Positions 1-64,000 of a stretch of 64,000 bases of DNA are shown in pieces. The position numbers and the translations under genes are program-made. Each line of letters begins with the position of its first letter. The first letter of the stretch is position 1. Source of the DNA: Planctomycetota bacterium (lineage in GTDB: Bacteria > Planctomycetota > Planctomycetia > Gemmatales > Gemmataceae). The DNA lies in assembly GCA_016191165.1 (NCBI GenBank), contig JACPPF010000149.1, forward strand, positions 1 to 64,000, read 5' to 3'. The notes below the pieces were generated by a model. The model searched no databases. It was not told the origin of the DNA and saw only the letters and a list, made by a program, of their open reading frames with translations.

Positions 1-194
1 GTCATAGTAAAGACCATGAAAGAACGATCGAATCAAGCGAGACTATGATTTATATCAGCATGATTCACCTGATGACCCGAAGGTTGGCTGTCAAGAAATC
101 AAAGGCGGTCATAGCAAATGGGCGATTGTAAAACACGCTCTTACGCCCGTACCCCCGCGAATCGCTGCGTTCATCGCGGGGTTTGGCGCGGTTT
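1..194. other. Left-edge stretch without a supported gene
   Basis: I see no convincing gene here. The segment at 152-186 matches the right half of the palindromic repeat at 49210-49289 with about two mismatches, so it is a partial copy of a dispersed repeat. An open frame runs through about 14-194 but has no start with a ribosome binding site and no recognisable motif; it may be a gene remnant. Confidence 0.5.
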
Positions 195-3100
195 TCATTT
201 GTTCAACACTTCATCCAGATTCATCAACTGATTCACCACCATGGTCCACGCCGCCAGCGTCCGCGCGTCGAGCGACGCATCGGGTTGGGATTCGCCGACG
301 GTGATGAGCTTGCGGGCGTCGGCCTCGCGCGTTTTGTAGTGCTCGCGCAAGTCGTTCAGCGAACCCTGGACGATTTTCATTTCCGCTGCCCGGAATGGGC
401 GGGACAGCAAGCGCATGGCGATGAAGTTGATCTTGCTGTCATCGCTCGCGCCGCCGTCCTTCAATGCCGCCTGCGCCAGATGCCGGGCGGCTTCGATGAA
501 CTGCACGTCGTTCAAGGTCACGAGCGCTTGCAAGGGCGTGTTGGTGCGCTCGCGGCGGACGGTGCAGGTTTCGCGGTTCGGGGCGTTGAGGATGTCCATC
601 GACGCCGGCGGGGCGGCGCGTTTCCAGAACGTGTACATGCTGCGGCGGTAGAGCTTCTCGCCCGTGTCGCGGCGGTAATCGCGTGTGTTGGAGCCGATCA
701 TTGCGACCGCCTCCCAGACGCCGTCGGGCATGTACGGCTTCACGCTGGGGCCGCCGATCTTGCGAACGAGCAGGCCGCTCGAAGCGAGGGCGTAGTCGCG
801 GATCATCTCGGCGTCCATACGATAGCGCGAGGCTCGTCCAAGGAAGCGGTTGTCGCGATCTTTTTCGAGAGCGTCCTTGGTGACGGTCGCGGTCTGGCGG
901 TAGGTCGCGGAGGTGACCATGAGTTTGAAGAGGCGCTGGATGTCCCATGCGTTTAGCCGCTCGCCTTTGGCGAGCGGGTTCCCGTTCGCCAAAGGCGAAC
1001 GGCCAAGCGGGTCCATGAATTCAAGCGCCAGCCAGTCGAGCAATTCGGGATGGCTCGGCAATTCGCCTGCGACGCCGAAGTCGCCGGTGGTGCGCACGAT
1101 GCCGGTGCCGAAGATTTCCTGCCAAAAGCGATTGACGGTGACGCGCGCTGGCAGCGGATTCTCCGGACGCAGCAGCCATTTGGCGACCCCAAGCCGATTG
1201 CGTGGCAAATCCTTGGGCATGGGAGGCAAGACGCCGGGAGTCAGGGCGCTTACCTTGTCGCGCCGTTTGTCGTATTCGCCGCGGAAGAGGACGTAGGCGA
1301 TCGGCTCGGACTTGGCCTCGTTCATCACGTGGGCGATGGTGCCACGCGATTTCATGACGACTTCTTCCTGCTGAATCGCCGCGATTTTTTCGTTTAGCGC
1401 CCGATAACCGCCATCGAGGGCCACGAGCCACCAGTCAAAAAGCTCCGCGCGTTCCGCGGGGGTGCGTTTGCCGGGGGCTTTCGCCAGGAAATCGGCGGCT
1501 TTCGACGATTTCGCCAGTTGCTGAACCTCCGGGCCGCTCAACTTTTTGCCGTAGAAGCGAAGGTCCTGCAGGGAGACATCCTTGAGCCGCGCGTCGGTGT
1601 GGCGCTGGCCGATCTTGAGCGGGACCCTGGTCTTGATGGTTTGCGACAGCTTATCGGTGAAGACGTCGACGGGTTGCAAGGCGCCGTCGAGATACACCTT
1701 GACGCCGGCGGCCTTGCTGGAGCCGTCGTAGGTGACGAATACATGATACCACCTATTGGGTTGCAAGGGCGTCTTGGCGGTCACCTTGAGGGCGTTTTCG
1801 GGCCACTGGTTGATGATGTGCATGCCGACCTTGTCCTGCTCCATCCAGAGGTCCCAGCCGCGGAATTTTTGCGTCGTGTCCATGCGGGCGGCAATTGCGC
1901 CGACATTGCCGCGTCGGGGAATCTTGACCCAGGCGCCAATCGAAAAGCCCTGCGAATTCTCGAAGTCGCCGACGTCGGGAAGTTCGATGGCCGGGCCGGT
2001 TGGCCGAACGGTGAACGTCTTGGGCATCCCCTTGCCTGCCACCCAGTCGTAGCCGGCCTTGAACGTCAGGTCGCGTGGCTTGCCGTCGATGGTCGCGTGG
2101 AGCGTGTTGCCCTTGCCTTCATTCAACCTGGCATGAAGCGTCAGCCCCTCGGTCGGGACCAGCGCGGCGACCTGCTCGGCCTTGGCCTGCGAAAGCCACT
2201 GATCGAATTCCTTCTGGGCATTCTTTTTCCTGTCCTCGATCTGGCCTTTCAGGGCGGCGATTTCCTTGGCCAGGACGTTCCAGCGCGGGCGGTCTTCGCG
2301 GCGTGGCACGAAGATCACCGGCGGCGTATTGCGAATGTTGCCGTCCATCGCGCCTTGGGTCGTGTTGTTGAAAAATGCCGAGAACGAATAGAAGTCCTTC
2401 TGGCTGAACGGATCAAACTTGTGACTATGGCACGTGCAGCAGTTGAGCGTGGCGCCGAGCCAGACGGCGGCGACCGTCTCGGTGCGGTCGCGCGTGTACA
2501 TGACCAGGTACTCTTCGGGAATCAACCCGCCCTCGTTCGACGTGATGTTGCAGCGGTTGAATCCGGTCGCGACAAGCTGATCGAGCGTGGGGTTCGGCAG
2601 CAAATCGCCCGCCAGCTGGTCGATCGTGAATTGGTCGAACGGTTGATTCTTGTTGAAGGCATCAATGACCCAGTCGCGGTAGGCGTGGACTTCGCGGAAA
2701 TTGTCGAAGTGAATGCCATGCGTGTCGGCATAGCGCGCGGCGTCAAGCCAGTAGCGAGCGCGATGTTCGCCCCAGTGCGGCGATTTCATCAATTTATCGA
2801 CGTACTTTTCGTAATAGTCGGGCGCCTTGTCGGTGACGAAAGCTTCGACCTCGGCCGGCGACGGGGGCAGGCCGGTCAGGTCAAGACTCAAGCGCCGGGC
2901 CAGCGTGCGGCGATCGGCTTCCGGGTTCGGCTTCATGCCGCGCTTTTCCAACTCGGCCAGGATGAAATAATCGATCGGATTGCGGGCCCACGCCTTATTC
3001 TTGACCGCCGGCAACGGCGTACGTTTCGGCGCGATCAGCGACCAGTGCGACTGGTACTCCGCGCCCTGCGCGATCCAACGTTTGAGAATCTCCTTCTGCG

Positions 3101-3425
3101 CGGCGGTCAGTTTCTTGAGCGTCTTCGGCGGCGGCATCCGCTCCTTGGGGTTGTCGCTGTGGATGCGCTCGATCAACGCGCTGTCCTTGAGCTTGCCCGG
3201 CGTGATCGCGCCCATCTTGATGGCGGCCTCGCGCTGGTCCAGGCGCAGGCCTGCCTTCCGTGAGGCGCTGTCCGGCCCGTGGCACGCGAAGCAATTTTCA
3301 GCGAGAATGGGCCGCACGTCGCGGTTGTATTCGATCCTGGTCTGTGCCGTCAGCGGATCGGTCAACGCAGACAAAAGAAGGAGTGATGAGAGCAGCCAAA
3401 TCGGGCGGCGAGTGATCGTAGCCAT
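195..3425 (-). CDS. Secreted planctomycete cytochrome protein (PSCyt1-DUF1549-LamG-DUF1553)
   Basis: A 1076-residue exported protein of the family greatly expanded in Planctomycetes; the biochemical role is not established. Residues 1-27 form a signal peptide ending at LTAQ. A PSCyt1 c-type heme motif CFACH lies at 45-49. DUF1549 spans about 149-355 and has a second CxxCH in LNCCTCHSHKFDPFSQ. A LamG/concanavalin-like region covers about 425-640, and DUF1553 covers about 730-1040. The domain order is standard for the family. The stretch around LGRSPLANGNPLAKGER in DUF1553 is encoded by a double hairpin (957-1002) and looks like an in-frame insertion. It is a single-gene unit. Likely periplasmic or paryphoplasmic; a redox or carbohydrate-related role is inference. 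Confidence 0.93.
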   Translation of the reverse strand: MATITRRPIWLLSSLLLLSALTDPLTAQTRIEYNRDVRPILAENCFACHGPDSASRKAGLRLDQREAAIKMGAITPGKLKDSALIERIHSDNPKERMPPPKTLKKLTAAQKEILKRWIAQGAEYQSHWSLIAPKRTPLPAVKNKAWARNPIDYFILAELEKRGMKPNPEADRRTLARRLSLDLTGLPPSPAEVEAFVTDKAPDYYEKYVDKLMKSPHWGEHRARYWLDAARYADTHGIHFDNFREVHAYRDWVIDAFNKNQPFDQFTIDQLAGDLLPNPTLDQLVATGFNRCNITSNEGGLIPEEYLVMYTRDRTETVAAVWLGATLNCCTCHSHKFDPFSQKDFYSFSAFFNNTTQGAMDGNIRNTPPVIFVPRREDRPRWNVLAKEIAALKGQIEDRKKNAQKEFDQWLSQAKAEQVAALVPTEGLTLHARLNEGKGNTLHATIDGKPRDLTFKAGYDWVAGKGMPKTFTVRPTGPAIELPDVGDFENSQGFSIGAWVKIPRRGNVGAIAARMDTTQKFRGWDLWMEQDKVGMHIINQWPENALKVTAKTPLQPNRWYHVFVTYDGSSKAAGVKVYLDGALQPVDVFTDKLSQTIKTRVPLKIGQRHTDARLKDVSLQDLRFYGKKLSGPEVQQLAKSSKAADFLAKAPGKRTPAERAELFDWWLVALDGGYRALNEKIAAIQQEEVVMKSRGTIAHVMNEAKSEPIAYVLFRGEYDKRRDKVSALTPGVLPPMPKDLPRNRLGVAKWLLRPENPLPARVTVNRFWQEIFGTGIVRTTGDFGVAGELPSHPELLDWLALEFMDPLGRSPLANGNPLAKGERLNAWDIQRLFKLMVTSATYRQTATVTKDALEKDRDNRFLGRASRYRMDAEMIRDYALASSGLLVRKIGGPSVKPYMPDGVWEAVAMIGSNTRDYRRDTGEKLYRRSMYTFWKRAAPPASMDILNAPNRETCTVRRERTNTPLQALVTLNDVQFIEAARHLAQAALKDGGASDDSKINFIAMRLLSRPFRAAEMKIVQGSLNDLREHYKTREADARKLITVGESQPDASLDARTLAAWTMVVNQLMNLDEVLNK
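957..1002. repeat. Double hairpin inserted in frame in DUF1553 coding sequence
   Basis: Two perfect hairpins lie back to back: CCGCTCGCC-TTT-GGCGAGCGG at 957-977 and CCGTTCGCC-AAA-GGCGAACGG at 982-1002. They encode extra residues between the conserved LLDWLALEFM and WDIQRLFKLMVTS segments of DUF1553. Confidence 0.75.
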
Positions 3426-3619
3426 GATGACCGATCCTTTTTTTTCGAAAAGGCGGATAGCCTTGGAACGACGAAACAGGCTGGGAGATTCAATTGCTTT
3501 ATTTTACTGCGCGGCGGCCCCGGTGAAAACGTGAGTTGTGCGCCTGCCGGAAAAACGGCGTTAAAAAAGCGGGGACACGGTTGACCTTCAAGTGCATTGC
3601 GAGCGCTAAACGCAAGCGG

Positions 3620-5305
3620 CTAGATCACCTCTTCTTCCACGGTCACGCTATCGCGAAACTTGGGGTCGGCGATCAAGCATGGATGCTTGTATTGTTCCAG
3701 CGTGCCGCCCGTGCGGGCCAGGCGCTGGCGGTCCCATTGCAACCAGGCGCCCGAGGGCAGCAGGAACAGGCGGATCGGCCCGAGGCGCCGGCTTTCGCGT
3801 TTCGCGGCGTATTCGATGTTGATCCCGCCCAGGCGATCGTCCAGGCGCTTTACAAGTTCAACGCCCTGGTCCTTGCCGGCCAGATCGGTGCGCTCGAGGA
3901 ACAGGCCGTAGTATGGAAGTTCATCGTGCCAGCACGGCGCCACGCTGTAGGCGGTCAGCGTGAGGTCGAGTTCGCGAAGCACCGCGCCCATCGCAAAGAT
4001 GACCTGATGCTCCGAGACCTTCTCGCCTGTGATGTTCGCGATGTGTGCCCCCTTGCTCAGGAATTCGACGAGAGGGGTCTTGTTGAAAAAACCGGTGCAG
4101 CGGACGACATCGAAAATGTTGTAGCGATAAAGTCCGTAGGCGGTTGTAAGTAGGATATAGTAAGTATGACCTTCTTGCAACTCGTGGGCGGCGAGAACCG
4201 TCGGGGTTGGGCTTTCGATTTCTTCTTCAGGTATGAACTCGAAGACGTGGGAGGTGACGTCGAGAACACCGCTGGCGGTGCCGTCGGCCATCGGGATGGT
4301 CATGCGTCCTTCGCTCGCGATCAGTCCGACGTCGCGCGTGGGAGTGGCGCCGAAATACTTGGGAAAGTGCCGCAGGTAAGCACCGACCGACCCGCCCATC
4401 CAGTTGCCGATGATGCACTCGGAAGGCCAATAGTCCTTGGGGTAGAGCGTGCCGGTCTGATTGACGATCGCCTCCAGGACGTGGGCTCGTTCGCAGTGGG
4501 GCTTGCCGATGCGGCGCGCGACGGCGGCGCGCACGTCGGGCGGGATGTCGAAGCGGTCCGATAGCGTGCCGTCGTGGATGTCGCGGATCAGCGTTTCCTT
4601 GTCCGCATCGCCGGCGCGGGCCATGTTGACCAGCGTGCTCGGGTTGGCGGCAATGATCATGCCGACTTTGCGCGGCACGCTCAAGCGCAGGGCGAGGTAA
4701 TATTTCGCCGCGGGGTCCTTGACCTTGCCGACGATCGCCGGCACGCAGTAGATCCAGCGGATGACGCGCAGCTGCATCTGGGCCGTGAGTCCAGTTACGG
4801 CGCCGCAGGGGATGCCGGTGTCGCTGAAGAACTCTTGCCAATCGCCGGACATTTGCACGATCGGGCGCATGCGCACATCGGGATGATCGCGGAATACCTT
4901 CAAGCCCCAGATGTTCCAGCCGCGCCGGTAGTCGGCGAGATACTGATCGGTGACGGGAATGTATTTGCGCGAAGCGGTGGTGCCACTGGTCATCGCGAAC
5001 ATGTGTATTTTCTTGTCAACCAAGAGTGCGTTGGTGTCGCCCTTGAGCACGCGTTGGAGGTAGGGTTCGACGTAATCGTATCCGCGGACCGGCACGATTT
5101 TGCGAAAATCGCTGATGCTCTGGATGGTGGCAAAGTGGTGATCCTTGCCGAAGGACGTGCCGGCCTGATGCCGGAGAATCCGGGCCAGGAGTTCCTGTTG
5201 AATCTGTTGGGGATGTTCGGTCGCCAGCTCGAAAGCGGCGAGCCGGCGCCGCACGGGAATGGCGATGAGTTTGAGGACGACGTTGCGGAGAAGCCATTGC
5301 AGCAT
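3620..5305 (-). CDS. GH3-family acyl-acid amido synthetase-like protein
   Basis: A 561-residue member of the GH3 family (plant GH3 enzymes adenylate acyl acids such as jasmonate or auxin and pass the acyl group to an amino acid). The ATP-binding motif TSGTTASRKYIP is at 106-117, and the YGLYRYNIFDVV segment near residue 395 matches the second GH3 signature. Length is normal for the family. It starts 6 bp after the hydrolase gene and is the last gene of the fatty-acid-like operon, so I infer that it may activate the operon's acyl product and join it to an amine. The substrate cannot be read from sequence. Bacterial GH3 proteins are largely uncharacterised. Confidence 0.88.
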   Translation of the reverse strand: MLQWLLRNVVLKLIAIPVRRRLAAFELATEHPQQIQQELLARILRHQAGTSFGKDHHFATIQSISDFRKIVPVRGYDYVEPYLQRVLKGDTNALLVDKKIHMFAMTSGTTASRKYIPVTDQYLADYRRGWNIWGLKVFRDHPDVRMRPIVQMSGDWQEFFSDTGIPCGAVTGLTAQMQLRVIRWIYCVPAIVGKVKDPAAKYYLALRLSVPRKVGMIIAANPSTLVNMARAGDADKETLIRDIHDGTLSDRFDIPPDVRAAVARRIGKPHCERAHVLEAIVNQTGTLYPKDYWPSECIIGNWMGGSVGAYLRHFPKYFGATPTRDVGLIASEGRMTIPMADGTASGVLDVTSHVFEFIPEEEIESPTPTVLAAHELQEGHTYYILLTTAYGLYRYNIFDVVRCTGFFNKTPLVEFLSKGAHIANITGEKVSEHQVIFAMGAVLRELDLTLTAYSVAPCWHDELPYYGLFLERTDLAGKDQGVELVKRLDDRLGGINIEYAAKRESRRLGPIRLFLLPSGAWLQWDRQRLARTGGTLEQYKHPCLIADPKFRDSVTVEEEVI

Positions 5306-5311
5306 GACGCG

Positions 5312-6334
5312 TCACCTCGGCGCCGTTTCCGCCGGCAGGGCTTCCGGGCGAACGGCGCCATGGGCCTGAGGAAGAACCGGGCCGGCCAGGTGCCGATCAA
5401 AAAATTCGAGCACGCGCTTCTTGTATTCGTCCGTGGCGATCTGAATCGACTGGTTGTGCTTGGCCTTCTCGACGAGCCAAAATTCCTTGGGCTCCTGAGC
5501 AAGGTCGAACAGCGCCCGCGCCATGTCGGGCTTGATATAGGTGTCGGCGCCGCCGTGAATCATCAGGAGCGGACGCGGCGCCAGTTTCGCCATGGCCGAT
5601 TCCAGGTAGGGATAATGGCAATCGCGGATCTTCTCGATGCGGCGAATGCCGATGCGCGCGGCGATGCGGAGATACCAACCCGGAATGTGGCGAGCGATCC
5701 GCGGCATGTTGGTGTAGATCAGAACCCATTGCTTCATGTAGGGGAGCATGGTGGTCAACCACGCGAAAGCGCCGTCCACAACGACACAACGGATGAAATC
5801 ATCCTGGGCGGCCACCATCAACCCGGCGCTTGCGCCCTTGCTCAGCCCGAAAAAACCAACGCCGCGTGGATCCCGATCGGGGCGGGACTTCAAATAGGCA
5901 ACCGCGGCCTGAAAGTCGATCATCTCAAAATCGGTCACCCACTGGAGCGGCTCATAACCCTTTTGGGCTGGACTCGCGCCCTGGCCGCGCATCTCGAAGG
6001 TGAAAATATCGTAGCCCGCCTCACGCAGGAATTCGCAATAGGGCAGGCACGCCCATTTGTTGGAACCAAACTCCAGGCCGAAAAGCAACACACCCTTGCG
6101 CGGCTTGTCGGTGCGCAGGTAGCACGCCTGAAGTGTCAGGCCGTCCGGCGTTGCCAGGGCGACCTCCTCGGCATCGGGAACCGGCTTGCCAAACGGCAGG
6201 ATGAACAAAGGCTTCTCTTGAAAGATTCGTTCAACGACGGGGATGTACTTGCGCAGGATGTGCAGGTGCACCGCGAGCGGCCAAAGCGCGAGGAGCAAGG
6301 CGATGATTCCCAGACTAATCCAGACCCAGATCAC
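5312..6334 (-). CDS. Membrane-anchored alpha/beta hydrolase
   Basis: A 340-residue alpha/beta hydrolase. Residues 3-22 form one hydrophobic anchor. The nucleophile elbow GLSKGAS has Ser165; the acid is probably in GGADTYIKP and the histidine in KAKHNQSI near the C-terminus. It sits between the ketosynthase gene (98 bp upstream) and GH3 (6 bp downstream). The context suggests an acyl thioesterase or a hydrolase acting on the operon product, but an ordinary esterase is equally compatible with the motifs. Confidence 0.85.
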   Translation of the reverse strand: MIWVWISLGIIALLLALWPLAVHLHILRKYIPVVERIFQEKPLFILPFGKPVPDAEEVALATPDGLTLQACYLRTDKPRKGVLLFGLEFGSNKWACLPYCEFLREAGYDIFTFEMRGQGASPAQKGYEPLQWVTDFEMIDFQAAVAYLKSRPDRDPRGVGFFGLSKGASAGLMVAAQDDFIRCVVVDGAFAWLTTMLPYMKQWVLIYTNMPRIARHIPGWYLRIAARIGIRRIEKIRDCHYPYLESAMAKLAPRPLLMIHGGADTYIKPDMARALFDLAQEPKEFWLVEKAKHNQSIQIATDEYKKRVLEFFDRHLAGPVLPQAHGAVRPEALPAETAPR

Positions 6335-6432
6335 GCGTGTACCTCAGTGATGTCGTCGCTGCCGTGGCCGCCTCGCCACGACGGACTTCCCGCCGCGCGA
6401 GCGCGAAGCCCGCGTCAAAGTAGCTGGCGCCA

Positions 6433-7725
6433 TTAGCCCTGAAACCGGCTCACGATAAGCGAGACATTCTGCCCGCCGAACCCGAAGCTGTTGCTCAGCA
6501 CGTTGTCGACCTTTTTTTCACGCGCCTGGTTGGGCACGTAATCCAGGTCGCATTCCGGATCGGGTGTTTCGTAATTGATGGTCGGCGGAATGACGCCGCG
6601 CAGGATCGTCATGATCGACGTGATCAACTCCACGGCGCCGGCCGCGGCGATGAGATGCCCCAACATGCTCTTGCTGCTCGAAACGGGGACGTTTGGCGCG
6701 TGGGAACCAAACACGTGTTTGATGGCCACCGTTTCCACGCGATCGTTGACCTGGGTGCTGGTCCCGTGCGCATTGATGTAACCGATGGCCTCCGGCGCCA
6801 GCCGCGAGTCCTTGAGGGCCGCCTCGATGCAGGCGATCGCGCCGCGGCCATCGGGATGGCTATCGGTCAAACGATAGGCGTCGGCGGTCGAGCCGTAGCC
6901 CGTCAACTCGGCGTAGATGCGCGCGCCGCGCCTCCGGGCATGTTCGAGTTCCTCGAGGATCAACATGCCCGCGCCTTCACCCAGGACGAAACCGCTTCGC
7001 GTCAAGTCGAAGGGGCGCGATGCCTTTTGCGGCTGTTCGTTGTCGGTTGACAGCGCCGTCAGCCGATTGAAGCCCGTGACACCGAACGGGTGGATCATGC
7101 TGTGCGAGCCGCCGGAAATCATCAGGTCGGCGTCGCCGACGCGAATCAACTCCAGCGCCTCGCCGATGGCCTGGCTGCTCGCGGCGCAAGCGGTCAGGCA
7201 GTTGTAGTTCGGACCTTCGAGGTCGAAGTAATCCGCCAGATGCCCGGGCGTCGTGTGCATCTCCTGTTCATATTCCCGCTGCGCGTGGAAATGGTTGATG
7301 CCCAGCTTGATAAACGTGCCCGAATCGACGACGTTCTTCTCGGTCTGAAAACCGGCCGAGATCAGCGTCGTCATGTGATCGAAGTCCTGAATGCCTTCAC
7401 CCGAACCGAGGTAGACGCCGAGGCGGGTTCGATCGACGCCGGCATGGTCCAGCAGCCCGGCGTCTTGCAGCGCCTGCTGGGCTGCCGCGGCCGCGAAGAC
7501 CGCGTTGAGCCCCGCGTTCTTCCAGCGGCTGGGATCTTTAACGAACGTGCCGAGTTCAAAACCCTTGACCTCGGCCGCGAATTTCGTGGGAAACCTGGTG
7601 GCGTCGAAATGACGAATGAAATCAACGCCGCTCTTACCGGCCAGTTGATTCTCGTACAACTCCTTGACGCTGTGTCCGAGCGGCGTTATGGCTCCCATGC
7701 CGGTGATGACGACGCGTCTACTCAT
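6433..7725 (-). CDS. fabF: Beta-ketoacyl-ACP synthase (FabF/KAS II type), catalytically intact
   Basis: Condenses malonyl-ACP with an acyl-ACP. The 430-residue thiolase-fold protein carries the complete Cys-His-His triad: TACAAS with Cys180, NAHGTST, and SKSMLGHL. The ATG at 7725 is preferred to the upstream in-frame extension because MSRRVVITGMGAITPLG aligns with FabF N-termini. It lies 68 bp downstream of a ketosynthase homologue lacking the triad. The pair resembles a KS-alpha/KS-beta heterodimer of type II polyketide or aryl-polyene systems. The housekeeping fabF is not otherwise visible, so a role in primary fatty acid synthesis cannot be excluded. Confidence 0.9.
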   Translation of the reverse strand: MSRRVVITGMGAITPLGHSVKELYENQLAGKSGVDFIRHFDATRFPTKFAAEVKGFELGTFVKDPSRWKNAGLNAVFAAAAAQQALQDAGLLDHAGVDRTRLGVYLGSGEGIQDFDHMTTLISAGFQTEKNVVDSGTFIKLGINHFHAQREYEQEMHTTPGHLADYFDLEGPNYNCLTACAASSQAIGEALELIRVGDADLMISGGSHSMIHPFGVTGFNRLTALSTDNEQPQKASRPFDLTRSGFVLGEGAGMLILEELEHARRRGARIYAELTGYGSTADAYRLTDSHPDGRGAIACIEAALKDSRLAPEAIGYINAHGTSTQVNDRVETVAIKHVFGSHAPNVPVSSSKSMLGHLIAAAGAVELITSIMTILRGVIPPTINYETPDPECDLDYVPNQAREKKVDNVLSNSFGFGGQNVSLIVSRFQG

Positions 7726-7793
7726 GGCAAAAACCCGTGAACGTTGGATCTTTCTTGGTGCAAGCGGGCCGCCCGCACGACGGAAATTCAGCC

Positions 7794-9068
7794 TCAATCC
7801 CACTTGCGGCAGACCACGGCGGCACACTGGCCCATCTCGGTGAAGCCCAGCTTCAGGAAATGCGCCTTCGCGATGGGCCGGGGCTTCGTCAGCACCTGGA
7901 CCGGACAGGCTGGATCGGGCGTCTCGAAATTTCGCGTCGGCGGCAAAGTGCCGTGCCTGAAGGCGAGCAGGCTCGCACCGACCTCGGCGGTGCCAGCCCC
8001 GGCGCCGAGACTGCCGATCGAACTCTTGAGCGACCAGACTGGGACCGAGGCGCCAAAGACCTCGTGAATCCCGCGCGCCTCGGCAGCGTCGAGCTTGATC
8101 GAGCCAAGACCGTGGGCGTTGACGTGATCGATGTCGCCCGGTGAGACGCCTGCCTGGGCGAGGGCGATGCGCATGGCCCGGGCCATTCCCTTTCCGGTCA
8201 GCCCGCGGTCGAAACTGGCGCCGAAGCCGACGATTTCGCCGTAGATCGTGGCGCCGCGACCTTTGGCATGCTCCAGTTCCTCGGCCACGAGTACGCCGCT
8301 GCCCTCGCCAAAGATCATGCCATCGCGGCGCAAATCAAATGGCTTCACCGCCTGGTCGGGCGCGTCGTTGCCGCGGGAGAGCTGGCCAAATAATGTTTGC
8401 CGCACCATCGACAACGGCGTGAGTTTGCTGTCGGCGCCGCCGACGAGAAAGAAGTCGGCCTGATCGCGCTGGATGACACGAACGGCTTCGCCCAGGGCGA
8501 GCAGGCTGGCGACATCGCTTTCGGTGATCGAGTTGTTGGGCCCCTGGGCGTTGTGCAGGATGGAGACGTGGCACGCAAGCATGTTCGGGAGGTACTTGAG
8601 CATCCAGAGCGGCTGGATGCTTTCAATTCCTTGCTGGCCCCAGAGTTTCAGATCGACGGCGTGCGCATTGCCCTCGGTGCTGGCGTAACTGGCGGCGCCG
8701 AGTTCGTCCAATTCGGACGGAATCAGGCCTGCGCCGAACTCGACGCCGAAGCGGCTTGGTACGAGTTTTTTCTTATCAACCTTCGAATCGATCAAGGCCA
8801 GATTGGCGGCGGCGACCGCGAGCTGAATCGTGCGCGACATCACGCGGATTTGCTTGCGTTCTTCCTTGGTGGCGAGATGTTTCTTGACGTCAAAGCCGAG
8901 GATTTCGCCCGCGAAACGTGTGGGCAAAGGGGACGGATCGAACGCCTGAATGGTCTTGATGCCGGTCCGGCCGTTCGCCAGTCCGTCCCAGAAGGACGCG
9001 GCGTCCAATCCGATCGAACTGACGACGCCGATACCAGTCAGTACCACGCGACGTTTGGCAGCAGGCAT
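7794..9068 (-). CDS. Ketosynthase homologue without catalytic triad (chain-length-factor-like)
   Basis: A 424-residue FabF-fold protein in which the active-site region reads GPNNSITESDVAS: the position of the catalytic Cys is Asp185. The first His is kept in VNAHGLGS, but the second is lost, since the usual KSxxGH reads KSSIGSLGAG. It therefore should not condense by itself. Chain-length factors (KS-beta) also lose the Cys, classically to Gln, and pair with an active KS; its neighbour FabF at 6433-7725 is the obvious partner. The start at 9068 (MPAAKRRVVLTGIG) is chosen by alignment; a TTG 24 bp upstream is possible. Confidence 0.88.
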   Translation of the reverse strand: MPAAKRRVVLTGIGVVSSIGLDAASFWDGLANGRTGIKTIQAFDPSPLPTRFAGEILGFDVKKHLATKEERKQIRVMSRTIQLAVAAANLALIDSKVDKKKLVPSRFGVEFGAGLIPSELDELGAASYASTEGNAHAVDLKLWGQQGIESIQPLWMLKYLPNMLACHVSILHNAQGPNNSITESDVASLLALGEAVRVIQRDQADFFLVGGADSKLTPLSMVRQTLFGQLSRGNDAPDQAVKPFDLRRDGMIFGEGSGVLVAEELEHAKGRGATIYGEIVGFGASFDRGLTGKGMARAMRIALAQAGVSPGDIDHVNAHGLGSIKLDAAEARGIHEVFGASVPVWSLKSSIGSLGAGAGTAEVGASLLAFRHGTLPPTRNFETPDPACPVQVLTKPRPIAKAHFLKLGFTEMGQCAAVVCRKWD

Positions 9069-9179
9069 GGCGCACCAGTCAACAGTTACCAATTTCCAGG
9101 TTGCTCCACGGGCCAGCCCCCAGTTGGGACCCGACGGTCAGAAACAGGGCTCTCATTCCCGCGGCTTGCAACCGCCATT

Positions 9180-9701
9180 TCAAGAGGCGCCTTCCGTGCG
9201 CTGGGCCGCGACCTTGGCCAATCCCAGCAGCTGCTTCAACTCGCCGCTGAAGACGAAGTTGTGATCCCCGAAAATCTGCTGCGACCGCGATTGGTCCAGG
9301 TGAGCGAAGAAGATTTCCGCCTCCGCGATCGGCGCCGCGCCAGGTTCGGTTTCGACCGCTCCGGGCGGCACGGCGAAGACCTTCCCGGCGACCGACGCCC
9401 CTTCGGGACGAAGCGTCAATAGTTCGGCCTCATAAAACAAGGTCTCACCGGCCAGGGCCTCGCGGACAAAGCGGGCTGACGTGATCTTGGCGAGAACGAC
9501 CTTTTCTTTGAAGTCGTTCGCTTCGCCGACCAGGATGCCGCCGGTTTGGGCGAGTCCTTCGAGGATGAAGCATGCGGGCATGATCGGGTAGCCCGGCAGA
9601 TGCTGCTCGAAGTAGTCTTCCGCCAGGCTCAACTTCTTGACCGCCCGCGCCGACTTGCCTCGCTCGAACTGCACGAAACGGTCGATCCAAATCCAACGCA
9701 T
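9180..9701 (-). CDS. FabZ-like (3R)-hydroxyacyl-ACP dehydratase, canonical active site
   Basis: A 173-residue hot-dog fold dehydratase. HLPGYPIMPACFILEG contains the catalytic His34 and Glu48, matching the FabZ pattern. The ATG at 9701 starts MRWIWIDRFVQFERG, the usual FabZ opening; upstream codons are unlikely to be translated. It lies between the ACP gene (61 bp) and the chain-length-factor-like gene (111 bp). It presumably dehydrates 3-hydroxyacyl-ACP made by the ketoreductase of the same operon. It is somewhat longer than typical FabZ (about 145 residues), with the extra length at the C-terminus. Confidence 0.85.
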   Translation of the reverse strand: MRWIWIDRFVQFERGKSARAVKKLSLAEDYFEQHLPGYPIMPACFILEGLAQTGGILVGEANDFKEKVVLAKITSARFVREALAGETLFYEAELLTLRPEGASVAGKVFAVPPGAVETEPGAAPIAEAEIFFAHLDQSRSQQIFGDHNFVFSGELKQLLGLAKVAAQRTEGAS

Positions 9702-9762
9702 GGCTGCCTCGAACCCCGGGTGTCGATCCCAGAGGTTCGCTGCGCTCACCTCTGGGCGTGGG

Positions 9763-10158
9763 CTAGTTCTTTACGTTCAGCTTGCCCTGGATGTATTTCG
9801 CGATCATGTCCACGGTGAACAGGTCGCTGATCGCGGTGAGTTCGGGATTCTTCTCGAACTTGCTCAGGTCGGCGAACGGCATTTTTTGCCGAAGTTCGTC
9901 GAGGCCCTTTTCCGTGACTTTGCCGTTCATGACGAAATCCGGATCGCCCTGGAAGATGGATTCCGGGAAGAGTTCGTTGCGCGGAATCTTGATGCCGAAC
10001 TCGCGCTCGAGGCGGAAAACGATATCGAGGAAATCGATCGACTCGGCGCCCAGGTCGCCCTGGAGCGTCGCAGCCGGGTTGATCTCATCCACCTCGACGT
10101 TGAGCGCTTCGACAAGAGTCGCGGACACTTTTTGATAAATTTCTTCCTGGCTCGGCAT
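9763..10158 (-). CDS. Acyl carrier protein with an enlarged C-terminal half
   Basis: A 131-residue acyl carrier protein. The phosphopantetheine site is Ser40 in DLGAESIDFLD. The start at 10158 is supported by a GGAGG sequence 9 bp upstream. Ordinary ACPs have about 80 residues; here roughly 35-45 extra residues are inserted between the helix ending in IPRNELFP and the final helix TVDMIAKYIQGKL. It lies in the middle of the operon with two dehydratases, a reductase and two ketosynthase-fold proteins, and is the expected carrier for their intermediates. Confidence 0.88.
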   Translation of the reverse strand: MPSQEEIYQKVSATLVEALNVEVDEINPAATLQGDLGAESIDFLDIVFRLEREFGIKIPRNELFPESIFQGDPDFVMNGKVTEKGLDELRQKMPFADLSKFEKNPELTAISDLFTVDMIAKYIQGKLNVKN

Positions 10159-10276
10159 GATCAAGACCTCCACTGAGAAAAGGTTACGGCATCGTTTTCT
10201 TTTCATTCCGGCACGATGCTGGGCCGGCATTACAACACTACCCAAGGGAAACGGCAGGCGGGTTATAGCCAAGGAA

Positions 10277-11035
10277 TCACATCGCCACCGCGCCCAGACT
10301 CAGGCCGCCATCGACCGTGAGAATCTGCCCGGTGATATAACCCGCGTCCGGGCTGGCGAGAAACACGGCCACCTTGGCGATATCTTCGGGTTGGCCCAAC
10401 CTCTTAAGAGGAATCATCTTTTTGATGAGATCGCCCGCCTTGTTGCGAACGTTCTCGCTCATGTCGGTTTCAATGAAGCCCGGCGCGATCGCATTCACGG
10501 TCACGCCCCGGCCGGCCAGTTCGACCGCCAGGGCCCGCGTGAACGAATTGATCGCGCCTTTGCTGGCGGCGTAATTCGTTTGCCCGGGGTTCGAGTTCGT
10601 GGCGGCGACGCTCGAGATATTGATGATTCGCCCCTTGCGCTGGCGGGCCAACTTCATGGCCAGCGCATGGCAAAAATTAAACGTCCCACCCAGGTTCGTC
10701 TGAACGACGACGTCCCATTCTTCCGGCTTCATCGCGACGAACAGGCCATCGCGAATGACGCCGGCGTTGTTCACCAGGATCTGAATCGAGCCCCATTCGG
10801 CCTCGATCGCCTCGACCACTTTGAAGGCTTCGTCATGGTTCGCGACATCGCACTGAAAAGCCTTGGCAACACCGCCTGTTTGGGCGACTTCCGCCGCCAG
10901 GCTGTCGGCCGCCGGCTGGTTTCCCTTGTAGATGAACGCGACCTTGGCGCCCTCGGCGGCGAACGCCTTGACGACGCCGCGCCCGATGCCTCGGCTTCCG
11001 CCGGTCACGATTGCCACTTGATCCTTCAAACGCAT
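10277..11035 (-). CDS. fabG: 3-oxoacyl-ACP reductase (FabG type SDR)
   Basis: A 252-residue short-chain dehydrogenase reducing 3-oxoacyl-ACP with NADPH. The cofactor motif TGGSRGIG is near residue 12, NNAG near 89, the catalytic Ser in ISSVAA, and YAASK carries Tyr and Lys. The C-terminal GQILTVDGG is typical of FabG. It is 47 bp downstream of the first dehydratase gene and 118 bp upstream of the ACP gene. This is the only reductase in the operon; no enoyl reductase is encoded nearby. Confidence 0.92.
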   Translation of the reverse strand: MRLKDQVAIVTGGSRGIGRGVVKAFAAEGAKVAFIYKGNQPAADSLAAEVAQTGGVAKAFQCDVANHDEAFKVVEAIEAEWGSIQILVNNAGVIRDGLFVAMKPEEWDVVVQTNLGGTFNFCHALAMKLARQRKGRIINISSVAATNSNPGQTNYAASKGAINSFTRALAVELAGRGVTVNAIAPGFIETDMSENVRNKAGDLIKKMIPLKRLGQPEDIAKVAVFLASPDAGYITGQILTVDGGLSLGAVAM

Positions 11036-11082
11036 GTCATTCTCTCAACGCGGAGCAAACCACGCGGGCCCAAGGCCCGCGG

Positions 11083-11571
11083 CTAAACGGCATCCATTTC
11101 GCCGCGCAAAATTCGGTAATGGTTCCGCATGGCCGTGATAATGCGGTCATCCACAGCTTGCAGGGCCGGATTGCGGTCGCGCAAGTTGTATCGCGCCACC
11201 GTGAACTTGGCCGTGACGGTGGTAGCCCCCCCCGCCTCGGCCTTTCCCTTGAAAACCGCGCTGGGGCTCGTCGGTGTATATTCCGACGCCTCCACCGTGA
11301 TCATCATGCTGTTGCCCGGCTGCATGAAGTTCCCATACTTCACATTCCGGGCATCACGCAGGGCGATGACGCTGAACTGAAAATCCTCGGTCGCACGCAG
11401 CAACCACGCCGCGCCTTCGACGAGGGTTTGCAACATCAGCACTCCCGGCATAACCGGGAAGGTCGGAAAATGGTCGGCGAGGTACTCTTCCCCCAGGGTC
11501 AGGTTCTTCACCATGCGGATGCGATTGCCAGGATCGAGTTCGAGGATTCGATCGATCAAATGAAAGCGCAT
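11083..11571 (-). CDS. FabZ/FabA-like hot-dog protein with altered catalytic acid
   Basis: A 162-residue hot-dog protein and probably the first gene of the operon. It keeps the catalytic His34 in DHFPTFPVMPGV, but the residue matching the FabZ Glu (FabA Asp) is Gln48 in PGVLMLQTLVEG. It may need the second dehydratase as a partner, use the nearby Glu52, or have another role. The start at 11571 gives MRFHLIDRILELDPG, matching FabZ N-termini. Confidence 0.82.
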   Translation of the reverse strand: MRFHLIDRILELDPGNRIRMVKNLTLGEEYLADHFPTFPVMPGVLMLQTLVEGAAWLLRATEDFQFSVIALRDARNVKYGNFMQPGNSMMITVEASEYTPTSPSAVFKGKAEAGGATTVTAKFTVARYNLRDRNPALQAVDDRIITAMRNHYRILRGEMDAV

Positions 11572-11969
11572 GACGCCGATCCCGTTTCCTAAAGCAAAAG
11601 CAACAAACGACTTTCGCCAAAACCCATGCAAAGGGGAAAGTATAGCGGCCGCGCCGGGCGTCGGCAACCCCGATTGGGCCCGACCCCGGCGTATCTGATT
11701 TTAATCGACCAACTTTCACCCATGCTTTAGTGTTTCCCCATTCGACCTCGTTTGGCAAACCGGAACAAACAAAAAAACCGGAAACACCTCCCGGATAGAT
11801 ACTGTTTTCCACAACGGGCGGATTATTCTGAGAATAGGCTCAAGTTTGGCTGGAAACGCCGAATTCGGAATCAAGGCCATGCTGCGACCCTGGCCAACTG
11901 GTCGGAACTCGGTAAAATGCGCTCTTCCGAAAAATCGGTTTCACGATCAGCATCACCGGAGACACGTTC
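11572..11969. other. Intergenic region between divergent genes (about 400 bp)
   Basis: No gene seen. It must hold the promoter of the minus-strand fatty-acid-like operon and that of the plus-strand mini-gene at 11970. A 13-bp palindrome TATTCTGAGAATA lies at 11824-11836 and could be an operator. A TAAAAT at 11913-11918 could be a -10 element for the mini-gene, though no good -35 is visible. Confidence 0.4.
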
Positions 11970-12056
11970 ATGGGTAGCAGACGACGAGGCAGTGGGCGAC
12001 GTAAGGTCGGTCGAAAGAAACGCCGAATGCGCGCCAAGATCCGCCACCGCAAATAG
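11970..12056 (+). CDS. 28-residue, strongly basic mini-protein (ribosomal-protein-like)
   Basis: A short open frame begins with ATG at 11970, 8 bp after a GGAG (11958-11961), and ends with TAG at 12054-12056. The peptide starts MGSRRRGSGRRK and ends KIRHRK. Sixteen of 28 residues are Lys or Arg, with no acidic residue. The MGS start and KKRR-rich body resemble the tiny basic proteins related to bS22/COX24 or bTHX found on small ribosomal subunits, but I cannot align it firmly to either. A GTGCCG/CGGCAC hairpin at 12099-12118 follows. It could be a structural RNA-binding peptide. Confidence 0.55.
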   Translation: MGSRRRGSGRRKVGRKKRRMRAKIRHRK

Positions 12057-12146
12057 TCCTTCAACCCTGCCTCGCCGTGGTGGGGCGGGATTCCGTTCGT
12101 GCCGACTCAAGACGGCACGTTCCGAATCGGGCCTCACATCCAGGCG

Positions 12147-12887
12147 TCACATGGTTCGCCCGCCATCCACGACCACAACCTGCCCGGTCATCAAATCCGT
12201 ACCCAGGGCCAAGAAATACACCGCATCGGCGATGTCATCCGGGGTAGCCGCGCGTCCCATTGGCGTGTTGACGAGCGACCGGGTCACGTGTTCCATGTGG
12301 TCGTCCAGCCAGCGCGTCAGAACCGGGCCGGGCGCGACGGCATTCACCCGGACCTGGGGCGCGAACGCACGGGCCAGCGATTTGGTCATGCAGTTGATCG
12401 CCGCCTTGCTCGCGGCGTAGGGGATCGAGCTGCCGTGGCCCTGCAACCCGGCCACGGACGTCACGTTCACGATCGATCCGCCCGATTTTTGCAAGTGAGG
12501 CAACGCCGCCCGGCAACAAAAGAACGTGCCCTTGAGGTTCACTCCCAGGATTTCGTCCCAGATCTCGCTCGTCGCCGCATGGAGGTCGGTGTGGTCGATG
12601 AAGCGCGTTGTGCCGGCGTTGTTGACCAGCACATCTAGCCCGCCAAGTTCGTTCGCGCAGGCCTCCACCATGGCGTTGACAGCGGCCTCGTCGGCCACGT
12701 TCGCCTTGCACAGCAACCCGGGCACGCCCAGCTTTTCGATTTCGCCCAGCGTCTCCCGTGCCTCGACCTCTGAGCGTGAGTAATTGACGACAACGGCCAT
12801 CCCCGCCCGGGCAAACCGGATCGCCGCCGCCCGCCCGATGCCCGTCGCCGAACCTGTGACCAGAGCGACTTTTCGTGACTTCGACAT
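12147..12887 (-). CDS. SDR-family oxidoreductase (FabG-like)
   Basis: A 246-residue short-chain dehydrogenase with TGSATGIG, NNAG and SVAG...YAASK motifs and a C-terminal GQVVVVDGG, so a classical NAD(P)-dependent SDR. The ATG at 12887 is chosen because it puts KVALVTGSATG at the usual distance from the N-terminus; AGGGA lies 8 bp upstream. It is 59 bp downstream of hemF on the same strand and may be co-transcribed with it. The substrate is unknown. It is separate from the fatty-acid-like operon, lying beyond its promoter region. Confidence 0.85.
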   Translation of the reverse strand: MSKSRKVALVTGSATGIGRAAAIRFARAGMAVVVNYSRSEVEARETLGEIEKLGVPGLLCKANVADEAAVNAMVEACANELGGLDVLVNNAGTTRFIDHTDLHAATSEIWDEILGVNLKGTFFCCRAALPHLQKSGGSIVNVTSVAGLQGHGSSIPYAASKAAINCMTKSLARAFAPQVRVNAVAPGPVLTRWLDDHMEHVTRSLVNTPMGRAATPDDIADAVYFLALGTDLMTGQVVVVDGGRTM

Positions 12888-12946
12888 GGCTTGTTCCCTG
12901 GAGGGTGCGAAGTGCAAGCGATGGCGACGGGATGTCATGCCGCCGC

Positions 12947-13852
12947 TTACGCTTCCGGTTCATTCGCCCAATCCCGCGGCTTCAAATACACATCATACAA
13001 TTCGGCCTCGCGCGAACCGGGTTCGGGTTTGTAGTCGTATAGCCAGCGAACCCGCGGCGGCAGCGACATCAGAATCGACTCGGTCCGGCCACCCGTCTTC
13101 AGGCCGAAGATCGTGCCGCGATCGTAAATCAGATTGAACTCGACGTACCGGCCCCGGCGAAATTCCTGAAAGTATCGCTCGGCCTCGTTGTACGGCTCGT
13201 CCTTGCGCTTTCGCACGATCGGCCCATAGGCGTCGAGAAACGCATCGCCGCAATCCCGCACGAAGCGGAAGATCGTTTCGAAATCCCCTTCGAGATAATC
13301 GAAGAAAATCCCGCCGACGCCGCGCGGCTCCTGACGGTGTGGCAGGAAGAAATATTCATCGCACCAGTTCTTGAACCTGGCGTAATCGACCGGGGCGGGA
13401 TGGCGGGTGCAAACCGTTTTCCAAGTCTGGTGAAAATGAATCACGTCGTTGCGATACGGATAGTAGGGCGTCAGATCGGCCCCGCCGCCGAACCAGGCCT
13501 TTTCGCCCTTGGTGAGGAAGCGAAAGTTCGCATGAACCGTCGGCGCCTTGGGGTTCTCGGGATGAAGAACCAGGGAAACACCCGTCGCGGCAAAGTCGAG
13601 ACCCTCGCCCGGAACCTGGGCGGCAAACTCCGGCGACATCTGCCCGAACACCTCGGAGAAATTGACGCCGGCTTTTTCAAACACGTTCCCGTCGATCAAG
13701 ACGCGCGAGCGCCCGCCGCCGCCACCTGGCCGAGCCCAGGTGTCTTCACGGAAGGGCTTGCCATCGATTGCCGTCAGCCCTGCACAAATGCGATCCTGAA
13801 GCCCGCGAAAATAATCGACGGCCGCCCGGCGTTGGTTCTCAATTTGAGTCAT
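12947..13852 (-). CDS. hemF: Aerobic coproporphyrinogen III oxidase HemF
   Basis: Oxygen-dependent decarboxylation of coproporphyrinogen III to protoporphyrinogen IX in heme synthesis. The 301-residue protein shows the family signatures [38 protein letters not shown] and [13 protein letters not shown], and its length is normal. The ATG at 13852 is preferred to an in-frame TTG 21 bp upstream. Heme is relevant for the many c-type cytochrome proteins in this window. The divergent neighbour is a protein kinase gene 211 bp away. Confidence 0.95.
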
Positions 13853-14063
13853 AAGCGCAACCGCGGCTTTCAAAACAATCTGGTCACACCCGGCACGAAG
13901 GGCACTCTGGGTTTGTTGTGGGAACGCGCGGGAGCTTCGTCAACCGCTGGCTCCTTACCGACGCGCGGCTGGCTGACGGGAACTTCAGCGAACCCGCCTT
14001 GGTGCAAAGCCATTCGTCTGGTAACATGAATGTCCACGGAAACCGGGAAGAGGACCCTTGCAG

Positions 14064-15164
14064 ATGATATCCACGACCGTTTCGCAAGACCAACCAAGCT
14101 TTCTCGATGCCGATCGTTATGACGCCGCCGGCGCCGAGCTGCTCACCGAGTATGAGACGCTTCTTCGCAGCGATACCGTCCACTGGGCAGCCGAGTACAA
14201 GAAAATTCGCATTCTGGGAAAGGGCGGACAGGGGGTCGTCTATCTCAGCGAAAGGCAAGGGACCGATTTGTTCTCCCTGCCGGTCGCCGTGAAGATTTTC
14301 TCGCCCGAGAGTTACCGCGACGTGGTCAGCTACCTTGCCGACATGGCGCGCATTGCCGCCATCTCCTCGCGCGTCGCGCTGATCCAGCACGACAACCTTC
14401 TCGATTTGCACAACTTCATCGAGCACGGCGGCGTGCGCATCATGATCATGGAATGGATCGACGGCTATGATCTGCGCGAGCTGACGAGCGAACACGTCTA
14501 TGACAAATCCCGCGCCCGGCTCAGCCCCGAGCGCTGGGCGCATGTGAGCCAGGTGATCCTCGGCGCCGGCCCGGCCCAGTCGCGCTTCAAGCCAGGGATC
14601 GCCATTCAGATTCTGCGCGAATGCCTCGCGGGCCTGGCGGCCTTGCATCGCGAGGGCATCGTCCACGGCGACCTGAAGCCGGCCAACATCATGGTCAAAC
14701 GCACGGGCAACGCCAAGATCATCGACATCGGCTCCGCCATGGACCTGGACCAGGCTTCCGCACGCCGCATGTGGTCGCCCGCTTACGCCGCCCCCGAAAT
14801 CCTCCGCGGCGGCAAGTACACGCCGCAATCCGACCTGGCCAGCCTCGGCTACGTGCTGATCGAGATGCTCGCAGGCCAAAGCCCGTTCGAGGGTCTGAAC
14901 GACCTGCCCAAACTTTTGGCCGCCAAGTTAAACCTCGACAAACGCCTCAAGGACCTGCTCCCCGCCGACGTGAGCTGCAACGAGATGTTACTGCATTTAT
15001 GTCAAAAACTAATCGCTCCGGACCCTGCCCGGCGTTTCCAAAACGCCCAGTCCGCCGACCTGGATCGCCGGGGCGCCGCCCACTTCCACCGCCAACTCGT
15101 CAAGGGAGACCTGGCAAGCGAATACGAGCATGACCTGCGTCTCTGGCTCGAGGAACTGGATTAG
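14064..15164 (+). CDS. Serine/threonine protein kinase (Hanks type)
   Basis: A 366-residue soluble kinase. GKGGQGVVY (52-60) is the glycine loop, Lys77 in VAVK the ATP-binding lysine, and HGDLKPANIM (201-210) the catalytic loop, with Gly replacing Arg of HRD; DIG (221-223) replaces DFG. The APE motif appears as YAAPEIL. All catalytic residues are present, so it is probably active, and the HGD form means activation-loop phosphorylation is likely not needed. There is no transmembrane segment or sensor domain. AGAGGA precedes the ATG at 14064. The stop codon is immediately followed by a large palindromic repeat. Targets are unknown. Confidence 0.9.
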   Translation: MISTTVSQDQPSFLDADRYDAAGAELLTEYETLLRSDTVHWAAEYKKIRILGKGGQGVVYLSERQGTDLFSLPVAVKIFSPESYRDVVSYLADMARIAAISSRVALIQHDNLLDLHNFIEHGGVRIMIMEWIDGYDLRELTSEHVYDKSRARLSPERWAHVSQVILGAGPAQSRFKPGIAIQILRECLAGLAALHREGIVHGDLKPANIMVKRTGNAKIIDIGSAMDLDQASARRMWSPAYAAPEILRGGKYTPQSDLASLGYVLIEMLAGQSPFEGLNDLPKLLAAKLNLDKRLKDLLPADVSCNEMLLHLCQKLIAPDPARRFQNAQSADLDRRGAAHFHRQLVKGDLASEYEHDLRLWLEELD

Positions 15165-15167
15165 CTA

Positions 15168-15506
15168 GACAGCGCCACTTTTCAATTTGGGGGAGTAAAG
15201 AACCCTGGGGTCAACAAGCGTTTGACATGGAGCACCGAAGGTGCGCAAATCATATAGCCCAGGGCAAGCGAAGCGCCGCCGTTGGGTCGCGGCGCTGGGA
15301 AGACGAAAAGCCCAGAAAGGGCGCCACAAAGCGGGACGTCGGTTGTTGCGCCCTTTCAGGGTTTGATCGGTGGTGCGCCGAATCACCCAGGGCGGCGCTG
15401 CGCTTGCCCTGGGCTTTAATATTTGCGCACCTTCGGTGCTCAACGAAACACGCTCTACAATCCCAGGATTCATGACGTTCCCACTTTGAAAAGTGGGGCT
15501 GTCCAA
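15168..15506. repeat. Large nested palindrome, about 340 bp (MITE-like dispersed repeat)
   Basis: Three nested inverted repeats. The outer pair is at about 15168-15188 and 15484-15504 (GACAG...CCACTTTTCAA). The middle pair of about 57 bp starts with GAGCACCGAAGGTGCGCAAA at 15231 and returns near 15385-15441. The inner pair AGAAAGGGCGCCACAA lies near 15313 and 15340-15362. The element starts 3 bp after the kinase stop codon and carries only spurious frames, with no transposase. The remaining 15507-15618 shows nothing. It resembles non-autonomous elements or long structured repeats; I have not seen another copy in this window. Confidence 0.8.
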
Positions 15507-15618
15507 TTAGCTCGAATTTTGGGCCCGGTTCGGGTGAAGGTCGCTACGAGCCGCCGGATCGAAATTCCACGAATCCCCTTCCCGCCAGGAAAAGGGGATT
15601 CAAATGGTCCAAACCTTC

Positions 15619-16644
15619 CTACCGCCGCCGGAACAAATTGAACAACCGCTCCAACGGCCGGCGTCCGCCGAAGAGGCGCGGACGTTGCATCGGCTCCACC
15701 GGTTCGACACGGGTCTTAGTCCGATCGGGCGCGGTCTGCGAATAATCAAAAACGGGAGGAGGCTCGGGCTCCTGCCCGACCTTCACCGTCTTTTTCGGCT
15801 CGGTCTTGGGCTTTTTCTTTTCCTCTTTCGGCTGTTTCTTCGCAACCTCGGTCTTGAGGGGCATCAGGTCAATTCGTCGGAAAAGGATCTCGGCGCCTTC
15901 CGACTGGAACAGGATCTTGCCCTTGGTGTGCGTTGCCTTGATGCCGGCGTTGACGACCTTGCCGTTGAGGATGTTGGTGATCTTGTCGCCGTCGCAGACG
16001 CATTCGAGGGTGTTCCATTCGCCGACGGGCTTTTCCACGTCGTTCTTGCCGCGGAAGCCTTTGACATCCTTCCAGTTCGGATCACGGCCATACCAGTTGG
16101 CGCGCCCTGGGGGGAATTCGCGGAGTTCGCCCTTGGCGTCGTAGTACCACTGGTTGCCGATCTTTTTGACGGGCACGGTGATTTTGGGTTGGGTTTTGCC
16201 CCTGACCATGATGAAGTCGCCGGTGCCGCCTTCGATGAGCTGGCATTCGATCGATTCCATCCAGTTCCCGCCGGCGCCGCCATCGGGACCGACGCAGTGG
16301 AGAAGGACGCCGGAGTCCATGGTCGCGTTCTCGCGCGGCGGCCAGGTCTTGGTTCCCCACTTGAATTCGACGATCAGGCGATAGTTGGCATATTCCTTCT
16401 CGGTGGTGAAGCAGCCGAAGACCTTGCCCGAGACGCGGATGGCGCCGTTGACGACAGTGAAAACCTTTTCGGGATCGTTGTTTTTGCCGTAGGGTTTCTC
16501 GCCTTTCTTGGGCGCGTTGAGCCAGGTGTAAAAGTTTTTGAGGTCCTTGCCATTGAAGAGCTTGATGGGCTTGGTGACGGTCTGGGCCGACGCGATCGAG
16601 ACGCAGCAGGTCAGGATGAAGAGAAGCGAGAACGCCCGTAGCAT
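15619..16644 (-). CDS. Secreted DUF1080 protein (3-keto-disaccharide hydrolase fold)
   Basis: A 341-residue exported protein. The ATG at 16644 has AGGAG 7 bp upstream and begins the signal peptide MLRAFSLLFILTCCVSIASA. DUF1080 follows (about 25-235), with KLFNGKDLKNFYTWL, GVLLHCVGPDG, ESIECQLIEGG and the C-terminal GAEILFRRIDLMPL typical of the family. DUF1080 is a concanavalin-like beta-sandwich; some members hydrolyse 3-keto-glycosides. The last 110 residues are Lys/Pro rich, then Arg rich, and probably disordered. It stands alone. Confidence 0.9.
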   Translation of the reverse strand: MLRAFSLLFILTCCVSIASAQTVTKPIKLFNGKDLKNFYTWLNAPKKGEKPYGKNNDPEKVFTVVNGAIRVSGKVFGCFTTEKEYANYRLIVEFKWGTKTWPPRENATMDSGVLLHCVGPDGGAGGNWMESIECQLIEGGTGDFIMVRGKTQPKITVPVKKIGNQWYYDAKGELREFPPGRANWYGRDPNWKDVKGFRGKNDVEKPVGEWNTLECVCDGDKITNILNGKVVNAGIKATHTKGKILFQSEGAEILFRRIDLMPLKTEVAKKQPKEEKKKPKTEPKKTVKVGQEPEPPPVFDYSQTAPDRTKTRVEPVEPMQRPRLFGGRRPLERLFNLFRRR

Positions 16645-16741
16645 GACAGTCTCCTGGGTTGGTGGTGGTGGCGGCGCTTTGATACGATATTCCACGGGAC
16701 ATGCTGCAACAAGAAAAAAATGGAAAGCGGTAAGGTTTGCA

Positions 16742-16803
16742 GTAGGTCAGGCTTTCCAGCCTGACAGGCCAGGCAAAACGTCAGGCTGGAAAGCCTGACC
16801 TAC
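16742..16803. repeat. GTAGGTCAGGCTTTCC palindromic repeat
   Basis: Two arms, 16742-16765 and 16780-16803, form an inverted repeat with the core TCAGGCTGGAAAGCCTGA. Further copies are at 26565-26613 (inside a gene) and 54318-54366. This copy ends 4 bp before the start codon at 16808. Confidence 0.9.
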
Positions 16804-16807
16804 CAAG

Positions 16808-17809
16808 ATGGACCGAACGATGACGCAACGCTTTCAGGTGATTGTCACTGACTACCTCTCCGATGCCGGGCCTGAGGTCAAGATTCTCGACGACATCGCG
16901 GAGGTTCGGCTCTTGCAAACCAACGACGAGACCGACCTCGTGAAGCGCGGGGCCGATGCCGATGTCGTACTCGTCTATCACGACATTCATTTGACCGAAA
17001 AATCAATCAGCGTCTTGAGCAAGTGTCGGGGCATCATCCGCTGTGGCGTGGGATATGACAACGTCGATTTGGAGGCGTCAGGCAGGCGCGGCATCGTGGT
17101 GTGCAACGTGCCCGATTACGGAACCGAGGAAGTCGCCGATCACGCGCTGATGTTGCTGATCGCCATCGCCCGGCGGTTTCTCCTCGTCAACCAGGCGGTC
17201 CGCGCCGGCGTCTGGGATGCGCAAACCGCGTTCGGCACTCCGCGCCTGCGCGGGCGCACGCTCGGCGTCATCGGTTGCGGCCGCATCGGCACGGCGATGG
17301 TGCTGCGCGCCCGTGCCATCGGCATGCGCGTCGTCATCTTCGATCCCTACAAGCCCGACGGCGTGGAGAAGGCTCTTGGCGTCGAGCGCGTGCATCGCCT
17401 GGAAGACCTGCTCGCGCAGGCCGAGTTCGTCAGCCTGCACTGTCCGCTGACGAGCGAGACGCGGCACATTCTCAACGCGAAGACGCTGTCGCTGTTGCCG
17501 CGGGGCGCCTACGTCATCAACACGGCGCGTGGCCCATGTGTTGACGCGGACGGGTTGCTGCCGGCGCTCGATTCGGGGCAGGTGGCCTACGCAGCCCTGG
17601 ACGTGGTGGAGGTGGAGCCGCTCGCCGATGAACGGCTGCGCAAGCATCCCAAGGTTGTGCTGACGCCGCACTCGGCGTTCTATTCGATTGAGGGCTTCCA
17701 GGAGATGCGCTCCAAGGGTGCAACGGAAGCGCGGCGGATGCTGACGGGCGAGCGCGTGCGGAACCCGGTCAATTTGAATGCGTTGAAGAACGCCCGATGC
17801 ACGGTTTGA
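16808..17809 (+). CDS. D-isomer-specific 2-hydroxyacid dehydrogenase (CtBP-like)
   Basis: A 333-residue NAD-dependent dehydrogenase. The Rossmann motif GVIGCGRIGTAM is near residue 154; catalytic Arg is in NTARGPCVD, Glu in VVEVEP and His in LTPHSAFYS. The proportions match C-terminal-binding-protein-like members of the phosphoglycerate dehydrogenase superfamily; the substrate is not predictable. The start is uncertain: ATG 16808 is 4 bp from a palindromic repeat and lacks a clear ribosome binding site, and ATG 16820 (MTQRFQVIVTDY) is an alternative. Convergent with the next gene. Confidence 0.9.
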   Translation: MDRTMTQRFQVIVTDYLSDAGPEVKILDDIAEVRLLQTNDETDLVKRGADADVVLVYHDIHLTEKSISVLSKCRGIIRCGVGYDNVDLEASGRRGIVVCNVPDYGTEEVADHALMLLIAIARRFLLVNQAVRAGVWDAQTAFGTPRLRGRTLGVIGCGRIGTAMVLRARAIGMRVVIFDPYKPDGVEKALGVERVHRLEDLLAQAEFVSLHCPLTSETRHILNAKTLSLLPRGAYVINTARGPCVDADGLLPALDSGQVAYAALDVVEVEPLADERLRKHPKVVLTPHSAFYSIEGFQEMRSKGATEARRMLTGERVRNPVNLNALKNARCTV

Positions 17810-17828
17810 GTGTTGGTTTGGTCCGTGT

Positions 17829-18668
17829 CTACGCCGCTCGCTTGGCATGGTCGCCGTGCCGCACGGCATCCTCCGCGAAATGCTCCGAGGTGGCCCGCCC
17901 CTGATTTTTGCGCACCCCCAGCAACACCAGCAACCGCCGGCGCGCCTCGCGCAGCGGCCTGGCAACCAGGCGGTGTAAGCGAATCCACCACGGCTTGGCT
18001 GGCAATGCCTGAGTGCCTTCGCCAAGTGACGTTCGCAGCTTGCGCTCGTGTTTACGCAGGTGGTAATTGTCGATCCACTGAAGTTGTCGAAGGAACCAGC
18101 GTTGGAACGGGCCCAGCAGCCCCGTGGGCTCGGGCAGCATGAAGCTTACCTGGAAGTCGATGAGATGCGGCTTGCCGTCCGCGCCGACGAGGATGTTCTC
18201 CCGTTTGTGCAAATCGACATACGCCATCTGGCGGCGGTGCACTTCCTCAAAAGCCGTCTTCAGTTCGTGGATGAAGGCTTCACCGACCACCTCATACCGG
18301 CCCAGCGGGTGTCCCTCGACGAAATCGTGAGCGACCGCGAAACGCAACTCCATGCCGTTCAACATCACCGGTCCGCAAAGACGGGGCACGCTGGGCAAAT
18401 CAGCCAGCCGGCGGTAGTGACCCGCCTCGCGCCGCGCAAGCCAACGCCCCAGCCATTTCATCGGAAACCCCAGAACACTTTGCTGGCGATTGAACTTGCA
18501 GACAACCTTTTTCGCCCCACCTTGGTAAATCGCCGTGGCCGCCCAGGAATCGTGCTTGAACAGTTCGAGCAAGTGAAAGGTCTCGCCATCAATCTCAACA
18601 AAGCTCGGCGGCTCCTGTTTACCAAGAGCGCGAAAGAGTGCCGGCCGTGGCTTGCCTCGCTCGGACAT
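17829..18668 (-). CDS. Protein-kinase-fold protein (lipopolysaccharide-kinase/RIO-like)
   Basis: A 279-residue protein of the kinase-like superfamily. AYVDLHKRENILV is the catalytic loop (Asp and Asn kept) and HLIDFQVSF matches the metal-binding DFG as DFQ. The lysine is probably in KKVVCKFN. The C-terminal 90 residues are rich in Arg, Trp and His, consistent with membrane association. Such proteins often phosphorylate sugars in cell-envelope glycans. The ATG at 18668 is chosen because AGGA lies 9 bp upstream. No operon partner. Confidence 0.7.
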   Translation of the reverse strand: MSERGKPRPALFRALGKQEPPSFVEIDGETFHLLELFKHDSWAATAIYQGGAKKVVCKFNRQQSVLGFPMKWLGRWLARREAGHYRRLADLPSVPRLCGPVMLNGMELRFAVAHDFVEGHPLGRYEVVGEAFIHELKTAFEEVHRRQMAYVDLHKRENILVGADGKPHLIDFQVSFMLPEPTGLLGPFQRWFLRQLQWIDNYHLRKHERKLRTSLGEGTQALPAKPWWIRLHRLVARPLREARRRLLVLLGVRKNQGRATSEHFAEDAVRHGDHAKRAA

Positions 18669-18802
18669 GATTGGGTTCCTGGCGTTGCTTGGTGAAATGG
18701 CGCAATCGTTTTTTTCATCGGCAAAGTTCACCAGGAACTTGAGAGATTTCTTGCGAAAAACGGCCTGGTTCAAATCCATCGATTTTAGGGTAACAAACAA
18801 TC

Positions 18803-18880
18803 AGCGAGCCGCCGGGCTTGTCCCGGCGGTGAACCAAGGCGAATCGGAATGCACCGCCGGGACAAGCCCGGCGGCTCGCT
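18803..18880. repeat. REP doublet (REPIN-like)
   Basis: A perfect 29-bp inverted repeat: arms 18803-18831 and 18852-18880, each itself a GCCGCCGGGCTTG hairpin, separated by 20 bp. The architecture resembles the doublets beside the RAYT gene near 33 kb, although the core differs (GGGCTTGTCCCGG against GGGCGTAAGCCC). Confidence 0.85.
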
Positions 18881-18933
18881 GTGACCTTTACTTGAACCGG
18901 GCCCGAAAAACCACGCGCGAGCTTCGGGCCCCC

Positions 18934-20679
18934 TCAGCCCGTCTGGCGCTTGCCGCGCGGTCTCACGTCGAACAGGGCGAAGATTTCGTCCTCATTCAGC
19001 CCCAGCGACGGGGGCGGGCCGTTCTGCCCGAGCATCTCCTCGAAGAGTTGCCGCTTCTTTTCCAGCACCTCGGCAATGCGGCCCTCGATGGTGTCCTGGC
19101 AGATGAAGCGTTTCACAAAAACCGTTTCTTTCTGCCCGATGCGGTGGGCGCGGTTGATCGCCTGATCCTCGATGGCAGGGTTCCACCAGCGGTCGAACAA
19201 GAAAACGTAGTTCGTGAACTGAAGGTTGAGCCCGACGCTGCCGGTTCCGTAGCTCATCAGGAGTACGTGTTTTGACTTATCAGTCTTGAAGCGGTCCAGG
19301 ATGGGCTGGCGTTCGCGCTGGGGAATCTTGCCGTGATATTGCATCGGCCCGAACGGTTGCAGCGCTTGCGCCAGGGTTTCGAGCGGCTCGACCCACTGCG
19401 AAAAGACAATCGCCTTGCGGCCATTCTCGGCGACCTCATCCATGTCGGCCACGATCTGTTCCAGCTTGGCGCTGTCGCCGGTGCGCGGGTCGAAATTGCA
19501 AATTTGCTTGAGTCTCAGCACCAGCTCGAAAACGTGCTGCACCGTGACCGTTTCCCCCAGTTCGTTGAGATGGATGACGCCTTCTGACTCGGCCAGATCA
19601 TAGCTGGCGCGCTGCGCGGGCGACAGATCGAGGTAAACGTCCTGGATGACCTTGGGGGGCATGTCGGTCATCACTTCTTCCTTGACGCGGCGAAGGATGG
19701 CATCGCGCGTCAACTCGGGCAGCAGTTTGACCGGCGTATCGGGCGGCACGCGATCGGGGTCGATGAACGCGAAGAGGTTGATCAGATCGTCGATGCGATT
19801 CTCGATCGGCGTGCCCGTCATCGCCCAGCTGCGATCGCGCGAGATCGACCGGGCGACCCGGGCCGCCTTGGATTCGCGGTTCTTGATGCGTTGCGCCTCA
19901 TCGAGAACGACGATATCGAAATGCACCTCGGGGTCGCCGACGAAGTCCTCGTCGCGCGTCAACAGTTCGTAGTTGACCAGTTTGACAGGACATTTCGACG
20001 CATACCATTGCGCCTTGCGCGCGGAAACGTCGCCGCCGAGGACCTCGTAGGGCAGGTCGGCGGCCCAAAGCTTCAACTCGCGCGTCCAGTTGACCACCAG
20101 CGGCTTCGGGCACACGATCAACGCGCGGTGAATCAACCCGCTCTGGAAAAGAAGCCGCAGCGCGATGATGACTTGCGCCGTCTTGCCCAGACCCATCTCG
20201 TCAGCGATCAGGGCCGCGTAACGAGGCATCAAAAAGGCAATGCCCTTGATCTGATACGGGTAGGGCGGGAACGGCAACTCAACCTGCTTGTTCGCGAACA
20301 GGTTTTCAAGCGGCGGCTGGAGGAGATAGAGGAGCCGATCCTTGAACATCACCATATCGCTCGGTGGCTTGACGCGGGTTTTCGCGCGCGCTTGAGCTGG
20401 TTCGTTTTTTGGTTTGTCTGGCCGCGGAGCCGCCTCCGGCAACGGATCGTCCGGCGACGGGAACCGCCACCCCTGCGTGCTGACCTCGACCGACAGTTTG
20501 CCAAGCGTGCGCACCCAGGGCAGCCCCTTGAGCAAGCCGACTTCGCGCGTGGTAATCTGTAAAGGCCGATCGAAGGCCGGCAGCGAGCGCACGCCGGAGC
20601 TCGCCACCAGAGAGATCTCGTCGCAGTCGATTGCCGGACACAGTTCGTAGATTTCAAGCAGTTGTTCGTCCATGACCAT
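18934..20679 (-). CDS. SNF2/RAD54-family DEAD/H helicase
   Basis: A 581-residue Swi2/Snf2 ATPase that probably translocates on DNA or remodels protein-DNA complexes. Motif I is DEMGLGKTAQ (160-169), motif II LDEAQRIK, motif III TGTPIENR, motif V GTGSVGLNLQ and motif VI QAINRAHRIGQ; all are intact. Residues 1-105 have no recognised domain and include a Pro-rich linker. I start it at 20679 (MVMDEQLLEIYE), because a longer frame would be antisense to the divergent gene at 20797. No SWIM zinc finger is seen. Confidence 0.93.
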   Translation of the reverse strand: MVMDEQLLEIYELCPAIDCDEISLVASSGVRSLPAFDRPLQITTREVGLLKGLPWVRTLGKLSVEVSTQGWRFPSPDDPLPEAAPRPDKPKNEPAQARAKTRVKPPSDMVMFKDRLLYLLQPPLENLFANKQVELPFPPYPYQIKGIAFLMPRYAALIADEMGLGKTAQVIIALRLLFQSGLIHRALIVCPKPLVVNWTRELKLWAADLPYEVLGGDVSARKAQWYASKCPVKLVNYELLTRDEDFVGDPEVHFDIVVLDEAQRIKNRESKAARVARSISRDRSWAMTGTPIENRIDDLINLFAFIDPDRVPPDTPVKLLPELTRDAILRRVKEEVMTDMPPKVIQDVYLDLSPAQRASYDLAESEGVIHLNELGETVTVQHVFELVLRLKQICNFDPRTGDSAKLEQIVADMDEVAENGRKAIVFSQWVEPLETLAQALQPFGPMQYHGKIPQRERQPILDRFKTDKSKHVLLMSYGTGSVGLNLQFTNYVFLFDRWWNPAIEDQAINRAHRIGQKETVFVKRFICQDTIEGRIAEVLEKKRQLFEEMLGQNGPPPSLGLNEDEIFALFDVRPRGKRQTG

Positions 20680-20796
20680 TTCTTCGGCCACACCGCTGCC
20701 GGCTTGGCATTCGCGCGACCCATTGTGAACGCTAAGCCGCGCGGGGCGGCTATAATAATCGGCAACTTCAACGCAGCTTGCCCAGGGAACGAATCC

Positions 20797-22227
20797 ATGA
20801 CCAACGTCAAGACCTATCAATCCTACCGCGGCCTGCCGTCGCTTGCCGGTCTGGCATCCATCGAAGACGCCGCCAGGCCTGGTCTGAGTGTGGAGGCCTG
20901 CGTTGCGCGACTCAAAGGTTACCACTACGCTTTCCTGCGCATGCACGAGATCTTCACGGCGCGGATCACCGCCGAGCCGATCTATGAATTGAAGACCGGC
21001 TTCGCGCATCATGCGTACCTTTGTGCCGAGCACGTCGCGGCGCTGCGGCAACGCATCGGCGAGATGCGCGAGCCGCCGCTGGGTCTGGAAGAAATTCCGC
21101 ACGAGGCGCTGCAAATCTTTTTCGACGAAATCCGCGCCGCCCCGACGACCGAGGCCCTTTTGCTTGGCATCTACGAGAAGGCGCTGCCTGCCCTGAATGC
21201 GGCGATTGAACGACATCTGCGCGACACCAATCCGATTGCGGACGCTCCGTCGGTGCGCGTCCTGCGTTTCGCCCACCTGGAAATCGACGACATGCTCGAC
21301 TTCGGGCGCAAGGGCATCGAATGCCTGGTTGATGACGCGACCTACGCAACGTACCGCGCGTGGTTGACTGGGCTGGACGAGCTGTTGGCGATGAGTGGGG
21401 CGTTGGCCGGCGCCGCGCGGGCGCTAAACGGGGAACCGACGCGCCGATTTTCCGCGTCGCCCCACGTGTACGATCGCGCTCCAAAACGCGATGAGCGGTT
21501 CCAGGATGTCTGGAACCAGGGCGTCAACGCCGAGGCGTTTCTCTACACGCCCGAGATGCCCGCGAAGGCCAAAACCGTGATGATGCTCTACAAACGCCTG
21601 CGCGAGATCGATGTTCCCGAAATGATGGCGAGCATCATCGTCGAGACAAAAGGCAAGCCGTGGGACTACTATCGCGACATGTCGCGCCAGCTCTGGGATG
21701 AAGCCCGCCATGCCATGATGGGCGAGGTCGGCTTCGTCGCGCTCGGCGTCGATTGGACCAGGGCCTGCATCACCGTCAACTGGTCGCACCGCCTCAACAC
21801 CGAATGCACGCCGATCGAACGCCACGCGGTCCTCTACTTCATCGAGCAGGGCCTGATGACCAAGACCGGCAAGCGCTACGAATGGGAAGTCGGCGTCGAA
21901 TCGGGCATCCCCCTCATGGCGACGATTCAGGACTACGACTGGGCCGACGAGGTCCTGCACGCCCAGCTCGGCCGGCTCTGGTACATCCCGGAAATGGGGG
22001 ACTGGAAAAAAGCGCTCGACTACGGCGACCAGTGCTGGTCGCGCATCCTGAGCAACTGGCAAGCCGTCAAGGACCAGGGCCTGACCCGGCACGCCAACTG
22101 GTGGCCCGACATCTATCGGCAAGCGTGTGAAGCGTGGGGCGAGCCGCCCGACGCCAACGCGCTGGCATTCGCGGAGACCTATGAGGCGGCGCGCGCGGAT
22201 TTGAAGGGGGTGGGGGGGAGTGCGTGA
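20797..22227 (+). CDS. Ferritin-like di-iron protein, uncharacterised
   Basis: A 476-residue soluble protein with Glu/His motifs of the ferritin-like superfamily: LCAEHVAALR early, RFAHLEIDDML in the middle, then SRQLWDEARHAMMGE, and YDWADEVLHAQLGRLW near the end. The two ExxH-like pairs (DEARH and DEVLH) suggest a carboxylate-bridged di-iron site, hence an oxidase, oxygenase or iron-binding role. The ATG at 20797 has AGGGA upstream. It is divergent from the SNF2 gene. I do not recognise a specific enzyme. Confidence 0.75.
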   Translation: MTNVKTYQSYRGLPSLAGLASIEDAARPGLSVEACVARLKGYHYAFLRMHEIFTARITAEPIYELKTGFAHHAYLCAEHVAALRQRIGEMREPPLGLEEIPHEALQIFFDEIRAAPTTEALLLGIYEKALPALNAAIERHLRDTNPIADAPSVRVLRFAHLEIDDMLDFGRKGIECLVDDATYATYRAWLTGLDELLAMSGALAGAARALNGEPTRRFSASPHVYDRAPKRDERFQDVWNQGVNAEAFLYTPEMPAKAKTVMMLYKRLREIDVPEMMASIIVETKGKPWDYYRDMSRQLWDEARHAMMGEVGFVALGVDWTRACITVNWSHRLNTECTPIERHAVLYFIEQGLMTKTGKRYEWEVGVESGIPLMATIQDYDWADEVLHAQLGRLWYIPEMGDWKKALDYGDQCWSRILSNWQAVKDQGLTRHANWWPDIYRQACEAWGEPPDANALAFAETYEAARADLKGVGGSA

Positions 22228-22229
22228 GT

Positions 22230-22523
22230 TCAGGGCAAGAGAATCTCACGCAGAATAACGCGGCCTGTATCCGTGAATACATCACCTGCTGGAAAAACCT
22301 CGTCGGTTGCGACGTCGCTAGGGCGATTGCGCAATGTCAGCTTGCTATTCAGCCACCAGCCGCGGTCGGTCGAAATCCGCAAGCGCTCGCTTGCGTCATC
22401 CGTTAGCGTTTGAAGATTCAGGCTGACCCAAAACATCTCAAAAAGTTGCGGATCGGTTAAGATTGCAACGGCACGGCCATCCAGTTCGACAATCCATCGC
22501 GCTGTCAGTTCGTCCTTTGTCAT
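22230..22523 (-). CDS. Hypothetical 97-residue protein
   Basis: A small acidic protein starting MTKDELTARWIVELDG. No motif or membrane segment is recognised. It begins 6 bp after the stop of the DUF4058 gene on the same strand, so the two are almost certainly co-transcribed. Its end is only 3 bp from the convergent ferritin-like gene. Confidence 0.65.
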   Translation of the reverse strand: MTKDELTARWIVELDGRAVAILTDPQLFEMFWVSLNLQTLTDDASERLRISTDRGWWLNSKLTLRNRPSDVATDEVFPAGDVFTDTGRVILREILLP

Positions 22524-22529
22524 GGTTTT

Positions 22530-23315
22530 CTATTTCCGCAGCTTCTTCTTCCGCAACAGCTCGTCGATCCACTTCGCGTTCTTCTTCGACAGCGGCGGCG
22601 GGCACTCTTGGCTGTAGTCGATGCGCCGGCCCGTTGCTGTTTCGCAGCATCGGTCCAGCACGGTCTGCAAATCCACGACCACATCCGTGTCCTTTTTCGA
22701 TAGGGGCACATGGATGCGCGGCAGACGATCTTGCAGCGGAATCGGCCAGCACTCAAATTTACTCCGCGAGCGGCCGCGGTGCAGACAGACGAGGTAGTCC
22801 CAGTGGTTTTCCGGCAACGTGTCGAGTTGCACCGCGACGGTATGCTCGCCGGCGCGGAGAAAGTCAATCTCCATGAGGTGAGTCGTGCTGCGAAGAACAC
22901 GCGCCTGTTTCCGCAGATACAACGTTCTCCCCTTGCCTGGCGTTTTGTTGGCGGGGCTCAGCAATTCAATGACGGCAATCAGTTTCCCCGGATCAGGTCC
23001 CATGCGAATCTTGATAAACGGTTCGCGGATTTCCTCGGCCCAGTACTCGACTTCCAGCGGTGGATCGGCTTCCAGGATCGCCGTCGTGCCGTTGCGCCCT
23101 TTCTTTTTTTGAGCGTGCTTGGCGACAAAGACATCCGGATACATCCCGTTGGACGGCGCCGAGGTATAGACGCGCACCCCCAGATCGGCCGAGTGATTTT
23201 CCGGCAGCAACGGATCAATCGCATCGGCGAGATAGGTGATGAAGCGTTGATGGAAACTTGGCCAAAGGGAAGGCTTCTCCAAAAAGGGATTCATGCCCGG
23301 AAACGGATTTGGCAT
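22530..23315 (-). CDS. DUF4058 family protein
   Basis: A 261-residue protein with the family's diagnostic opening MPNPFPGMNPFLEKP. The family is frequent in cyanobacteria and planctomycetes and has no established function. VIELLSPANKTPGKGR in the middle has an (E/D)-x-SP-x-NK pattern seen in the family and reminiscent of nuclease-like folds (inference). GGAG lies 9 bp upstream of the ATG. Residues near the end are Lys rich. It forms a two-gene operon with the small gene at 22230-22523. Confidence 0.9.
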   Translation of the reverse strand: MPNPFPGMNPFLEKPSLWPSFHQRFITYLADAIDPLLPENHSADLGVRVYTSAPSNGMYPDVFVAKHAQKKKGRNGTTAILEADPPLEVEYWAEEIREPFIKIRMGPDPGKLIAVIELLSPANKTPGKGRTLYLRKQARVLRSTTHLMEIDFLRAGEHTVAVQLDTLPENHWDYLVCLHRGRSRSKFECWPIPLQDRLPRIHVPLSKKDTDVVVDLQTVLDRCCETATGRRIDYSQECPPPLSKKNAKWIDELLRKKKLRK

Positions 23316-23540
23316 ATGCGTGCTCCTCGAAATCGTTGATGCCCATATTATGCCAGGTTCGCCCGGCGGCGTGAAGTCAATTCCGGCGGTTCGACGGGTT
23401 CACAAGCCAGCCTGCCGCGCGATGGACGGGTTCTTCACTGGCTTCGTGGTTTGCATGGCCGGAAAAAAATAATGGAGGGTTCTCGGCGATCAAAAACGGA
23501 TACAATTTATCACATCAATCGAACTCCCAGGATGGTAACC

Positions 23541-25850
23541 ATGCGAAATCGGCTTGCACCATGGCTGTTCCTGTTCGTCCCCGTGTTCGCTGCCGCCAAT
23601 CCGCCGTCGGCGTCGTACATCTTTCCCGCGGGCGGGCAACGCGGGACCAAGGTCGCGGTGCGCGTCGGCGGGTTGTTCCTGCATCAAAAGTGCGGCTTCG
23701 AGATGCTCGGCCCGGGCATCAAGGCGCCCGCCTTCCTCACGCGCGCCACGACCACCTGGTTCGAAGGCCCGCTCCTGCCGCTGCCCGATTCGCAACGTCA
23801 GGAGGATTATCCCAAGGACATGGCCGGAACGCTCGACATCACCGCCAGCGCGACGCCCGGCATCTATGCCTGGCGCGTCTGGACCGCACAGGGGGCGACC
23901 CCTTCGATGAAGTTCCAGGTCGGTGATTTGCCCGAGATAGTTGAAAACGAAATTGATGGCGATCCGGTCCCCGCCAAGGTGACCCTGCCGGTGACGATCA
24001 ATGGCCGAATCTTTCCACGTGAGGACATCGACGTCTATTCGTTCAGCGCGCGCAAGGGCCAGTCCGTGCGCTGCGAGGTTCACGCGGCCCGCCTCGGCTC
24101 ACCGCTGGACGCACGCCTCGAAGTGCGTGATTCCCAGGGCCGGCGCATCGCCGAAAGCGACGCGCCGACGGGCGGCGATCCCGTGTTGCGCTTCACCGCC
24201 CCCGCCGACGGCGAATATCACATTCGCATCGACGATGTCCGCAGAACCGGCGGGCAGGCGTTTGTTTACCGCCTGACCCTTTCGTCCGACTTGCACGTCG
24301 AACGCGTCTATCCCCTTGGAGGCCAGCGCGGCAAGTCCGTGGATTTTGAAATCGTCGGCCAAAACGCGCCGCCGCGAATCACCCACGTGATGCGCAAGCA
24401 GGCCGACGCCGGCCGTCATCTCGACCACTTCAAAATCGGCACAAAGTATTCCAACCCGGCGTTGCTGGATCTCGACGAGTTCCCGGAATTTGTTTTCGAG
24501 AAAGACGCCACGAAGGCGATCGCGTATCCCGCCGTCCTCAATGGCCGAATCGCGAAGCCAGGCGATGTCAATCCATGGAAGCTGCAAGGAAAAAAAGGGG
24601 ACACCTGGAACGTCGACTTGCGGGCGACCAGGTTGGGCTCCAGGCTCGACGGCGTTGTCACGATTCTGGATTCCGCGGGCAAGCAGATGGCAAGGGCTGA
24701 AGCCGGCGCCAACGATCCGAGCCTGACATTCAAGGTCCCCGCCGATGGCGCCTACACTGTGCAGGTGCAGGATCGCTTCCGCTCGCGCGGCGGCCCGGAG
24801 TTTGCTTATCGCTTGCGCATCGCGCCGCCGGAGAAGGTCGGCTTTCGGCTCTGGCTCGCCAGCGACGCGGTCACGGTTCCGCGCAAAGGAACCGGCAAAC
24901 TCAAGCTCAACGTCGATCGCCTGGGCGGGTTCAAGGAACCCATTCGCCTGACCGTGCAAGGCTTGCCGAAAGGCGTCACGGTCGCGCCGGCGCAGATCAA
25001 CGCCAATCAGACAACGGTTGATCTCACGTTCAAGGCGGACGACAGCGCCAAAATCGCGGCGACGCGCCTGATGATCCTGGGCGTCGGCAAGATCGCCGGC
25101 GCCGATTCGAACCGGACCGCAAAACTGCGCCGCGCGCCGGGCGCGCACACCGTGGATAGCGTCCGACTGGCCGTCGCCTTGCCGACGCCGTTTGTCATCA
25201 AGGGGGTCTACGACATGGGTTTCGCCCCGCGCGGCGGGATACACAAGCGCACCTACAAGATCGAACGCAACGGCTTCGACGGCCCCATCGTCGTCAGCCT
25301 CACCGACAAGCAAGCCCGGCATTTGCAAGGCGTCACCGGGCCGACCATCACCGTTCCCGCCGGCGTATCGAATTTCACCTACTCCGCCTTCTTGCCTCCC
25401 TGGATGGAGACCGGCCGAACTTGCCGGGTGTGCGTCATGGGCGTCGGCGTCGTCAAGGAACCGGACGGCTCGCTTCACGAGGTGTCGTTCAGTTCGGTGA
25501 ACCAGAATGAACAGCTCGTTTGCGTCGTCGGCCCCGGCCGGCTGGCGCTGGAAACGGAACGCACCTCCTACACCGCCATCCCCGGCAAGCAATTCACGAT
25601 TGCCGTGAAGATCAACCGCGGCCAGGGCGTGCAAGGTCCAGTCGAACTCGAGCTGGTCACCCCCTCCCACCTGCGCGGCTTGACCGGAATGAAAGCAACG
25701 GTCGGCGCCAAGGAAGCCCGCGGCCAGCTCATCATAACCTGCGACAAGACGCTGTCGGGCCCGTTCAATATGCCCGTGATCGTCCGCGCCACCTTGAGGC
25801 AAAACGGCGAGCCGATTGTCGCCGAGGCCAGGCTGGACGTGCAGCCGTGA
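23541..25850 (+). CDS. Secreted PPC-domain/beta-sandwich protein
   Basis: A 769-residue exported protein. The ATG at 23541 opens the signal peptide MRNRLAPWLFLFVPVFAA and is preceded by AGGA. Two segments with PxGGQRGxxV (near residues 31 and 262) mark IPT-like beta sandwiches. Regions with PADGEYHIRIDD and PADGAYTVQVQD are pre-peptidase C-terminal (PPC) domains. No protease active site is seen. Such proteins usually accompany planctomycete cytochrome/dehydrogenase genes, as here (162 bp before the next gene, separated by a repeat). The role is unknown; probably cell-surface binding. Confidence 0.85.
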   Translation: MRNRLAPWLFLFVPVFAAANPPSASYIFPAGGQRGTKVAVRVGGLFLHQKCGFEMLGPGIKAPAFLTRATTTWFEGPLLPLPDSQRQEDYPKDMAGTLDITASATPGIYAWRVWTAQGATPSMKFQVGDLPEIVENEIDGDPVPAKVTLPVTINGRIFPREDIDVYSFSARKGQSVRCEVHAARLGSPLDARLEVRDSQGRRIAESDAPTGGDPVLRFTAPADGEYHIRIDDVRRTGGQAFVYRLTLSSDLHVERVYPLGGQRGKSVDFEIVGQNAPPRITHVMRKQADAGRHLDHFKIGTKYSNPALLDLDEFPEFVFEKDATKAIAYPAVLNGRIAKPGDVNPWKLQGKKGDTWNVDLRATRLGSRLDGVVTILDSAGKQMARAEAGANDPSLTFKVPADGAYTVQVQDRFRSRGGPEFAYRLRIAPPEKVGFRLWLASDAVTVPRKGTGKLKLNVDRLGGFKEPIRLTVQGLPKGVTVAPAQINANQTTVDLTFKADDSAKIAATRLMILGVGKIAGADSNRTAKLRRAPGAHTVDSVRLAVALPTPFVIKGVYDMGFAPRGGIHKRTYKIERNGFDGPIVVSLTDKQARHLQGVTGPTITVPAGVSNFTYSAFLPPWMETGRTCRVCVMGVGVVKEPDGSLHEVSFSSVNQNEQLVCVVGPGRLALETERTSYTAIPGKQFTIAVKINRGQGVQGPVELELVTPSHLRGLTGMKATVGAKEARGQLIITCDKTLSGPFNMPVIVRATLRQNGEPIVAEARLDVQP

Positions 25851-25863
25851 GCACTGGCCTTTG

Positions 25864-25994
25864 GTTCTCGCAAAGGCGCAAAGGACGCAAAGAAAAACAA
25901 GGGACCGGAAGAACGAGGAAGCACAAAAAGGCGCACGATTCCACGTGCTTGCCTCTCTTGAAATTCTTTGCGTCCTTTGCGCCTTTGCGAGAAC
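25864..25994. repeat. Inverted repeat of the TCGCAAAGGCGCAAAGG family
   Basis: The left arm at 25864-25892 and the right arm at 25966-25994 are inverted copies of GTTCTCGCAAAGGCGCAAAG..., with about 73 bp between. The second copy is at 28787-28918, so the two copies bracket the gene at 26013-28775. Confidence 0.9.
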
Positions 25995-26012
25995 TTGAAA
26001 CCTGAGTTCATC

Positions 26013-28775
26013 ATGCGCCACCTCATCTTCATCGCAATTTGCGCTGCGTGCCTTCCTTCCTTATCGATGGCACAAACGGTTGGCCTGAAAGTGCCGCCCG
26101 GATTCGAGGTCGTCGAATTCGCCAACGAGAAACTCGCCAATGATATCCATTGCATGACCATTGATCCGAAGGGCCGCGTCGTCGTCAGCGGGCGCGGGTA
26201 CCTCCGCATCCTCGTCGATGACAACGGCGACGGCAAGGCCGACCGCGCCATCGCTCTGGGCCATGCGCCCAAAGACGGCGCGATGGGCCTGCTCTGGGAA
26301 GGCGATTCGCTCTTCGTCACCGGCGACGGCGGCCTGCGGCGCTTGACCATCAAGAACGACAAGACCGTCGGCCCCTCCCAATTGATCCGCGCCATGAAGA
26401 CTGGCGGCGAACACACGTCTCATGCGATTCGCCGCGGACCCGACGGCTGGCTGTACGTCCTGGGCGGCAACACCGCCGGCATCGACAAATCCTACGCCGA
26501 CCTGCCCACCTCACCAATCAAGGCCCCCATCGCCGGCTGCGTCCTGCGCTTCTCCCCTCTCCGCGTAGGTCAGGCTTTCCAGCCTGACGGTCAGGCTGGA
26601 AAGCCTGACCTACGAAAAGAGGCGTACGCCTGCGAAATCGTCGCCCACGGCTTTCGCAATCCCTACGGCATGGACTTCAATCTTGAGGGCGACCTCTTCA
26701 CCTACGATTCCGACAACGAGCGCTGTGTCAGTCTGCCGTGGTATGAGCCGACGCGCTTTTATCACGTGATCGAGGGCCGACATTACGGCTGGCTCAACCC
26801 GCAGCGTGCGGCGTTCTGGCGCCGGCCTCCCTACTTCTGCGATGTCGTCGCGCCGATTGCGACGCTGGGCCGCGGGTCGCCGACGGGCGTCGCCTGCTAT
26901 CGGCACAATCAGTTCCCGGCCGAATATCAGGGTGGCTTCTTCCTGTGCGACTGGACCTTCGGCAAGGTTCACTTCGCATCCCTCAAACGCAAAGGCGCCA
27001 GCTATGCGGCGACGACGCGCGTCTTCCTCGAAGCACAAGGCGAAAACGGCTTCGCGCCGACTGCCTGCGCCGTCGATGACAAGACGGGCGACCTGTACGT
27101 CAGCATCGGCGGCCGCGGCACGCGTGGGGCGGTGTATCGCGTACGCCATCCGCAGCGGTTCAAGGAGATGCGGGGGAAGCTGGAGCCGCTGAAGATGGCC
27201 GCACGCTTCCATCGCGTGCCCACCAAGTTCGTCGGCAGCACGGCAGTCACGGTTGAGCACGTCCTGCGCCTTCTAGGCGGCAAGAAAGACCCCGCAGAGC
27301 GCTTGAACAATGTTCGGTATTTGCAGAATGTGCTCGGCGACATTGGATCGCGAAAATCGATTGGCACGATATGGGAAGGATATACGCCGCGCCAGGAGAT
27401 ATCCGCGCGCGATGGGTCAACGAAGCCGTTGACGGCGATTTTTCCGAGCAAAGATGGCAACCTCGACCGTGAACTCGCGCGCACCCTCGCCATGCTCAGC
27501 TACGCCGACGCCGATGTCCGTTCGCGCGTCCTCGCCAAGTGCGACGCCAAATCCAGCCCCGTCGATGACATCCACTACCTCGCTTGCTACGCGCGCCTGG
27601 GCGGAAAGCGCGATGCCACGGAGGCGAAGCTCGTCGCGGCGGCGTTGCTTGATCTCGATGCAAAAATTGCCGCGCGCACGCTCAAACGCGATTCCAACTG
27701 GGCGCTGCGGGTGCGCGAGTTGTACATCGGGCTGGCCGAGAAGGACGCAACGCTTCATCAAGCGATGATTGAACATCCCGCCTTTGGCCGGGCGGATCAT
27801 GCGCTGTTCGCGAATGTTGACGGCTTCCCGAAGGGGAAGGCGGCGCGCATCTTCTTGCAGCGCTGGCAGCGCGATAAGGACTATGCGCTCAACGGCAATA
27901 TCGTCCAGCTTTTCGCGGCGCTGCCGGCTGACGACTTGCTGCCGACGATTCGCCGGCGCTGGGCAGCGACCGGGCAGGAGGCGGCGCTGTTGCCGCTGTT
28001 GGCGAAGAAGCCGATCGCGGCGGATCGCAAGCGCTTTGTTGATGGCCTGAACTCGCCGCAGGCGGGCGTATGGATTGCATGTTTGGATGGACTCGACAGG
28101 CTCAATGCGAAGAGCGATGCCGATGAGACGTTCGCACTGGTTCGAGCGCTCCACCGCTTGCAGAGCGACAAGCGTAAACTCGCCCCTTACGGGGCACGGC
28201 TCGCCGGGCGTCTGGAGAAAAACACGCAGCAAAAATTTGGGACCGACAGCAAGCGCTGGATCGCCTGGCTCGAAAAAACCCACCCCGAATTCGGTAAGCG
28301 GCTCGCCAATCCCGATGGCGTCGATGTGGCCAAGTGGAACGCCCGGCTCGCGAAACTCGACTGGAACGTCGGCGACGCCGAGCGCGGCCGGGCGGTCTAC
28401 GCGAAGGCGGGCTGCGTGCAGTGCCATTCCGGTTCGCAGGCGCTGGGGCCGGACCTGGTCGGCGTGACCAAAAGATTCTCGCGCGCGGATCTCTTCACCG
28501 CGATCTTGCAGCCTTCCAAGGATGTACCGGCGCGTTACCAGACCACCGTGGTGGAGACGAAGGCGGGCAAAACGCATCAAGGCATCGTCATTTACGACGC
28601 GGTCGATAGTTTGATCCTGCAAACCGGCGCCTCGTTGACGGTGCGGCTGGACGGGGCGGACGTGGGCAGCCGGTATCGGTCGAGCCAATCGCTGATGCCG
28701 GCGGGACTACTCGATCCGCTGAACGATCGCGAGATCGTGGATTTGTCCTTCTATTTGCGCAGCCTTGGCGATTAA
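26013..28775 (+). CDS. Secreted membrane-bound dehydrogenase-type propeller with C-terminal cytochrome c
   Basis: A 920-residue exported protein. Signal peptide MRHLIFIAICAACLPSLSMA; a PQQ-dehydrogenase-like beta-propeller of the planctomycete 'membrane-bound dehydrogenase' group (about 25-400, with GFRNPYGMDFN and CDWTFGKVH); a helical middle region without clear identity; and a C-terminal c-type heme domain with CVQCH at 801-805. It probably oxidises a sugar or alcohol and passes electrons to its own heme, but the substrate is unknown. The propeller contains an in-frame 49-bp palindrome (26565-26613) encoding VGQAFQPDGQAGKPDL, likely a surface-loop insertion. Confidence 0.88.
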   Translation: MRHLIFIAICAACLPSLSMAQTVGLKVPPGFEVVEFANEKLANDIHCMTIDPKGRVVVSGRGYLRILVDDNGDGKADRAIALGHAPKDGAMGLLWEGDSLFVTGDGGLRRLTIKNDKTVGPSQLIRAMKTGGEHTSHAIRRGPDGWLYVLGGNTAGIDKSYADLPTSPIKAPIAGCVLRFSPLRVGQAFQPDGQAGKPDLRKEAYACEIVAHGFRNPYGMDFNLEGDLFTYDSDNERCVSLPWYEPTRFYHVIEGRHYGWLNPQRAAFWRRPPYFCDVVAPIATLGRGSPTGVACYRHNQFPAEYQGGFFLCDWTFGKVHFASLKRKGASYAATTRVFLEAQGENGFAPTACAVDDKTGDLYVSIGGRGTRGAVYRVRHPQRFKEMRGKLEPLKMAARFHRVPTKFVGSTAVTVEHVLRLLGGKKDPAERLNNVRYLQNVLGDIGSRKSIGTIWEGYTPRQEISARDGSTKPLTAIFPSKDGNLDRELARTLAMLSYADADVRSRVLAKCDAKSSPVDDIHYLACYARLGGKRDATEAKLVAAALLDLDAKIAARTLKRDSNWALRVRELYIGLAEKDATLHQAMIEHPAFGRADHALFANVDGFPKGKAARIFLQRWQRDKDYALNGNIVQLFAALPADDLLPTIRRRWAATGQEAALLPLLAKKPIAADRKRFVDGLNSPQAGVWIACLDGLDRLNAKSDADETFALVRALHRLQSDKRKLAPYGARLAGRLEKNTQQKFGTDSKRWIAWLEKTHPEFGKRLANPDGVDVAKWNARLAKLDWNVGDAERGRAVYAKAGCVQCHSGSQALGPDLVGVTKRFSRADLFTAILQPSKDVPARYQTTVVETKAGKTHQGIVIYDAVDSLILQTGASLTVRLDGADVGSRYRSSQSLMPAGLLDPLNDREIVDLSFYLRSLGD
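26565..26613. repeat. Palindromic repeat inserted in frame in a propeller gene
   Basis: A near-perfect 49-bp inverted repeat of the same family as 16742-16803 and 54318-54366. Here it is read through as protein between VLRFSPLR and RKEAYACEIV without breaking the frame. Confidence 0.9.
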
Positions 28776-28786
28776 GCCGCCGTCAA

Positions 28787-28918
28787 GTTCTCGCAAAGGC
28801 GCAAAGGACGCAAAGGAATTCAAGAGAGGGAATCACCTGAAATTGTTCCTTCACTGTTTGGGCTCCTCATTCTCGTGTTTTTTGCCTTTCTTTGCGTCCT
28901 TTGCGCCTTTGCGAGAAG
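28787..28918. repeat. Inverted repeat of the TCGCAAAGGCGCAAAGG family, second copy
   Basis: Left arm from 28787 and right arm ending at 28918, same family and orientation as 25864-25994. It lies between the propeller/cytochrome gene and the arsM-like gene. Confidence 0.9.
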
Positions 28919-29012
28919 CGAAGATTCGTCGTCGGCTGTCCCAAATTGTTGTCCGCATCGTGCGAAAAAGTTGAGAGGTAAGAATTCAAGCCGCAAGCGG
29001 CTTCGAGGAGCT

Positions 29013-29981
29013 ATGTCCAACTATCTGCAAACCGTGGAAGACGTTTATGAACAGGCCGCCAACGCGCCGGATGCGAACCTGTGCTGCACCCAGTCGCCCG
29101 TCTGGAACCTACCCGATCTGCGCGTGCCGCCCATCATGCTGCAAATGAATTACGGCTGCGGCTCGACCGTCAACCCGCGCGACCTGCGGCCGGAGGATAC
29201 GATCCTCTATGTCGGTGTGGGCGGCGGACTCGAAGCGCTGCAATTCGCGTATTTCACGCGCCGGCCGGGCGGGGTCATCGCGGTCGATCCGGTCGCGGCC
29301 ATGCGTGGGAAGGCCCAGGCGAACTTCATCGAGGCGGCCCGGCTCAATCCGTGGTTCCGCCCCGAGTTCGTGCGCGTGCTGGATGGCAACGCGCTCAAGC
29401 TGCCCGTTGAATCCAATAGCGTCAGCGTTGCGGCGCAGAACTGTTTGTTCAACGTCTTCAAGGAAAACGAACTGGAACAGGCGCTGGCGGAAGTGATGCG
29501 CGTGTTGCGCATCGGCGGGTTTTTCACGACGTCGGATCCGATCACGCCGACTGCCCTGCCCGAGGCCTTCCGCGCCGACGAGATCGCGCGTGCCCGGTGC
29601 CTGTCGGGTTGCCAAACCTTCGATGACTATGTGGCGACGCTCGTCAACGCCGGGTTCGGCCGAGTGGATGTTCGCGCCCGCATTCCGTACCGGCTGGTGA
29701 CGCCTGGGGAGTATCCGAACCTCACGCAGGCGGTGCTCCTGGAAAGCGTCGAGGTGGTCGCCTACAAGGTCCCCGACGGATTGGACGGGCCCGCGATTTT
29801 CACGGGGCGTCATGCCATTTATGGCGGCGCCGCGGCGACGCACGCGGACGACTCGGGACTGGCGCTGCCGCGCGGCATTCCGGTCGCCGTCTCCGATGCC
29901 GCGGCGGCGCGGCTCGCCCGCCATGCCGACATCGTGGTGACGCCTTCCACTTTCCACGCGCGCGGCGCGGGCTGTTGCTAA
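29013..29981 (+). CDS. arsM: Arsenosugar-type arsenite methyltransferase ArsM
   Basis: A 322-residue SAM-dependent methyltransferase resembling the ArsM of arsenosugar biosynthesis. Paired cysteines LCCT (24-25), MNYGCGSTVNPRDL (Cys49), the SAM-binding LYVGVGGGLEALQFAY, AAQNCLFNVFK, and a C-terminal GAGCC tail are all characteristic; the cysteines bind trivalent arsenic. It should methylate arsenite. In known clusters a radical SAM gene (arsS) follows; here the next gene is an MFS transporter and no arsS or arsR is visible. The start at 29013 follows a GAGGAG. Confidence 0.85.
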   Translation: MSNYLQTVEDVYEQAANAPDANLCCTQSPVWNLPDLRVPPIMLQMNYGCGSTVNPRDLRPEDTILYVGVGGGLEALQFAYFTRRPGGVIAVDPVAAMRGKAQANFIEAARLNPWFRPEFVRVLDGNALKLPVESNSVSVAAQNCLFNVFKENELEQALAEVMRVLRIGGFFTTSDPITPTALPEAFRADEIARARCLSGCQTFDDYVATLVNAGFGRVDVRARIPYRLVTPGEYPNLTQAVLLESVEVVAYKVPDGLDGPAIFTGRHAIYGGAAATHADDSGLALPRGIPVAVSDAAAARLARHADIVVTPSTFHARGAGCC

Positions 29982-29988
29982 CTTTCAC

Positions 29989-30156
29989 CTCGTTCCCAAG
30001 CTCCGCTTGGGAACGCACGTGGGGAAGCTCCGCTTCCCCACCTGGACCTAACCTGGGAAATGGAAGCAGCGCCTCCTGGCTAGCGTTCCCGAGCAGAGCG
30101 TGGGAACGGGGGAAAACTGGCTTGCGTTCCCAAGCAGCGCCTGGGAACGAGAGGGA
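29989..30156. repeat. Cluster of GTTCCCAAGC-type palindromes
   Basis: Several hairpins in tandem: CGTTCCCAAGCTCCGCTTGGGAACG at 29993-30016, a GTGGGGAAGC hairpin next, and GCGTTCCC...GGGAACG units around 30082-30150. The last unit ends in GAGAGGGA, which is placed as the ribosome binding site for the MFS gene starting at 30157. Confidence 0.8.
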
Positions 30157-31395
30157 ATGATGCGCTACATCGTCTTGATGTTCCTGTGCCTGATCGCCGT
30201 CATTTCCTACATCCAGCGCACCGGCATCAACACCATCAAGCAGGAAATCTGCGACCATGTCGGCATCAATACGGAAGAGTTCGGCGCGCTCGGCACGGCC
30301 TGGCTGATCGGCTACGCGCTGATGCAGGTTCCCGCCGGCTGGCTCGCGGATCGCTTTGGTGGTCGGAATGTGCTGGCCGGCCTGGCGATCGTCTGGTCGC
30401 TGCTTACCGCCGGGCTGGGGCTGTGTTCGACCTTCGAGGCCCTGCTCGTGTTGTGGTTCACGATGGGGATGGCCCAGGCGGGCGTCTTCCCCTGTGCGGC
30501 CAAGTCGATCGGCGCGTGGATGCCCGAAACCGAAAAAGCAATGGCGTCGGGCCTGCTCGGCAGCGCGACGATGCTCGGGTTGGCCGCCGCGGCCTTTCTC
30601 ACCGCTCTCCTCGTATTCCGTTTGGGTCTGGCCTGGCCCATGGCCTTCGTCCTGTTCGGCGCGCTGGGCGTACTCTGGAGCGTCGGCTACCTCACGCTGA
30701 TTCCCGAACGGCATGCCGCGCGCACCGCCCCCACCGCGATGACGCGCGCCGACTGGCAACACATGGCAACGAGCGCGCCCCTCTGGCTCCTGTGCGGGCA
30801 GCAGTTCTTTCGCGCAGGCGCCATGATCTTTTTCATCAACTGGTTCCCCGCTTTTCTCAGGGAAGCCCGCGGCATCGATCCGTATGACGCCGGCGTCTAC
30901 GCCAGTTCCATCGGCATCGCGGCCATGACCGGCGGCATCCTCGGCGGGTTCTTCTCCGATTGGCTCTTTCGCCAGACAGGCAACCGCCGCCTGAGCCGGC
31001 AGGGCATGGCGTTCTTCGGGATGACGACCGCCGGCGCGTTTGTCCTCGCCACCCATTTCATCGACAACAACCTGACCGCGGTGATCGTCTTCGCGGTCGG
31101 CGCCTTCATCGCCTCCTTCGGCGGCGTGAGCGGTTACACCGTCGCCATCGAATTCGGCGGCACGCGCATCGGCATCGTATTCAGCATGATGAACATGGCC
31201 GGCAACTTCGGCGGCGCCATCGTCAACTACCTCGCCGGCGCGCTGAAACAGCGCACGGAAAGCTGGGACTCCGCCCTGTTCCTGGTCGCGGTGGTTTTCG
31301 GAGTCGATGCCGTCTGCTGGGCGCTGCTCAATCCGCGCCGGCCGTTGTTTGAGCATTTTTCGTTTAGCCGCGACCCTCTGGGGAGCGCGGAGTAA
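30157..31395 (+). CDS. MFS transporter (ACS/phthalate-permease-like)
   Basis: A 412-residue integral membrane protein with about 12 hydrophobic segments. The MFS loop 2-3 motif appears as GWLADRFGGRNVLAG. Overall it resembles the anion:cation symporter group (hexuronate, glucarate and related acids). Substrate unknown; its position 175 bp after arsM raises the possibility of organoarsenical export, which is only inference. The start at 30157 has GAGGGA upstream, provided by a repeat. The last residues FSRDPLGSAE are encoded by another repeat (31362-31428). Confidence 0.87.
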   Translation: MMRYIVLMFLCLIAVISYIQRTGINTIKQEICDHVGINTEEFGALGTAWLIGYALMQVPAGWLADRFGGRNVLAGLAIVWSLLTAGLGLCSTFEALLVLWFTMGMAQAGVFPCAAKSIGAWMPETEKAMASGLLGSATMLGLAAAAFLTALLVFRLGLAWPMAFVLFGALGVLWSVGYLTLIPERHAARTAPTAMTRADWQHMATSAPLWLLCGQQFFRAGAMIFFINWFPAFLREARGIDPYDAGVYASSIGIAAMTGGILGGFFSDWLFRQTGNRRLSRQGMAFFGMTTAGAFVLATHFIDNNLTAVIVFAVGAFIASFGGVSGYTVAIEFGGTRIGIVFSMMNMAGNFGGAIVNYLAGALKQRTESWDSALFLVAVVFGVDAVCWALLNPRRPLFEHFSFSRDPLGSAE

Positions 31396-31428
31396 GCGCC
31401 CTCGCTCCCCAAAGGGTCGCGGCTAAAC
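31362..31428. repeat. Palindrome of the GTTTAGCCGCGACCC family
   Basis: The left arm at 31362-31385 and right arm at 31403-31428 are inverted copies (GTTTAGCCGCGACCCTCTGG against CCAAAGGGTCGCGGCTAAAC). It supplies the last codons and the stop of the MFS gene. A related palindrome is at 57112-57172. Confidence 0.85.
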
Positions 31429-31442
31429 AAGAAAGGGAACCC

Positions 31443-32882
31443 ATGAACCACGTTGACACTCCGCAAACTCGCTGTCAAGTCGGCGTCGCGCGCGGCGACA
31501 TCACGCCGCCGGTTGGCATCTACCATCGCATGTGGGGCGCCGCCTCGCACGAGCGCGCCACCGGCGTGCATCGGCCCCTTCTAGCGACCGCCTTCTGGCT
31601 CGAACCGTGGCTGCGCGATCCCGAGCAGGCATGTTTGCTGATCGCGCTCGATCATTGCGTCATCGACAGCGCCGAGATGACACGGTTTCGGCAAGCCGCC
31701 GGCTACGCCGCCTCGATTGCCCCGGATCGGGTTCACATCGCGCTCTCGCATACGCACGGGTCGGGGTGGATGTCGCGCTCGCGGGCCCATTTTCCCGGCG
31801 GCGAGTTGATCGCGCCCTATTTCGGCGACGTCGTCGCCACGCTCGGCCATCTTGCCCAGCAGGCCAAGAAGGCCGCCCAGCCCGCCACCATCGTCTATGG
31901 TCAGGGGCGTTGCAATCTGGCCGGCCACCGCGATTATTTTGATGAAAACAATCGCCAGTTCGTGTGCGGTTTCAATCCCGCGGGCTCGGCGGACGACACG
32001 GTTCTCGTTGGCCGAATCACAAACGATACGGGGGCATGCCTGGGCACGCTCGTCAACTACGCCTGCCATCCGACAACGCTGGCGTGGGACAATACCGCGA
32101 TCAGCCCCGACTATGTCGGCGTCATGCGCGAGGTGATCGAGGAAGCAACCGGAGCGCCGTGTCTGTTTCTGCAAGGCGCCTCCGGCGATCTCGGCCCGCG
32201 CGAAGGCTTCGTCGGCGATCACGCCATCGCCGACCGCAACGGCAGACAGCTCGGCTACGCCGCCCTGAGCGCGCTGACCGCCCTGCCGCCCGCGGGGACG
32301 CGCTTTGTCTACGCGGGGCCGGTCGTCTCCGGGACGACCATCGGAACGTGGAAGCATCAATCGCTCGATTTCGGCACGCTCAAACGTCAGGAAAACTGGG
32401 ACGCCCGCCATCGGCTGGTCGAATTGCCGTATCGACACAATCTGGAGACCCTCGAAGAAACGAAGGCCGCCCACGCTCACTGGCAGAAGGAGGAAGAGAA
32501 AGCCCGCGCCGCCGGGGACGCGCCGAAGGCGCGCGATTGCCGGGCGATGGTCGAGCAGAAAAACCGCCAGATCACGCGCTTAAGCGCCTTGCCGGAGGGC
32601 AAGGTTTTTCCCTATGGCGTCAACGTACTACGCCTGGGCGATGCCCTGTGGGTGCTGGTTCCCGGCGAGCTATACCAGGCGTTCCAGATGACGCTGCGCT
32701 ACCGCTTTCCGATGATGCCGATCATCGTCGCGACTTTGACCGGCGATTGGCAGCCGGGATATCTGCCCGCGGCATGGGCGTATGGATACGGCATCTATCA
32801 AGACACCATCGCCTGCGTCGGCCCCGGAGCGCTGGAAGTGGTGATCGAGGCGGTGGCGCGGGAGATTCAGGGTTTCAGTTAA
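31443..32882 (+). CDS. Neutral/alkaline ceramidase-like protein
   Basis: A 479-residue protein similar to the N-terminal domain of neutral/alkaline non-lysosomal ceramidase. It opens with VGVARGDITPPVG, carries SHTHGSGWM and NYACHPTTL (zinc-binding His candidates) and LFLQGASGDLGPR around the ceramidase nucleophile region. No signal peptide is visible, so it may be cytoplasmic. In planctomycetes such genes are common and substrates unproven. An AGGGA precedes the ATG. Only 47 bp from the MFS gene; possibly co-transcribed. Confidence 0.82.
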   Translation: MNHVDTPQTRCQVGVARGDITPPVGIYHRMWGAASHERATGVHRPLLATAFWLEPWLRDPEQACLLIALDHCVIDSAEMTRFRQAAGYAASIAPDRVHIALSHTHGSGWMSRSRAHFPGGELIAPYFGDVVATLGHLAQQAKKAAQPATIVYGQGRCNLAGHRDYFDENNRQFVCGFNPAGSADDTVLVGRITNDTGACLGTLVNYACHPTTLAWDNTAISPDYVGVMREVIEEATGAPCLFLQGASGDLGPREGFVGDHAIADRNGRQLGYAALSALTALPPAGTRFVYAGPVVSGTTIGTWKHQSLDFGTLKRQENWDARHRLVELPYRHNLETLEETKAAHAHWQKEEEKARAAGDAPKARDCRAMVEQKNRQITRLSALPEGKVFPYGVNVLRLGDALWVLVPGELYQAFQMTLRYRFPMMPIIVATLTGDWQPGYLPAAWAYGYGIYQDTIACVGPGALEVVIEAVAREIQGFS

Positions 32883-32891
32883 GCACTACCG

Positions 32892-32991
32892 AGCGGCGGG
32901 CGTAAGCCCGCCGTGAATTGGCGTTTTTTTTTTAACGTACGCGACGTTCACAACGTACACAACGTTCACGGCGGGCTTACGCCCGCCGCTC
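32892..32991. repeat. REP doublet (REPIN) upstream of the RAYT gene
   Basis: Two 27-bp arms in inverted orientation, 32892-32918 and 32965-32991, each a GAGCGGCGGGCG hairpin ending in GTGAA, separated by 46 bp rich in T and ACGT steps. The same arms flank the other end of the transposase gene. Confidence 0.92.
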
Positions 32992-33010
32992 AGATCAGAA
33001 GGTTTTGATC

Positions 33011-33658
33011 ATGGATACCCTCACCTGGTTGATTACCTCGACGACCTACGGCACGTGGCTGCCAGGGGATGCACGCGGTTTTGTTGGGCGGGTTTGGGAT
33101 GCACGACCGGACGATCCGGCGACGGAATCGCTTCGAGTGAAACATAACGTTATCGATACGCCCTACGACCGCGACATCCCTGGCCTTCACGAAAAATCGC
33201 GCGCACTCATGAAAGGCAATCCCGTTTTCTTGAGCGTCGAGCAAGCCGACGTTGTGTTGACCCAGTTCCAGGAAACGGCCGCTCATCGTGGCTGGAAGCT
33301 TCACGCCGGGTCGGCAATGGCCAACCACTTTCACCTGGTAGTGACGGCGCCAGCGGAGGTCTTGACAGACGAAATACTCCGAGACTTCAAGAGCTATGCG
33401 TCTCGAGCGCTGAACAAGCGCTGCAGCAAGCCCAGCAGTGGAACGTGGTGGACTGCGTCGGGTTCGCGTCGCCGCTTGCCGGATTCGCACGCCGTTGTTG
33501 CCGCGATTCGCTACGTGCTGGAGCAGTATAGGCCACTCGCGCGGTGGCTGAACCCCGAGCATGGCGCCATCGAAGCATTCCTGAGCGGCGGGCGTCAGCC
33601 CGCCGTGAATGATAATGATGATGATGATGACGACGACGCTGACAACACGGCGGGCTAA
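33011..33658 (+). CDS. REP-associated tyrosine transposase (RAYT, Y1_Tnp/IS200-like)
   Basis: A 215-residue HUH-type single-domain transposase. NHFHLVV gives the HUH histidines, and FKSYASRALN holds the candidate catalytic tyrosine; TTYGTWLPGDARGF near the N-terminus is typical for this subgroup. The ATG at 33011 is used. It is bracketed by REP doublets at 32892-32991 and 33583-33670, the classic RAYT/REPIN layout, and probably mobilises or maintains those repeats in trans. The C-terminus (LSGGRQPAVN followed by an Asp run and DNTAG) is encoded by the downstream doublet, including a GAT microsatellite. Confidence 0.9.
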   Translation: MDTLTWLITSTTYGTWLPGDARGFVGRVWDARPDDPATESLRVKHNVIDTPYDRDIPGLHEKSRALMKGNPVFLSVEQADVVLTQFQETAAHRGWKLHAGSAMANHFHLVVTAPAEVLTDEILRDFKSYASRALNKRCSKPSSGTWWTASGSRRRLPDSHAVVAAIRYVLEQYRPLARWLNPEHGAIEAFLSGGRQPAVNDNDDDDDDDADNTAG

Positions 33659-33670
33659 CGCCCGCCGCTC
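33583..33670. repeat. REP doublet overlapping the ends of two convergent genes
   Basis: Arms at 33583-33609 and about 33645-33670, separated by a GAT/GAC microsatellite. It encodes the last 25 residues of the transposase and supplies its TAA stop. On the other strand it supplies the final SGGR and stop of the cytochrome gene. Confidence 0.9.
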
Positions 33671-35682
33671 GGGAGGGTTTGAATGTAGTGCCACAGCGCA
33701 TCGAATTGAAGCCGGGCGTCGCCGCCCAGGACGTCGCGGATTTGCGTGGTTTTGCCGTCGGTGGCGAAGATTGGCATGCGCATGACGACATCGACGCGGT
33801 CGGGGCGCAGCATCCAGCGGCGATAGTATTCGTAGCGCAATCGAATCGCCGCGTCGGTGAGGTTGATGCCGGGCGCCTCGAACGGCTGGATCGCCGGCTG
33901 TTTGCCGATGCCGTGGCAGTTGTTGCAGTTGAACCCGCCTTGCTGGGGAATCAGTTTTTCACCGATGGCGGCAAGCTTGGGATCGGGTTTGGGGCGCTCG
34001 TCCTCGTCGATGGCAAAGCCGTGCTCGTGCGACAAACCGACGGCGAGCAGTTCCGCGCGGACGGGAAACGCGGGCATGCGCGCCTTGATCCACGGGCGGG
34101 CGCGATGGTCTGGAATGCCCGCCAATAACTTCTTCGTCCATGCGGGTTTCAGCTTCTCGCCCGCCCAGGTCAGGCTTGGCAATTTTTCGGGTTCCTTGCC
34201 GTCCTCTTCCAGCACTTGATACCAGCGCGTCGTGCCGCCGTCGCGGCGATGGCACGAGTTGCATTGCAGCGATTTGACCTGGCGGCGCGAGAACTCGGCG
34301 GGCGTTTCACGGGTGAGCGATTTGCCATCCGTTTTGAGAAACGCGGCCAGGCCGGCGCGTTGAGCATCGGTCATCCCGAAGTCCGGCGCGCGGCCGTGGT
34401 CTTTCGCGGCAAGGCAGCCCTGGTCGAGGCGATCATGTCGGCCGAACCTGACGAGGAACTTGGGCGGCGCCCCAACGAGATGGCAATTCTGACAGCCCAT
34501 GCCGCGGAACAGTTTTTCTCCGCGACGCGCGTCCCCTTTTTCGTGGACCGCAACTTTGCCCTTGCTTTCCTTGCGCAGGTAGGCTTCGAGCTGCCCGGCC
34601 TCGGCATCGCTGAGTTTGAAATCGGGCATACGGATCCACGGCCTGTGTTTTTGCGGCTCCTTCAAAAAATGCGCCAGGGCATGGGGCTGATACTTGGCCC
34701 CGACATGGTCGAGCGACAGGCGCCCGAGTTCGTCTTTTTGAGACGGCTCACTGAAGCGATGGCAGCTGTTGCACGCCAGCTTACGAAAGAGCGCCTCGCC
34801 ATCGGACGCCTTGGGCGCGTCGCCCAGGGGCCGCGGCGCCGGCCCGGATTTGACCGAAGCCAGGTAGGCCGCGATGTCGCGCGCATGCCTGGCGGCATCG
34901 GGACCGACCAAGATTCTGGGCATCGTGGCGTCGGGGCGAAGCGAGCGCGGATTCAACATCCAGGCCGCCAGCCAGTCACTCTGAAAACGATGGCCGGCGT
35001 CATCGAGCTGGGCGGCCCGTGCGTGCATCTCCGGCATCTGGCAATCGGGGAGCTTGAGGTTCTCGATCAAGCCGTGGCAGCGCGCGCAGGCGTGCGTGGC
35101 GTAAAGCTCTCGCCCTTCGCGCACCGCCGTTTGCTGGACCAGGTCCGCGTCATCGCCGCGCGAAAAGAGCACCTCCGGGGGCACCGGCTCGAAACCGAAA
35201 CCCTCGCCGGACCAGTAGAGCCGCACGGTTGATTCGCCCTTGGCGGAACTGGCGCAGTCGATTTCAATGCGGTTGTAGTTCTTCGCGAGTTCGATTTCGA
35301 CGCTCTTGTCTTTGTCCCTGGGCAGCGTCAGAACGGTCTTGTCATTGATCCTGAGCGTGGCCACGCCTGAGCCGACCAGGCGGAACGAATACATGCCCTT
35401 GAGGCGATTCTTGAGATAGCCCGAGAGCCTGGCGTGAAACGGTCCCGCGGCGACGAATGGGCTGGGGGGCGTCCCCGCGGGGACGTGCAACGCCGCCAGG
35501 CGCACTTGGCGCGCATCGAGCGACTTCGTGCCCGCCGCCTTGGCAAACAGACGAAGCGTCAAGCCCGGCTTCAATGCCGCCACTTCCGCCGGCGGTAGCT
35601 TGCCGGGCTTGAATGGCTGCGGGGCCGGTGCGAGCGATACCAGAGAAAAGGCGATCGGAACAATGGCACACTTCGGGATCAT
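33655..35682 (-). CDS. Secreted five-heme c-type cytochrome with PA14-like N-terminus
   Basis: A 675-residue exported protein. After a signal peptide (about 1-20) comes a PA14-like beta sandwich (about 35-180; LKNRLKGMYSFRLVGSG and INDKTVLTL). Five CxxCH motifs follow in order: CARCH, CNSCH, CQNCH, CNSCH, CNNCH. It probably carries electrons, and the PA14-like part may bind glycans. Spacing of about 100-130 residues suggests separate cytochrome c folds. Its stop lies in a REP doublet shared with the transposase gene. Confidence 0.85.
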   Translation of the reverse strand: MIPKCAIVPIAFSLVSLAPAPQPFKPGKLPPAEVAALKPGLTLRLFAKAAGTKSLDARQVRLAALHVPAGTPPSPFVAAGPFHARLSGYLKNRLKGMYSFRLVGSGVATLRINDKTVLTLPRDKDKSVEIELAKNYNRIEIDCASSAKGESTVRLYWSGEGFGFEPVPPEVLFSRGDDADLVQQTAVREGRELYATHACARCHGLIENLKLPDCQMPEMHARAAQLDDAGHRFQSDWLAAWMLNPRSLRPDATMPRILVGPDAARHARDIAAYLASVKSGPAPRPLGDAPKASDGEALFRKLACNSCHRFSEPSQKDELGRLSLDHVGAKYQPHALAHFLKEPQKHRPWIRMPDFKLSDAEAGQLEAYLRKESKGKVAVHEKGDARRGEKLFRGMGCQNCHLVGAPPKFLVRFGRHDRLDQGCLAAKDHGRAPDFGMTDAQRAGLAAFLKTDGKSLTRETPAEFSRRQVKSLQCNSCHRRDGGTTRWYQVLEEDGKEPEKLPSLTWAGEKLKPAWTKKLLAGIPDHRARPWIKARMPAFPVRAELLAVGLSHEHGFAIDEDERPKPDPKLAAIGEKLIPQQGGFNCNNCHGIGKQPAIQPFEAPGINLTDAAIRLRYEYYRRWMLRPDRVDVVMRMPIFATDGKTTQIRDVLGGDARLQFDALWHYIQTLPSGGR

Positions 35683-35691
35683 GTTCGTTTC

Positions 35692-36075
35692 CTACGGTCG
35701 CAACTTCAAACATCTGCGGACTTCTTTACGGACGCGCTTGGCCCAACGCAGGGCCGACTTTGCTTGCCGACCGGTCGCATCGTGGCCGGGATAACGAAAA
35801 TCGACAGCGAATTTTGAGAGAAATCCCAGACCGCGACGTAAGCGTTGTAATTCAGGCTCGTGCGGCAACAACAACGGCAGCAGTTCCAAAAGATCATGAG
35901 TACGGCGAAAAGGAATGCTCTTTTCCTGCAACAGTCCTTTCAGGAATTTTTCCGCAGCCTGCTGGCAGTGGAAACAGACGATCTCATGGACGGGCGGTCG
36001 AAGGCGGGCGGCCGCCTCGGCCGCGCGGAGGTCGCTTTGAGCTTTTCTCAGCCATTGGGGCGTCAGTCTTTTCAT
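35692..36075 (-). CDS. HEPN-domain protein
   Basis: A 127-residue HEPN protein. VCFHCQQAAEKFLKG (33-47) and the RRTH (57-60) of FRRTHDLLELL are the conserved features; the Arg/His pair could form an RNase site. The start at 36075 gives MKRLTPQWLRKAQSDL, the usual N-terminus. The start overlaps the end of the MNT gene by 92 bp, so the two are translationally linked. Together they form an MNT/HEPN toxin-antitoxin type module. Confidence 0.87.
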   Translation of the reverse strand: MKRLTPQWLRKAQSDLRAAEAAARLRPPVHEIVCFHCQQAAEKFLKGLLQEKSIPFRRTHDLLELLPLLLPHEPELQRLRRGLGFLSKFAVDFRYPGHDATGRQAKSALRWAKRVRKEVRRCLKLRP

Positions 36076-36424
36076 AAAGCACTTTGCCGTGTTCGACAAT
36101 TTCGCGTAAGAACCAATCTTCGTCTTGAATGCGTTGCTGGAGGTTTTGCGGAGTGCGCACAAGTAGGTCCATGGAAAACGGTGCATCAAGGGCAGTGCGA
36201 ATTCGAATCGCCTGGGTAACCTCATTCGGACACGCCATCACCACCAGCAGATCAACGTCGCTGTCCTCGGTCGGTTCCCCGTACGCGAACGATCCGAACA
36301 GGATGATCTTGTCAGGCTTGAATCGCTCGGCCACCTGGCGCGCATATTTGCGGATGGCCGGCATCGAGATGTCGGGCAATCCAAATCGCTGCAGGGAAAC
36401 ATACGGGGCGGATTTGCGTGCCAT
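35984..36424 (-). CDS. MNT-type nucleotidyltransferase (antitoxin partner of HEPN)
   Basis: A 146-residue minimal nucleotidyltransferase. GSFAYGEPTEDSDVD (44-58) holds the GS motif and the metal-binding Asp56 and Asp58. In characterised pairs such proteins AMPylate or otherwise neutralise the HEPN RNase. The last 30 residues (KRPPRGRGGRPPSTARP) are low complexity and encoded in the 92-bp overlap with the HEPN gene, so they are probably a late extension of the frame. Confidence 0.87.
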   Translation of the reverse strand: MARKSAPYVSLQRFGLPDISMPAIRKYARQVAERFKPDKIILFGSFAYGEPTEDSDVDLLVVMACPNEVTQAIRIRTALDAPFSMDLLVRTPQNLQQRIQDEDWFLREIVEHGKVLYEKTDAPMAEKSSKRPPRGRGGRPPSTARP

Positions 36425-36442
36425 GGCAGTATTTTACCGCAT

Positions 36443-36500
36443 CCGAGTCTGAAGCGTAAGCGAGGGTAGGCGCATCCTTCGCTTATGCTTCAGGCTCGGG
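36443..36500. repeat. Palindrome of the CCGAGCCTGAAGCGTAAGCGA family
   Basis: Inverted repeat with arms about 36443-36464 and 36478-36500. Further copies are at 54609-54666 and, more diverged, at 63491-63557. It fills the gap between the MNT gene and the propeller gene. Confidence 0.88.
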
Positions 36501-36507
36501 CTTGTTA

Positions 36508-38862
36508 CTACTTCGTTTTGACGACCCGATACTCCCCGACGTGCACCTCGCCGCGCTGATTGCCGACGACGTTGATCGTGTTGTGGATCGTGCTGCGAAC
36601 TTGCGTCGTGCCGTCCGCGGCCTTGAGGTTGTACTGAATCTTCATCTGCATGACGGGGCGCAGGTTGTCGATCTTGAGCGTCACCGTTTTGCCGTCCGGC
36701 GACAGGCTGGCGGATTGCACCTCGACGTCGTCGTGCCCCTGTTTCTTGGGATCGGAGATCTTGAAGTGCGGCGAGCCATAGTTTTGGGTCCAGCGATAGT
36801 TCCATTGCTGAACGTTGAAGTTGTCGGCATCGTTGGCGGATTTCGCGGCGAGCGCATCGCTGAAGGTGATCTGAATTTCGCCCGGGCGCACCTTGAGATC
36901 GACGGGGAGATTCGCCTTCTTGCCGGTGTAGCGCACGCGATAAAAGCCGGCGTCCTTCTGGGCGGTGGTTTGCCAGCCGCGCAGACCGGTGAGGAAGAGG
37001 GCGTTGGCTTTTTCGTTGAAGCGCAGCCGGCAGATGCCGCTGTCGAAGCGAGGCAACACGGGAACAACGCCGCCTTGCATCTGACCGCCGGCGGCTTCCT
37101 TGAGCACTTCGTAAAGCGTGCAGGTGCCATAAGACGCGTGCAACATTTGGCCTGAAAGCGGGCCGAAGGTTTTGCTGGTGATCCAGACCTGCCCGCCGTT
37201 GGAATTATCGACATCGCGTGGCAGCCAGCAGAGGGGGTTGTCACGCACGGTTGGCATCGGTTTTTGGTTGGCGAAATCGGGGACGCCGTAGAAGCCGCCT
37301 TGCTTGATCCAGTTGATCGGGCAGGTGGGGGTCCAGGTACCTTCGTTATCGCCGGTGGTGATTTCGCCGTTCGGCCCGACGCCCATGCCGTTGGGGGCGC
37401 GGAAGCCGCGGGCGACGACTTCGAGCTTCGAGCCGTCGCTTGAGACCTTGAAGACGCAGCCGTGATGCGGCGTGAGCTTGTCCCAACCGCGCCCGCCGGG
37501 CCGGACCGGGCCGCCCTTGATGAAGTAGAAATTGCCCTCGGGATCGGTATGTAGGTCGAACGTGAACTCGTGAAAGTTGGTGGTGATCATCGCCTCGTTG
37601 TTGAAGCACTCGTAAAAGTCCGCCTCACCATCGCCGTTGAGGTCATGCAGCCGGGTGATCTGATCGCGGCCCAGCACGTAAACCTTGTCGTCCACGATTT
37701 TCAAACCAAGAGCGTGAAACAAACCGGCGGCGTAGCGTTTCCATGTGAGCTTTTGCAGACCATCGTCGATGCCGGAAACGATCCAGACATCGCCCGACCA
37801 CGTTGAAATGGCGGCACGGCCGTCGGAGAAGAAATCGAGCCCGCCGAACCGCAGCCAGGACTTGTACCGGTTCTTGAGCGGGGGCGTGAGCGAATCGACG
37901 GCATAGGCGCCTTTGTCCTCGCCGCGCTTGCCCTGGGTCGTGATGGATTGCTCGAAGCGGGCCTTGCCGCCCTTGGTGAGGGGGGCGAGGTCGGTCGGAC
38001 CGTCGGCCTTTTGAACCGCGGCCGTTGCCTTCACCTGATCCTGTCTGGGACCGCTCCACATGGACACCTTGATCTGTTGCGGCTGAGCGCTGGCGGGAAT
38101 TCTCAGCACGATCCGCTCGGGCCCACGTTTCTCCAGCGTTGTTCCCTGACTTCCGCCGGTGACATGAAGGACCGTGGCGTTCTGGGCATTCTCGATGACC
38201 GTGGTCTTGCCGTTGCTCCCTCCCATGTTGGCGCCAGGCATGTCGGCCAAGACCATCAGCAAAGGCGCCTTCGTTGCCGAGATATTAAGCGTTCGAAAAA
38301 AAACGCGGACCCGGTCCTGCGCGATCACGCCGGGCATATCCAGAACCTGCGCATTGCCGACGCTGTAGGCGAAAACAATGCCCTTGTCGCTGCGATAAAG
38401 TCCCTTGTAGCGTCCCCAATCGCGCGGCAGAGGGCCGTGCGGGATCGGCCGCGGGTCGTCGAATTTGCCGTCATGCGCCCAGCCTGGCGCCATCTTGGTG
38501 GCGATACGGACAGTTCCTACCGGCCCCGGATTGGCGCCGTGGTTGCCGTTGAAGACGACGCCATTCCAGGTGATGAACCCGCCGTTCCAGTAGCCCGAAT
38601 ATCGAAGGAGTTCCGTATCGAAGATGATGCCGCATTTGGCGGGGTTGAATGCTTTCTTGCCCTTGGCGCCGGGAACGATATTTTCGCCGTCGATCGGCGC
38701 GTCGAACGGCACCGCGATGCCGCGCAGCGTCGTGTTGCCGCCTGGCAACTGAAACGTGTGCGACAGGAACGGCCCGTAATCCATTTCGTCCCACGGCGCA
38801 GCCAGCGCGGTGGAAGCGGAAAGGCAAAGCGCGAACAGCGCGGCGGCAAGCAATCGTCTCAT
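36508..38862 (-). CDS. Secreted planctomycete propeller protein (DUF6797-like N-terminus)
   Basis: A 784-residue exported protein with signal peptide MRRLLAAALFALCLSASTALA. The N-terminal part (MDYGPFLSHTFQ, KGIVFAYSVGNAQVLD) resembles the domain that often precedes sorbosone-dehydrogenase-like propellers. The propeller follows from about residue 340 (ISTWSGDVWIVSG, LHDLNGDGEADFYE, GFRAPNGMGVGPNGE). A beta-sandwich forms the C-terminus. No CxxCH heme motif is seen, unlike the gene at 26013. Substrate unknown. Confidence 0.82.
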   Translation of the reverse strand: MRRLLAAALFALCLSASTALAAPWDEMDYGPFLSHTFQLPGGNTTLRGIAVPFDAPIDGENIVPGAKGKKAFNPAKCGIIFDTELLRYSGYWNGGFITWNGVVFNGNHGANPGPVGTVRIATKMAPGWAHDGKFDDPRPIPHGPLPRDWGRYKGLYRSDKGIVFAYSVGNAQVLDMPGVIAQDRVRVFFRTLNISATKAPLLMVLADMPGANMGGSNGKTTVIENAQNATVLHVTGGSQGTTLEKRGPERIVLRIPASAQPQQIKVSMWSGPRQDQVKATAAVQKADGPTDLAPLTKGGKARFEQSITTQGKRGEDKGAYAVDSLTPPLKNRYKSWLRFGGLDFFSDGRAAISTWSGDVWIVSGIDDGLQKLTWKRYAAGLFHALGLKIVDDKVYVLGRDQITRLHDLNGDGEADFYECFNNEAMITTNFHEFTFDLHTDPEGNFYFIKGGPVRPGGRGWDKLTPHHGCVFKVSSDGSKLEVVARGFRAPNGMGVGPNGEITTGDNEGTWTPTCPINWIKQGGFYGVPDFANQKPMPTVRDNPLCWLPRDVDNSNGGQVWITSKTFGPLSGQMLHASYGTCTLYEVLKEAAGGQMQGGVVPVLPRFDSGICRLRFNEKANALFLTGLRGWQTTAQKDAGFYRVRYTGKKANLPVDLKVRPGEIQITFSDALAAKSANDADNFNVQQWNYRWTQNYGSPHFKISDPKKQGHDDVEVQSASLSPDGKTVTLKIDNLRPVMQMKIQYNLKAADGTTQVRSTIHNTINVVGNQRGEVHVGEYRVVKTK

Positions 38863-38953
38863 CGGCCAGCGACCTCATGCAAAAGAAAAAGGGGAGCCCA
38901 GGCGGGTACTCCCCTCATTCTCTTGCATCAAGGCATCGGCGTCCAGTCTGATT

Positions 38954-39016
38954 AAAGCCGCTTGCGGCTTAGCGTTCGCAAGACGCCACGCGAGCGCTAA
39001 ACCGCATGCGGTTTTT
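38954..39016. repeat. Palindrome of the GCCGCTTGCGGCTTAGCG family
   Basis: Two hairpins, AAGCCGCTTGCGGCTT near 38955 and AACCGCATGCGGTT near 39000, around an AGCGTTCG/CGAGCGCT pair. It reaches the stop codon of the FN3 gene. Shorter relatives occur at 3600-3623, 28990-29005 and 45504-45523. Confidence 0.7.
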
Positions 39017-40199
39017 ACAGATTGGCAAACACATACCCGCTGTTGGCGACCTCGGCGAAACCGTCGGTGAACGACTGCACGAGGAACCAGTAGGTGCGAT
39101 AGGCGGCCAGGCCGTTGATCGGCACGCTGGTCGTGCCGCGCGAAACGGTCGCGATGTTGGTCCAGCCGAAGCCATTCCAGATGTACACGTTGTACCCGGT
39201 GGCGCGTGCTGGTTCGGTCCAGGACACACGGACGCTATTGGTTCCCGTGACGGCGACCGCCACGCTGCCCGGGGCCTGAAGTGGCGCCACGGCCGGGGTA
39301 TTGACCGTCACCCAGGCGGTGTTGGCGAAGTTGGTGGCGTTGAATGCCTGGATGTAAAAGGAATAGGCCCGGCCGGGCAGCAACCCAATGGCTTGATACC
39401 CAGTCGTGTTGGCCGCCAGGGTGGCGATGACGACTGGGCTTTCGCCGGCGACGCCGGTCCAGCGATAGACGCGGTAGCCGGTCTCGCTGCCCACGTCATT
39501 CCAGGACAGGCCGATGGTGTTGGCGTTGATCACCTGGGCCTTGAAGTTGGCCGGCGGCGTGATTCCCTGCGCCAGCGTCTTGGCATTGACCCAGGCGCTG
39601 TTGGCGATGTTGGTGTTGTTGAACGCCTGCACGTAGAAGTAGTAGACCGTGCCTTGCGCCAGCCCGGTGACCTTGAAGGCAGGCGTGGCGCGGCTGGCGG
39701 TGCCGATTTGCTGGGTGGTTGTCCCGTCCCACATGAAGATGCGATAGCCGGTGGCGCCGACGGCGTTGGTCCAGCTCAACGACATCTGCGTCAGGCCGAT
39801 GTTGCCGATCTGCAAATTCGTTGGCGCCGTGATTGGGTTCGGCGGCGTTGTCACGGACAGCCAGGCGCTGCGCGCGCTGGTTGAAGCGTCAAACGCCTCG
39901 ACGGTGAACCACTGCATCTGATTGGCGGGCAACTGCCCGACGGTGAACGTCTTCACATTCGCCGCCACGGTCGCCACGAGGATCGTCTGCGTTCCGTTCC
40001 AGCGAAACAGCCGATAGCCGGATTCGCCCGCGACATCGTTCCATGTCGCCTTCACCTGCGTGGCGCTGAGGGCGGTCAGCTGCAACCCAGTCGGCGCGGT
40101 GACCGAGAGGCACTGCCGCTCTTCGAGTTGTTCGACGGTCGGCCTGAAATTGGCCGCGATACCGCGGCCGCGCTTCAGGTTGAATTCGATGAACGCCAT
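39015..40199 (-). CDS. Surface protein with four fibronectin type III repeats
   Basis: A 394-residue protein. The N-terminus MAFIEFNLKRGRG followed by FRPTVEQLEERQ (19-29) is the sorting-like signature seen on many Gemmata-group secreted proteins. Four FN3 repeats of about 90 residues follow (about 34-123, 124-213, 214-304, 305-394); each has a GYRxFxW or GYxVYxW core and an AxTxF/Y-type turn. There is no enzymatic domain, so it is probably structural or adhesive. A perfect AAGGAGG lies upstream of the ATG at 40199. Transcribed away from the M6 protease gene. Confidence 0.88.
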   Translation of the reverse strand: MAFIEFNLKRGRGIAANFRPTVEQLEERQCLSVTAPTGLQLTALSATQVKATWNDVAGESGYRLFRWNGTQTILVATVAANVKTFTVGQLPANQMQWFTVEAFDASTSARSAWLSVTTPPNPITAPTNLQIGNIGLTQMSLSWTNAVGATGYRIFMWDGTTTQQIGTASRATPAFKVTGLAQGTVYYFYVQAFNNTNIANSAWVNAKTLAQGITPPANFKAQVINANTIGLSWNDVGSETGYRVYRWTGVAGESPVVIATLAANTTGYQAIGLLPGRAYSFYIQAFNATNFANTAWVTVNTPAVAPLQAPGSVAVAVTGTNSVRVSWTEPARATGYNVYIWNGFGWTNIATVSRGTTSVPINGLAAYRTYWFLVQSFTDGFAEVANSGYVFANL

Positions 40200-40658
40200 G
40201 CTCGAACCTCCTTGTTGGCATGATGTTTGGTCCGCTGTCCGAGCCCCGGGCGCGAACGAAGTCGCCGTTCGCTTCCAGGTCGGAAACGCCCAGTTCGATT
40301 GCGTGCTTTCTTGAAAAGCGATTGAAGACCCCGCCGGCTTATGCCAGGAACGGGCGGGCTTGTCCACCTCAGTTTTGTTAAATTCCGTCCAGGCAATCAG
40401 GGTGGGAAACGCGGATCGATCCCGCCAGCAGACCGAAGCACAAGCGTGCGAATCAACCCGCAGCTGCCAGAAATGCTTGAGAATCAAGAGTTTGCAGGAC
40501 TCATTAAAAAAGTGAGAAATTCTCACATAATATGGTGGAAATCACAAAACGTCGTGTTATAGTAGGCCCTCAACTTATCAATTCTTTCATACTTGCCGCG
40601 CCGACGCTGACTCGCACTCGTGTAGGCCGGCAGCCGTTAACACGTGGGAGGTAACTTC
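40200..40658. other. Divergent intergenic region (459 bp)
   Basis: No gene seen. It must contain promoters for the FN3 gene (minus) and the protease gene (plus). The segment 40500-40565 is distinctly AT-rich compared with its surroundings and carries the palindrome at 40512-40526 and possible -10 elements TAATAT (40528) and TATAGT (40558). Confidence 0.5.
40512..40526. promoter_or_regulatory. 15-bp perfect palindrome, possible operator
   Basis: GTGAGAAATTCTCAC has 7-bp arms around a central base. It lies about 130 bp before the protease start codon, in the AT-rich part of the divergent region, immediately before TAATAT. A dimeric repressor site is plausible; a chance palindrome is possible. 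Confidence 0.35.
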
Positions 40659-42542
40659 ATGGCTTGTGTAGGGAGGTGGGCAGCTGCGCGCTGGATTGCC
40701 TTTTTTTTGGTCGCGTTCCTGGCGGCGCCGAGAGTAACCGCGCAGGCGAGGGAGCCAGGGAAATGGATCGACCTGGCGGGATATCGCACCGTGGAATCGG
40801 CCATCACAACCACCATCAAGAAAACGTCGGCGAGTTCAACGGACTCGCCGGGCTATCTGGGCGTGCTCGTCGAAGCAGCCGACCGGGCAAGCCTGCGAGT
40901 AACGGAGGTCGTGGCCAACTCCCCGGCCTCTCGATCTGGCCTCAAGATCGGCGACCAGATCTTGCGCATGGACGGACGCCACGGGCTCACGCCGGAGCTA
41001 TTTCGCACGCTCCTGCAAACCCGGAACGCCGGCGATCAAGTCAAGTTGCACATCCGCCGCGGGGAATCCGTCAAGGACGTGACCGCGACCCTGACCGCCA
41101 CCAGCCGGGCCTTGCGCCTCGGGCAAAAGCGCGCGCGCATGGGCGTGTTCGTTGACGACACCGCGCCCGGCGATGGGGCGCCGGTCAAGTACGTCTTTCC
41201 CAACTCCCCCGCGGCCAAGGCCGGGCTCAAGCCAGGCGACGTGATCCTCAAGCTCAACAATGTCTCCCTGGGAGAAACGCTACGTTACGGAGACGCACTG
41301 CACGAATACAAGCCCGGCGATTCCGTCAAAGTAATGGTGCAAGGCCAGGCGGGTGGAAAACCGAGAGAGATGACCCTGACCCTCATCGGCGAAACCGTAC
41401 CCGTATTCCCGGGCAAAGGCAGCCCAGGGACAGGCAGCTGGGATACCCGCTTCAATACCACCTGGAAAAAAAACACCTTTCGCCTCGCCGTCGTCGGCAT
41501 CGAATTCTCCGACGTCAAGCGCAATGCCGCCATCACGACCAAGAACTGGGCTGAAGCCATCTTCAGCGTCAACACTTACACGAAACAAAGCGTGACCGGA
41601 CAGAAAACCTTCGGGAGCTTGCACGACTATTACCTCGAACAATCGTTCAAGAAACTAAAGGTCCTGGGCAAATGCTTTGACTTCGTGACGGTTGCCAAAA
41701 AACGATTTGAATACGCGACGGCCTTCGGCCAGGGCAAGACCGCTGTCCTTGGCGAGGCGCTCACCAAGCTCTATGCCCGGGACGGCAAGGATGCCCTGAA
41801 GGGGTACGACGGCATCTTCTTCATCTACGCCGGCGATCGCGCCAAGACCAATCGGGGAGGCCTGTTTTGGCCCCACAAGGGCTATTTCTTCCACCAGGGC
41901 AAGCGCTGGAACTACTTCATCGTTCCGGAGGGTGGCGAAAGAATGACCGACAACAGCGTCATCTGCCATGAATTCGGACACATGCTCGGCCTGCCCGATC
42001 TCTACGCTCGCCCGGAAAACCCGGGTTCGGAGGGCGCCGGCCTGTGGTGCGCCATGTCCAACCAGACCGGCGGCGGCCGGCCACAACACTTTTCCGCCTG
42101 GTCCAAGGAACGGCTTGGCTGGATTACGCCGGCGCTCATCGACCCGACGATCAAACAGAAACTCATCCTGGCGCCGATCCAGGCCTCGCCCAAGGAGTGC
42201 TACAAGATTCTCGCCAGGCCCGATGGCAGCGAATACTTTTTGCTGGAGAATCGCCAACGGAAGGGATTCGATCAAAGTCTGCCCGGCGAAGGGATGCTGA
42301 TCTGGCGCGTCGTGGGCAACCGTCCAATTCTGGAGGAATCGCACGGAATCCAGGGGCCGGCCGGGCCTCGCGTCTTCCTCGACGCGGTTCCGTTTCCAAG
42401 CCCGGCGAACAACGCTTTCACGCCCTACACGACACCTTCAAGCCGAGCCCAGCTGGGCGGCGGTTTGCCCGTTCACATCACGAACATCCGCCGGCTGCGC
42501 GACGGGCGAATCGCGTTCCAGATAGGGTACGAGTATTATTGA
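40659..42542 (+). CDS. Secreted M6-like metalloprotease with two PDZ domains
   Basis: A 627-residue exported protein. The ATG at 40659 has GGGAGG upstream and starts a signal peptide ending near VTAQA. PDZ 1 (about 63-150, GYLGVLVEAADRAS...GLKIGDQILRMDG) and PDZ 2 (about 155-250, GLKPGDVILKLNN) precede an immune-inhibitor-A-like peptidase domain with HEFGHMLGLPD at 437-447, giving the zinc ligands His437, His441 and Asp447 or an equivalent, with Glu438 catalytic. Two PDZ domains before an M6 domain is uncommon. It is convergent with another PDZ protein. Confidence 0.88.
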   Translation: MACVGRWAAARWIAFFLVAFLAAPRVTAQAREPGKWIDLAGYRTVESAITTTIKKTSASSTDSPGYLGVLVEAADRASLRVTEVVANSPASRSGLKIGDQILRMDGRHGLTPELFRTLLQTRNAGDQVKLHIRRGESVKDVTATLTATSRALRLGQKRARMGVFVDDTAPGDGAPVKYVFPNSPAAKAGLKPGDVILKLNNVSLGETLRYGDALHEYKPGDSVKVMVQGQAGGKPREMTLTLIGETVPVFPGKGSPGTGSWDTRFNTTWKKNTFRLAVVGIEFSDVKRNAAITTKNWAEAIFSVNTYTKQSVTGQKTFGSLHDYYLEQSFKKLKVLGKCFDFVTVAKKRFEYATAFGQGKTAVLGEALTKLYARDGKDALKGYDGIFFIYAGDRAKTNRGGLFWPHKGYFFHQGKRWNYFIVPEGGERMTDNSVICHEFGHMLGLPDLYARPENPGSEGAGLWCAMSNQTGGGRPQHFSAWSKERLGWITPALIDPTIKQKLILAPIQASPKECYKILARPDGSEYFLLENRQRKGFDQSLPGEGMLIWRVVGNRPILEESHGIQGPAGPRVFLDAVPFPSPANNAFTPYTTPSSRAQLGGGLPVHITNIRRLRDGRIAFQIGYEYY

Positions 42543-42567
42543 CAGGCCCGAAAAGATCCGCGCTGCA

Positions 42568-42619
42568 AGCCGGAAGCGTGATCGACGGTTGGAAAAAACC
42601 GCCGCCCACGCTTCCGGCT
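42568..42619. terminator. Hairpin between convergent genes
   Basis: AGCCGGAAGCGTG at 42568-42580 pairs with CACGCTTCCGGCT at 42607-42619. It sits between the stops of the protease and PDZ genes and could end transcription from both sides; it lacks a clear T tract, so it may equally be another dispersed repeat. Confidence 0.4.
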
Positions 42620-42637
42620 CGTTCGCGGGCCGGAGGT

Positions 42638-43636
42638 TCAGCGCTCGTTTTTGAATGGGTCCTCGAATCCGGGAAGCCCGGGAAGGATTCCGGGAGGAAA
42701 TTCAAAACCCTGCAGTTGAGGCAGCAAAAGCGAGGTGCGCGCCGTCGGCATGATTTGCCGCAGCGCTGGTTGATGCTGGGCGGGCACGTCGCTGACCTTG
42801 GTGTATTTCTTCGTGTCCTTGCCTTCCACGACGACGATTTCACTTGGCCTGGCCTGACCGTTTTCGATCTTGCCCTTGACGGTGATCTTCAGACCCTCCT
42901 TGGAGTATTCGCCGGAGAACTGCTCGCCTTTCCGATCGCGCACGGTTTTGACGCCGTCCACGGTCATTTCGATATGAAGGTTCTGGACGTTTCCCGGTTG
43001 CGCCGGAGCGATGGGCAGGCGTGGATTGAATGGAACGCGCGGGAAGATGAATGGCCGAAAGCCGGGTCGAATCTGTCGGACGCCCGGTTGCACGAACTGG
43101 GCGGTCGCAGGCATCTTGGCGCCCTTGATGGTTTCTTCCTTGCCATTGCGCACCACGACAAGTTCCACACCTTGCTCGGGCGTTTGATCCTTGACGAGTT
43201 TACCGAAGTCGGTTGGGTCACTCGGCACGGGCTTGCCGTTGATTTTCACGAGGACATCGTCCTTCTTCAGTCCGACCGTTTCACCTGCCGACTTGAGATC
43301 GACCGCGGCAATCACCAGGCCTTCCTTTTCGGGCAGACCGAGTTTCTCTTGCAGCTCGGCCGAGACCTTGGTGAGACGAACGCCGCCCCAGCGCAGGCCA
43401 GCGGGGCCTGCCGGGGCGCGGCGGCCGCCCTGCAATTCGGCCAGGGCCGCCTGTTGCTGTTGAACCATTTGCAGGACGCGCGCCAGCTCCAGCAGCTCGC
43501 GCTGCAAACCTTGAATGTTCGGGTTGGGCAACGCACCGGGGCGTGCCGGGATGATGATCTGCGCCGAGGCCGGCATGGCCAGGGCAAGCGATGCCAAAAC
43601 CGCGGCTGCCACCCAAAACGACTTGCTGGATAACAT
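42638..43636 (-). CDS. Secreted PDZ-domain protein
   Basis: A 332-residue exported protein. Signal peptide MLSSKSFWVAAAVLASLALAMPASA; a coiled, Gln-rich segment at about 43-70 (LQRELLELARVLQMVQQQQ); a PDZ domain at about 80-175 (KLGLPEKEGLVIAAV, GLKKDDVLVKINGKPV); then a beta-rich C-terminus. No protease triad. Probably a periplasmic adaptor or substrate-binding protein. Convergent with the PDZ/M6 protease gene, which may be coincidental. Confidence 0.85.
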   Translation of the reverse strand: MLSSKSFWVAAAVLASLALAMPASAQIIIPARPGALPNPNIQGLQRELLELARVLQMVQQQQAALAELQGGRRAPAGPAGLRWGGVRLTKVSAELQEKLGLPEKEGLVIAAVDLKSAGETVGLKKDDVLVKINGKPVPSDPTDFGKLVKDQTPEQGVELVVVRNGKEETIKGAKMPATAQFVQPGVRQIRPGFRPFIFPRVPFNPRLPIAPAQPGNVQNLHIEMTVDGVKTVRDRKGEQFSGEYSKEGLKITVKGKIENGQARPSEIVVVEGKDTKKYTKVSDVPAQHQPALRQIMPTARTSLLLPQLQGFEFPPGILPGLPGFEDPFKNER

Positions 43637-43792
43637 GACGGGACTCCTGCATTCGAAACCTGACGCATCTACGAAGCGTCGCTAACCGGTAGTTGTCTAT
43701 GGAATAAGTCGATTGACCTGTTAATATCTAACCAGAATCCGCCTGCCAAGGAAAGAGAAAAGCTGACCCCGCCCCAAAAAAAGGAAACCCCC

Positions 43793-44698
43793 ATGAAAAC
43801 AAGACATCGGCGCGAATTCCTGCTCGGCTCCCTTGCCGCCGCCGGCGCCGCGGGCCTGGCCGCCATGCCAGCGCCGGCCATCGAGCCGATTCGTCGGCAA
43901 GGCCGCCCGCTGTTGCGTCTGGGTTTGGCAGCGTACAGTTTTCGGCAACTGTTGAACCTGAGCCGCACGCCGCCGACGATGACGCTCGATGGCTTCATCG
44001 ATCTGGCGGCGACGATGCCGTTCGATGCCGTCGAATTGACGGAATACTATTTCCCGCAAACGACGCCGGCGTACCTGGCAGGCCTCAAGGGGCGTTGCAC
44101 GCGGCTGGGCCTTGACGTTAGCGGCACGGCGATCCGCAGCGACTTTTGCGTCAACAACGCCGGCCGGCTCAAGATGGAAATTGATCACTGCAAGCGCTGG
44201 GTCGAACATACCAGCCGGCTGGGCGGCAAGACAATCCGCATCTTCGGCGGCACGGTCGCCAAGAACGACAAGGAAGACCGCGCCCGCCGCCAGTGCATTG
44301 ACGCCATTCAGGAATGCTGCGCCTATGCCGGGCAGTTTGGCATCTTCCTCGCCCTGGAAAACCACGGCGGCATCACCGGCACGGCCGAGCAAATGCTCGC
44401 CCTCGTGCGCGCCATCAAAAGCGATTGGTTCGGCGTCAACCTCGACACCGGCAACTTCCACAGCAAAGACCCCTATGCCGATCTCGCGCGCCTGGCGCCC
44501 TACGCGGTCGTCACGCAGGTCAAAACTGAGATTCGCCGCGCGGGCCGCAAGGCCGAAGAAGCAGACCTGAAACGCCTCGTGCAAATGCTGCGCACCGCCA
44601 ACTACCGCGGCTACCTCGTGCTGGAATACGAGGCCGCCGAGGACGCGAAAACCGCGGTGCCTCGCCACGCGCGGATCCTGCGGGAAATGTGCGGATAA
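43793..44698 (+). CDS. Sugar phosphate isomerase/epimerase-like TIM barrel, Tat-exported
   Basis: A 301-residue protein of the xylose-isomerase-like TIM barrel group. The N-terminus HRREFLLGSLAAAGAAG is a twin-arginine signal. Metal-site candidates are Glu in DAVELTEYY, Glu/His in LALENHGG, Asp/His in NLDTGNFH and Glu in YLVLEYE. Substrate unknown; export as a folded metalloprotein fits the Tat signal. A GGA lies upstream of the ATG at 43793. Confidence 0.87.
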   Translation: MKTRHRREFLLGSLAAAGAAGLAAMPAPAIEPIRRQGRPLLRLGLAAYSFRQLLNLSRTPPTMTLDGFIDLAATMPFDAVELTEYYFPQTTPAYLAGLKGRCTRLGLDVSGTAIRSDFCVNNAGRLKMEIDHCKRWVEHTSRLGGKTIRIFGGTVAKNDKEDRARRQCIDAIQECCAYAGQFGIFLALENHGGITGTAEQMLALVRAIKSDWFGVNLDTGNFHSKDPYADLARLAPYAVVTQVKTEIRRAGRKAEEADLKRLVQMLRTANYRGYLVLEYEAAEDAKTAVPRHARILREMCG

Positions 44699-44706
44699 CT
44701 CATTAC

Positions 44707-44780
44707 TCCACGCCCGCGGCCGAAAGGCCCCGGGATTTACGGGCCCCCCATCCCGCAGCCTTTCGGCTGCGGGCGTGGGG
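44707..44780. repeat. Palindromic repeat with CGCCCGCGGCCGAAAGG arms
   Basis: Left arm about 44707-44732 (CCACGCCCGCGGCCGAAAGG) and right arm about 44754-44780 (CCTTTCGGCTGCGGGCGTGG) are imperfect inverted copies, separated by a GGGATTTACGGG segment. No other copy noticed in the window. Confidence 0.75.
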
Positions 44781-44867
44781 AACTGATAATGATTGACTTG
44801 TGCCCCGTTTCCTGGTAATTCTCAGAATATATCCTGCCTGAGTTTTTCTTTTCCGGACGGCAACGGC

Positions 44868-47800
44868 ATGACTCTCCCTCGAATCATTTTGGTTGTGTTG
44901 TTGTTACTGCCCGCCGTCGCGAAGGGCCAAACGGTCGATTATCTGCGCGACATCAAGCCGATCCTTGCGAGCAGTTGTTATACCTGCCACGGCGCGATCA
45001 AGCAAAAGGGCGGCCTGCGGCTCGACACCGTGGCCCTGATGCGCGAAGGCGGCGATCATGGCTCGGTCCTCAAGGACGGTTTGATTCTCAAGCACATCCG
45101 CGGCGACAAAGGTTTCCGCCACATGCCGCCAAAAGGGGATGGCGAACCGCTCAAGCCCGCCCAGCTGACGTTAATCAAGCGCTGGATCGACGAGGGCGCC
45201 CCGCATCCTCAGGGCGAAAAGCCCGAAGCCGATCCGCGCGACCACTGGGCGTTTCGTCCGCCCGTTCGGCCAGGTGTCCCCAAAGTCAAGCGTGGCCCCC
45301 TCACCCCCAACCCCTCTCCCGGGGGCAGAGGGGAGAATCCCATCGATGCCTTCATCGCCGCCGAGCACGAAAAACGCGGCCTGACGCCGCAGGGGCCGGC
45401 CGAGCACGGGATCTGGTTGCGGCGCGTCTATCTCGACTTGATTGGGCTGCCGCCGACGCGGGAGGAACAGGCTGCCTTTCTCAAGGAGTGCGCGAACGCT
45501 AAGCCGCAAGCGGCTTATGAGCATGTCGTCGATCGCCTGCTCGCGAGCCCGCAGTACGGCGAGCGCTGGGGCCGACACTGGATGGACGTCTGGCGTTACA
45601 GTGATTGGTGGGGCCTTGGCGCCGAACTTCGCAATAGCCAGCGCCACATCTGGCACTGGCGCGACTGGATCGTCGAATCGCTCAACAAGGACAAGGGTTA
45701 CGATCAGATGCTCCGCGAAATGATCGCGGCTGACGAGCTTTATCCCACCGACGACAGCGCTCTGCGCGGCACCGGCTTCCTGGCGCGCCATTACTTTCTG
45801 TTCAACCGCACCACCTGGCTGGATGAAACCATCGAGCACACGTCCAAGGCCTTCATGGGTTTGACGCTCAACTGCTGCAAATGCCACGATCACAAGTACG
45901 ACGCCTTCTCGCAGGTCGATTACTATCGCTTCCGCGCCCTGTTCGAGCCGTACCAGATTCGCACCGACCTCGTGCCGGGCGAGAGCAACGTCATGAAGAA
46001 CGGCGTCCCGCGCGTGTATGACGCCAACTTAAGCGCGCCGACTTTTCTGCACATCCGTGGCAACGAGGCACAGCCGGACAAGAACCGCAAGATTACGCCG
46101 GGGCTGCCAAGTTTGCTGATACCATCGGGCCTGAGCATTTCGCCGATCAGGTTGCCGCCGGAGGCGCACCAGCCAGGCTTGCGCGCGTTTATTTTGGGCG
46201 ATTTGATTCGTCAGGCCGAACAGCAACGAGCCGAGGGCGAAAAAGAGTTAGCCCAGGCGAAGGCCCGTTTAGCGCTCGCGCCAAAATTCAAGACAACTCC
46301 CGCGCCCCAGCCCAAACCAAAAGAACTTGTCCGCGACAACTTCGCCAACGTCGAGGCAAGCCGCTGGAAAATCAAGGCGGGCGATTGGAAAATCAAGAAC
46401 GGCCAGCTCGTGCAAGAAAAAGCCGGCAACGTCCGCGGGGCGTTGCGCCTGATCCAGAACCCGCCCACCGACTTCGAAGCTCGCGTCAAATTCGCCACGC
46501 TCGGCGGCGATACCTATCGCTCGGTCGGCATCAGTTTCGATGTGGACAAGGACCACGAGGCCCTCGTCTATCTGACGCCGCACCCGCCCGCGCGCGTGCA
46601 GGTTTCTTTCAAGCGGAACGGCAAACACGTATACCCGGCGGATGGCGGGCAGGCTCACGCCGTGCCGCTCAACACGACCCACGAGGTCGTCCTCCGCGTC
46701 CGCGGAACGCTGCTCAACGTCAGCGTCAACGGCAAGCCGCCGCTCGTTTATCGCCTGCCGATCGCGCGCCATCTGGGCGGGTTGGAGTTGATCACTTTTG
46801 ATGCGGCGGCGCGATTCGAGGAGTTCGTACTTTCGACCCTGCCCGCCGACGTTCCGCTCGTCGAAGGCGTTGCAAAAACGGGCGGACCGTTGAGCGCGGC
46901 ACAGGCACGGGCCGCGGTGACGATTGCCGAAAGGAAGATCGCGCACGCCGAAGCCCTGCTCGCCGCACTGAAAGCGCGCGCCGCCGCGATTCGTGCCATG
47001 CCGGTCATGAAAAAACAACTCGCTGGCGCCGCCGCCCGCGCGGAAAAGCAGCAAATGCTTGCGCAGGCGGAATGGAATTTGGCCCGGATCGAAGCAGGTC
47101 AGCCGGTCGGCAAAATGACGCTGGCGCAAGCGAAAGCCGCCGTCAGCGCGGCGCGCAAGGCGCTCGCCAACCCGGGCGAGACCTTTACGCCCTTGATCGG
47201 TTCGGTGAAGACACGCGAGAACAACCTGGAATCGGATGCCAATCGCCTGAAGCCGTTCCCAACCGAAAGCACCGGCCGACGGGCCGCGTTTGCCAAATGG
47301 CTGACGGATCGCAAGAACCCGCTGGCTGCCCGGGTCGCCGTCAACCACATCTGGGCCCGCCATTTCGGTACGCCGCTTGTCGCCACCGTTTTCGACTTTG
47401 GCCGAAAGGGGGCCGCCCCGACGCATCCGGATTTGCTCGACTGGTTGGCCGTGGAGCTGATGGAGCCGACCAGCCCCGAGCGTGAGCAAGGGGGTAAGCC
47501 AAGCGCAAACTCCACGCAGGCGCGTGGGGCTGGTGGTTGGTCGATGAAACGCATCCATCGCCTGATCGTCCTGTCGAGCGTCTACCGCATGACATCATCC
47601 ACGCTCAATGCCGCGGACGCCAATCGTAAGCTCGATCCCGAAAACAAATTCTACTGGCGCATGAACGCTCAGCGCATGCAATCGCAGGTCGTACGCGACA
47701 GCCTGCTGCACCTGGCCGGGGAACTCGACATGAATCTCGGCGGACCGGCCATCGAAATGGGGCAACAAGACGCCTCGAGACGCCGCAGCCTCTACTTCTT

Positions 47801-48170
47801 CCACTCGGCCATTCAGCGTAACAAGTTCCTGGAGACCTTTGATGAGGCCGACCCGCTGGATTGCTACCGCCGTCAGGAAAGCATCATTCCGCAGCAGGCG
47901 CTGGCGCTGTCCAACAGCAAGCTCGCGGCGACGATGGCGATAAAAATCGCGACCACTCTGGAGAAGACCGTTGCCGCAAAAGACTATTCGCGCGAGGCGT
48001 TTGCCTGGATTCTTGGCTACGCGCCAACGGCCGGCGAGGTCGATGCGTGCGACCAGGCCCTGCGGCGTTGGATCGATCTAAACAAGGCGCGCCCGGACGC
48101 TCAGCACCGGGCACGAGCACGGCTGATTCAGGCTCTCTTGAACCACAATGATTTCATCACGATTCGCTAG
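44868..48170 (+). CDS. Secreted planctomycete cytochrome protein (PSCyt1-DUF1549-DUF1553), second copy
   Basis: A 1100-residue homologue of the protein at 195-3425. Signal peptide MTLPRIILVVLLLLPAVAKG; heme motif CYTCH at 37-41; DUF1549 (about 155-370) with LNCCKCHDHKYDAFSQ; a beta-sandwich (about 485-665, VRDNFANVEASRWK) instead of LamG; a helical Ala-rich segment; and DUF1553 (about 800-1080). Three short in-frame repeat insertions are visible: LTPNPSPGGRGE before DUF1549, ANAKPQAAYE within it, and a 66-bp palindrome in DUF1553. It lacks a clear ribosome binding site at 44868. Confidence 0.92.
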   Translation: MTLPRIILVVLLLLPAVAKGQTVDYLRDIKPILASSCYTCHGAIKQKGGLRLDTVALMREGGDHGSVLKDGLILKHIRGDKGFRHMPPKGDGEPLKPAQLTLIKRWIDEGAPHPQGEKPEADPRDHWAFRPPVRPGVPKVKRGPLTPNPSPGGRGENPIDAFIAAEHEKRGLTPQGPAEHGIWLRRVYLDLIGLPPTREEQAAFLKECANAKPQAAYEHVVDRLLASPQYGERWGRHWMDVWRYSDWWGLGAELRNSQRHIWHWRDWIVESLNKDKGYDQMLREMIAADELYPTDDSALRGTGFLARHYFLFNRTTWLDETIEHTSKAFMGLTLNCCKCHDHKYDAFSQVDYYRFRALFEPYQIRTDLVPGESNVMKNGVPRVYDANLSAPTFLHIRGNEAQPDKNRKITPGLPSLLIPSGLSISPIRLPPEAHQPGLRAFILGDLIRQAEQQRAEGEKELAQAKARLALAPKFKTTPAPQPKPKELVRDNFANVEASRWKIKAGDWKIKNGQLVQEKAGNVRGALRLIQNPPTDFEARVKFATLGGDTYRSVGISFDVDKDHEALVYLTPHPPARVQVSFKRNGKHVYPADGGQAHAVPLNTTHEVVLRVRGTLLNVSVNGKPPLVYRLPIARHLGGLELITFDAAARFEEFVLSTLPADVPLVEGVAKTGGPLSAAQARAAVTIAERKIAHAEALLAALKARAAAIRAMPVMKKQLAGAAARAEKQQMLAQAEWNLARIEAGQPVGKMTLAQAKAAVSAARKALANPGETFTPLIGSVKTRENNLESDANRLKPFPTESTGRRAAFAKWLTDRKNPLAARVAVNHIWARHFGTPLVATVFDFGRKGAAPTHPDLLDWLAVELMEPTSPEREQGGKPSANSTQARGAGGWSMKRIHRLIVLSSVYRMTSSTLNAADANRKLDPENKFYWRMNAQRMQSQVVRDSLLHLAGELDMNLGGPAIEMGQQDASRRRSLYFFHSAIQRNKFLETFDEADPLDCYRRQESIIPQQALALSNSKLAATMAIKIATTLEKTVAAKDYSREAFAWILGYAPTAGEVDACDQALRRWIDLNKARPDAQHRARARLIQALLNHNDFITIR
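45299..45336. repeat. In-frame CCTCACCCCCAACCCCTCTC repeat
   Basis: A C-rich hairpin (CCCCTCTCCCGGGGGCAGAGGGG core) encoding LTPNPSPGGRGE in the linker before DUF1549. A longer relative is at 50190-50272 in the DUF1501 gene. Confidence 0.85.
47469..47534. repeat. 66-bp palindrome inserted in frame in DUF1553
   Basis: Bounded by ACCAGCCCCGAGCG (47469) and CGCGTGGGGCTGGT (to 47534). It adds 22 codons between LLDWLAVELME and WSMKRIHRLIVLSS, the same domain position as the double hairpin insertion at 957-1002 in the other DUF1553 gene. Confidence 0.85.
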
Positions 48171-48218
48171 GCGGGTGTCGTTTTTGGCCCAACCGGGACC
48201 CACCGGGCGCTGAACAGG

Positions 48219-49202
48219 TCACTTCCCCTTGGTCAGTCCCGTGCGAACGGCGTCCAACACGCGCTGCTTGGCCTCGGCGAGCGTCGTCTGCAAGGTAGCG
48301 CCGGACGCGAGCTTGTGCCCGCCGCCGCCGAACTGGGCCGCAATTGCTGCCACATCGACGCCTTTTGACCGAAAGCTGACCTTGATGCCGCCCGCCGGTT
48401 GTTCCAGGAACAACAGGCCGACCTCGACGCCCGCGATGCTGCGCGTGTAGCCGACGGCGTCCTCGGTGTCTTGCGGGATGGCGCCCGTCCTGGCGTAATC
48501 GTCCTTGCACACTTCCGAGTACGCCACCTTGCCGTTCTCGACGACCTGCATTCGCTGCAAGACCAGGCCCAGCAAGTTGACGCGCGGAGCGGTGTTTTGC
48601 TCGTAGATCGCGTCGTAAAGGTAGGTGGGGTCGGCGCCGGCCTGCGTCAATTTCTCCGCCAAGGCAAAAGTCGCCGGCGTGGTGTTCTTGTGCCGAAACC
48701 AGCCGGTGTCGGTGGCGACGGCAGCGAACAAACAAGACGCCGCCTTGCGTGAGAGTTGCTGCCCGAGCGCCCGCGCCGCGTCGTAGACAAGCCGGCCGGT
48801 GGCCTCCGCGGAGGTATCCGCGAGGAGGAGCCCGCCCAGCCCGTCCTGCGTGACATGATGATCGATTACGACTTTCTTCGCAGCCGACGTTTTCATCCAG
48901 TCGCCGAAATCGCCCAGCTGATTCCAGGTCCCCGTATCGAGCACGACGATCACCTCGACGTCCTTGTGCGCATCCCCCGGCGGCGCGAATCGTTCAATGC
49001 GCCGCTCCGGATCGAGAAACGTGTAGCGCGGCGGCCAGGCGCTGGCGATCACCGTCTGCACTTTCCGTCCCATCCCTTCGAGCACATCAGCCAGCGCAAG
49101 CTGAGAGCCGAGGCCATCGGGATCGGGGCGGACATGCGTCGTGATGAGGAAACGCTGATGCTTGCGAACGAGGTCGACGAAGGGAGACCAATCGATTGGC
49201 AT
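48219..49202 (-). CDS. nrnA: DHH-family phosphoesterase, NrnA-like oligoribonuclease/pAp phosphatase
   Basis: A 327-residue cytoplasmic enzyme expected to hydrolyse short oligoribonucleotides and 3'-phosphoadenosine 5'-phosphate using Mn. DHH domain: TTHVRPDPDGLGSQLA, VVLDTG and VIDHHVT; DHHA1 domain: FGGGGHKLASGAT near the C-terminus. The start at 49202 (MPIDWSPFVDLV) is preferred; an ATG 21 bp upstream lies in the repeat 49210-49289. All metal-binding residues appear intact. Confidence 0.9.
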   Translation of the reverse strand: MPIDWSPFVDLVRKHQRFLITTHVRPDPDGLGSQLALADVLEGMGRKVQTVIASAWPPRYTFLDPERRIERFAPPGDAHKDVEVIVVLDTGTWNQLGDFGDWMKTSAAKKVVIDHHVTQDGLGGLLLADTSAEATGRLVYDAARALGQQLSRKAASCLFAAVATDTGWFRHKNTTPATFALAEKLTQAGADPTYLYDAIYEQNTAPRVNLLGLVLQRMQVVENGKVAYSEVCKDDYARTGAIPQDTEDAVGYTRSIAGVEVGLLFLEQPAGGIKVSFRSKGVDVAAIAAQFGGGGHKLASGATLQTTLAEAKQRVLDAVRTGLTKGK

Positions 49203-49209
49203 GTTGAAT

Positions 49210-49289
49210 CCAAGCCCCACCATGAGCGCAGCGAATGGTGGGGATCACCGCGGGCCCCCGCGAATCGCTGCGCTCATCGCGGGGCTTGG
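49210..49289. repeat. 80-bp palindromic repeat CCAAGCCCC family
   Basis: Left arm CCAAGCCCCACCATGAGCGC from 49210 and right arm ending GCGGGGCTTGG at 49289 are imperfect inverted copies. A half copy lies at 152-186. This copy abuts the nrnA start and has replaced the 3' end of the hicB-like gene. Confidence 0.85.
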
Positions 49290-49493
49290 ACGTTTGGTAT
49301 TGTACGACATCCAGTCGGGGATTTCCCGGTGCTGCTGCCGGTAGGCCGCGACCATCTCTTGAAGGGCATCCTGAAGTAGTTGTCGGCAATCATCCAGGCT
49401 TTTCCCCTCGGTGATGCCTTCGGGCCATTCGCCTAGTTGACCCATGTAACCGGAGGGGATTCTTGCGTAATTGGCAGTCTACGTGTTCAGCAT
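49245..49493 (-). pseudogene. Broken HicB-family antitoxin gene
   Basis: Reading from an ATG at 49493 preceded by AAGGAG gives MLNT, then an in-frame TAG at 49481-49479, then TANYARIPSGYMGQLGEW and GITEGKSLDDCRQLLQDAL, matching HicB/UPF0150 antitoxins. Translation could restart at the internal ATG 49445 and yield 66 residues lacking the first beta strand. The end (RPSPAMSAAIRGGPR) comes from the palindromic repeat. No hicA toxin is adjacent. I regard it as a decaying gene. Confidence 0.65.
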
Positions 49494-49534
49494 TGGTTCG
49501 CTCCTTGTTTCCAAAGTAGCAAATTTAATCTGCA

Positions 49535-50974
49535 TCACGCAAACACCCCCGCGATCACCCGCCCCGCCGGCAGCACCGGGTACGGCCGGCGCAGGCGATC
49601 GTAGATCGTCGTCTCCGGGTCGATGCCGAGGGCGTGGTAGATGGTGGCCGCGACATCGCCTGGGCCCCACGGCGCGGTGACCGGATTGGCGGCATGACGG
49701 TCGGTGGCGCCGATGACTTGCCCGCCGCGCACGCCGCCGCCCGCGAAGAACAGCGAACCCGCGGCGCCCCAGTGATCGCGACCGCCTTCGCGGTTGATCC
49801 GTGGCGTACGGCCGAACTCCGTCAAGTACACGACGAGCGTGCGCTCCAACATGCCGCGCTGATAGAGATCGTCGAGCAGCCCGGCAAACGCGCGATCAGT
49901 GCCCGCGAGATGGTACGGATACTTGACGAAGTCGCAAATCTTCGGATGATTCTGCACCGGTGCGTTGTGGTTGTCCCACAGGTTGCCGTACTCCGGATCG
50001 TAACCGTAATCGACCATGACGAAACGCGCCCCCGCCTCGACGAGCCGGCGCGCGAGCAGGCAGCGCTGGCCGATCTTGGTTCGGCCATAGGCGTCGCGCA
50101 CGCCTGCGGTCTCGCGGCGCAGATCAAACGCGCGGCGAACGCCAGGGTTGGTCAGCATCTCGAACGCGGTGCGGTATTGCCTGGCCAACTCATCCTCCCC
50201 CCTTCCCCCAGGAGGGGCGCCCGCGCCTTTCTCCCCTCTCCCCCCGGGAGAGGGGCCGGGGGTGAGGGTGCGCAACCCGGCATCGATCCGTTCGCGCAGC
50301 GTTTGCCGATTCGACAGGCGATTGGCATTCATGCCGACCGGAAGTTGCAACGCCTGCTGGTTGAACTCGTCCTCAGAAGCCTCGGCCACGCGGGCGGTGA
50401 AGTCGTCGTTGCGAGGCCGACCGCCGGAGCAGAACGGATCGAACTGCCGACCGAGCCAGCCGCCGGTGAAGAGAGCGTAGGGCGGCGGTCCGGGGCGCGT
50501 CGTGCCGGGAACCGCGATGTAGCCTGGGAACCCGGCGCGCGGCCCATGCAGGTGCGACACGATCGAGCCGACGTTCGGCTCCGTCATCAGCTGGGCCATC
50601 GTCACCTTGCGGCCCGACAGCATGTACACCTGGCTTAAAAGGTGGTCGTTGGAGTCATGCGAAAAACTTCGTAGTAAGCAAAAGTGCTGAGTCAACGCCG
50701 CCATGCGGGGCATCACCTCGCCGAAGCGGACGCCCGGCAAGGCCGTCTGCACCGTGCCGTTGGTGCCACGGATTTCCTCGGGAGCGCCGGGCTTGGGGTC
50801 GAACGAGTCGATGTGGGTCACACCCCCCATCATGTTGAGGAGTATGACCGCATCGGCCGACGTGCGCTGCGGTTGGTTGCCGCGCACGCCCTCGGGCAGC
50901 AGCGACGCGGCCAGACTGAGCGAGCCGATTTTTAGGAGGTCGCGGCGGTGAAATAAGCCGTTCCATGTTTTCAT
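49535..50974 (-). CDS. DUF1501 protein (sulfatase/alkaline-phosphatase-like fold), Tat-exported
   Basis: A 479-residue protein. The ATG at 50974 has AAGGGGA upstream; the N-terminus HRRDLLKIGSLSLAAS is twin-arginine-like. Family features are LLNMMGGVTHIDSFDPKP, LVEAGARFVMVDYG, LVVYLTEFGRTPRIN and GRDHWG. DUF1501 genes normally pair with DUF1549/DUF1553 genes in planctomycetes; here the partner (44868-48170) is on the opposite strand with nrnA and a broken hicB between. A C-rich repeat inserts LTPGPSPGGRGE and a related motif in frame near residue 240. Confidence 0.92.
   Translation of the reverse strand: MKTWNGLFHRRDLLKIGSLSLAASLLPEGVRGNQPQRTSADAVILLNMMGGVTHIDSFDPKPGAPEEIRGTNGTVQTALPGVRFGEVMPRMAALTQHFCLLRSFSHDSNDHLLSQVYMLSGRKVTMAQLMTEPNVGSIVSHLHGPRAGFPGYIAVPGTTRPGPPPYALFTGGWLGRQFDPFCSGGRPRNDDFTARVAEASEDEFNQQALQLPVGMNANRLSNRQTLRERIDAGLRTLTPGPSPGGRGEKGAGAPPGGRGEDELARQYRTAFEMLTNPGVRRAFDLRRETAGVRDAYGRTKIGQRCLLARRLVEAGARFVMVDYGYDPEYGNLWDNHNAPVQNHPKICDFVKYPYHLAGTDRAFAGLLDDLYQRGMLERTLVVYLTEFGRTPRINREGGRDHWGAAGSLFFAGGGVRGGQVIGATDRHAANPVTAPWGPGDVAATIYHALGIDPETTIYDRLRRPYPVLPAGRVIAGVFA
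50190..50272. repeat. C-rich hairpin repeat inserted in frame in DUF1501
   Basis: Two overlapping hairpins (CTTCCCCCAGGAGGGG and CCCCTCTCCCCCCGGGAGAGGGG) encode the low-complexity PSPGGRGEKGAGAPPGGRGE segment. Same family as 45299-45336. Confidence 0.85.
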
Positions 50975-51008
50975 TGAATCCCCTTCAATATCCACCGCGC
51001 ATCGGCTT

Positions 51009-51677
51009 TTACCCGCGCGGCTTGTCACGAACCTGTTCGAGGGTTTCGATGCGGGCGGAAACCACGGCCATCCCATTGACCTGGCCGCCAGGGAACTGAA
51101 TCCCATTCAAAAAAGTTAAACGCAACTCGCGAGTCGAAACGAAATCGCGCAATACCAGTTTCTCCGGAATTCCGCTACGGGCGATTACGCCTTTCTTTGG
51201 CGCGTTCTGAAAAAGCACGCCAAAAGTTTGCGACCCAACTGTGTGGTCGATCTTCCATCCCTTGGGGAGGTGTAGATCCGGCGCCACAACTCCGAAATGC
51301 TCGGCATGGTCGAAGTCCGCGACTGTCACGAAAGTCCTCCCCGCGCCAAGAAAAGTCTGCTTTCCAAGATTTATTGTTAGAAAATTGTGCGGCGAATCCA
51401 GAAGATGCCGAGGTCTGGCCGGGTTCCGAGACCTGCAATCGAGATCAAATGTAAATGCCCCGTGCAAAATTTCACCGACCTTGAATGGAATGACACCGCC
51501 ATTCGCCTGAATTCGAGCGGTGAATCGATAGGTCCGCGTGCGAAGTTTTTCGTTGGGGGGTTGCCGGTCAGGGATTGCCAATGCGTGCTCTATAGGGCCT
51601 GAGAACAAGAAACATGCAAGGATTCCCAAGCCGAATCGCACGGGCAACCGAATGATGGGGCTGGCGTGGGTTTTCAT
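51009..51677 (-). CDS. Hypothetical secreted beta-rich protein
   Basis: A 222-residue protein with a signal-like hydrophobic segment (RFGLGILACFLFSGPIEHALA). The rest is predicted beta rich, opening with TRTYRFTARIQANGG. This style resembles extracellular PEP-CTERM-type proteins, but no C-terminal anchor is present. It is 34 bp upstream of the DUF1501 gene on the same strand and may share its transcript. Function unknown. Confidence 0.7.
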   Translation of the reverse strand: MKTHASPIIRLPVRFGLGILACFLFSGPIEHALAIPDRQPPNEKLRTRTYRFTARIQANGGVIPFKVGEILHGAFTFDLDCRSRNPARPRHLLDSPHNFLTINLGKQTFLGAGRTFVTVADFDHAEHFGVVAPDLHLPKGWKIDHTVGSQTFGVLFQNAPKKGVIARSGIPEKLVLRDFVSTRELRLTFLNGIQFPGGQVNGMAVVSARIETLEQVRDKPRG

Positions 51678-51732
51678 CGCAAATCCTCGTGAGGAGGGAC
51701 GTACCGCCCAAAGCATCATCATACTACCATAT

Positions 51733-52065
51733 TCACCGCGTTTCAGCCTGTAACGCCGCCTCTTTCAACGCCCTGTTGATCTTTACCATCGTCGGCACGT
51801 TCGGCGAGCTCGTGGCATGCTCAATGCGGTTGAGGGTCTCGACACGAACGCCCGCGCGACGGGCCAATTCCTTTTGCGAGAGGCCCAGCTTGCGGCGAGT
51901 ACGCAGTATGTCGCGCGCTTGCAGCACGGCCAACGCTTCCAGGGCAGGATAGTTTCCCTTGGCGTCCCGCGCGGGCATTTCCGGTTCCCACAGTTCTATC
52001 ACCATGCGCTTGCCCTTGACCGTCACTCGCTTGAGCGTGCTATTGGCGTGAATCTCCGTTTTCAT
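51733..52065 (-). CDS. XRE-family helix-turn-helix protein (second)
   Basis: A 110-residue DNA-binding protein. A helix-turn-helix at about 50-105 (TRRKLGLSQKELARRAGV, VETLNRIEHATSSPNVPTM) follows a 45-residue beta-rich N-terminus (VKGKRMVIELWEPEMPARD). It starts 6 bp after the first XRE gene, making a three-gene unit with the BrnT-like gene. It may act as a second antitoxin or autoregulator. Confidence 0.85.
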   Translation of the reverse strand: MKTEIHANSTLKRVTVKGKRMVIELWEPEMPARDAKGNYPALEALAVLQARDILRTRRKLGLSQKELARRAGVRVETLNRIEHATSSPNVPTMVKINRALKEAALQAETR

Positions 52066-52071
52066 ATTAGG

Positions 52072-52467
52072 TTACGCCGTGAGCACCGGCTTGGCCCGTC
52101 GCGGTTTCGCAGCGTCCACCAACGAAAAGGTGATGAACTTGCCCAGCGCCGTGGCTATCCGGTTCATCGTTTCCAGCGTCGGATTTGCGCTTTTTCCGTT
52201 TTCTAAGCGCGACAGCGCGGCCTGGTCGATACCTGTCATTTCGGAGAGCTGCGCCATCGTCAACTTCTGCCTTTCGCGCTCCTTCTTGAACGCCGCCATG
52301 AGTCCAAGGAGCATAAGATAGTCGGCGTGACGAATGAATCGCTCGTGACCGCTCTCGGCCAAGAGCTCGTCCGGCGTGGGTTTTTCACGCTGGTACCGTT
52401 CTCGATCAGCCTTTAGCTTCGCCCGTTCCTCGGGCGTGCGGAAAATCTTGCGTGTTTCCTGTTTCAT
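52072..52467 (-). CDS. XRE-family helix-turn-helix antitoxin candidate (first)
   Basis: A 131-residue protein with a charged helical N-terminus and a C-terminal helix-turn-helix (about 70-120: KLTMAQLSEMTGIDQAALSR, LENGKSANPTLETM). Its start overlaps the stop of the BrnT-like gene by 4 bp (ATGA), which indicates translational coupling and a toxin-antitoxin style arrangement. It probably represses its own promoter. Confidence 0.87.
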   Translation of the reverse strand: MKQETRKIFRTPEERAKLKADRERYQREKPTPDELLAESGHERFIRHADYLMLLGLMAAFKKERERQKLTMAQLSEMTGIDQAALSRLENGKSANPTLETMNRIATALGKFITFSLVDAAKPRRAKPVLTA

Positions 52468-52769
52468 TTTCTTCTCCGTCGTGACGTTTTCTTCTTACTT
52501 GGCGGCGGTGTCTCATAGGCCGTTACGGGGTAGATGGTTCGCGGATCGTCCGCGACAGACTCCCAGACCACAATGATATGCTTACCTGTTTGGGTCCAGC
52601 CAAACGTTGCAGGCCGGCCCGAAGAGTAGCTTGCCACGTCTGTATTATCCGGGTTGCTGACAACGTCCCATACCTCATCCTTCGTGATTCCATGCTCGGC
52701 AATGTGCGAAGCATTCCCCTCTGGCTCATCATCAAGATCCCAAATGACTACCGGTTCGAGGGGCTCCAT
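52464..52769 (-). CDS. BrnT-like small protein, toxin candidate
   Basis: A 101-residue protein. VIWDLDDEPEGNASHIAEHGITKDEV resembles the start of BrnT-type RNase toxins (WDxxKxxxNxxKHGxxFExA), and the later IYPVTAYETPP fits their C-terminal strand. The C-terminus is Lys/Arg rich. First gene of the three-gene operon with two XRE proteins. It could also be a non-toxic relative; BrnT normally pairs with BrnA rather than XRE. Confidence 0.65.
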   Translation of the reverse strand: MEPLEPVVIWDLDDEPEGNASHIAEHGITKDEVWDVVSNPDNTDVASYSSGRPATFGWTQTGKHIIVVWESVADDPRTIYPVTAYETPPPSKKKTSRRRRK

Positions 52770-52859
52770 GCATGCAACTCCGAAACGACGCCAGGGCCCT
52801 GCCTTGTTTTATATTACAAGAGCCCGGCAATCCGGTCAATTTAAGAATATAACCTCCCC

Positions 52860-52888
52860 TTGACTTCAAAATAGCAAAGTGATATCAT
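52860..52888 (+). promoter_or_regulatory. Sigma-70-like promoter of the SPFH gene
   Basis: TTGACT at 52860-52865 and TATCAT at 52883-52888 are separated by exactly 17 bp, 38 bp before the ATG at 52926. AGGAG precedes the start codon. A TGATATCA palindrome overlaps the -10. Confidence 0.7.
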
Positions 52889-52925
52889 AAAAATATCAAA
52901 ACGATAACCCCATCAGGAGCCTGCC

Positions 52926-53813
52926 ATGAGCAATGAAAAACCTCTCCAACTGACCAACGGCTATGTCGTGCTGACTGCGGTCATCCTGGCGTTCCTGGCC
53001 AGTGCGTCCCTGTTTATTGGCGGCATCATGCTGCTGGAAAAGCGGGACCCGCTCGGCGGCTGGAGCATGGGCGCGGGCATCTTGCTCTTCGTGGCCACCC
53101 TGATCACCTGCAATGGGTTCCTCTTTCTCCTGCCCAACGAGGCCGGGTTGCTCACGCTGTTTGGCTCCTACAAGGGCACGGTCCGCGACAGCGGTTTCTG
53201 GTGGACCAACCCGTTCATGGCCAAGCGCAAGATGTCGTTGCGTTCGCGCAACCTGGAAGGCGCCAAGCTCAAGGTCAACGACAAAGGCGGCAACCCGATC
53301 GAGATTGCCGCGGTCGTCGTCTGGCGTGTGCAGGACACGTTTCAGGCCGCGTTCGACGTGGAGGACTTCGAGGCCTATGTCCGCGTCCAGAGTGAGTCCG
53401 CGGTGCGGCACCTGGCGAACTCCTACGCTTACGATCACGGCGAGGAGAACGAGATCACGTTGCGCAGCGGTCTCGACGAGGTCGCCCATGCCCTGGCCAA
53501 GGAATTGCAAGAACGTCTGGGGAAAGCCGGCGTTCACGTCGAAGAAGCCCGCATCACGCACCTGGCCTATGCGCCGGAAATCGCCCAGGCGATGTTGCGG
53601 CGTCAACAGGCCGAGGCGGTCATCGCCGCCCGCACCAAGATCGTTCATGGCGCCGTCAGCATGGTCCAGATGGCTCTGCATGATCTGAGCGAGAAAAACG
53701 TCGTCCAGCTCGATGAGGACCGCAAGGCCGCGATGGTCAGCAATCTCCTCGTCGTCCTGTGCGGCGAAAGCGAGGTCCATCCCGTGGTCAATACGGGCAC
53801 GCTCTACAATTAG
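52926..53813 (+). CDS. SPFH/Band 7 domain membrane protein
   Basis: A 295-residue protein with two hydrophobic segments (about 13-36 and 46-67) followed by an SPFH domain (about 68-240: LPNEAGLLTLFGSYKGTVRD, VVVWRVQDT, EARITHLAYAPEIAQAML) and a short helical tail. Prohibitin/stomatin-like proteins form membrane rings and scaffold proteases. No NfeD or FtsH gene is adjacent. A promoter lies upstream at 52860-52888. Confidence 0.92.
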   Translation: MSNEKPLQLTNGYVVLTAVILAFLASASLFIGGIMLLEKRDPLGGWSMGAGILLFVATLITCNGFLFLLPNEAGLLTLFGSYKGTVRDSGFWWTNPFMAKRKMSLRSRNLEGAKLKVNDKGGNPIEIAAVVVWRVQDTFQAAFDVEDFEAYVRVQSESAVRHLANSYAYDHGEENEITLRSGLDEVAHALAKELQERLGKAGVHVEEARITHLAYAPEIAQAMLRRQQAEAVIAARTKIVHGAVSMVQMALHDLSEKNVVQLDEDRKAAMVSNLLVVLCGESEVHPVVNTGTLYN

Positions 53814-53821
53814 GTGTCAGC

Positions 53822-53897
53822 AGGGTGGGTCGAGCACGGCGAGGCCCACCATCGCGTTGCAACACTTCGGTGGGCCTCGCCGCGCTCGACCCACCCT
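53822..53897. repeat. Palindrome of the AGGGTGGGTCGAGC family
   Basis: Arms at 53822-53850 and 53869-53897 are inverted copies (AGGGTGGGTCGAGCACGGCG against CGCCGCGCTCGACCCACCCT). It fills the gap after the SPFH gene. Confidence 0.88.
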
Positions 53898-53919
53898 ACC
53901 AACCTCGGAGTGACCTGAA

Positions 53920-54315
53920 ATGAAATCTTTCGGAATGGGTTTGCTGGGTGCGGGCCTCGTGATCGCTCTGGCCACCGGTGGCGACGTGCGGGCTCAAAAG
54001 GCCAAACCGGACGCGGGCGTGAAGAAGGTCTTCGACATGATGCTCGGCGCCATCAAGGACAACGATCGCGCTGCGTTCATCGCTCACGGCACCGCGGCGG
54101 TGAAGGAAGGCACCACGCAGGAAATCATGGACCAATTCCAGAAACTACTCGGCGGCCGGTTGAAAAAGGAATATCAGGCCGACTACCTGTGTCAATTGAA
54201 ACAGGCCGGGCATCAGGTCCACCTGTGGAAACTGGCTTTCAAGGACGGCGGCGACGATGTCGTGATCCGCATCGCCTTCAAGGACGCCAAGGTCGGTGGG
54301 TTTTTCCTTCAGTGA
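53920..54315 (+). CDS. Hypothetical secreted protein
   Basis: A 131-residue protein with signal peptide MKSFGMGLLGAGLVIALATGG and a helical-plus-beta mature part (IKDNDRAAFIAHGTAAVKEG; LWKLAFKDGGDDVVIRIAFK). It may be an NTF2- or snoaL-like small domain by pattern, but no motif is decisive. GGAG precedes the ATG. Downstream of the SPFH gene, separated by a palindrome. Confidence 0.7.
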   Translation: MKSFGMGLLGAGLVIALATGGDVRAQKAKPDAGVKKVFDMMLGAIKDNDRAAFIAHGTAAVKEGTTQEIMDQFQKLLGGRLKKEYQADYLCQLKQAGHQVHLWKLAFKDGGDDVVIRIAFKDAKVGGFFLQ

Positions 54316-54317
54316 TG

Positions 54318-54366
54318 GTAGGTCAGGCTGGAAAGCCTGACCGTCAGGCTGGAAAGCCTGACCTAC
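54318..54366. repeat. Copy of the TCAGGCTGGAAAGCCTGA repeat
   Basis: Two palindromic units, 54318-54341 and 54342-54366, same family as 16742-16803 and 26565-26613. It separates the secreted protein gene from the ribbon-helix-helix gene. Confidence 0.9.
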
Positions 54367-54396
54367 ATTCCATTCATTGGCACTCTAAGGTTGGTA

Positions 54397-54579
54397 ATGA
54401 AAGAGCGCAAATCATTCCTGTTGCGGATGGACCCGGCCCTCTATCAGGCCCTTGAGGGCTGGGCGCAGCAGGAATTGCGCAGTCTCAACGGACAGATTGA
54501 GTACGTTCTCAAAGAGGCAGTCGCGAAACGGCGCAAGGCGCTTGAGAAGGAGGAGAGGAAGGACCGTGGAACCGAGTAG
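54397..54579 (+). CDS. Ribbon-helix-helix (Arc-like) small protein
   Basis: A 60-residue protein, MKERKSFLLRMDPALYQALE onward, with the RHH pattern: strand KSFLLRMD, helix PALYQALEGWAQQEL, turn RSLNGQ and helix IEYVLKEAVAKRRK. Such proteins bind DNA as dimers and are often antitoxins, but no toxin gene is next to it. The frame could also start at a TTG at 54391; the ATG is preferred. Confidence 0.8.
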   Translation: MKERKSFLLRMDPALYQALEGWAQQELRSLNGQIEYVLKEAVAKRRKALEKEERKDRGTE

Positions 54580-54608
54580 GTAGACTCCACGCAGTCGATT
54601 TTAACACT

Positions 54609-54666
54609 CCCGAGCCTGAAGCGTAAGCGAAGAGGAGCGCCCATTCGCTTATGCTTCAGGCTCGGA
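54609..54666. repeat. Copy of the CCGAGCCTGAAGCGTAAGCGA palindrome
   Basis: Arms at about 54609-54631 and 54644-54666; same family as 36443-36500. Confidence 0.88.
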
Positions 54667-54799
54667 CTCCCTTCGCCCCGCCGCCCAGCTTCGCCACTCC
54701 CTCTTGTATCGCAAACAGGGTTGCCGGTACAATCACTCCGCCACCGTGATTTGCCCCGTTGCGTTTTCCGCTTCGCCTTGTGGACCGAGAGGGAAACCC

Positions 54800-57049
54800 A
54801 TGCGTCGCTATCCCTGCCTGTCGGCTGTCGTGTTGCTGCTTTGCGGCACGGTCGTCGCCTGGGGGCAGAATAATCGAATCGATGATCCGCCCAAACTGTA
54901 CAAGGCGAAGACGCCGCCGACCCGACAGGAACTCGACCGGCGGGCGTCGCTGCACCTTTATGTCGATGGCTTGCTGTTTGTCCAGGAAGAGAAATACCGC
55001 GAAGCCCTGAAGGCGTTCGAAGACGCGGCCCGGCTCGATCCGGATGAACCCGCTCTTTACAAGGCGCAGGCCCCGATCCTGATCGGCATGGATCGATTCG
55101 CCGATGCCATGCGCCTGTGCAAGAAAACCGTCGAACTTGACCCGGGCGACCACGCAACGTGGTACGCCATCGCCAAGATTCACAAGTCGTCAGTTCGCTA
55201 CACCGAAGCGATAACCGCGCTCCAGAGCGGACTCAAGTCGGCCGCGCTCAAGGATCGGCCCGAGGTCGCGCAGCAGATTTTTTTCGAGCTGGCCAGCCTT
55301 TTTGAAATCACCGATCAGTTTGGCCCGGCCGCGGATGCGTTTGGGAAGGCGGCCGCGATTCTGGAACATCCCGACCAGATCGAGGCGCGAGCGCACATTC
55401 CGCGCGCGGCGATCCTGGCCCGCGCGGCCGAAACCTATGAGCGGATCGGGCAGCTCTATCGCAAGGCCAAAAAATACGATCAAGCCATCGCCGCATACGC
55501 GAAGGCCCAGGAACGCTCGCCCGAACAGGCCAGCCGGCTTAACTTCACGCTCGCCCAGATTGCCGAGGAGAAGGGGAGCCCCGCCAGCGCCCTCAAGTAC
55601 ATCGACGCCTACCTGGCGACTCGGCCTCTGAGCACGGATTCCTACGAAACGAAGGTAAGGCTGTTGAAGCAACTCCGGAAAACCAGCGCCATCGTTCCCT
55701 GGCTGGAAGAAATCGCCGGGCGTGAACGATTCAACACGCCGCTACAACTCATGTTGGCCCGGGAGTACGCCGCGGCCAAGCTTGGCAAGAAAGCGGAGGC
55801 GATCTACACGAAACTCGCGGAGAACTCGCCCAGTGCCGAGCTTTATCGCGGCCTTTTCCGCGTTTACAAGGACCAGGGGCCCGCGGGCATGGCGCGAACC
55901 TTGACGATGCTCGATACCACCATTGGCCAGGCGACGCGCACCGACCCCCCACCGTCCACCGCGGCCATGCAAAGCGCCAAGGCGATGGTCGGCGCCCTGC
56001 GCGAGGACGGCGAGCTGGCGATTCACCTGGTCGAGGCGGCTTTTCGGCGCAAGCCCGGCGAGCCGGATTTGAAATACGACACGACCTACTTCCTCGCGGT
56101 GCTGGCCGATCAGCATCGCAAGAATGATGAAGCCGAGCGATTTTACAGGCGCTGTCTGCCGCAAGCCAAGCCGAACCAGGAACCCGTGATTTACAGCGGC
56201 CTGTTGCGCGTACTCGGTCAGAGTCGCAAGAACGAAGCGGTGGTTGCCCTGTGTGCGCAGGGCCTGAAGAGCGCGCGGGCGACCAATCCGCTGCTCTTTT
56301 ACCGAGAATCCGCACGCGCGCTGGCCGCGCTGCGCCGATATGACGAGGCGCTGCGCCAGGCCGATCTGGGCATCAAGCAGGCGGGGGACGATAGCCGGCT
56401 GCTGTTCCAGCTCTTGCGGGTCCGTTTGCTGACGACCGCTCACCGCTTCGGTGACGCCGAGGCGGAATGCCTTGCCCTGCTCAAAGCCAATGACAAGCCC
56501 GGGCCGACGGTCGAGCTGCGCTATGTTCTGTCGAACATTTACTCCGCGTCCAAGAAGACGGCCAAGTCGGAGGAACAGTTGCAGATGATCCTCAAGATTG
56601 ACCCGAACAATGCGACGGTGAACAACGACCTGGGCTACCTGTGGGCCGACCAGGGGAAAAAGCTGGATGTCGCCGAAGCGATGATCCGCAAGGCGCTGGA
56701 GCTGGATCGCGAACAGCGCCGCCGCAACCCGAATCTGACCGCCGCGGACGACAAGGACAACGCCGCCTACGTTGACAGCCTGGGCTGGGTGTTGTTTCGG
56801 CGCGGGCAGATCAAGGAAGCAAGGCAGGAGCTGGAACGCGCGATCAAGCTCGGCGACGGCGACGACCCCGTGATTCACGACCATCTTGGCGACGTCTACA
56901 ACCGCCTCAAGATGCGCCCCGAAGCCGTCCAGGCCTGGCAACGCGCGCTGAAGTTATATGATCAGGGCGTTCGCGGCAAGGACGACGAACGCACCCGCGA
57001 CACGCGCCGAAAAATCGAACAGGCATTGGAAGAAATCGGCCAGCGCTAA
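54800..57049 (+). CDS. Secreted TPR-repeat protein
   Basis: A 749-residue exported protein with signal peptide MRRYPCLSAVVLLLCGTVVAWG and at least eight TPR-like units from about residue 50 to the end (for example YREALKAFEDAARLDPDEPA, YDQAIAAYAKAQERSP, EEQLQMILKIDPNNATVNND). TPRs mediate protein-protein contacts; organisation resembles outer-membrane-assembly or polysaccharide-related TPR proteins. GAGAGGGA precedes the ATG at 54800. No enzymatic domain. Confidence 0.88.
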   Translation: MRRYPCLSAVVLLLCGTVVAWGQNNRIDDPPKLYKAKTPPTRQELDRRASLHLYVDGLLFVQEEKYREALKAFEDAARLDPDEPALYKAQAPILIGMDRFADAMRLCKKTVELDPGDHATWYAIAKIHKSSVRYTEAITALQSGLKSAALKDRPEVAQQIFFELASLFEITDQFGPAADAFGKAAAILEHPDQIEARAHIPRAAILARAAETYERIGQLYRKAKKYDQAIAAYAKAQERSPEQASRLNFTLAQIAEEKGSPASALKYIDAYLATRPLSTDSYETKVRLLKQLRKTSAIVPWLEEIAGRERFNTPLQLMLAREYAAAKLGKKAEAIYTKLAENSPSAELYRGLFRVYKDQGPAGMARTLTMLDTTIGQATRTDPPPSTAAMQSAKAMVGALREDGELAIHLVEAAFRRKPGEPDLKYDTTYFLAVLADQHRKNDEAERFYRRCLPQAKPNQEPVIYSGLLRVLGQSRKNEAVVALCAQGLKSARATNPLLFYRESARALAALRRYDEALRQADLGIKQAGDDSRLLFQLLRVRLLTTAHRFGDAEAECLALLKANDKPGPTVELRYVLSNIYSASKKTAKSEEQLQMILKIDPNNATVNNDLGYLWADQGKKLDVAEAMIRKALELDREQRRRNPNLTAADDKDNAAYVDSLGWVLFRRGQIKEARQELERAIKLGDGDDPVIHDHLGDVYNRLKMRPEAVQAWQRALKLYDQGVRGKDDERTRDTRRKIEQALEEIGQR

Positions 57050-57111
57050 CGCGGCGAAACGCCCATCGCTTGGCATTTCTACTGTACGCGCTCGAGATTA
57101 GCGCAGATATT

Positions 57112-57172
57112 ACGAGCCGCGACCGTAAGGGAGCGGGAACAAGCCCCACGCTCCCTTGCGGTCGCGGCTCGT
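57112..57172. repeat. Palindrome of the ACGAGCCGCGACCG family
   Basis: Arms 57112-57135 and 57149-57172 are inverted near-copies (ACGAGCCGCGACCGTAAGGG against CCCTTGCGGTCGCGGCTCGT). Related in sequence to 31362-31428. Confidence 0.88.
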
Positions 57173-57241
57173 TAACCAGGTTGTGTCATTTCGTGGCGTG
57201 GGTGGAATCATTCAGCAAAGATATCCGGACCCGGATCGTAC

Positions 57242-58543
57242 ATGGATCATGTTTCACAAAAACTCCCGGCGCAGGCCTGGGTCGTCACCTTCGCCGGCAC
57301 GGCCATCAACCTTTGCCTGGGAATCCTTTACGCCTGGAGTGTGTGGAAGGCGAACCTGGTGGCGCCGAGTCCGGAGCTGGCGGGGACCGAAATGGCGGGC
57401 CTCAACGCAGGCTGGGTCTACCTCACCAACGCGGAGGCGACCTGGGCCTACTCGATCTGCGGACTGGTCTTCGCCCTGTGCATGATCCCGGGCGGGCTAC
57501 TTCAAGACCGCCTGGGTCCAAAGATCGGCGCCACCGCGGGGGGCCTGTTCCTGGCCGGCGGATGCATTCTCGCGGGGCTTTTGAGATCCTATACCGGGCT
57601 CATCGTCGGCTTCGGTATCCTGGGCGGCATCGGCATGGGGCTGGCCTATGCCGCGACCACCCCCGCGGCGGTGCGCTGGTTCGGCCCACAACAGCGCGGG
57701 CTGATTGTCGGTATCGTCGTCGGCGGCTACGGCGGGGCCGCCATTTACATCTCGCCCCTGGCGAAATGGCTGATCGTCGAACATGGCCTATCGGGCAGCT
57801 TCATCGGCCTGGGCGTGTTCTTCGCTGTCGTCGTCGTCATTGCCGGGCAACTCCTGGCCTGGCCTGAACCAGGTTACATTCCGCCAGGCACTCCAGTTGC
57901 CGGCGCTTCCGGCTCGCCTGACCCACGGCGCATCGATTGGTCCGCGCCGCAGATGCTGGGGACGATTCAGTTTTACGCGCTGGTCTTTCTCTTCTTCGGC
58001 TCCGCGCAATCGGGCCTGCTGGTCATCTCCAGCGCGACGCCCATCTTGAACGATACCGCCAAGGCCATCGCCTTTTTGGCCGCCAACGCCTGGCTATTAT
58101 CCTCCTATGGCGGGTTGGTGAACGCCGTGGGCCGGGTGGGAACAGGGCTTTACTCGGACAAGCTGGGCCGCTCGAACGCGTATCTGATCAACGGCGTCAT
58201 ATCGGCAACGTGCCTGCTGCTGACGCCGTGGATCATCGGCACCGGGAACGTGTTTTTGTTGTTCGTCACGATCGGCGTGGCGTACTGGCAGTATGGAGGG
58301 GGTTTGGCCTTGTTGCCCGCGTTCACGGCGGATTTCTTTGGCGCCAGGAACCTGGGTTTCAACTACGGCCTGGTGTTTATCGGCTGGGGCGCCGCCTTCG
58401 CGGTCCCGCAACTCGCGGGCTACATCAAAGACTTGACGGGCAGCCTCGATTACGCGTTTTACCTGTCGGGAGGACTGCTGGTACTGGCGGTCATGGTGTC
58501 CCTGATCACGCGCCGGCCCGGGCCAGCGCCGCTTGCGGGGTAG
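57242..58543 (+). CDS. MFS transporter, OFA (oxalate/formate antiporter-like) group
   Basis: A 433-residue protein with 12 hydrophobic segments. The N-terminal AINLCLGILYAWSVW and loop motif GGLLQDRLGPKIGA are typical of OFA-family monocarboxylate transporters; GTGLYSDKLGRSNAY is the equivalent loop in the second half. Substrate unknown; oxalate, formate, pyruvate or lactate are possible. Start ATG at 57242 has only a weak GGAT upstream. Confidence 0.88.
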   Translation: MDHVSQKLPAQAWVVTFAGTAINLCLGILYAWSVWKANLVAPSPELAGTEMAGLNAGWVYLTNAEATWAYSICGLVFALCMIPGGLLQDRLGPKIGATAGGLFLAGGCILAGLLRSYTGLIVGFGILGGIGMGLAYAATTPAAVRWFGPQQRGLIVGIVVGGYGGAAIYISPLAKWLIVEHGLSGSFIGLGVFFAVVVVIAGQLLAWPEPGYIPPGTPVAGASGSPDPRRIDWSAPQMLGTIQFYALVFLFFGSAQSGLLVISSATPILNDTAKAIAFLAANAWLLSSYGGLVNAVGRVGTGLYSDKLGRSNAYLINGVISATCLLLTPWIIGTGNVFLLFVTIGVAYWQYGGGLALLPAFTADFFGARNLGFNYGLVFIGWGAAFAVPQLAGYIKDLTGSLDYAFYLSGGLLVLAVMVSLITRRPGPAPLAG

Positions 58544-58567
58544 CGTTCGCGCCGCGCCATGCGAACG
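58544..58567. terminator. Short hairpin between convergent genes
   Basis: CGTTCGC at 58544-58550 pairs with GCGAACG at 58561-58567 directly after the MFS stop codon. No T run follows, so termination is only possible, not shown. Confidence 0.35.
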
Positions 58568-58584
58568 GTACGCCGCACGCAGCG

Positions 58585-59022
58585 TCAGTGCCCCGCTTCC
58601 AGCATCAGGTTGCCGGGTTTCACGATGATCGACTTGAGGTGCAAATGGGCCAGCACCGCGTATTTCGAGCAGCCCAGTTCCAGGTCTGCCAGGAAGCGGT
58701 CGCCGACGATGCGAATCCAGGTTTCCTGCTTGGCCACGTCCTCGACGACCTTGACAACGGCACTCTTGAAGATATTGCCCGGCACTCCCATCGCCTTGAA
58801 TGACGCGAGCCGGGCGCTGGCGTGGCCTGACTCGACGCCGACTTCCCAGATCGTCTCGAAACGCACGGGAAAAAAGAACGGATAGGTTCCGGTGACGTGG
58901 ATGCCCTGATCGGAGAAGCGAACGCGCAGATCCTCGACATCGATGTTCCGCGGGATATATTTGCGCAGAAGATCGTTCAGGTCCTGCTCGGTCAGTGATA
59001 CCTTCAGCGCGTGTAATTCCAT
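58585..59022 (-). CDS. Hypothetical conserved protein (possibly DUF2993-like)
   Basis: A 145-residue protein starting MELHALKVSLTEQDLNDLL. The pattern of a short helix followed by a beta-rich, lipid-binding-like body (RVRFSDQGIHVTGTYPFF, FKSAVVKVVEDVAK) recalls DUF2993/LmeA-type phospholipid-binding proteins, though without a signal peptide. The start at 59022 is chosen by comparison of sequence character; upstream codons are atypical. Divergent from the metallophosphoesterase gene. Confidence 0.65.
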   Translation of the reverse strand: MELHALKVSLTEQDLNDLLRKYIPRNIDVEDLRVRFSDQGIHVTGTYPFFFPVRFETIWEVGVESGHASARLASFKAMGVPGNIFKSAVVKVVEDVAKQETWIRIVGDRFLADLELGCSKYAVLAHLHLKSIIVKPGNLMLEAGH

Positions 59023-59207
59023 GGTGTCAACCCGACTGCGACCATCTGGGCGGTCCCTTGATCTCGTTCCCAGGCGGAGCCCGGGAACGAGGAGGCGGAA
59101 TTCCACTTCCGCATAATTTCTCCATTTTTTACCATTTTGCGCGAGCATTGTCGCGGCCGGGCGGGTAATTTGTTCCAGTCGGCAGCTTGATTGTACGGAG
59201 GCTTCGC

Positions 59208-60494
59208 ATGAAACGCATCCTGATTCCCGCACTGGTCATGGCACTCCTGGTTGGCGCGTTCGCCATCTCCGGCGGTCAAAAGACCGCGGTCAAGTCGAAT
59301 TTGCAGATCGACATCGAAAACCGCAATCCCTGGACCAATCTGCGCATCAACGACGCTCCCGAGACGTTTCACTTCGTCACCATCAGCGATCGCACCGGCG
59401 GGCAACGGGCACGCATCTTCTCGCAGGCCGTCGAGCAGATCAATCTGTTGCAGCCCGCGTTTGTCGTCTCGGTCGGCGACCTCATCGACGGGTACACGAA
59501 AGACCCCGACCGCCTGGCCGCCCAGTGGAGGGAATTTCAAACCTACACCAGCAGACTGCAAATGCCCTTCTTTTATGTGCCCGGCAATCATGACGTGACA
59601 AATCCAACGCAAGCCGAGGTCTGGAAGGAACGCTTCGGCCGGCGCTATTATCACTTCATCTACAAAAACGTGCTGTTCCTGGCGGTCAATTCCGACGACC
59701 CGGACGTGGGCAAGGTCGATGGCCGAATTTCAAAGGAACAGGTCGAATATTTCCAGAAGGTCCTCCAGGCCAATCCGAATGTGCGTTGGATCTTCGTGAT
59801 GGTTCACAAGCCGATGTGGACGCATCCGAACCTGGACAAGAACGGCTGGCTCGATCTCGAAAAGGCGCTATCAGGGCGAAAGTACACCGTGTTTGCCGGG
59901 CATATTCACCGCTATCAAAAGTTCGTTCGTCAGGGGATGAATTACTACCAGCTTGCCACGACGGGCGGCGGCAGCCGGCTGCGCGGCATGCGCTACGGCG
60001 AATTCGATCAGATCGCCTGGGTCACCGTGCGCAAGGGCAGCGACCCGATCATCGCCAACCTGATGCTCGATGGCATCTATCCGGAGAATCTGAAGAAGAC
60101 CGTCACCGACGAGGAGGGCGTCTTCGTTTACAATCGCAGGCCCGTCCATCCGGTCCGCGGAAAGGTGACCTTCGATGCCGTGCCGGCGGCCGATGCGCAA
60201 ATCATCTTCTGGCGACCCGATCCCAACGACAAGACCGGCAAGAAGGCAACGCGCGTCACCGATTCGTGGGTGGAAGCCGACGGCTCCTACCTTGCAACAA
60301 CCCATTACCGCAACGACGGCCTACCTGAAGGAACCTACAAGGTAACCGTCACTCTGCGAAAGCCGTTCTTTGAACCGGACGGCAAGCTCGGCAAGAATCT
60401 TCTGCCGGCCATTTACGCCATTCCCCTGGCGACTCCGTTACGCGCGACCGTGAAGGCCGGCGTGAATGAGATTAACTTCAATTTGACGAAGTGA
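59208..60494 (+). CDS. Secreted calcineurin-like metallophosphoesterase
   Basis: A 428-residue exported protein. Signal/anchor segment MKRILIPALVMALLVGAFAIS. Metal-site motifs: ISDRTGG (motif I, with Arg where DxH usually has His), SVGDLIDGY, PGNHDV, VMVHKPMW and FAGHIHRYQ. The C-terminal 110 residues form a beta-sandwich (KVTFDAVPAADAQIIFWRPD). The family covers nucleotidases and phosphodiesterases; substrate unknown. GGAGG precedes the ATG at 59208. Confidence 0.9.
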   Translation: MKRILIPALVMALLVGAFAISGGQKTAVKSNLQIDIENRNPWTNLRINDAPETFHFVTISDRTGGQRARIFSQAVEQINLLQPAFVVSVGDLIDGYTKDPDRLAAQWREFQTYTSRLQMPFFYVPGNHDVTNPTQAEVWKERFGRRYYHFIYKNVLFLAVNSDDPDVGKVDGRISKEQVEYFQKVLQANPNVRWIFVMVHKPMWTHPNLDKNGWLDLEKALSGRKYTVFAGHIHRYQKFVRQGMNYYQLATTGGGSRLRGMRYGEFDQIAWVTVRKGSDPIIANLMLDGIYPENLKKTVTDEEGVFVYNRRPVHPVRGKVTFDAVPAADAQIIFWRPDPNDKTGKKATRVTDSWVEADGSYLATTHYRNDGLPEGTYKVTVTLRKPFFEPDGKLGKNLLPAIYAIPLATPLRATVKAGVNEINFNLTK

Positions 60495-60506
60495 CCAGCC
60501 CATGAT

Positions 60507-60548
60507 TTCGTTTAGCGTTCGCGCGGCGCCATGGGAGCGCTAAACGAA
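60507..60548. repeat. TTCGTTTAGCG hairpin
   Basis: TTCGTTTAGCG at 60507-60517 pairs with CGCTAAACGAA at 60538-60548; related to the TTTAGCG element at 38954-39016. Confidence 0.7.
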
Positions 60549-60583
60549 GAGGCGTCCAACCAGGTTGTCCATAAAATTACCCG

Positions 60584-61609
60584 ATGCTGTCCCACCGTTT
60601 GCCCCTGCTCATCACCGGCGCCGCCGGGGTGGCGGGGTTCAATGCGTTTCACGCTCTGCAGCGAAAATATTCAGGGCAGGTCATCGGCATTCGGCCGCGC
60701 CAAACCTGGAAGCTGGTCGCGCCAGGCATCCTGGCCCAGGACGCGAAAGACGCCGACGAGATGCGCTCGCTTTTCGATCGCTTCGGTTTTCGCTCGGTGT
60801 TGAACTGCGTCGGCAACTGCGCTCTCAAGTCGTGCGAACTCGATCCCGCGATGGCGCATACCGTCAACGTCCAGAGCGCGCAGGTCATTGCCGAGGCGTC
60901 GCGCCGCCACGGCGCTCGCCTTGTGCATCTATCCAGTGATCTTGTCTTTTCGGGCACGCGAGCCGGCAACCACGTCGAGAGCGACCCCACCGACCCGGTC
61001 ACCGTCTATGGCAAGACCATGGTCCAGGCCGAGGAAATCCTCCAGGCAAAAACGCCGGACGCCGCCATCTTGCGCATCTCCCTCCCGATGGGACCGAGCT
61101 TCAATCGCCATGCCGGCGCCATCGACTGGATTCAATCGCGTTTCCGGGCCCACCGCCCGGCCACCCTGTATTTTGATGAAGTACGATCTTGTACCTACTG
61201 CAGCGATTTGACCGATGTGTGCGAGAAGTTCTTGAGCGGCAACGCGAGCGGGATCTTTCATTGTGGCGGACCGGAACCGATCACGCTATATCAAATTGCC
61301 CAGGTGGTGAACCGCGTGGGGGATTATCGTCCCGAGTTGCTGAAGGGCTGCCCGCGCATCGAGGCCGGTCCGATCCCGCCGCGCGCCGGCGACGTGAGCA
61401 TGTCCAGCGCTCGCCTGATCGCCGAATTGGGCGCGCAGCCCTTCGAACGCTGGCCCGCGGGGGATGATCTGGTGCCAGGCGGGCGCGACTGGCACTTCGA
61501 TCGGCCCGCGGACGAGACCCGATCAGTCGTTGAGATCGGCAGGCGGTTATATCAAAAGCAAAAAGCACTCACCCGCTTCAACGAGGGGTTTTGCGAATCC
61601 GAGAAATAG
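60584..61609 (+). CDS. RmlD-like NAD(P)-dependent sugar-nucleotide reductase/epimerase
   Basis: A 341-residue extended short-chain dehydrogenase of the dTDP-4-dehydrorhamnose reductase type. GAAGVAGF near the N-terminus is the cofactor loop; NCVGNCALKSCE and SSDLVFSG are RmlD-like; VYGKTMVQAE has the YxxxK catalytic pair. It lies alone, with no rmlA, rmlB or rmlC nearby, so the exact substrate is uncertain. The stop codon is the first triplet of the next repeat. Confidence 0.85.
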   Translation: MLSHRLPLLITGAAGVAGFNAFHALQRKYSGQVIGIRPRQTWKLVAPGILAQDAKDADEMRSLFDRFGFRSVLNCVGNCALKSCELDPAMAHTVNVQSAQVIAEASRRHGARLVHLSSDLVFSGTRAGNHVESDPTDPVTVYGKTMVQAEEILQAKTPDAAILRISLPMGPSFNRHAGAIDWIQSRFRAHRPATLYFDEVRSCTYCSDLTDVCEKFLSGNASGIFHCGGPEPITLYQIAQVVNRVGDYRPELLKGCPRIEAGPIPPRAGDVSMSSARLIAELGAQPFERWPAGDDLVPGGRDWHFDRPADETRSVVEIGRRLYQKQKALTRFNEGFCESEK

Positions 61610-61712
61610 CCACGGATGAAACAGGGATGAAACCCGGATAGGTGATTTGTCGTATATGCGGCCAAAACCTCTTGGTTTTTCCTTGGACCATCCGGGTTTC
61701 ATCCGTGGCCTA
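61607..61712. repeat. Palindrome of the CCACGGATGAAAC family
   Basis: TAGCCACGGATGAAAC at 61607 and the inverted GTTTCATCCGTGGCCTA ending at 61712 flank an AT-rich middle. The repeat supplies the stop codon of the upstream gene. Confidence 0.8.
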
Positions 61713-61798
61713 CTGATGGGATCGCGAATAAACTCCAGACGGATTTCCCACGTTGGGACGTGATGTCAATGATGGCCGATCTTCCAACAGGTGCTCCC

Positions 61799-63481
61799 AT
61801 GAGAATAAGCAAACCCGCCGCATTGGCCTTCGCCCTGGCTCTTGTCTGGATTCCCGCCGTGGGCGCGAGCGCGGGCGATAAGATCGCGGCCGAGATCAAG
61901 CCGATCACCGAAACGCACCTGATGATCCCCATGCGCGACGGCAAACGGCTTTCCGCCTACCTCTACATGCCGCCGGGCAAGGGACCCTGGCCGGTGGTCT
62001 TCGAGCAGCGTTACGCCGATCTGCGCGGCGCCGCCACCCGGAAATGGGCCGCCCGGCTGGCCAAGGAAGGGTTCGTCGTCGCCCTGGTCAACTTCCGCGG
62101 CGCAGGCCTCTCCGAGGGAACTTGGGTCGGCTATCGCGCGCTGGGCTGGGGAAAACTCCAAGACGGCTACGACGCCTGCGAATGGCTCGCCACGCAAAAA
62201 TTCTCCACCGGCAAGGTCGGCACCTTCGGCAGCTCGCAGGGAGGTTTTGCGCAAAACTTCCTCGCCGTCACCAGGCCCCCTCACCTCGTCTGCCAATACA
62301 TGGAAGACACCGGCCTGAGCCTCTTTCACGAAGGCTATCGCCTGGGCGGCACGACCCGACCCGAACGCTTCAAAGCCATGCGCAAGGTTTGCCGCGTGCC
62401 TGAAGACAATGATCGGCTGCTTGAAGAATGGTTCCGCCATCCGCACTACGACGATTATTGGCGCAACGAGGATTGCACGCTGCACTTCGGCAAAATGAAC
62501 GTCCCGTGCTTCACCCTCGGCAGCTGGTTTGACTTCATGAACCAGGGCTCAGTCCTCAGCTTTCAGGGCAGGCAACACCGCGGCGGGCCCAATTCCCGCG
62601 GCAAGCAGCAGCTCGTCATCGGTCCCTGGCTGCACGGGCGAGGCAATCGCACCAACAAGATCGGTGAAATGGCTTTCCCCGAAAACGCTGTTTGGCCCCA
62701 GCACGACTACATGGTCCGCTGGTTCAAATACTGGCTTTTGGGCGAAAAAAACGGCATCGACACGGAGCCGAGCGTGCGCTACTACGTGATGGGCGCCGTC
62801 GGCGAAAAGGACGCGCCGGGCAATGTCTGGCGCACCGCGAAGGACTGGCCCCCGCCGCACGTGATGACTCCCCTCTACCTGCACGACGGAGGCCGGCTCA
62901 GTCCCAATGCGCCGACCGGCCCAGGCGCCAGCACGAGCTACCGCAGCGATCCCCATAACCCAATGAAAATCTTCGGCGGCGGTTTTCCCGGCGCCCGCGA
63001 CGCGCGCGCGTTCGAGAAGCAGGCCGAGGTGCGAACGTTTACCACGCCCCCGATTGAAACGTCCGTGCAATGGACCGGGCGCGTGAAGGCGGAGCTATGG
63101 TTCTCGTCCACGGCGCCCGACACCGACGTGATCGTTCGCGTCAGCGATGTTTACCCGGATGGCAAATCCATTCTGCTGATCGACTATCCCTGGCGGCTGC
63201 GTTATCGCGAGACCTTCGAGCGGGAGGTGTTAATGCGGAAGGCGCAAGTCTACAAGGTCGCCTTCGATGTGGGCTGGCTGAGCCAGGTGTTCAATAAAGG
63301 CCATCGCATTCGCGTGACCATCGCCAGCACGGGGGCGCCGTTCTATGAGCCGAACCCGCAGACCGGCAAGGCGCTGACGATCGCGTTTCCCAGGGATGCC
63401 CGGGCGGCGATCAATACGATTCACCACAAACGCGGGTACGCTTCGCGTCTGCTGGCGCCGGTGGTCGGCGGTGTTGATTGA
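61799..63481 (+). CDS. Secreted CocE/NonD-family serine hydrolase
   Basis: A 560-residue exported hydrolase. Signal peptide MRISKPAALAFALALVWIPAVGASA; alpha/beta fold with nucleophile in GTFGSSQGGFAQN; X-Pro dipeptidyl-peptidase-like C-terminal jelly roll (DVIVRVSDVYPDGKS, GHRIRVTIAST). The family covers cocaine esterase, glutaryl-7-aminocephalosporanic acylase and X-prolyl peptidases; the natural substrate is unknown. The ATG at 61799 gives a proper signal peptide. Confidence 0.9.
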   Translation: MRISKPAALAFALALVWIPAVGASAGDKIAAEIKPITETHLMIPMRDGKRLSAYLYMPPGKGPWPVVFEQRYADLRGAATRKWAARLAKEGFVVALVNFRGAGLSEGTWVGYRALGWGKLQDGYDACEWLATQKFSTGKVGTFGSSQGGFAQNFLAVTRPPHLVCQYMEDTGLSLFHEGYRLGGTTRPERFKAMRKVCRVPEDNDRLLEEWFRHPHYDDYWRNEDCTLHFGKMNVPCFTLGSWFDFMNQGSVLSFQGRQHRGGPNSRGKQQLVIGPWLHGRGNRTNKIGEMAFPENAVWPQHDYMVRWFKYWLLGEKNGIDTEPSVRYYVMGAVGEKDAPGNVWRTAKDWPPPHVMTPLYLHDGGRLSPNAPTGPGASTSYRSDPHNPMKIFGGGFPGARDARAFEKQAEVRTFTTPPIETSVQWTGRVKAELWFSSTAPDTDVIVRVSDVYPDGKSILLIDYPWRLRYRETFEREVLMRKAQVYKVAFDVGWLSQVFNKGHRIRVTIASTGAPFYEPNPQTGKALTIAFPRDARAAINTIHHKRGYASRLLAPVVGGVD

Positions 63482-63490
63482 GGCGCGCAA

Positions 63491-63557
63491 TCCGAGCCTG
63501 AGCGGTAGCGAAGGGCGTTGGGGCGTTGCACCGCCCTTCGCTGGCGATCAGGCTCGA
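63491..63557. repeat. Diverged copy of the CCGAGCCTGA palindrome
   Basis: Arms TCCGAGCCTGAGCGGTAGCG (63491) and CGCTGGCGATCAGGCTCGA (to 63557); diverged relative of 36443-36500 and 54609-54666. Confidence 0.75.
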
Positions 63558-63567
63558 ACGAGGGATA

Positions 63568-64000
63568 TCAGTCTCCCGAACCCGGGATGCCCGAGAGATT
63601 GACGCGCGATCGGCTGGCGCGGGCGGCGGCGTCGAAGAAGGGCCGGATGACCATTTCGTAGTTTTGGCCATTGGCATTCATGCGCACCTGGGTACTCATT
63701 TGCACGCCCGTGCCGGAGCGGATCGAGTTTTGCATGACCGTGGTGGACGGGCGCTTGCTCTGGCTGTCCCGGGCTGCCAGCGAGGCGACGGTCGGGAGTT
63801 GCCCGGTCGTGCCGGCGCCGCCACGGATCTTGGTCGCCTGGTGAAGGTGCGGGTTCGCCGCGGCGCGGAGCGCCTGGAAGCCGCCCTCTTCGCTTTCGCG
63901 TTTGGTTTGCTGTTTGCTCTTTTGCGCGGCCGGGGAGACGGTTGCCAGTTCGTGGCGTCGGCCATCCTTGAGGCTAATCTTGATCGGCACGTTCTGATCG
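63568..64000 (-). CDS. Hypothetical protein, 5' end outside the window
   Basis: An open frame from the right edge to a stop at 63568; at least 143 residues, since the frame stays open to 64000. An internal GTG at 63990 is possible, but the frame upstream reads DQNVPIKISLKDGRR. The visible part is rich in Lys, Ser, Gln and Arg, with no recognised domain; the end reads VNLSGIPGSGD. Probably part of a larger protein. Confidence 0.55.
   Translation of the reverse strand, partial: DQNVPIKISLKDGRRHELATVSPAAQKSKQQTKRESEEGGFQALRAAANPHLHQATKIRGGAGTTGQLPTVASLAARDSQSKRPSTTVMQNSIRSGTGVQMSTQVRMNANGQNYEMVIRPFFDAAARASRSRVNLSGIPGSGD

Follow-up and report, generated by a model that had tools for sequence, protein, structure and literature searches.

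The window analysed here is a 64-kb stretch of a planctomycete genome (G000, below the host genome). Four near-identical hairpins (REPs) at positions 32889-33672 form two inverted doublets that enclose the ORF of a transposase (RAYT), and the whole is located between two convergent genes (Table 1). All four hairpins are built alike: C[CT]GA forms the foot, G-CGGCGGGC / GCCCGCCG-T the 9-bp stem and GTNA the loop, and a 3' G follows the closing T. The reading of the first-pass annotation, an HUH transposase between inverted REP doublets with common arms, is confirmed to the base; the extent of 32892-33670 given there identifies the right locus, except that the foot of the upstream doublet starts at 32889, just outside it. 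The further claim that the downstream doublet provides the last 25 residues and the stop of the RAYT, as well as the final SGGR and the stop of the cytochrome gene, is borne out by the coordinates: residues 191-215 of the RAYT are encoded within this doublet, and the loop of REP 4 (GTTAG/CTAAC) carries both the RAYT stop TAA (33656-33658) and, on the minus strand, the cytochrome stop TAG (33655-33657), so that the two stops overlap by two bases.

Table 1. Genes and REP hairpins at the RAYT locus of the host genome (positions in the 64-kb window)
Feature	Position	Strand	Description
Left neighbour, neutral/alkaline ceramidase-like gene	31443..32882	+	adjacent to the cytochrome gene in G001 and G002
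REP 1	32889..32916	+	foot CCGA, stem GCGGCGGGC, loop GTAA, 3' TG; left outer end of the element, located a few bp past the ceramidase-like stop codon
REP 2	32966..32993	-	foot CTGA, loop GTAA; forms the upstream inverted doublet with REP 1, feet outward
tnpA-Y1/RAYT gene	33011..33658	+	215 aa from ATG; HUH motif NHFH (H106, H108), Y168, Q172, W146-W147
REP 3	33581..33608	+	foot CTGA, loop GTCA; encodes LSGGRQPAV of the RAYT tail
Spacer of the downstream doublet	33609..33644	+	GAT/GAC simple repeat; encodes the Asp run in the RAYT tail
REP 4	33645..33672	-	foot CCGA, loop GTTA; outer right end of the element; contains the RAYT stop and the cytochrome stop, encodes SGGR of the cytochrome gene
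Right neighbour, cytochrome c gene	33655..35682	-	several haem motifs; native last codons and stop replaced by REP 4

The REP counts given here rest on pattern searches. The REP core pattern has six matches in the window (four places, two of them read on both strands), compared with 0.08 expected by chance. Folded as single-stranded DNA, each single REP reaches -12.9 kcal/mol (z about -4.5), and the two doublets have z values of -11.3 and -9.2; a search of the window against Rfam gave no match. In all four REPs, CCGA or CTGA is located directly 5' of the stem, which fits the CnGA foot of class 3 RAYT-like systems, whereas the GT[AG]G foot of the classical GTAG RAYT/REP systems is not seen at this locus, where the foot is CYGA.

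The RAYT ORF scores above the Pfam cut-off for Y1_Tnp and, with 40.9 bits, under the cut-off of 80 for NCBIfam REP_Tyr_transpos; a sequence search of the PDB returned weak IS200 matches only. In the AlphaFold model, which was built on a 25-sequence alignment, the core has a pLDDT above 90 and the REP-encoded tail one of about 50, so that the tail is predicted to be disordered. In Foldseek, ISDra2 TnpA and the RAYT-REP complex 4er8 are the best solved matches to this model, and IS608 TnpA is matched as well. Among 25 homologues, H108, Y168, Q172, W146 and W147 are invariant and H106 is conserved in at least 90%. The protein has the motif WWT and the Y-to-Q spacing Y---Q (YVLEQ), and both this spacing and the longer Y----Q occur within the aligned homologue set. 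In the phylogenetic tree, the window RAYT belongs to a well supported clade with the RAYTs of G237, G072, G052 and G252, far from those of the congeners G005 and G002; its closest other relative in its own genome is 38% identical. The GC content of the RAYT core (59.8% versus 61.3% for the window) says little on transfer. The doublet-RAYT-doublet layout recurs in many homologues, with a REP abutting or overlapping the RAYT stop. The identification of the gene as a RAYT flanked by REP doublets is thus backed by its protein family, by the predicted HUH fold, by the layout in homologues, and by the co-occurrence of REP and RAYT in 297 genomes described below.

In two congeners (G001, locus L074, and G002, locus L073), the ceramidase and cytochrome genes also converge; the matches lie 60-67 bp apart, and there is no RAYT. 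The cytochrome sequences of these RAYT-free congeners end, before the stop, in YIQTLPK and YIQTLPANKK rather than in the YIQTLPSGGR of the window; the REP of the element thus replaced the native last codons and stop of the cytochrome gene. The RAYT-free junctions (2925-2992 of L074 and the matching site in L073) hold unrelated palindromes, TTTAGC...GCTAAA, and therefore this junction may attract palindromes. Conceivably, the REPs could serve mainly as bidirectional terminators or stabilisers of mRNA 3' ends between convergent genes, the RAYT being a passenger; the convergent junction, the presence of unrelated palindromes at the same place in the congeners, and the location of the REPs of other systems mostly downstream of genes (PMC3733652) are all in line with such a role. 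This explanation appears quite improbable, however, and accounts neither for the doublet before the RAYT start and the conservation of foot and loop nor for the co-segregation of the foot with the RAYT clade and the in-frame copies in gene interiors. Further along the window (35692-36424, minus strand), HEPN and nucleotidyltransferase genes adjoin each other and resemble an MNT/HEPN toxin-antitoxin pair.

With one mismatch or fewer, the exact REP is present in four copies in the host genome, all of them at the RAYT locus; when three mismatches are allowed, three more sites only are added, with changed but compensated stems. The first-pass annotation implied a dispersed family of the exact doublet and named uniqueness to this locus as evidence against it; the exact REP is indeed private to the locus, and a dispersed host family of exact REPs was rejected. 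Given the absence of the exact stem elsewhere in the genome, no recent burst from the locus is visible. Within the class, 26 of the 297 genomes contain the exact REP within one mismatch, and a relative of the RAYT (E <= 1e-15) is found in 21 of these 26, compared with 59 of the 271 genomes without the REP (Fisher p 3e-9).

An IS200-like insertion sequence, in which the doublets are mere ends and only the entire 0.78-kb element moves, would be compatible with the confinement of all four exact-stem REPs to the locus, with the inverted outer feet, and with the lack of the element in G001 and G002; moreover, class 3 has been described as intermediate between insertion sequences and REPtrons (PMC6006769). 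We nevertheless regard this alternative as unlikely: there is one full-length copy rather than the multiple near-identical whole elements of the IS200/IS605 type, no second one having been found in the host genome, each end has two hairpins, as in REPtrons, and REPs defined by their foot are dispersed in the host. Solo inverted doublets of similar spacing also occur in the relatives G288, G237, G072 and G117.

A REP definition based on foot, loop and pairing (CYGA-GC..C-GTNA-G..GT-G; search pattern CYGAGCSNNNNNCGTNAGNNNNNSGTG) gives 20 matches in the host genome, 16 of them beyond the RAYT locus, compared with none in reversed controls. Each of six congeners that lack a RAYT of the window clade has 1-2 poorly paired matches, with at most 6 of 8 pairs. 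All five genomes of the window RAYT clade contain at least four matches (20, 64, 13, 7 and 4), as do 6 of the 292 others (p 2e-8). The dispersed family implied by the first-pass annotation is therefore not supported for the exact stem and is recovered only for the REP defined by foot, loop and pairing, which is nearly absent from the six congeners without the RAYT clade. The foot is CYGA at the REPs beside the RAYTs of the window clade (the window, G072, G052, G252 and G237), and other class 3-like RAYTs in the class mostly have GCGA feet. Two genomes, G162 and G291, contain 46-47 foot-defined REPs, and no RAYT of the window clade was found in them when relatives were searched at E <= 1e-15. 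In G159 (loci L132-L138), a REP variant with a GCGA foot is present in 161 copies, partly in 33-bp head-to-tail arrays; this genome has five Y1_Tnp matches and yielded no relative of the window RAYT at E <= 1e-15. A relaxed pattern (GAGCS-N5-CGTNAG-N5-SG) retrieved 137 matches in the host versus 7 in the control; this set was rejected as a single REP family, most matches being members of the ACGA and GCGA subfamilies and having imperfect stems, and the REPs were therefore split by foot.

Covariation was analysed in an alignment of 18 host REPs, namely 17 of the CYGA type and one ACGA partner. Standard pairs fill all 162 pair cells, two-sided (compensated) changes are present in 6 of the 9 stem pairs, and neither any of 500 shuffles nor any slid version attained the covariation score of 0.541. 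The invariant positions are the GA of the foot, the two basal pairs, the top C-G pair, the GT-A of the loop and the 3' TG; among these features, foot, loop and TG were set by the search pattern, and the pairing was not.

By codon-usage gene calls, a simple method, 13 of 14 dispersed CYGA REPs examined in the host are located inside genes, in frame, and one overlaps a gene end, the counts being small, compared with 10 of 56 host REPs of the GTAG, CCCC and ACGA types inside genes (p 3e-7); host GCGA REPs are also mostly intragenic (10 of 12). The in-gene REPs of the host are real according to codon-usage scoring and alignments with homologues. In the isoleucyl-tRNA synthetase (L195), a doublet encodes residues 277-310 of the query, where the Thermus enzyme has 7 residues; the valyl-tRNA synthetase (L202), compared with the solved ValRS 1gax, has inserts at 211-240 and 400-425, of which the latter is a doublet; and chorismate synthase (L199, AroC) has an insert of about 10 residues compared with a solved homologue. 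Other REP-bearing host genes encode an S9 peptidase (two doublets), a DUF1501 protein, three PVC-type haem-binding proteins, a DUF6797 protein and a type ISP enzyme. A stretch spanning the REP is 93% identical between loci L197 and L203, which therefore represent one event, not two. In-frame insertion in conserved genes, similar to that of the Rickettsia palindromes, is a feature of the dispersed REPs (IleRS, ValRS, AroC), whereas the RAYT locus taken by itself does not show it. The in-gene palindromes might, in principle, be chance Gly/Pro/Ala-rich coding sequence instead of REPs, considering that the genome is GC-rich and the encoded peptides resemble flexible linkers; the 20 host matches against none in the reversed control, the perfect compensated 9-bp stems, and the coincidence of doublets with insertions relative to the solved IleRS and ValRS make this extremely improbable.

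In other genomes, CYGA REPs are mostly intergenic (15 of 15 in G291 and 12 of 13 in G162), and the coding habit is therefore a trait of the host genome and not of this REP type everywhere. The statement of the first-pass annotation that REPs also form gene ends applies to this locus and again to homologues, but not to dispersed REPs of other genomes, only 1 of 53 of which provides a gene stop; a general role of REPs as gene stops was accordingly rejected. The gene ends that REPs encode beside the RAYT and the REP copies within genes elsewhere look like one phenomenon, the tolerance of REPs as coding DNA.

The host genome contains additional REP types with their own RAYTs. A GTAG-type palindrome, GTCAGGCT-N4-AGCCTGAC, is present in 248 copies, and its RAYT is encoded on contig C14 (locus L009), where, at 913-1179, a Y1 transposase ORF is preceded by seven or more GTAG-type REPs in tandem; this array is open in the frame of the ORF and repeats RQAGKPDLRR. 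Three doublets of this type lie in the window (16746-16799, 26569-26609 and 54322-54362), the one at 26569 within a 935-aa ORF. The CCCCACGC type has about 90 copies, and its RAYT, on contig C104 (locus L010, 1258-1892), is a second class 3-like RAYT of the host, with the Y motif YVVEGQ and flanking hairpins CCCCACGC-GCAA-GCGTGGGG. The window also contains one REP with an ACGA foot (57112-57139, plus strand; GCCGCGACC-GTAA-GGGAGCGG), of a subfamily with many, mostly intergenic, copies in the host.

Another class 3 RAYT, or one since lost, could have spread the dispersed in-frame CYGA REPs, the window RAYT being a separate late arrival that only has the foot in common. The stems of the dispersed REPs differ from those at the RAYT locus, some dispersed doublets combine a CYGA REP with a GCGA- or ACGA-foot partner, and host GCGA REPs behave alike in also being mostly intragenic, so that another class 3 enzyme may have been at work. 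Conversely, well-paired CYGA...TG REPs are absent from congeners without the window RAYT clade, and no other RAYT-like gene directly flanked by CYGA REPs was found in the host. Attribution is the weak point of the interpretation: the window RAYT may have spread the dispersed copies, and we consider the alternative origin a genuine possibility.

The scenario that we consider probable is that of a class 3-type REPtron at a convergent gene junction, that is, a RAYT with a REPIN on each side, which would mobilise doublets that can be tolerated as coding DNA. Under this scenario, the REPtron would have been acquired at the convergent junction in a planctomycete lineage, where the RAYT probably moved, or moved along with, its own flanking doublets into the site. 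By analogy with relatives, we infer that single-stranded REP DNA is bound by the RAYT as a folded hairpin, with recognition of the 5' CYGA foot, the C-GTNA-G loop end and the pairing of the stem rather than the stem sequence, that Y168 cuts and rejoins near the feet, and that doublets are mobilised as miniature elements. Because the REP carries open frames, with stops arising only via the loop base N, its insertion would be tolerable as coding sequence. REP insertion would then have supplied a disordered tail and a stop to the RAYT and the new SGGR end and stop to the cytochrome gene, and host REPs of the same build would be short Gly/Pro/Ala-rich in-frame inserts in housekeeping genes.

The stronger proposal, a class 3 RAYT together with a REP family whose members persist in the host genome chiefly as in-frame coding sequence, is tentative. 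If it is true, the RAYT reads foot, loop and pairing only, leaving the stems to drift freely; insertions survive in essential genes and at gene ends, the REP being open in most frames; and the enzyme that mobilises a coding palindrome system similar to the Rickettsia palindromic elements (RPE) is identified. One genome combines a candidate enzyme that has REPs on both sides with in-frame inserts in aminoacyl-tRNA synthetases, congeners provide a site without the element, and the naturally varied set of hairpins shows which bases matter, namely the foot, the closing pairs and the GTNA loop. What the RAYT reads in the REP, and which enzyme moves coding palindromes, thereby become testable questions.

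As judged from its sequence, the locus is a planctomycete REPtron, and class 3 TnpAY1 (Quentin et al., 2018, PMC6006769) is the published type that it fits best. The inverted REP pairs on both sides of the RAYT are those of a REPtron, and with class 3 as described in PMC6006769 the locus shares a planctomycete host, an HUH protein with W[TA] and a conserved N-terminal extension, and several flanking hairpins with a 5' CnGA foot. The window RAYT agrees in foot, NHFH and WWT, and differs from the Y----Q signature reported there, YV[VI][AENY]EQ, in that its Y-to-Q spacing (YVLEQ) is one residue shorter. The first-pass annotation noted that RAYT/REPIN systems are best known in gammaproteobacteria; the surprise at the phylum level is smaller than this suggests because class 3 RAYT-like proteins with CnGA feet had already been published from Planctomycetes (PMC6006769). 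In-frame palindromes had been published for Rickettsia and for GTAG/CGTC REPs (PMC3733652). Class 3 REPtrons are rare and were said to need experimental analysis (PMC6006769); unlike the accounts given there, the present case comprises a covarying REP set that is independent of stem sequence, REP-encoded gene ends, and in-frame copies in host genes. Among the open papers searched, no report was found of a covariation-defined class 3 REP set with in-frame tRNA synthetase copies beside a candidate transposase. REPs overlapping the 3' ends of RAYTs had been noted before (PMC3733652).

The HUH/Y1 fold, the hairpin ends and the expected single-strand chemistry are shared with IS608 and ISDra2 of the IS200/IS605 family, which differ from the element described here in that the latter has no tnpB, carries two hairpins per end and is present in a single copy. 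With the group 3 (subclass 2.5) REPtrons of Stenotrophomonas (Sm, PMC8266576), the window system shares short perfect palindromes; the Sm system has a GTAG foot, a 3-nt loop, a RAYT of another class and a Y motif ending in NP. For these perfect hairpins, the foot and a loop base are key for cleavage, the stem sequence is largely tolerated and mismatches are harmful (PMC8266576), and the covariation pattern in the host matches this biochemistry. Rickettsia palindromic elements and intragenic GTAG/CGTC REPs are in-frame palindromes in conserved genes, often dimers coding for 20-30 residues (PMC3733652), and in this respect they resemble the REPs of the host, although their feet differ from the CYGA of the window type. 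Coding palindromes such as the CGTC and rickettsial repeats have no known dedicated transposase (PMC3733652), whereas the present host encodes a RAYT that is flanked by REPs of the same type.
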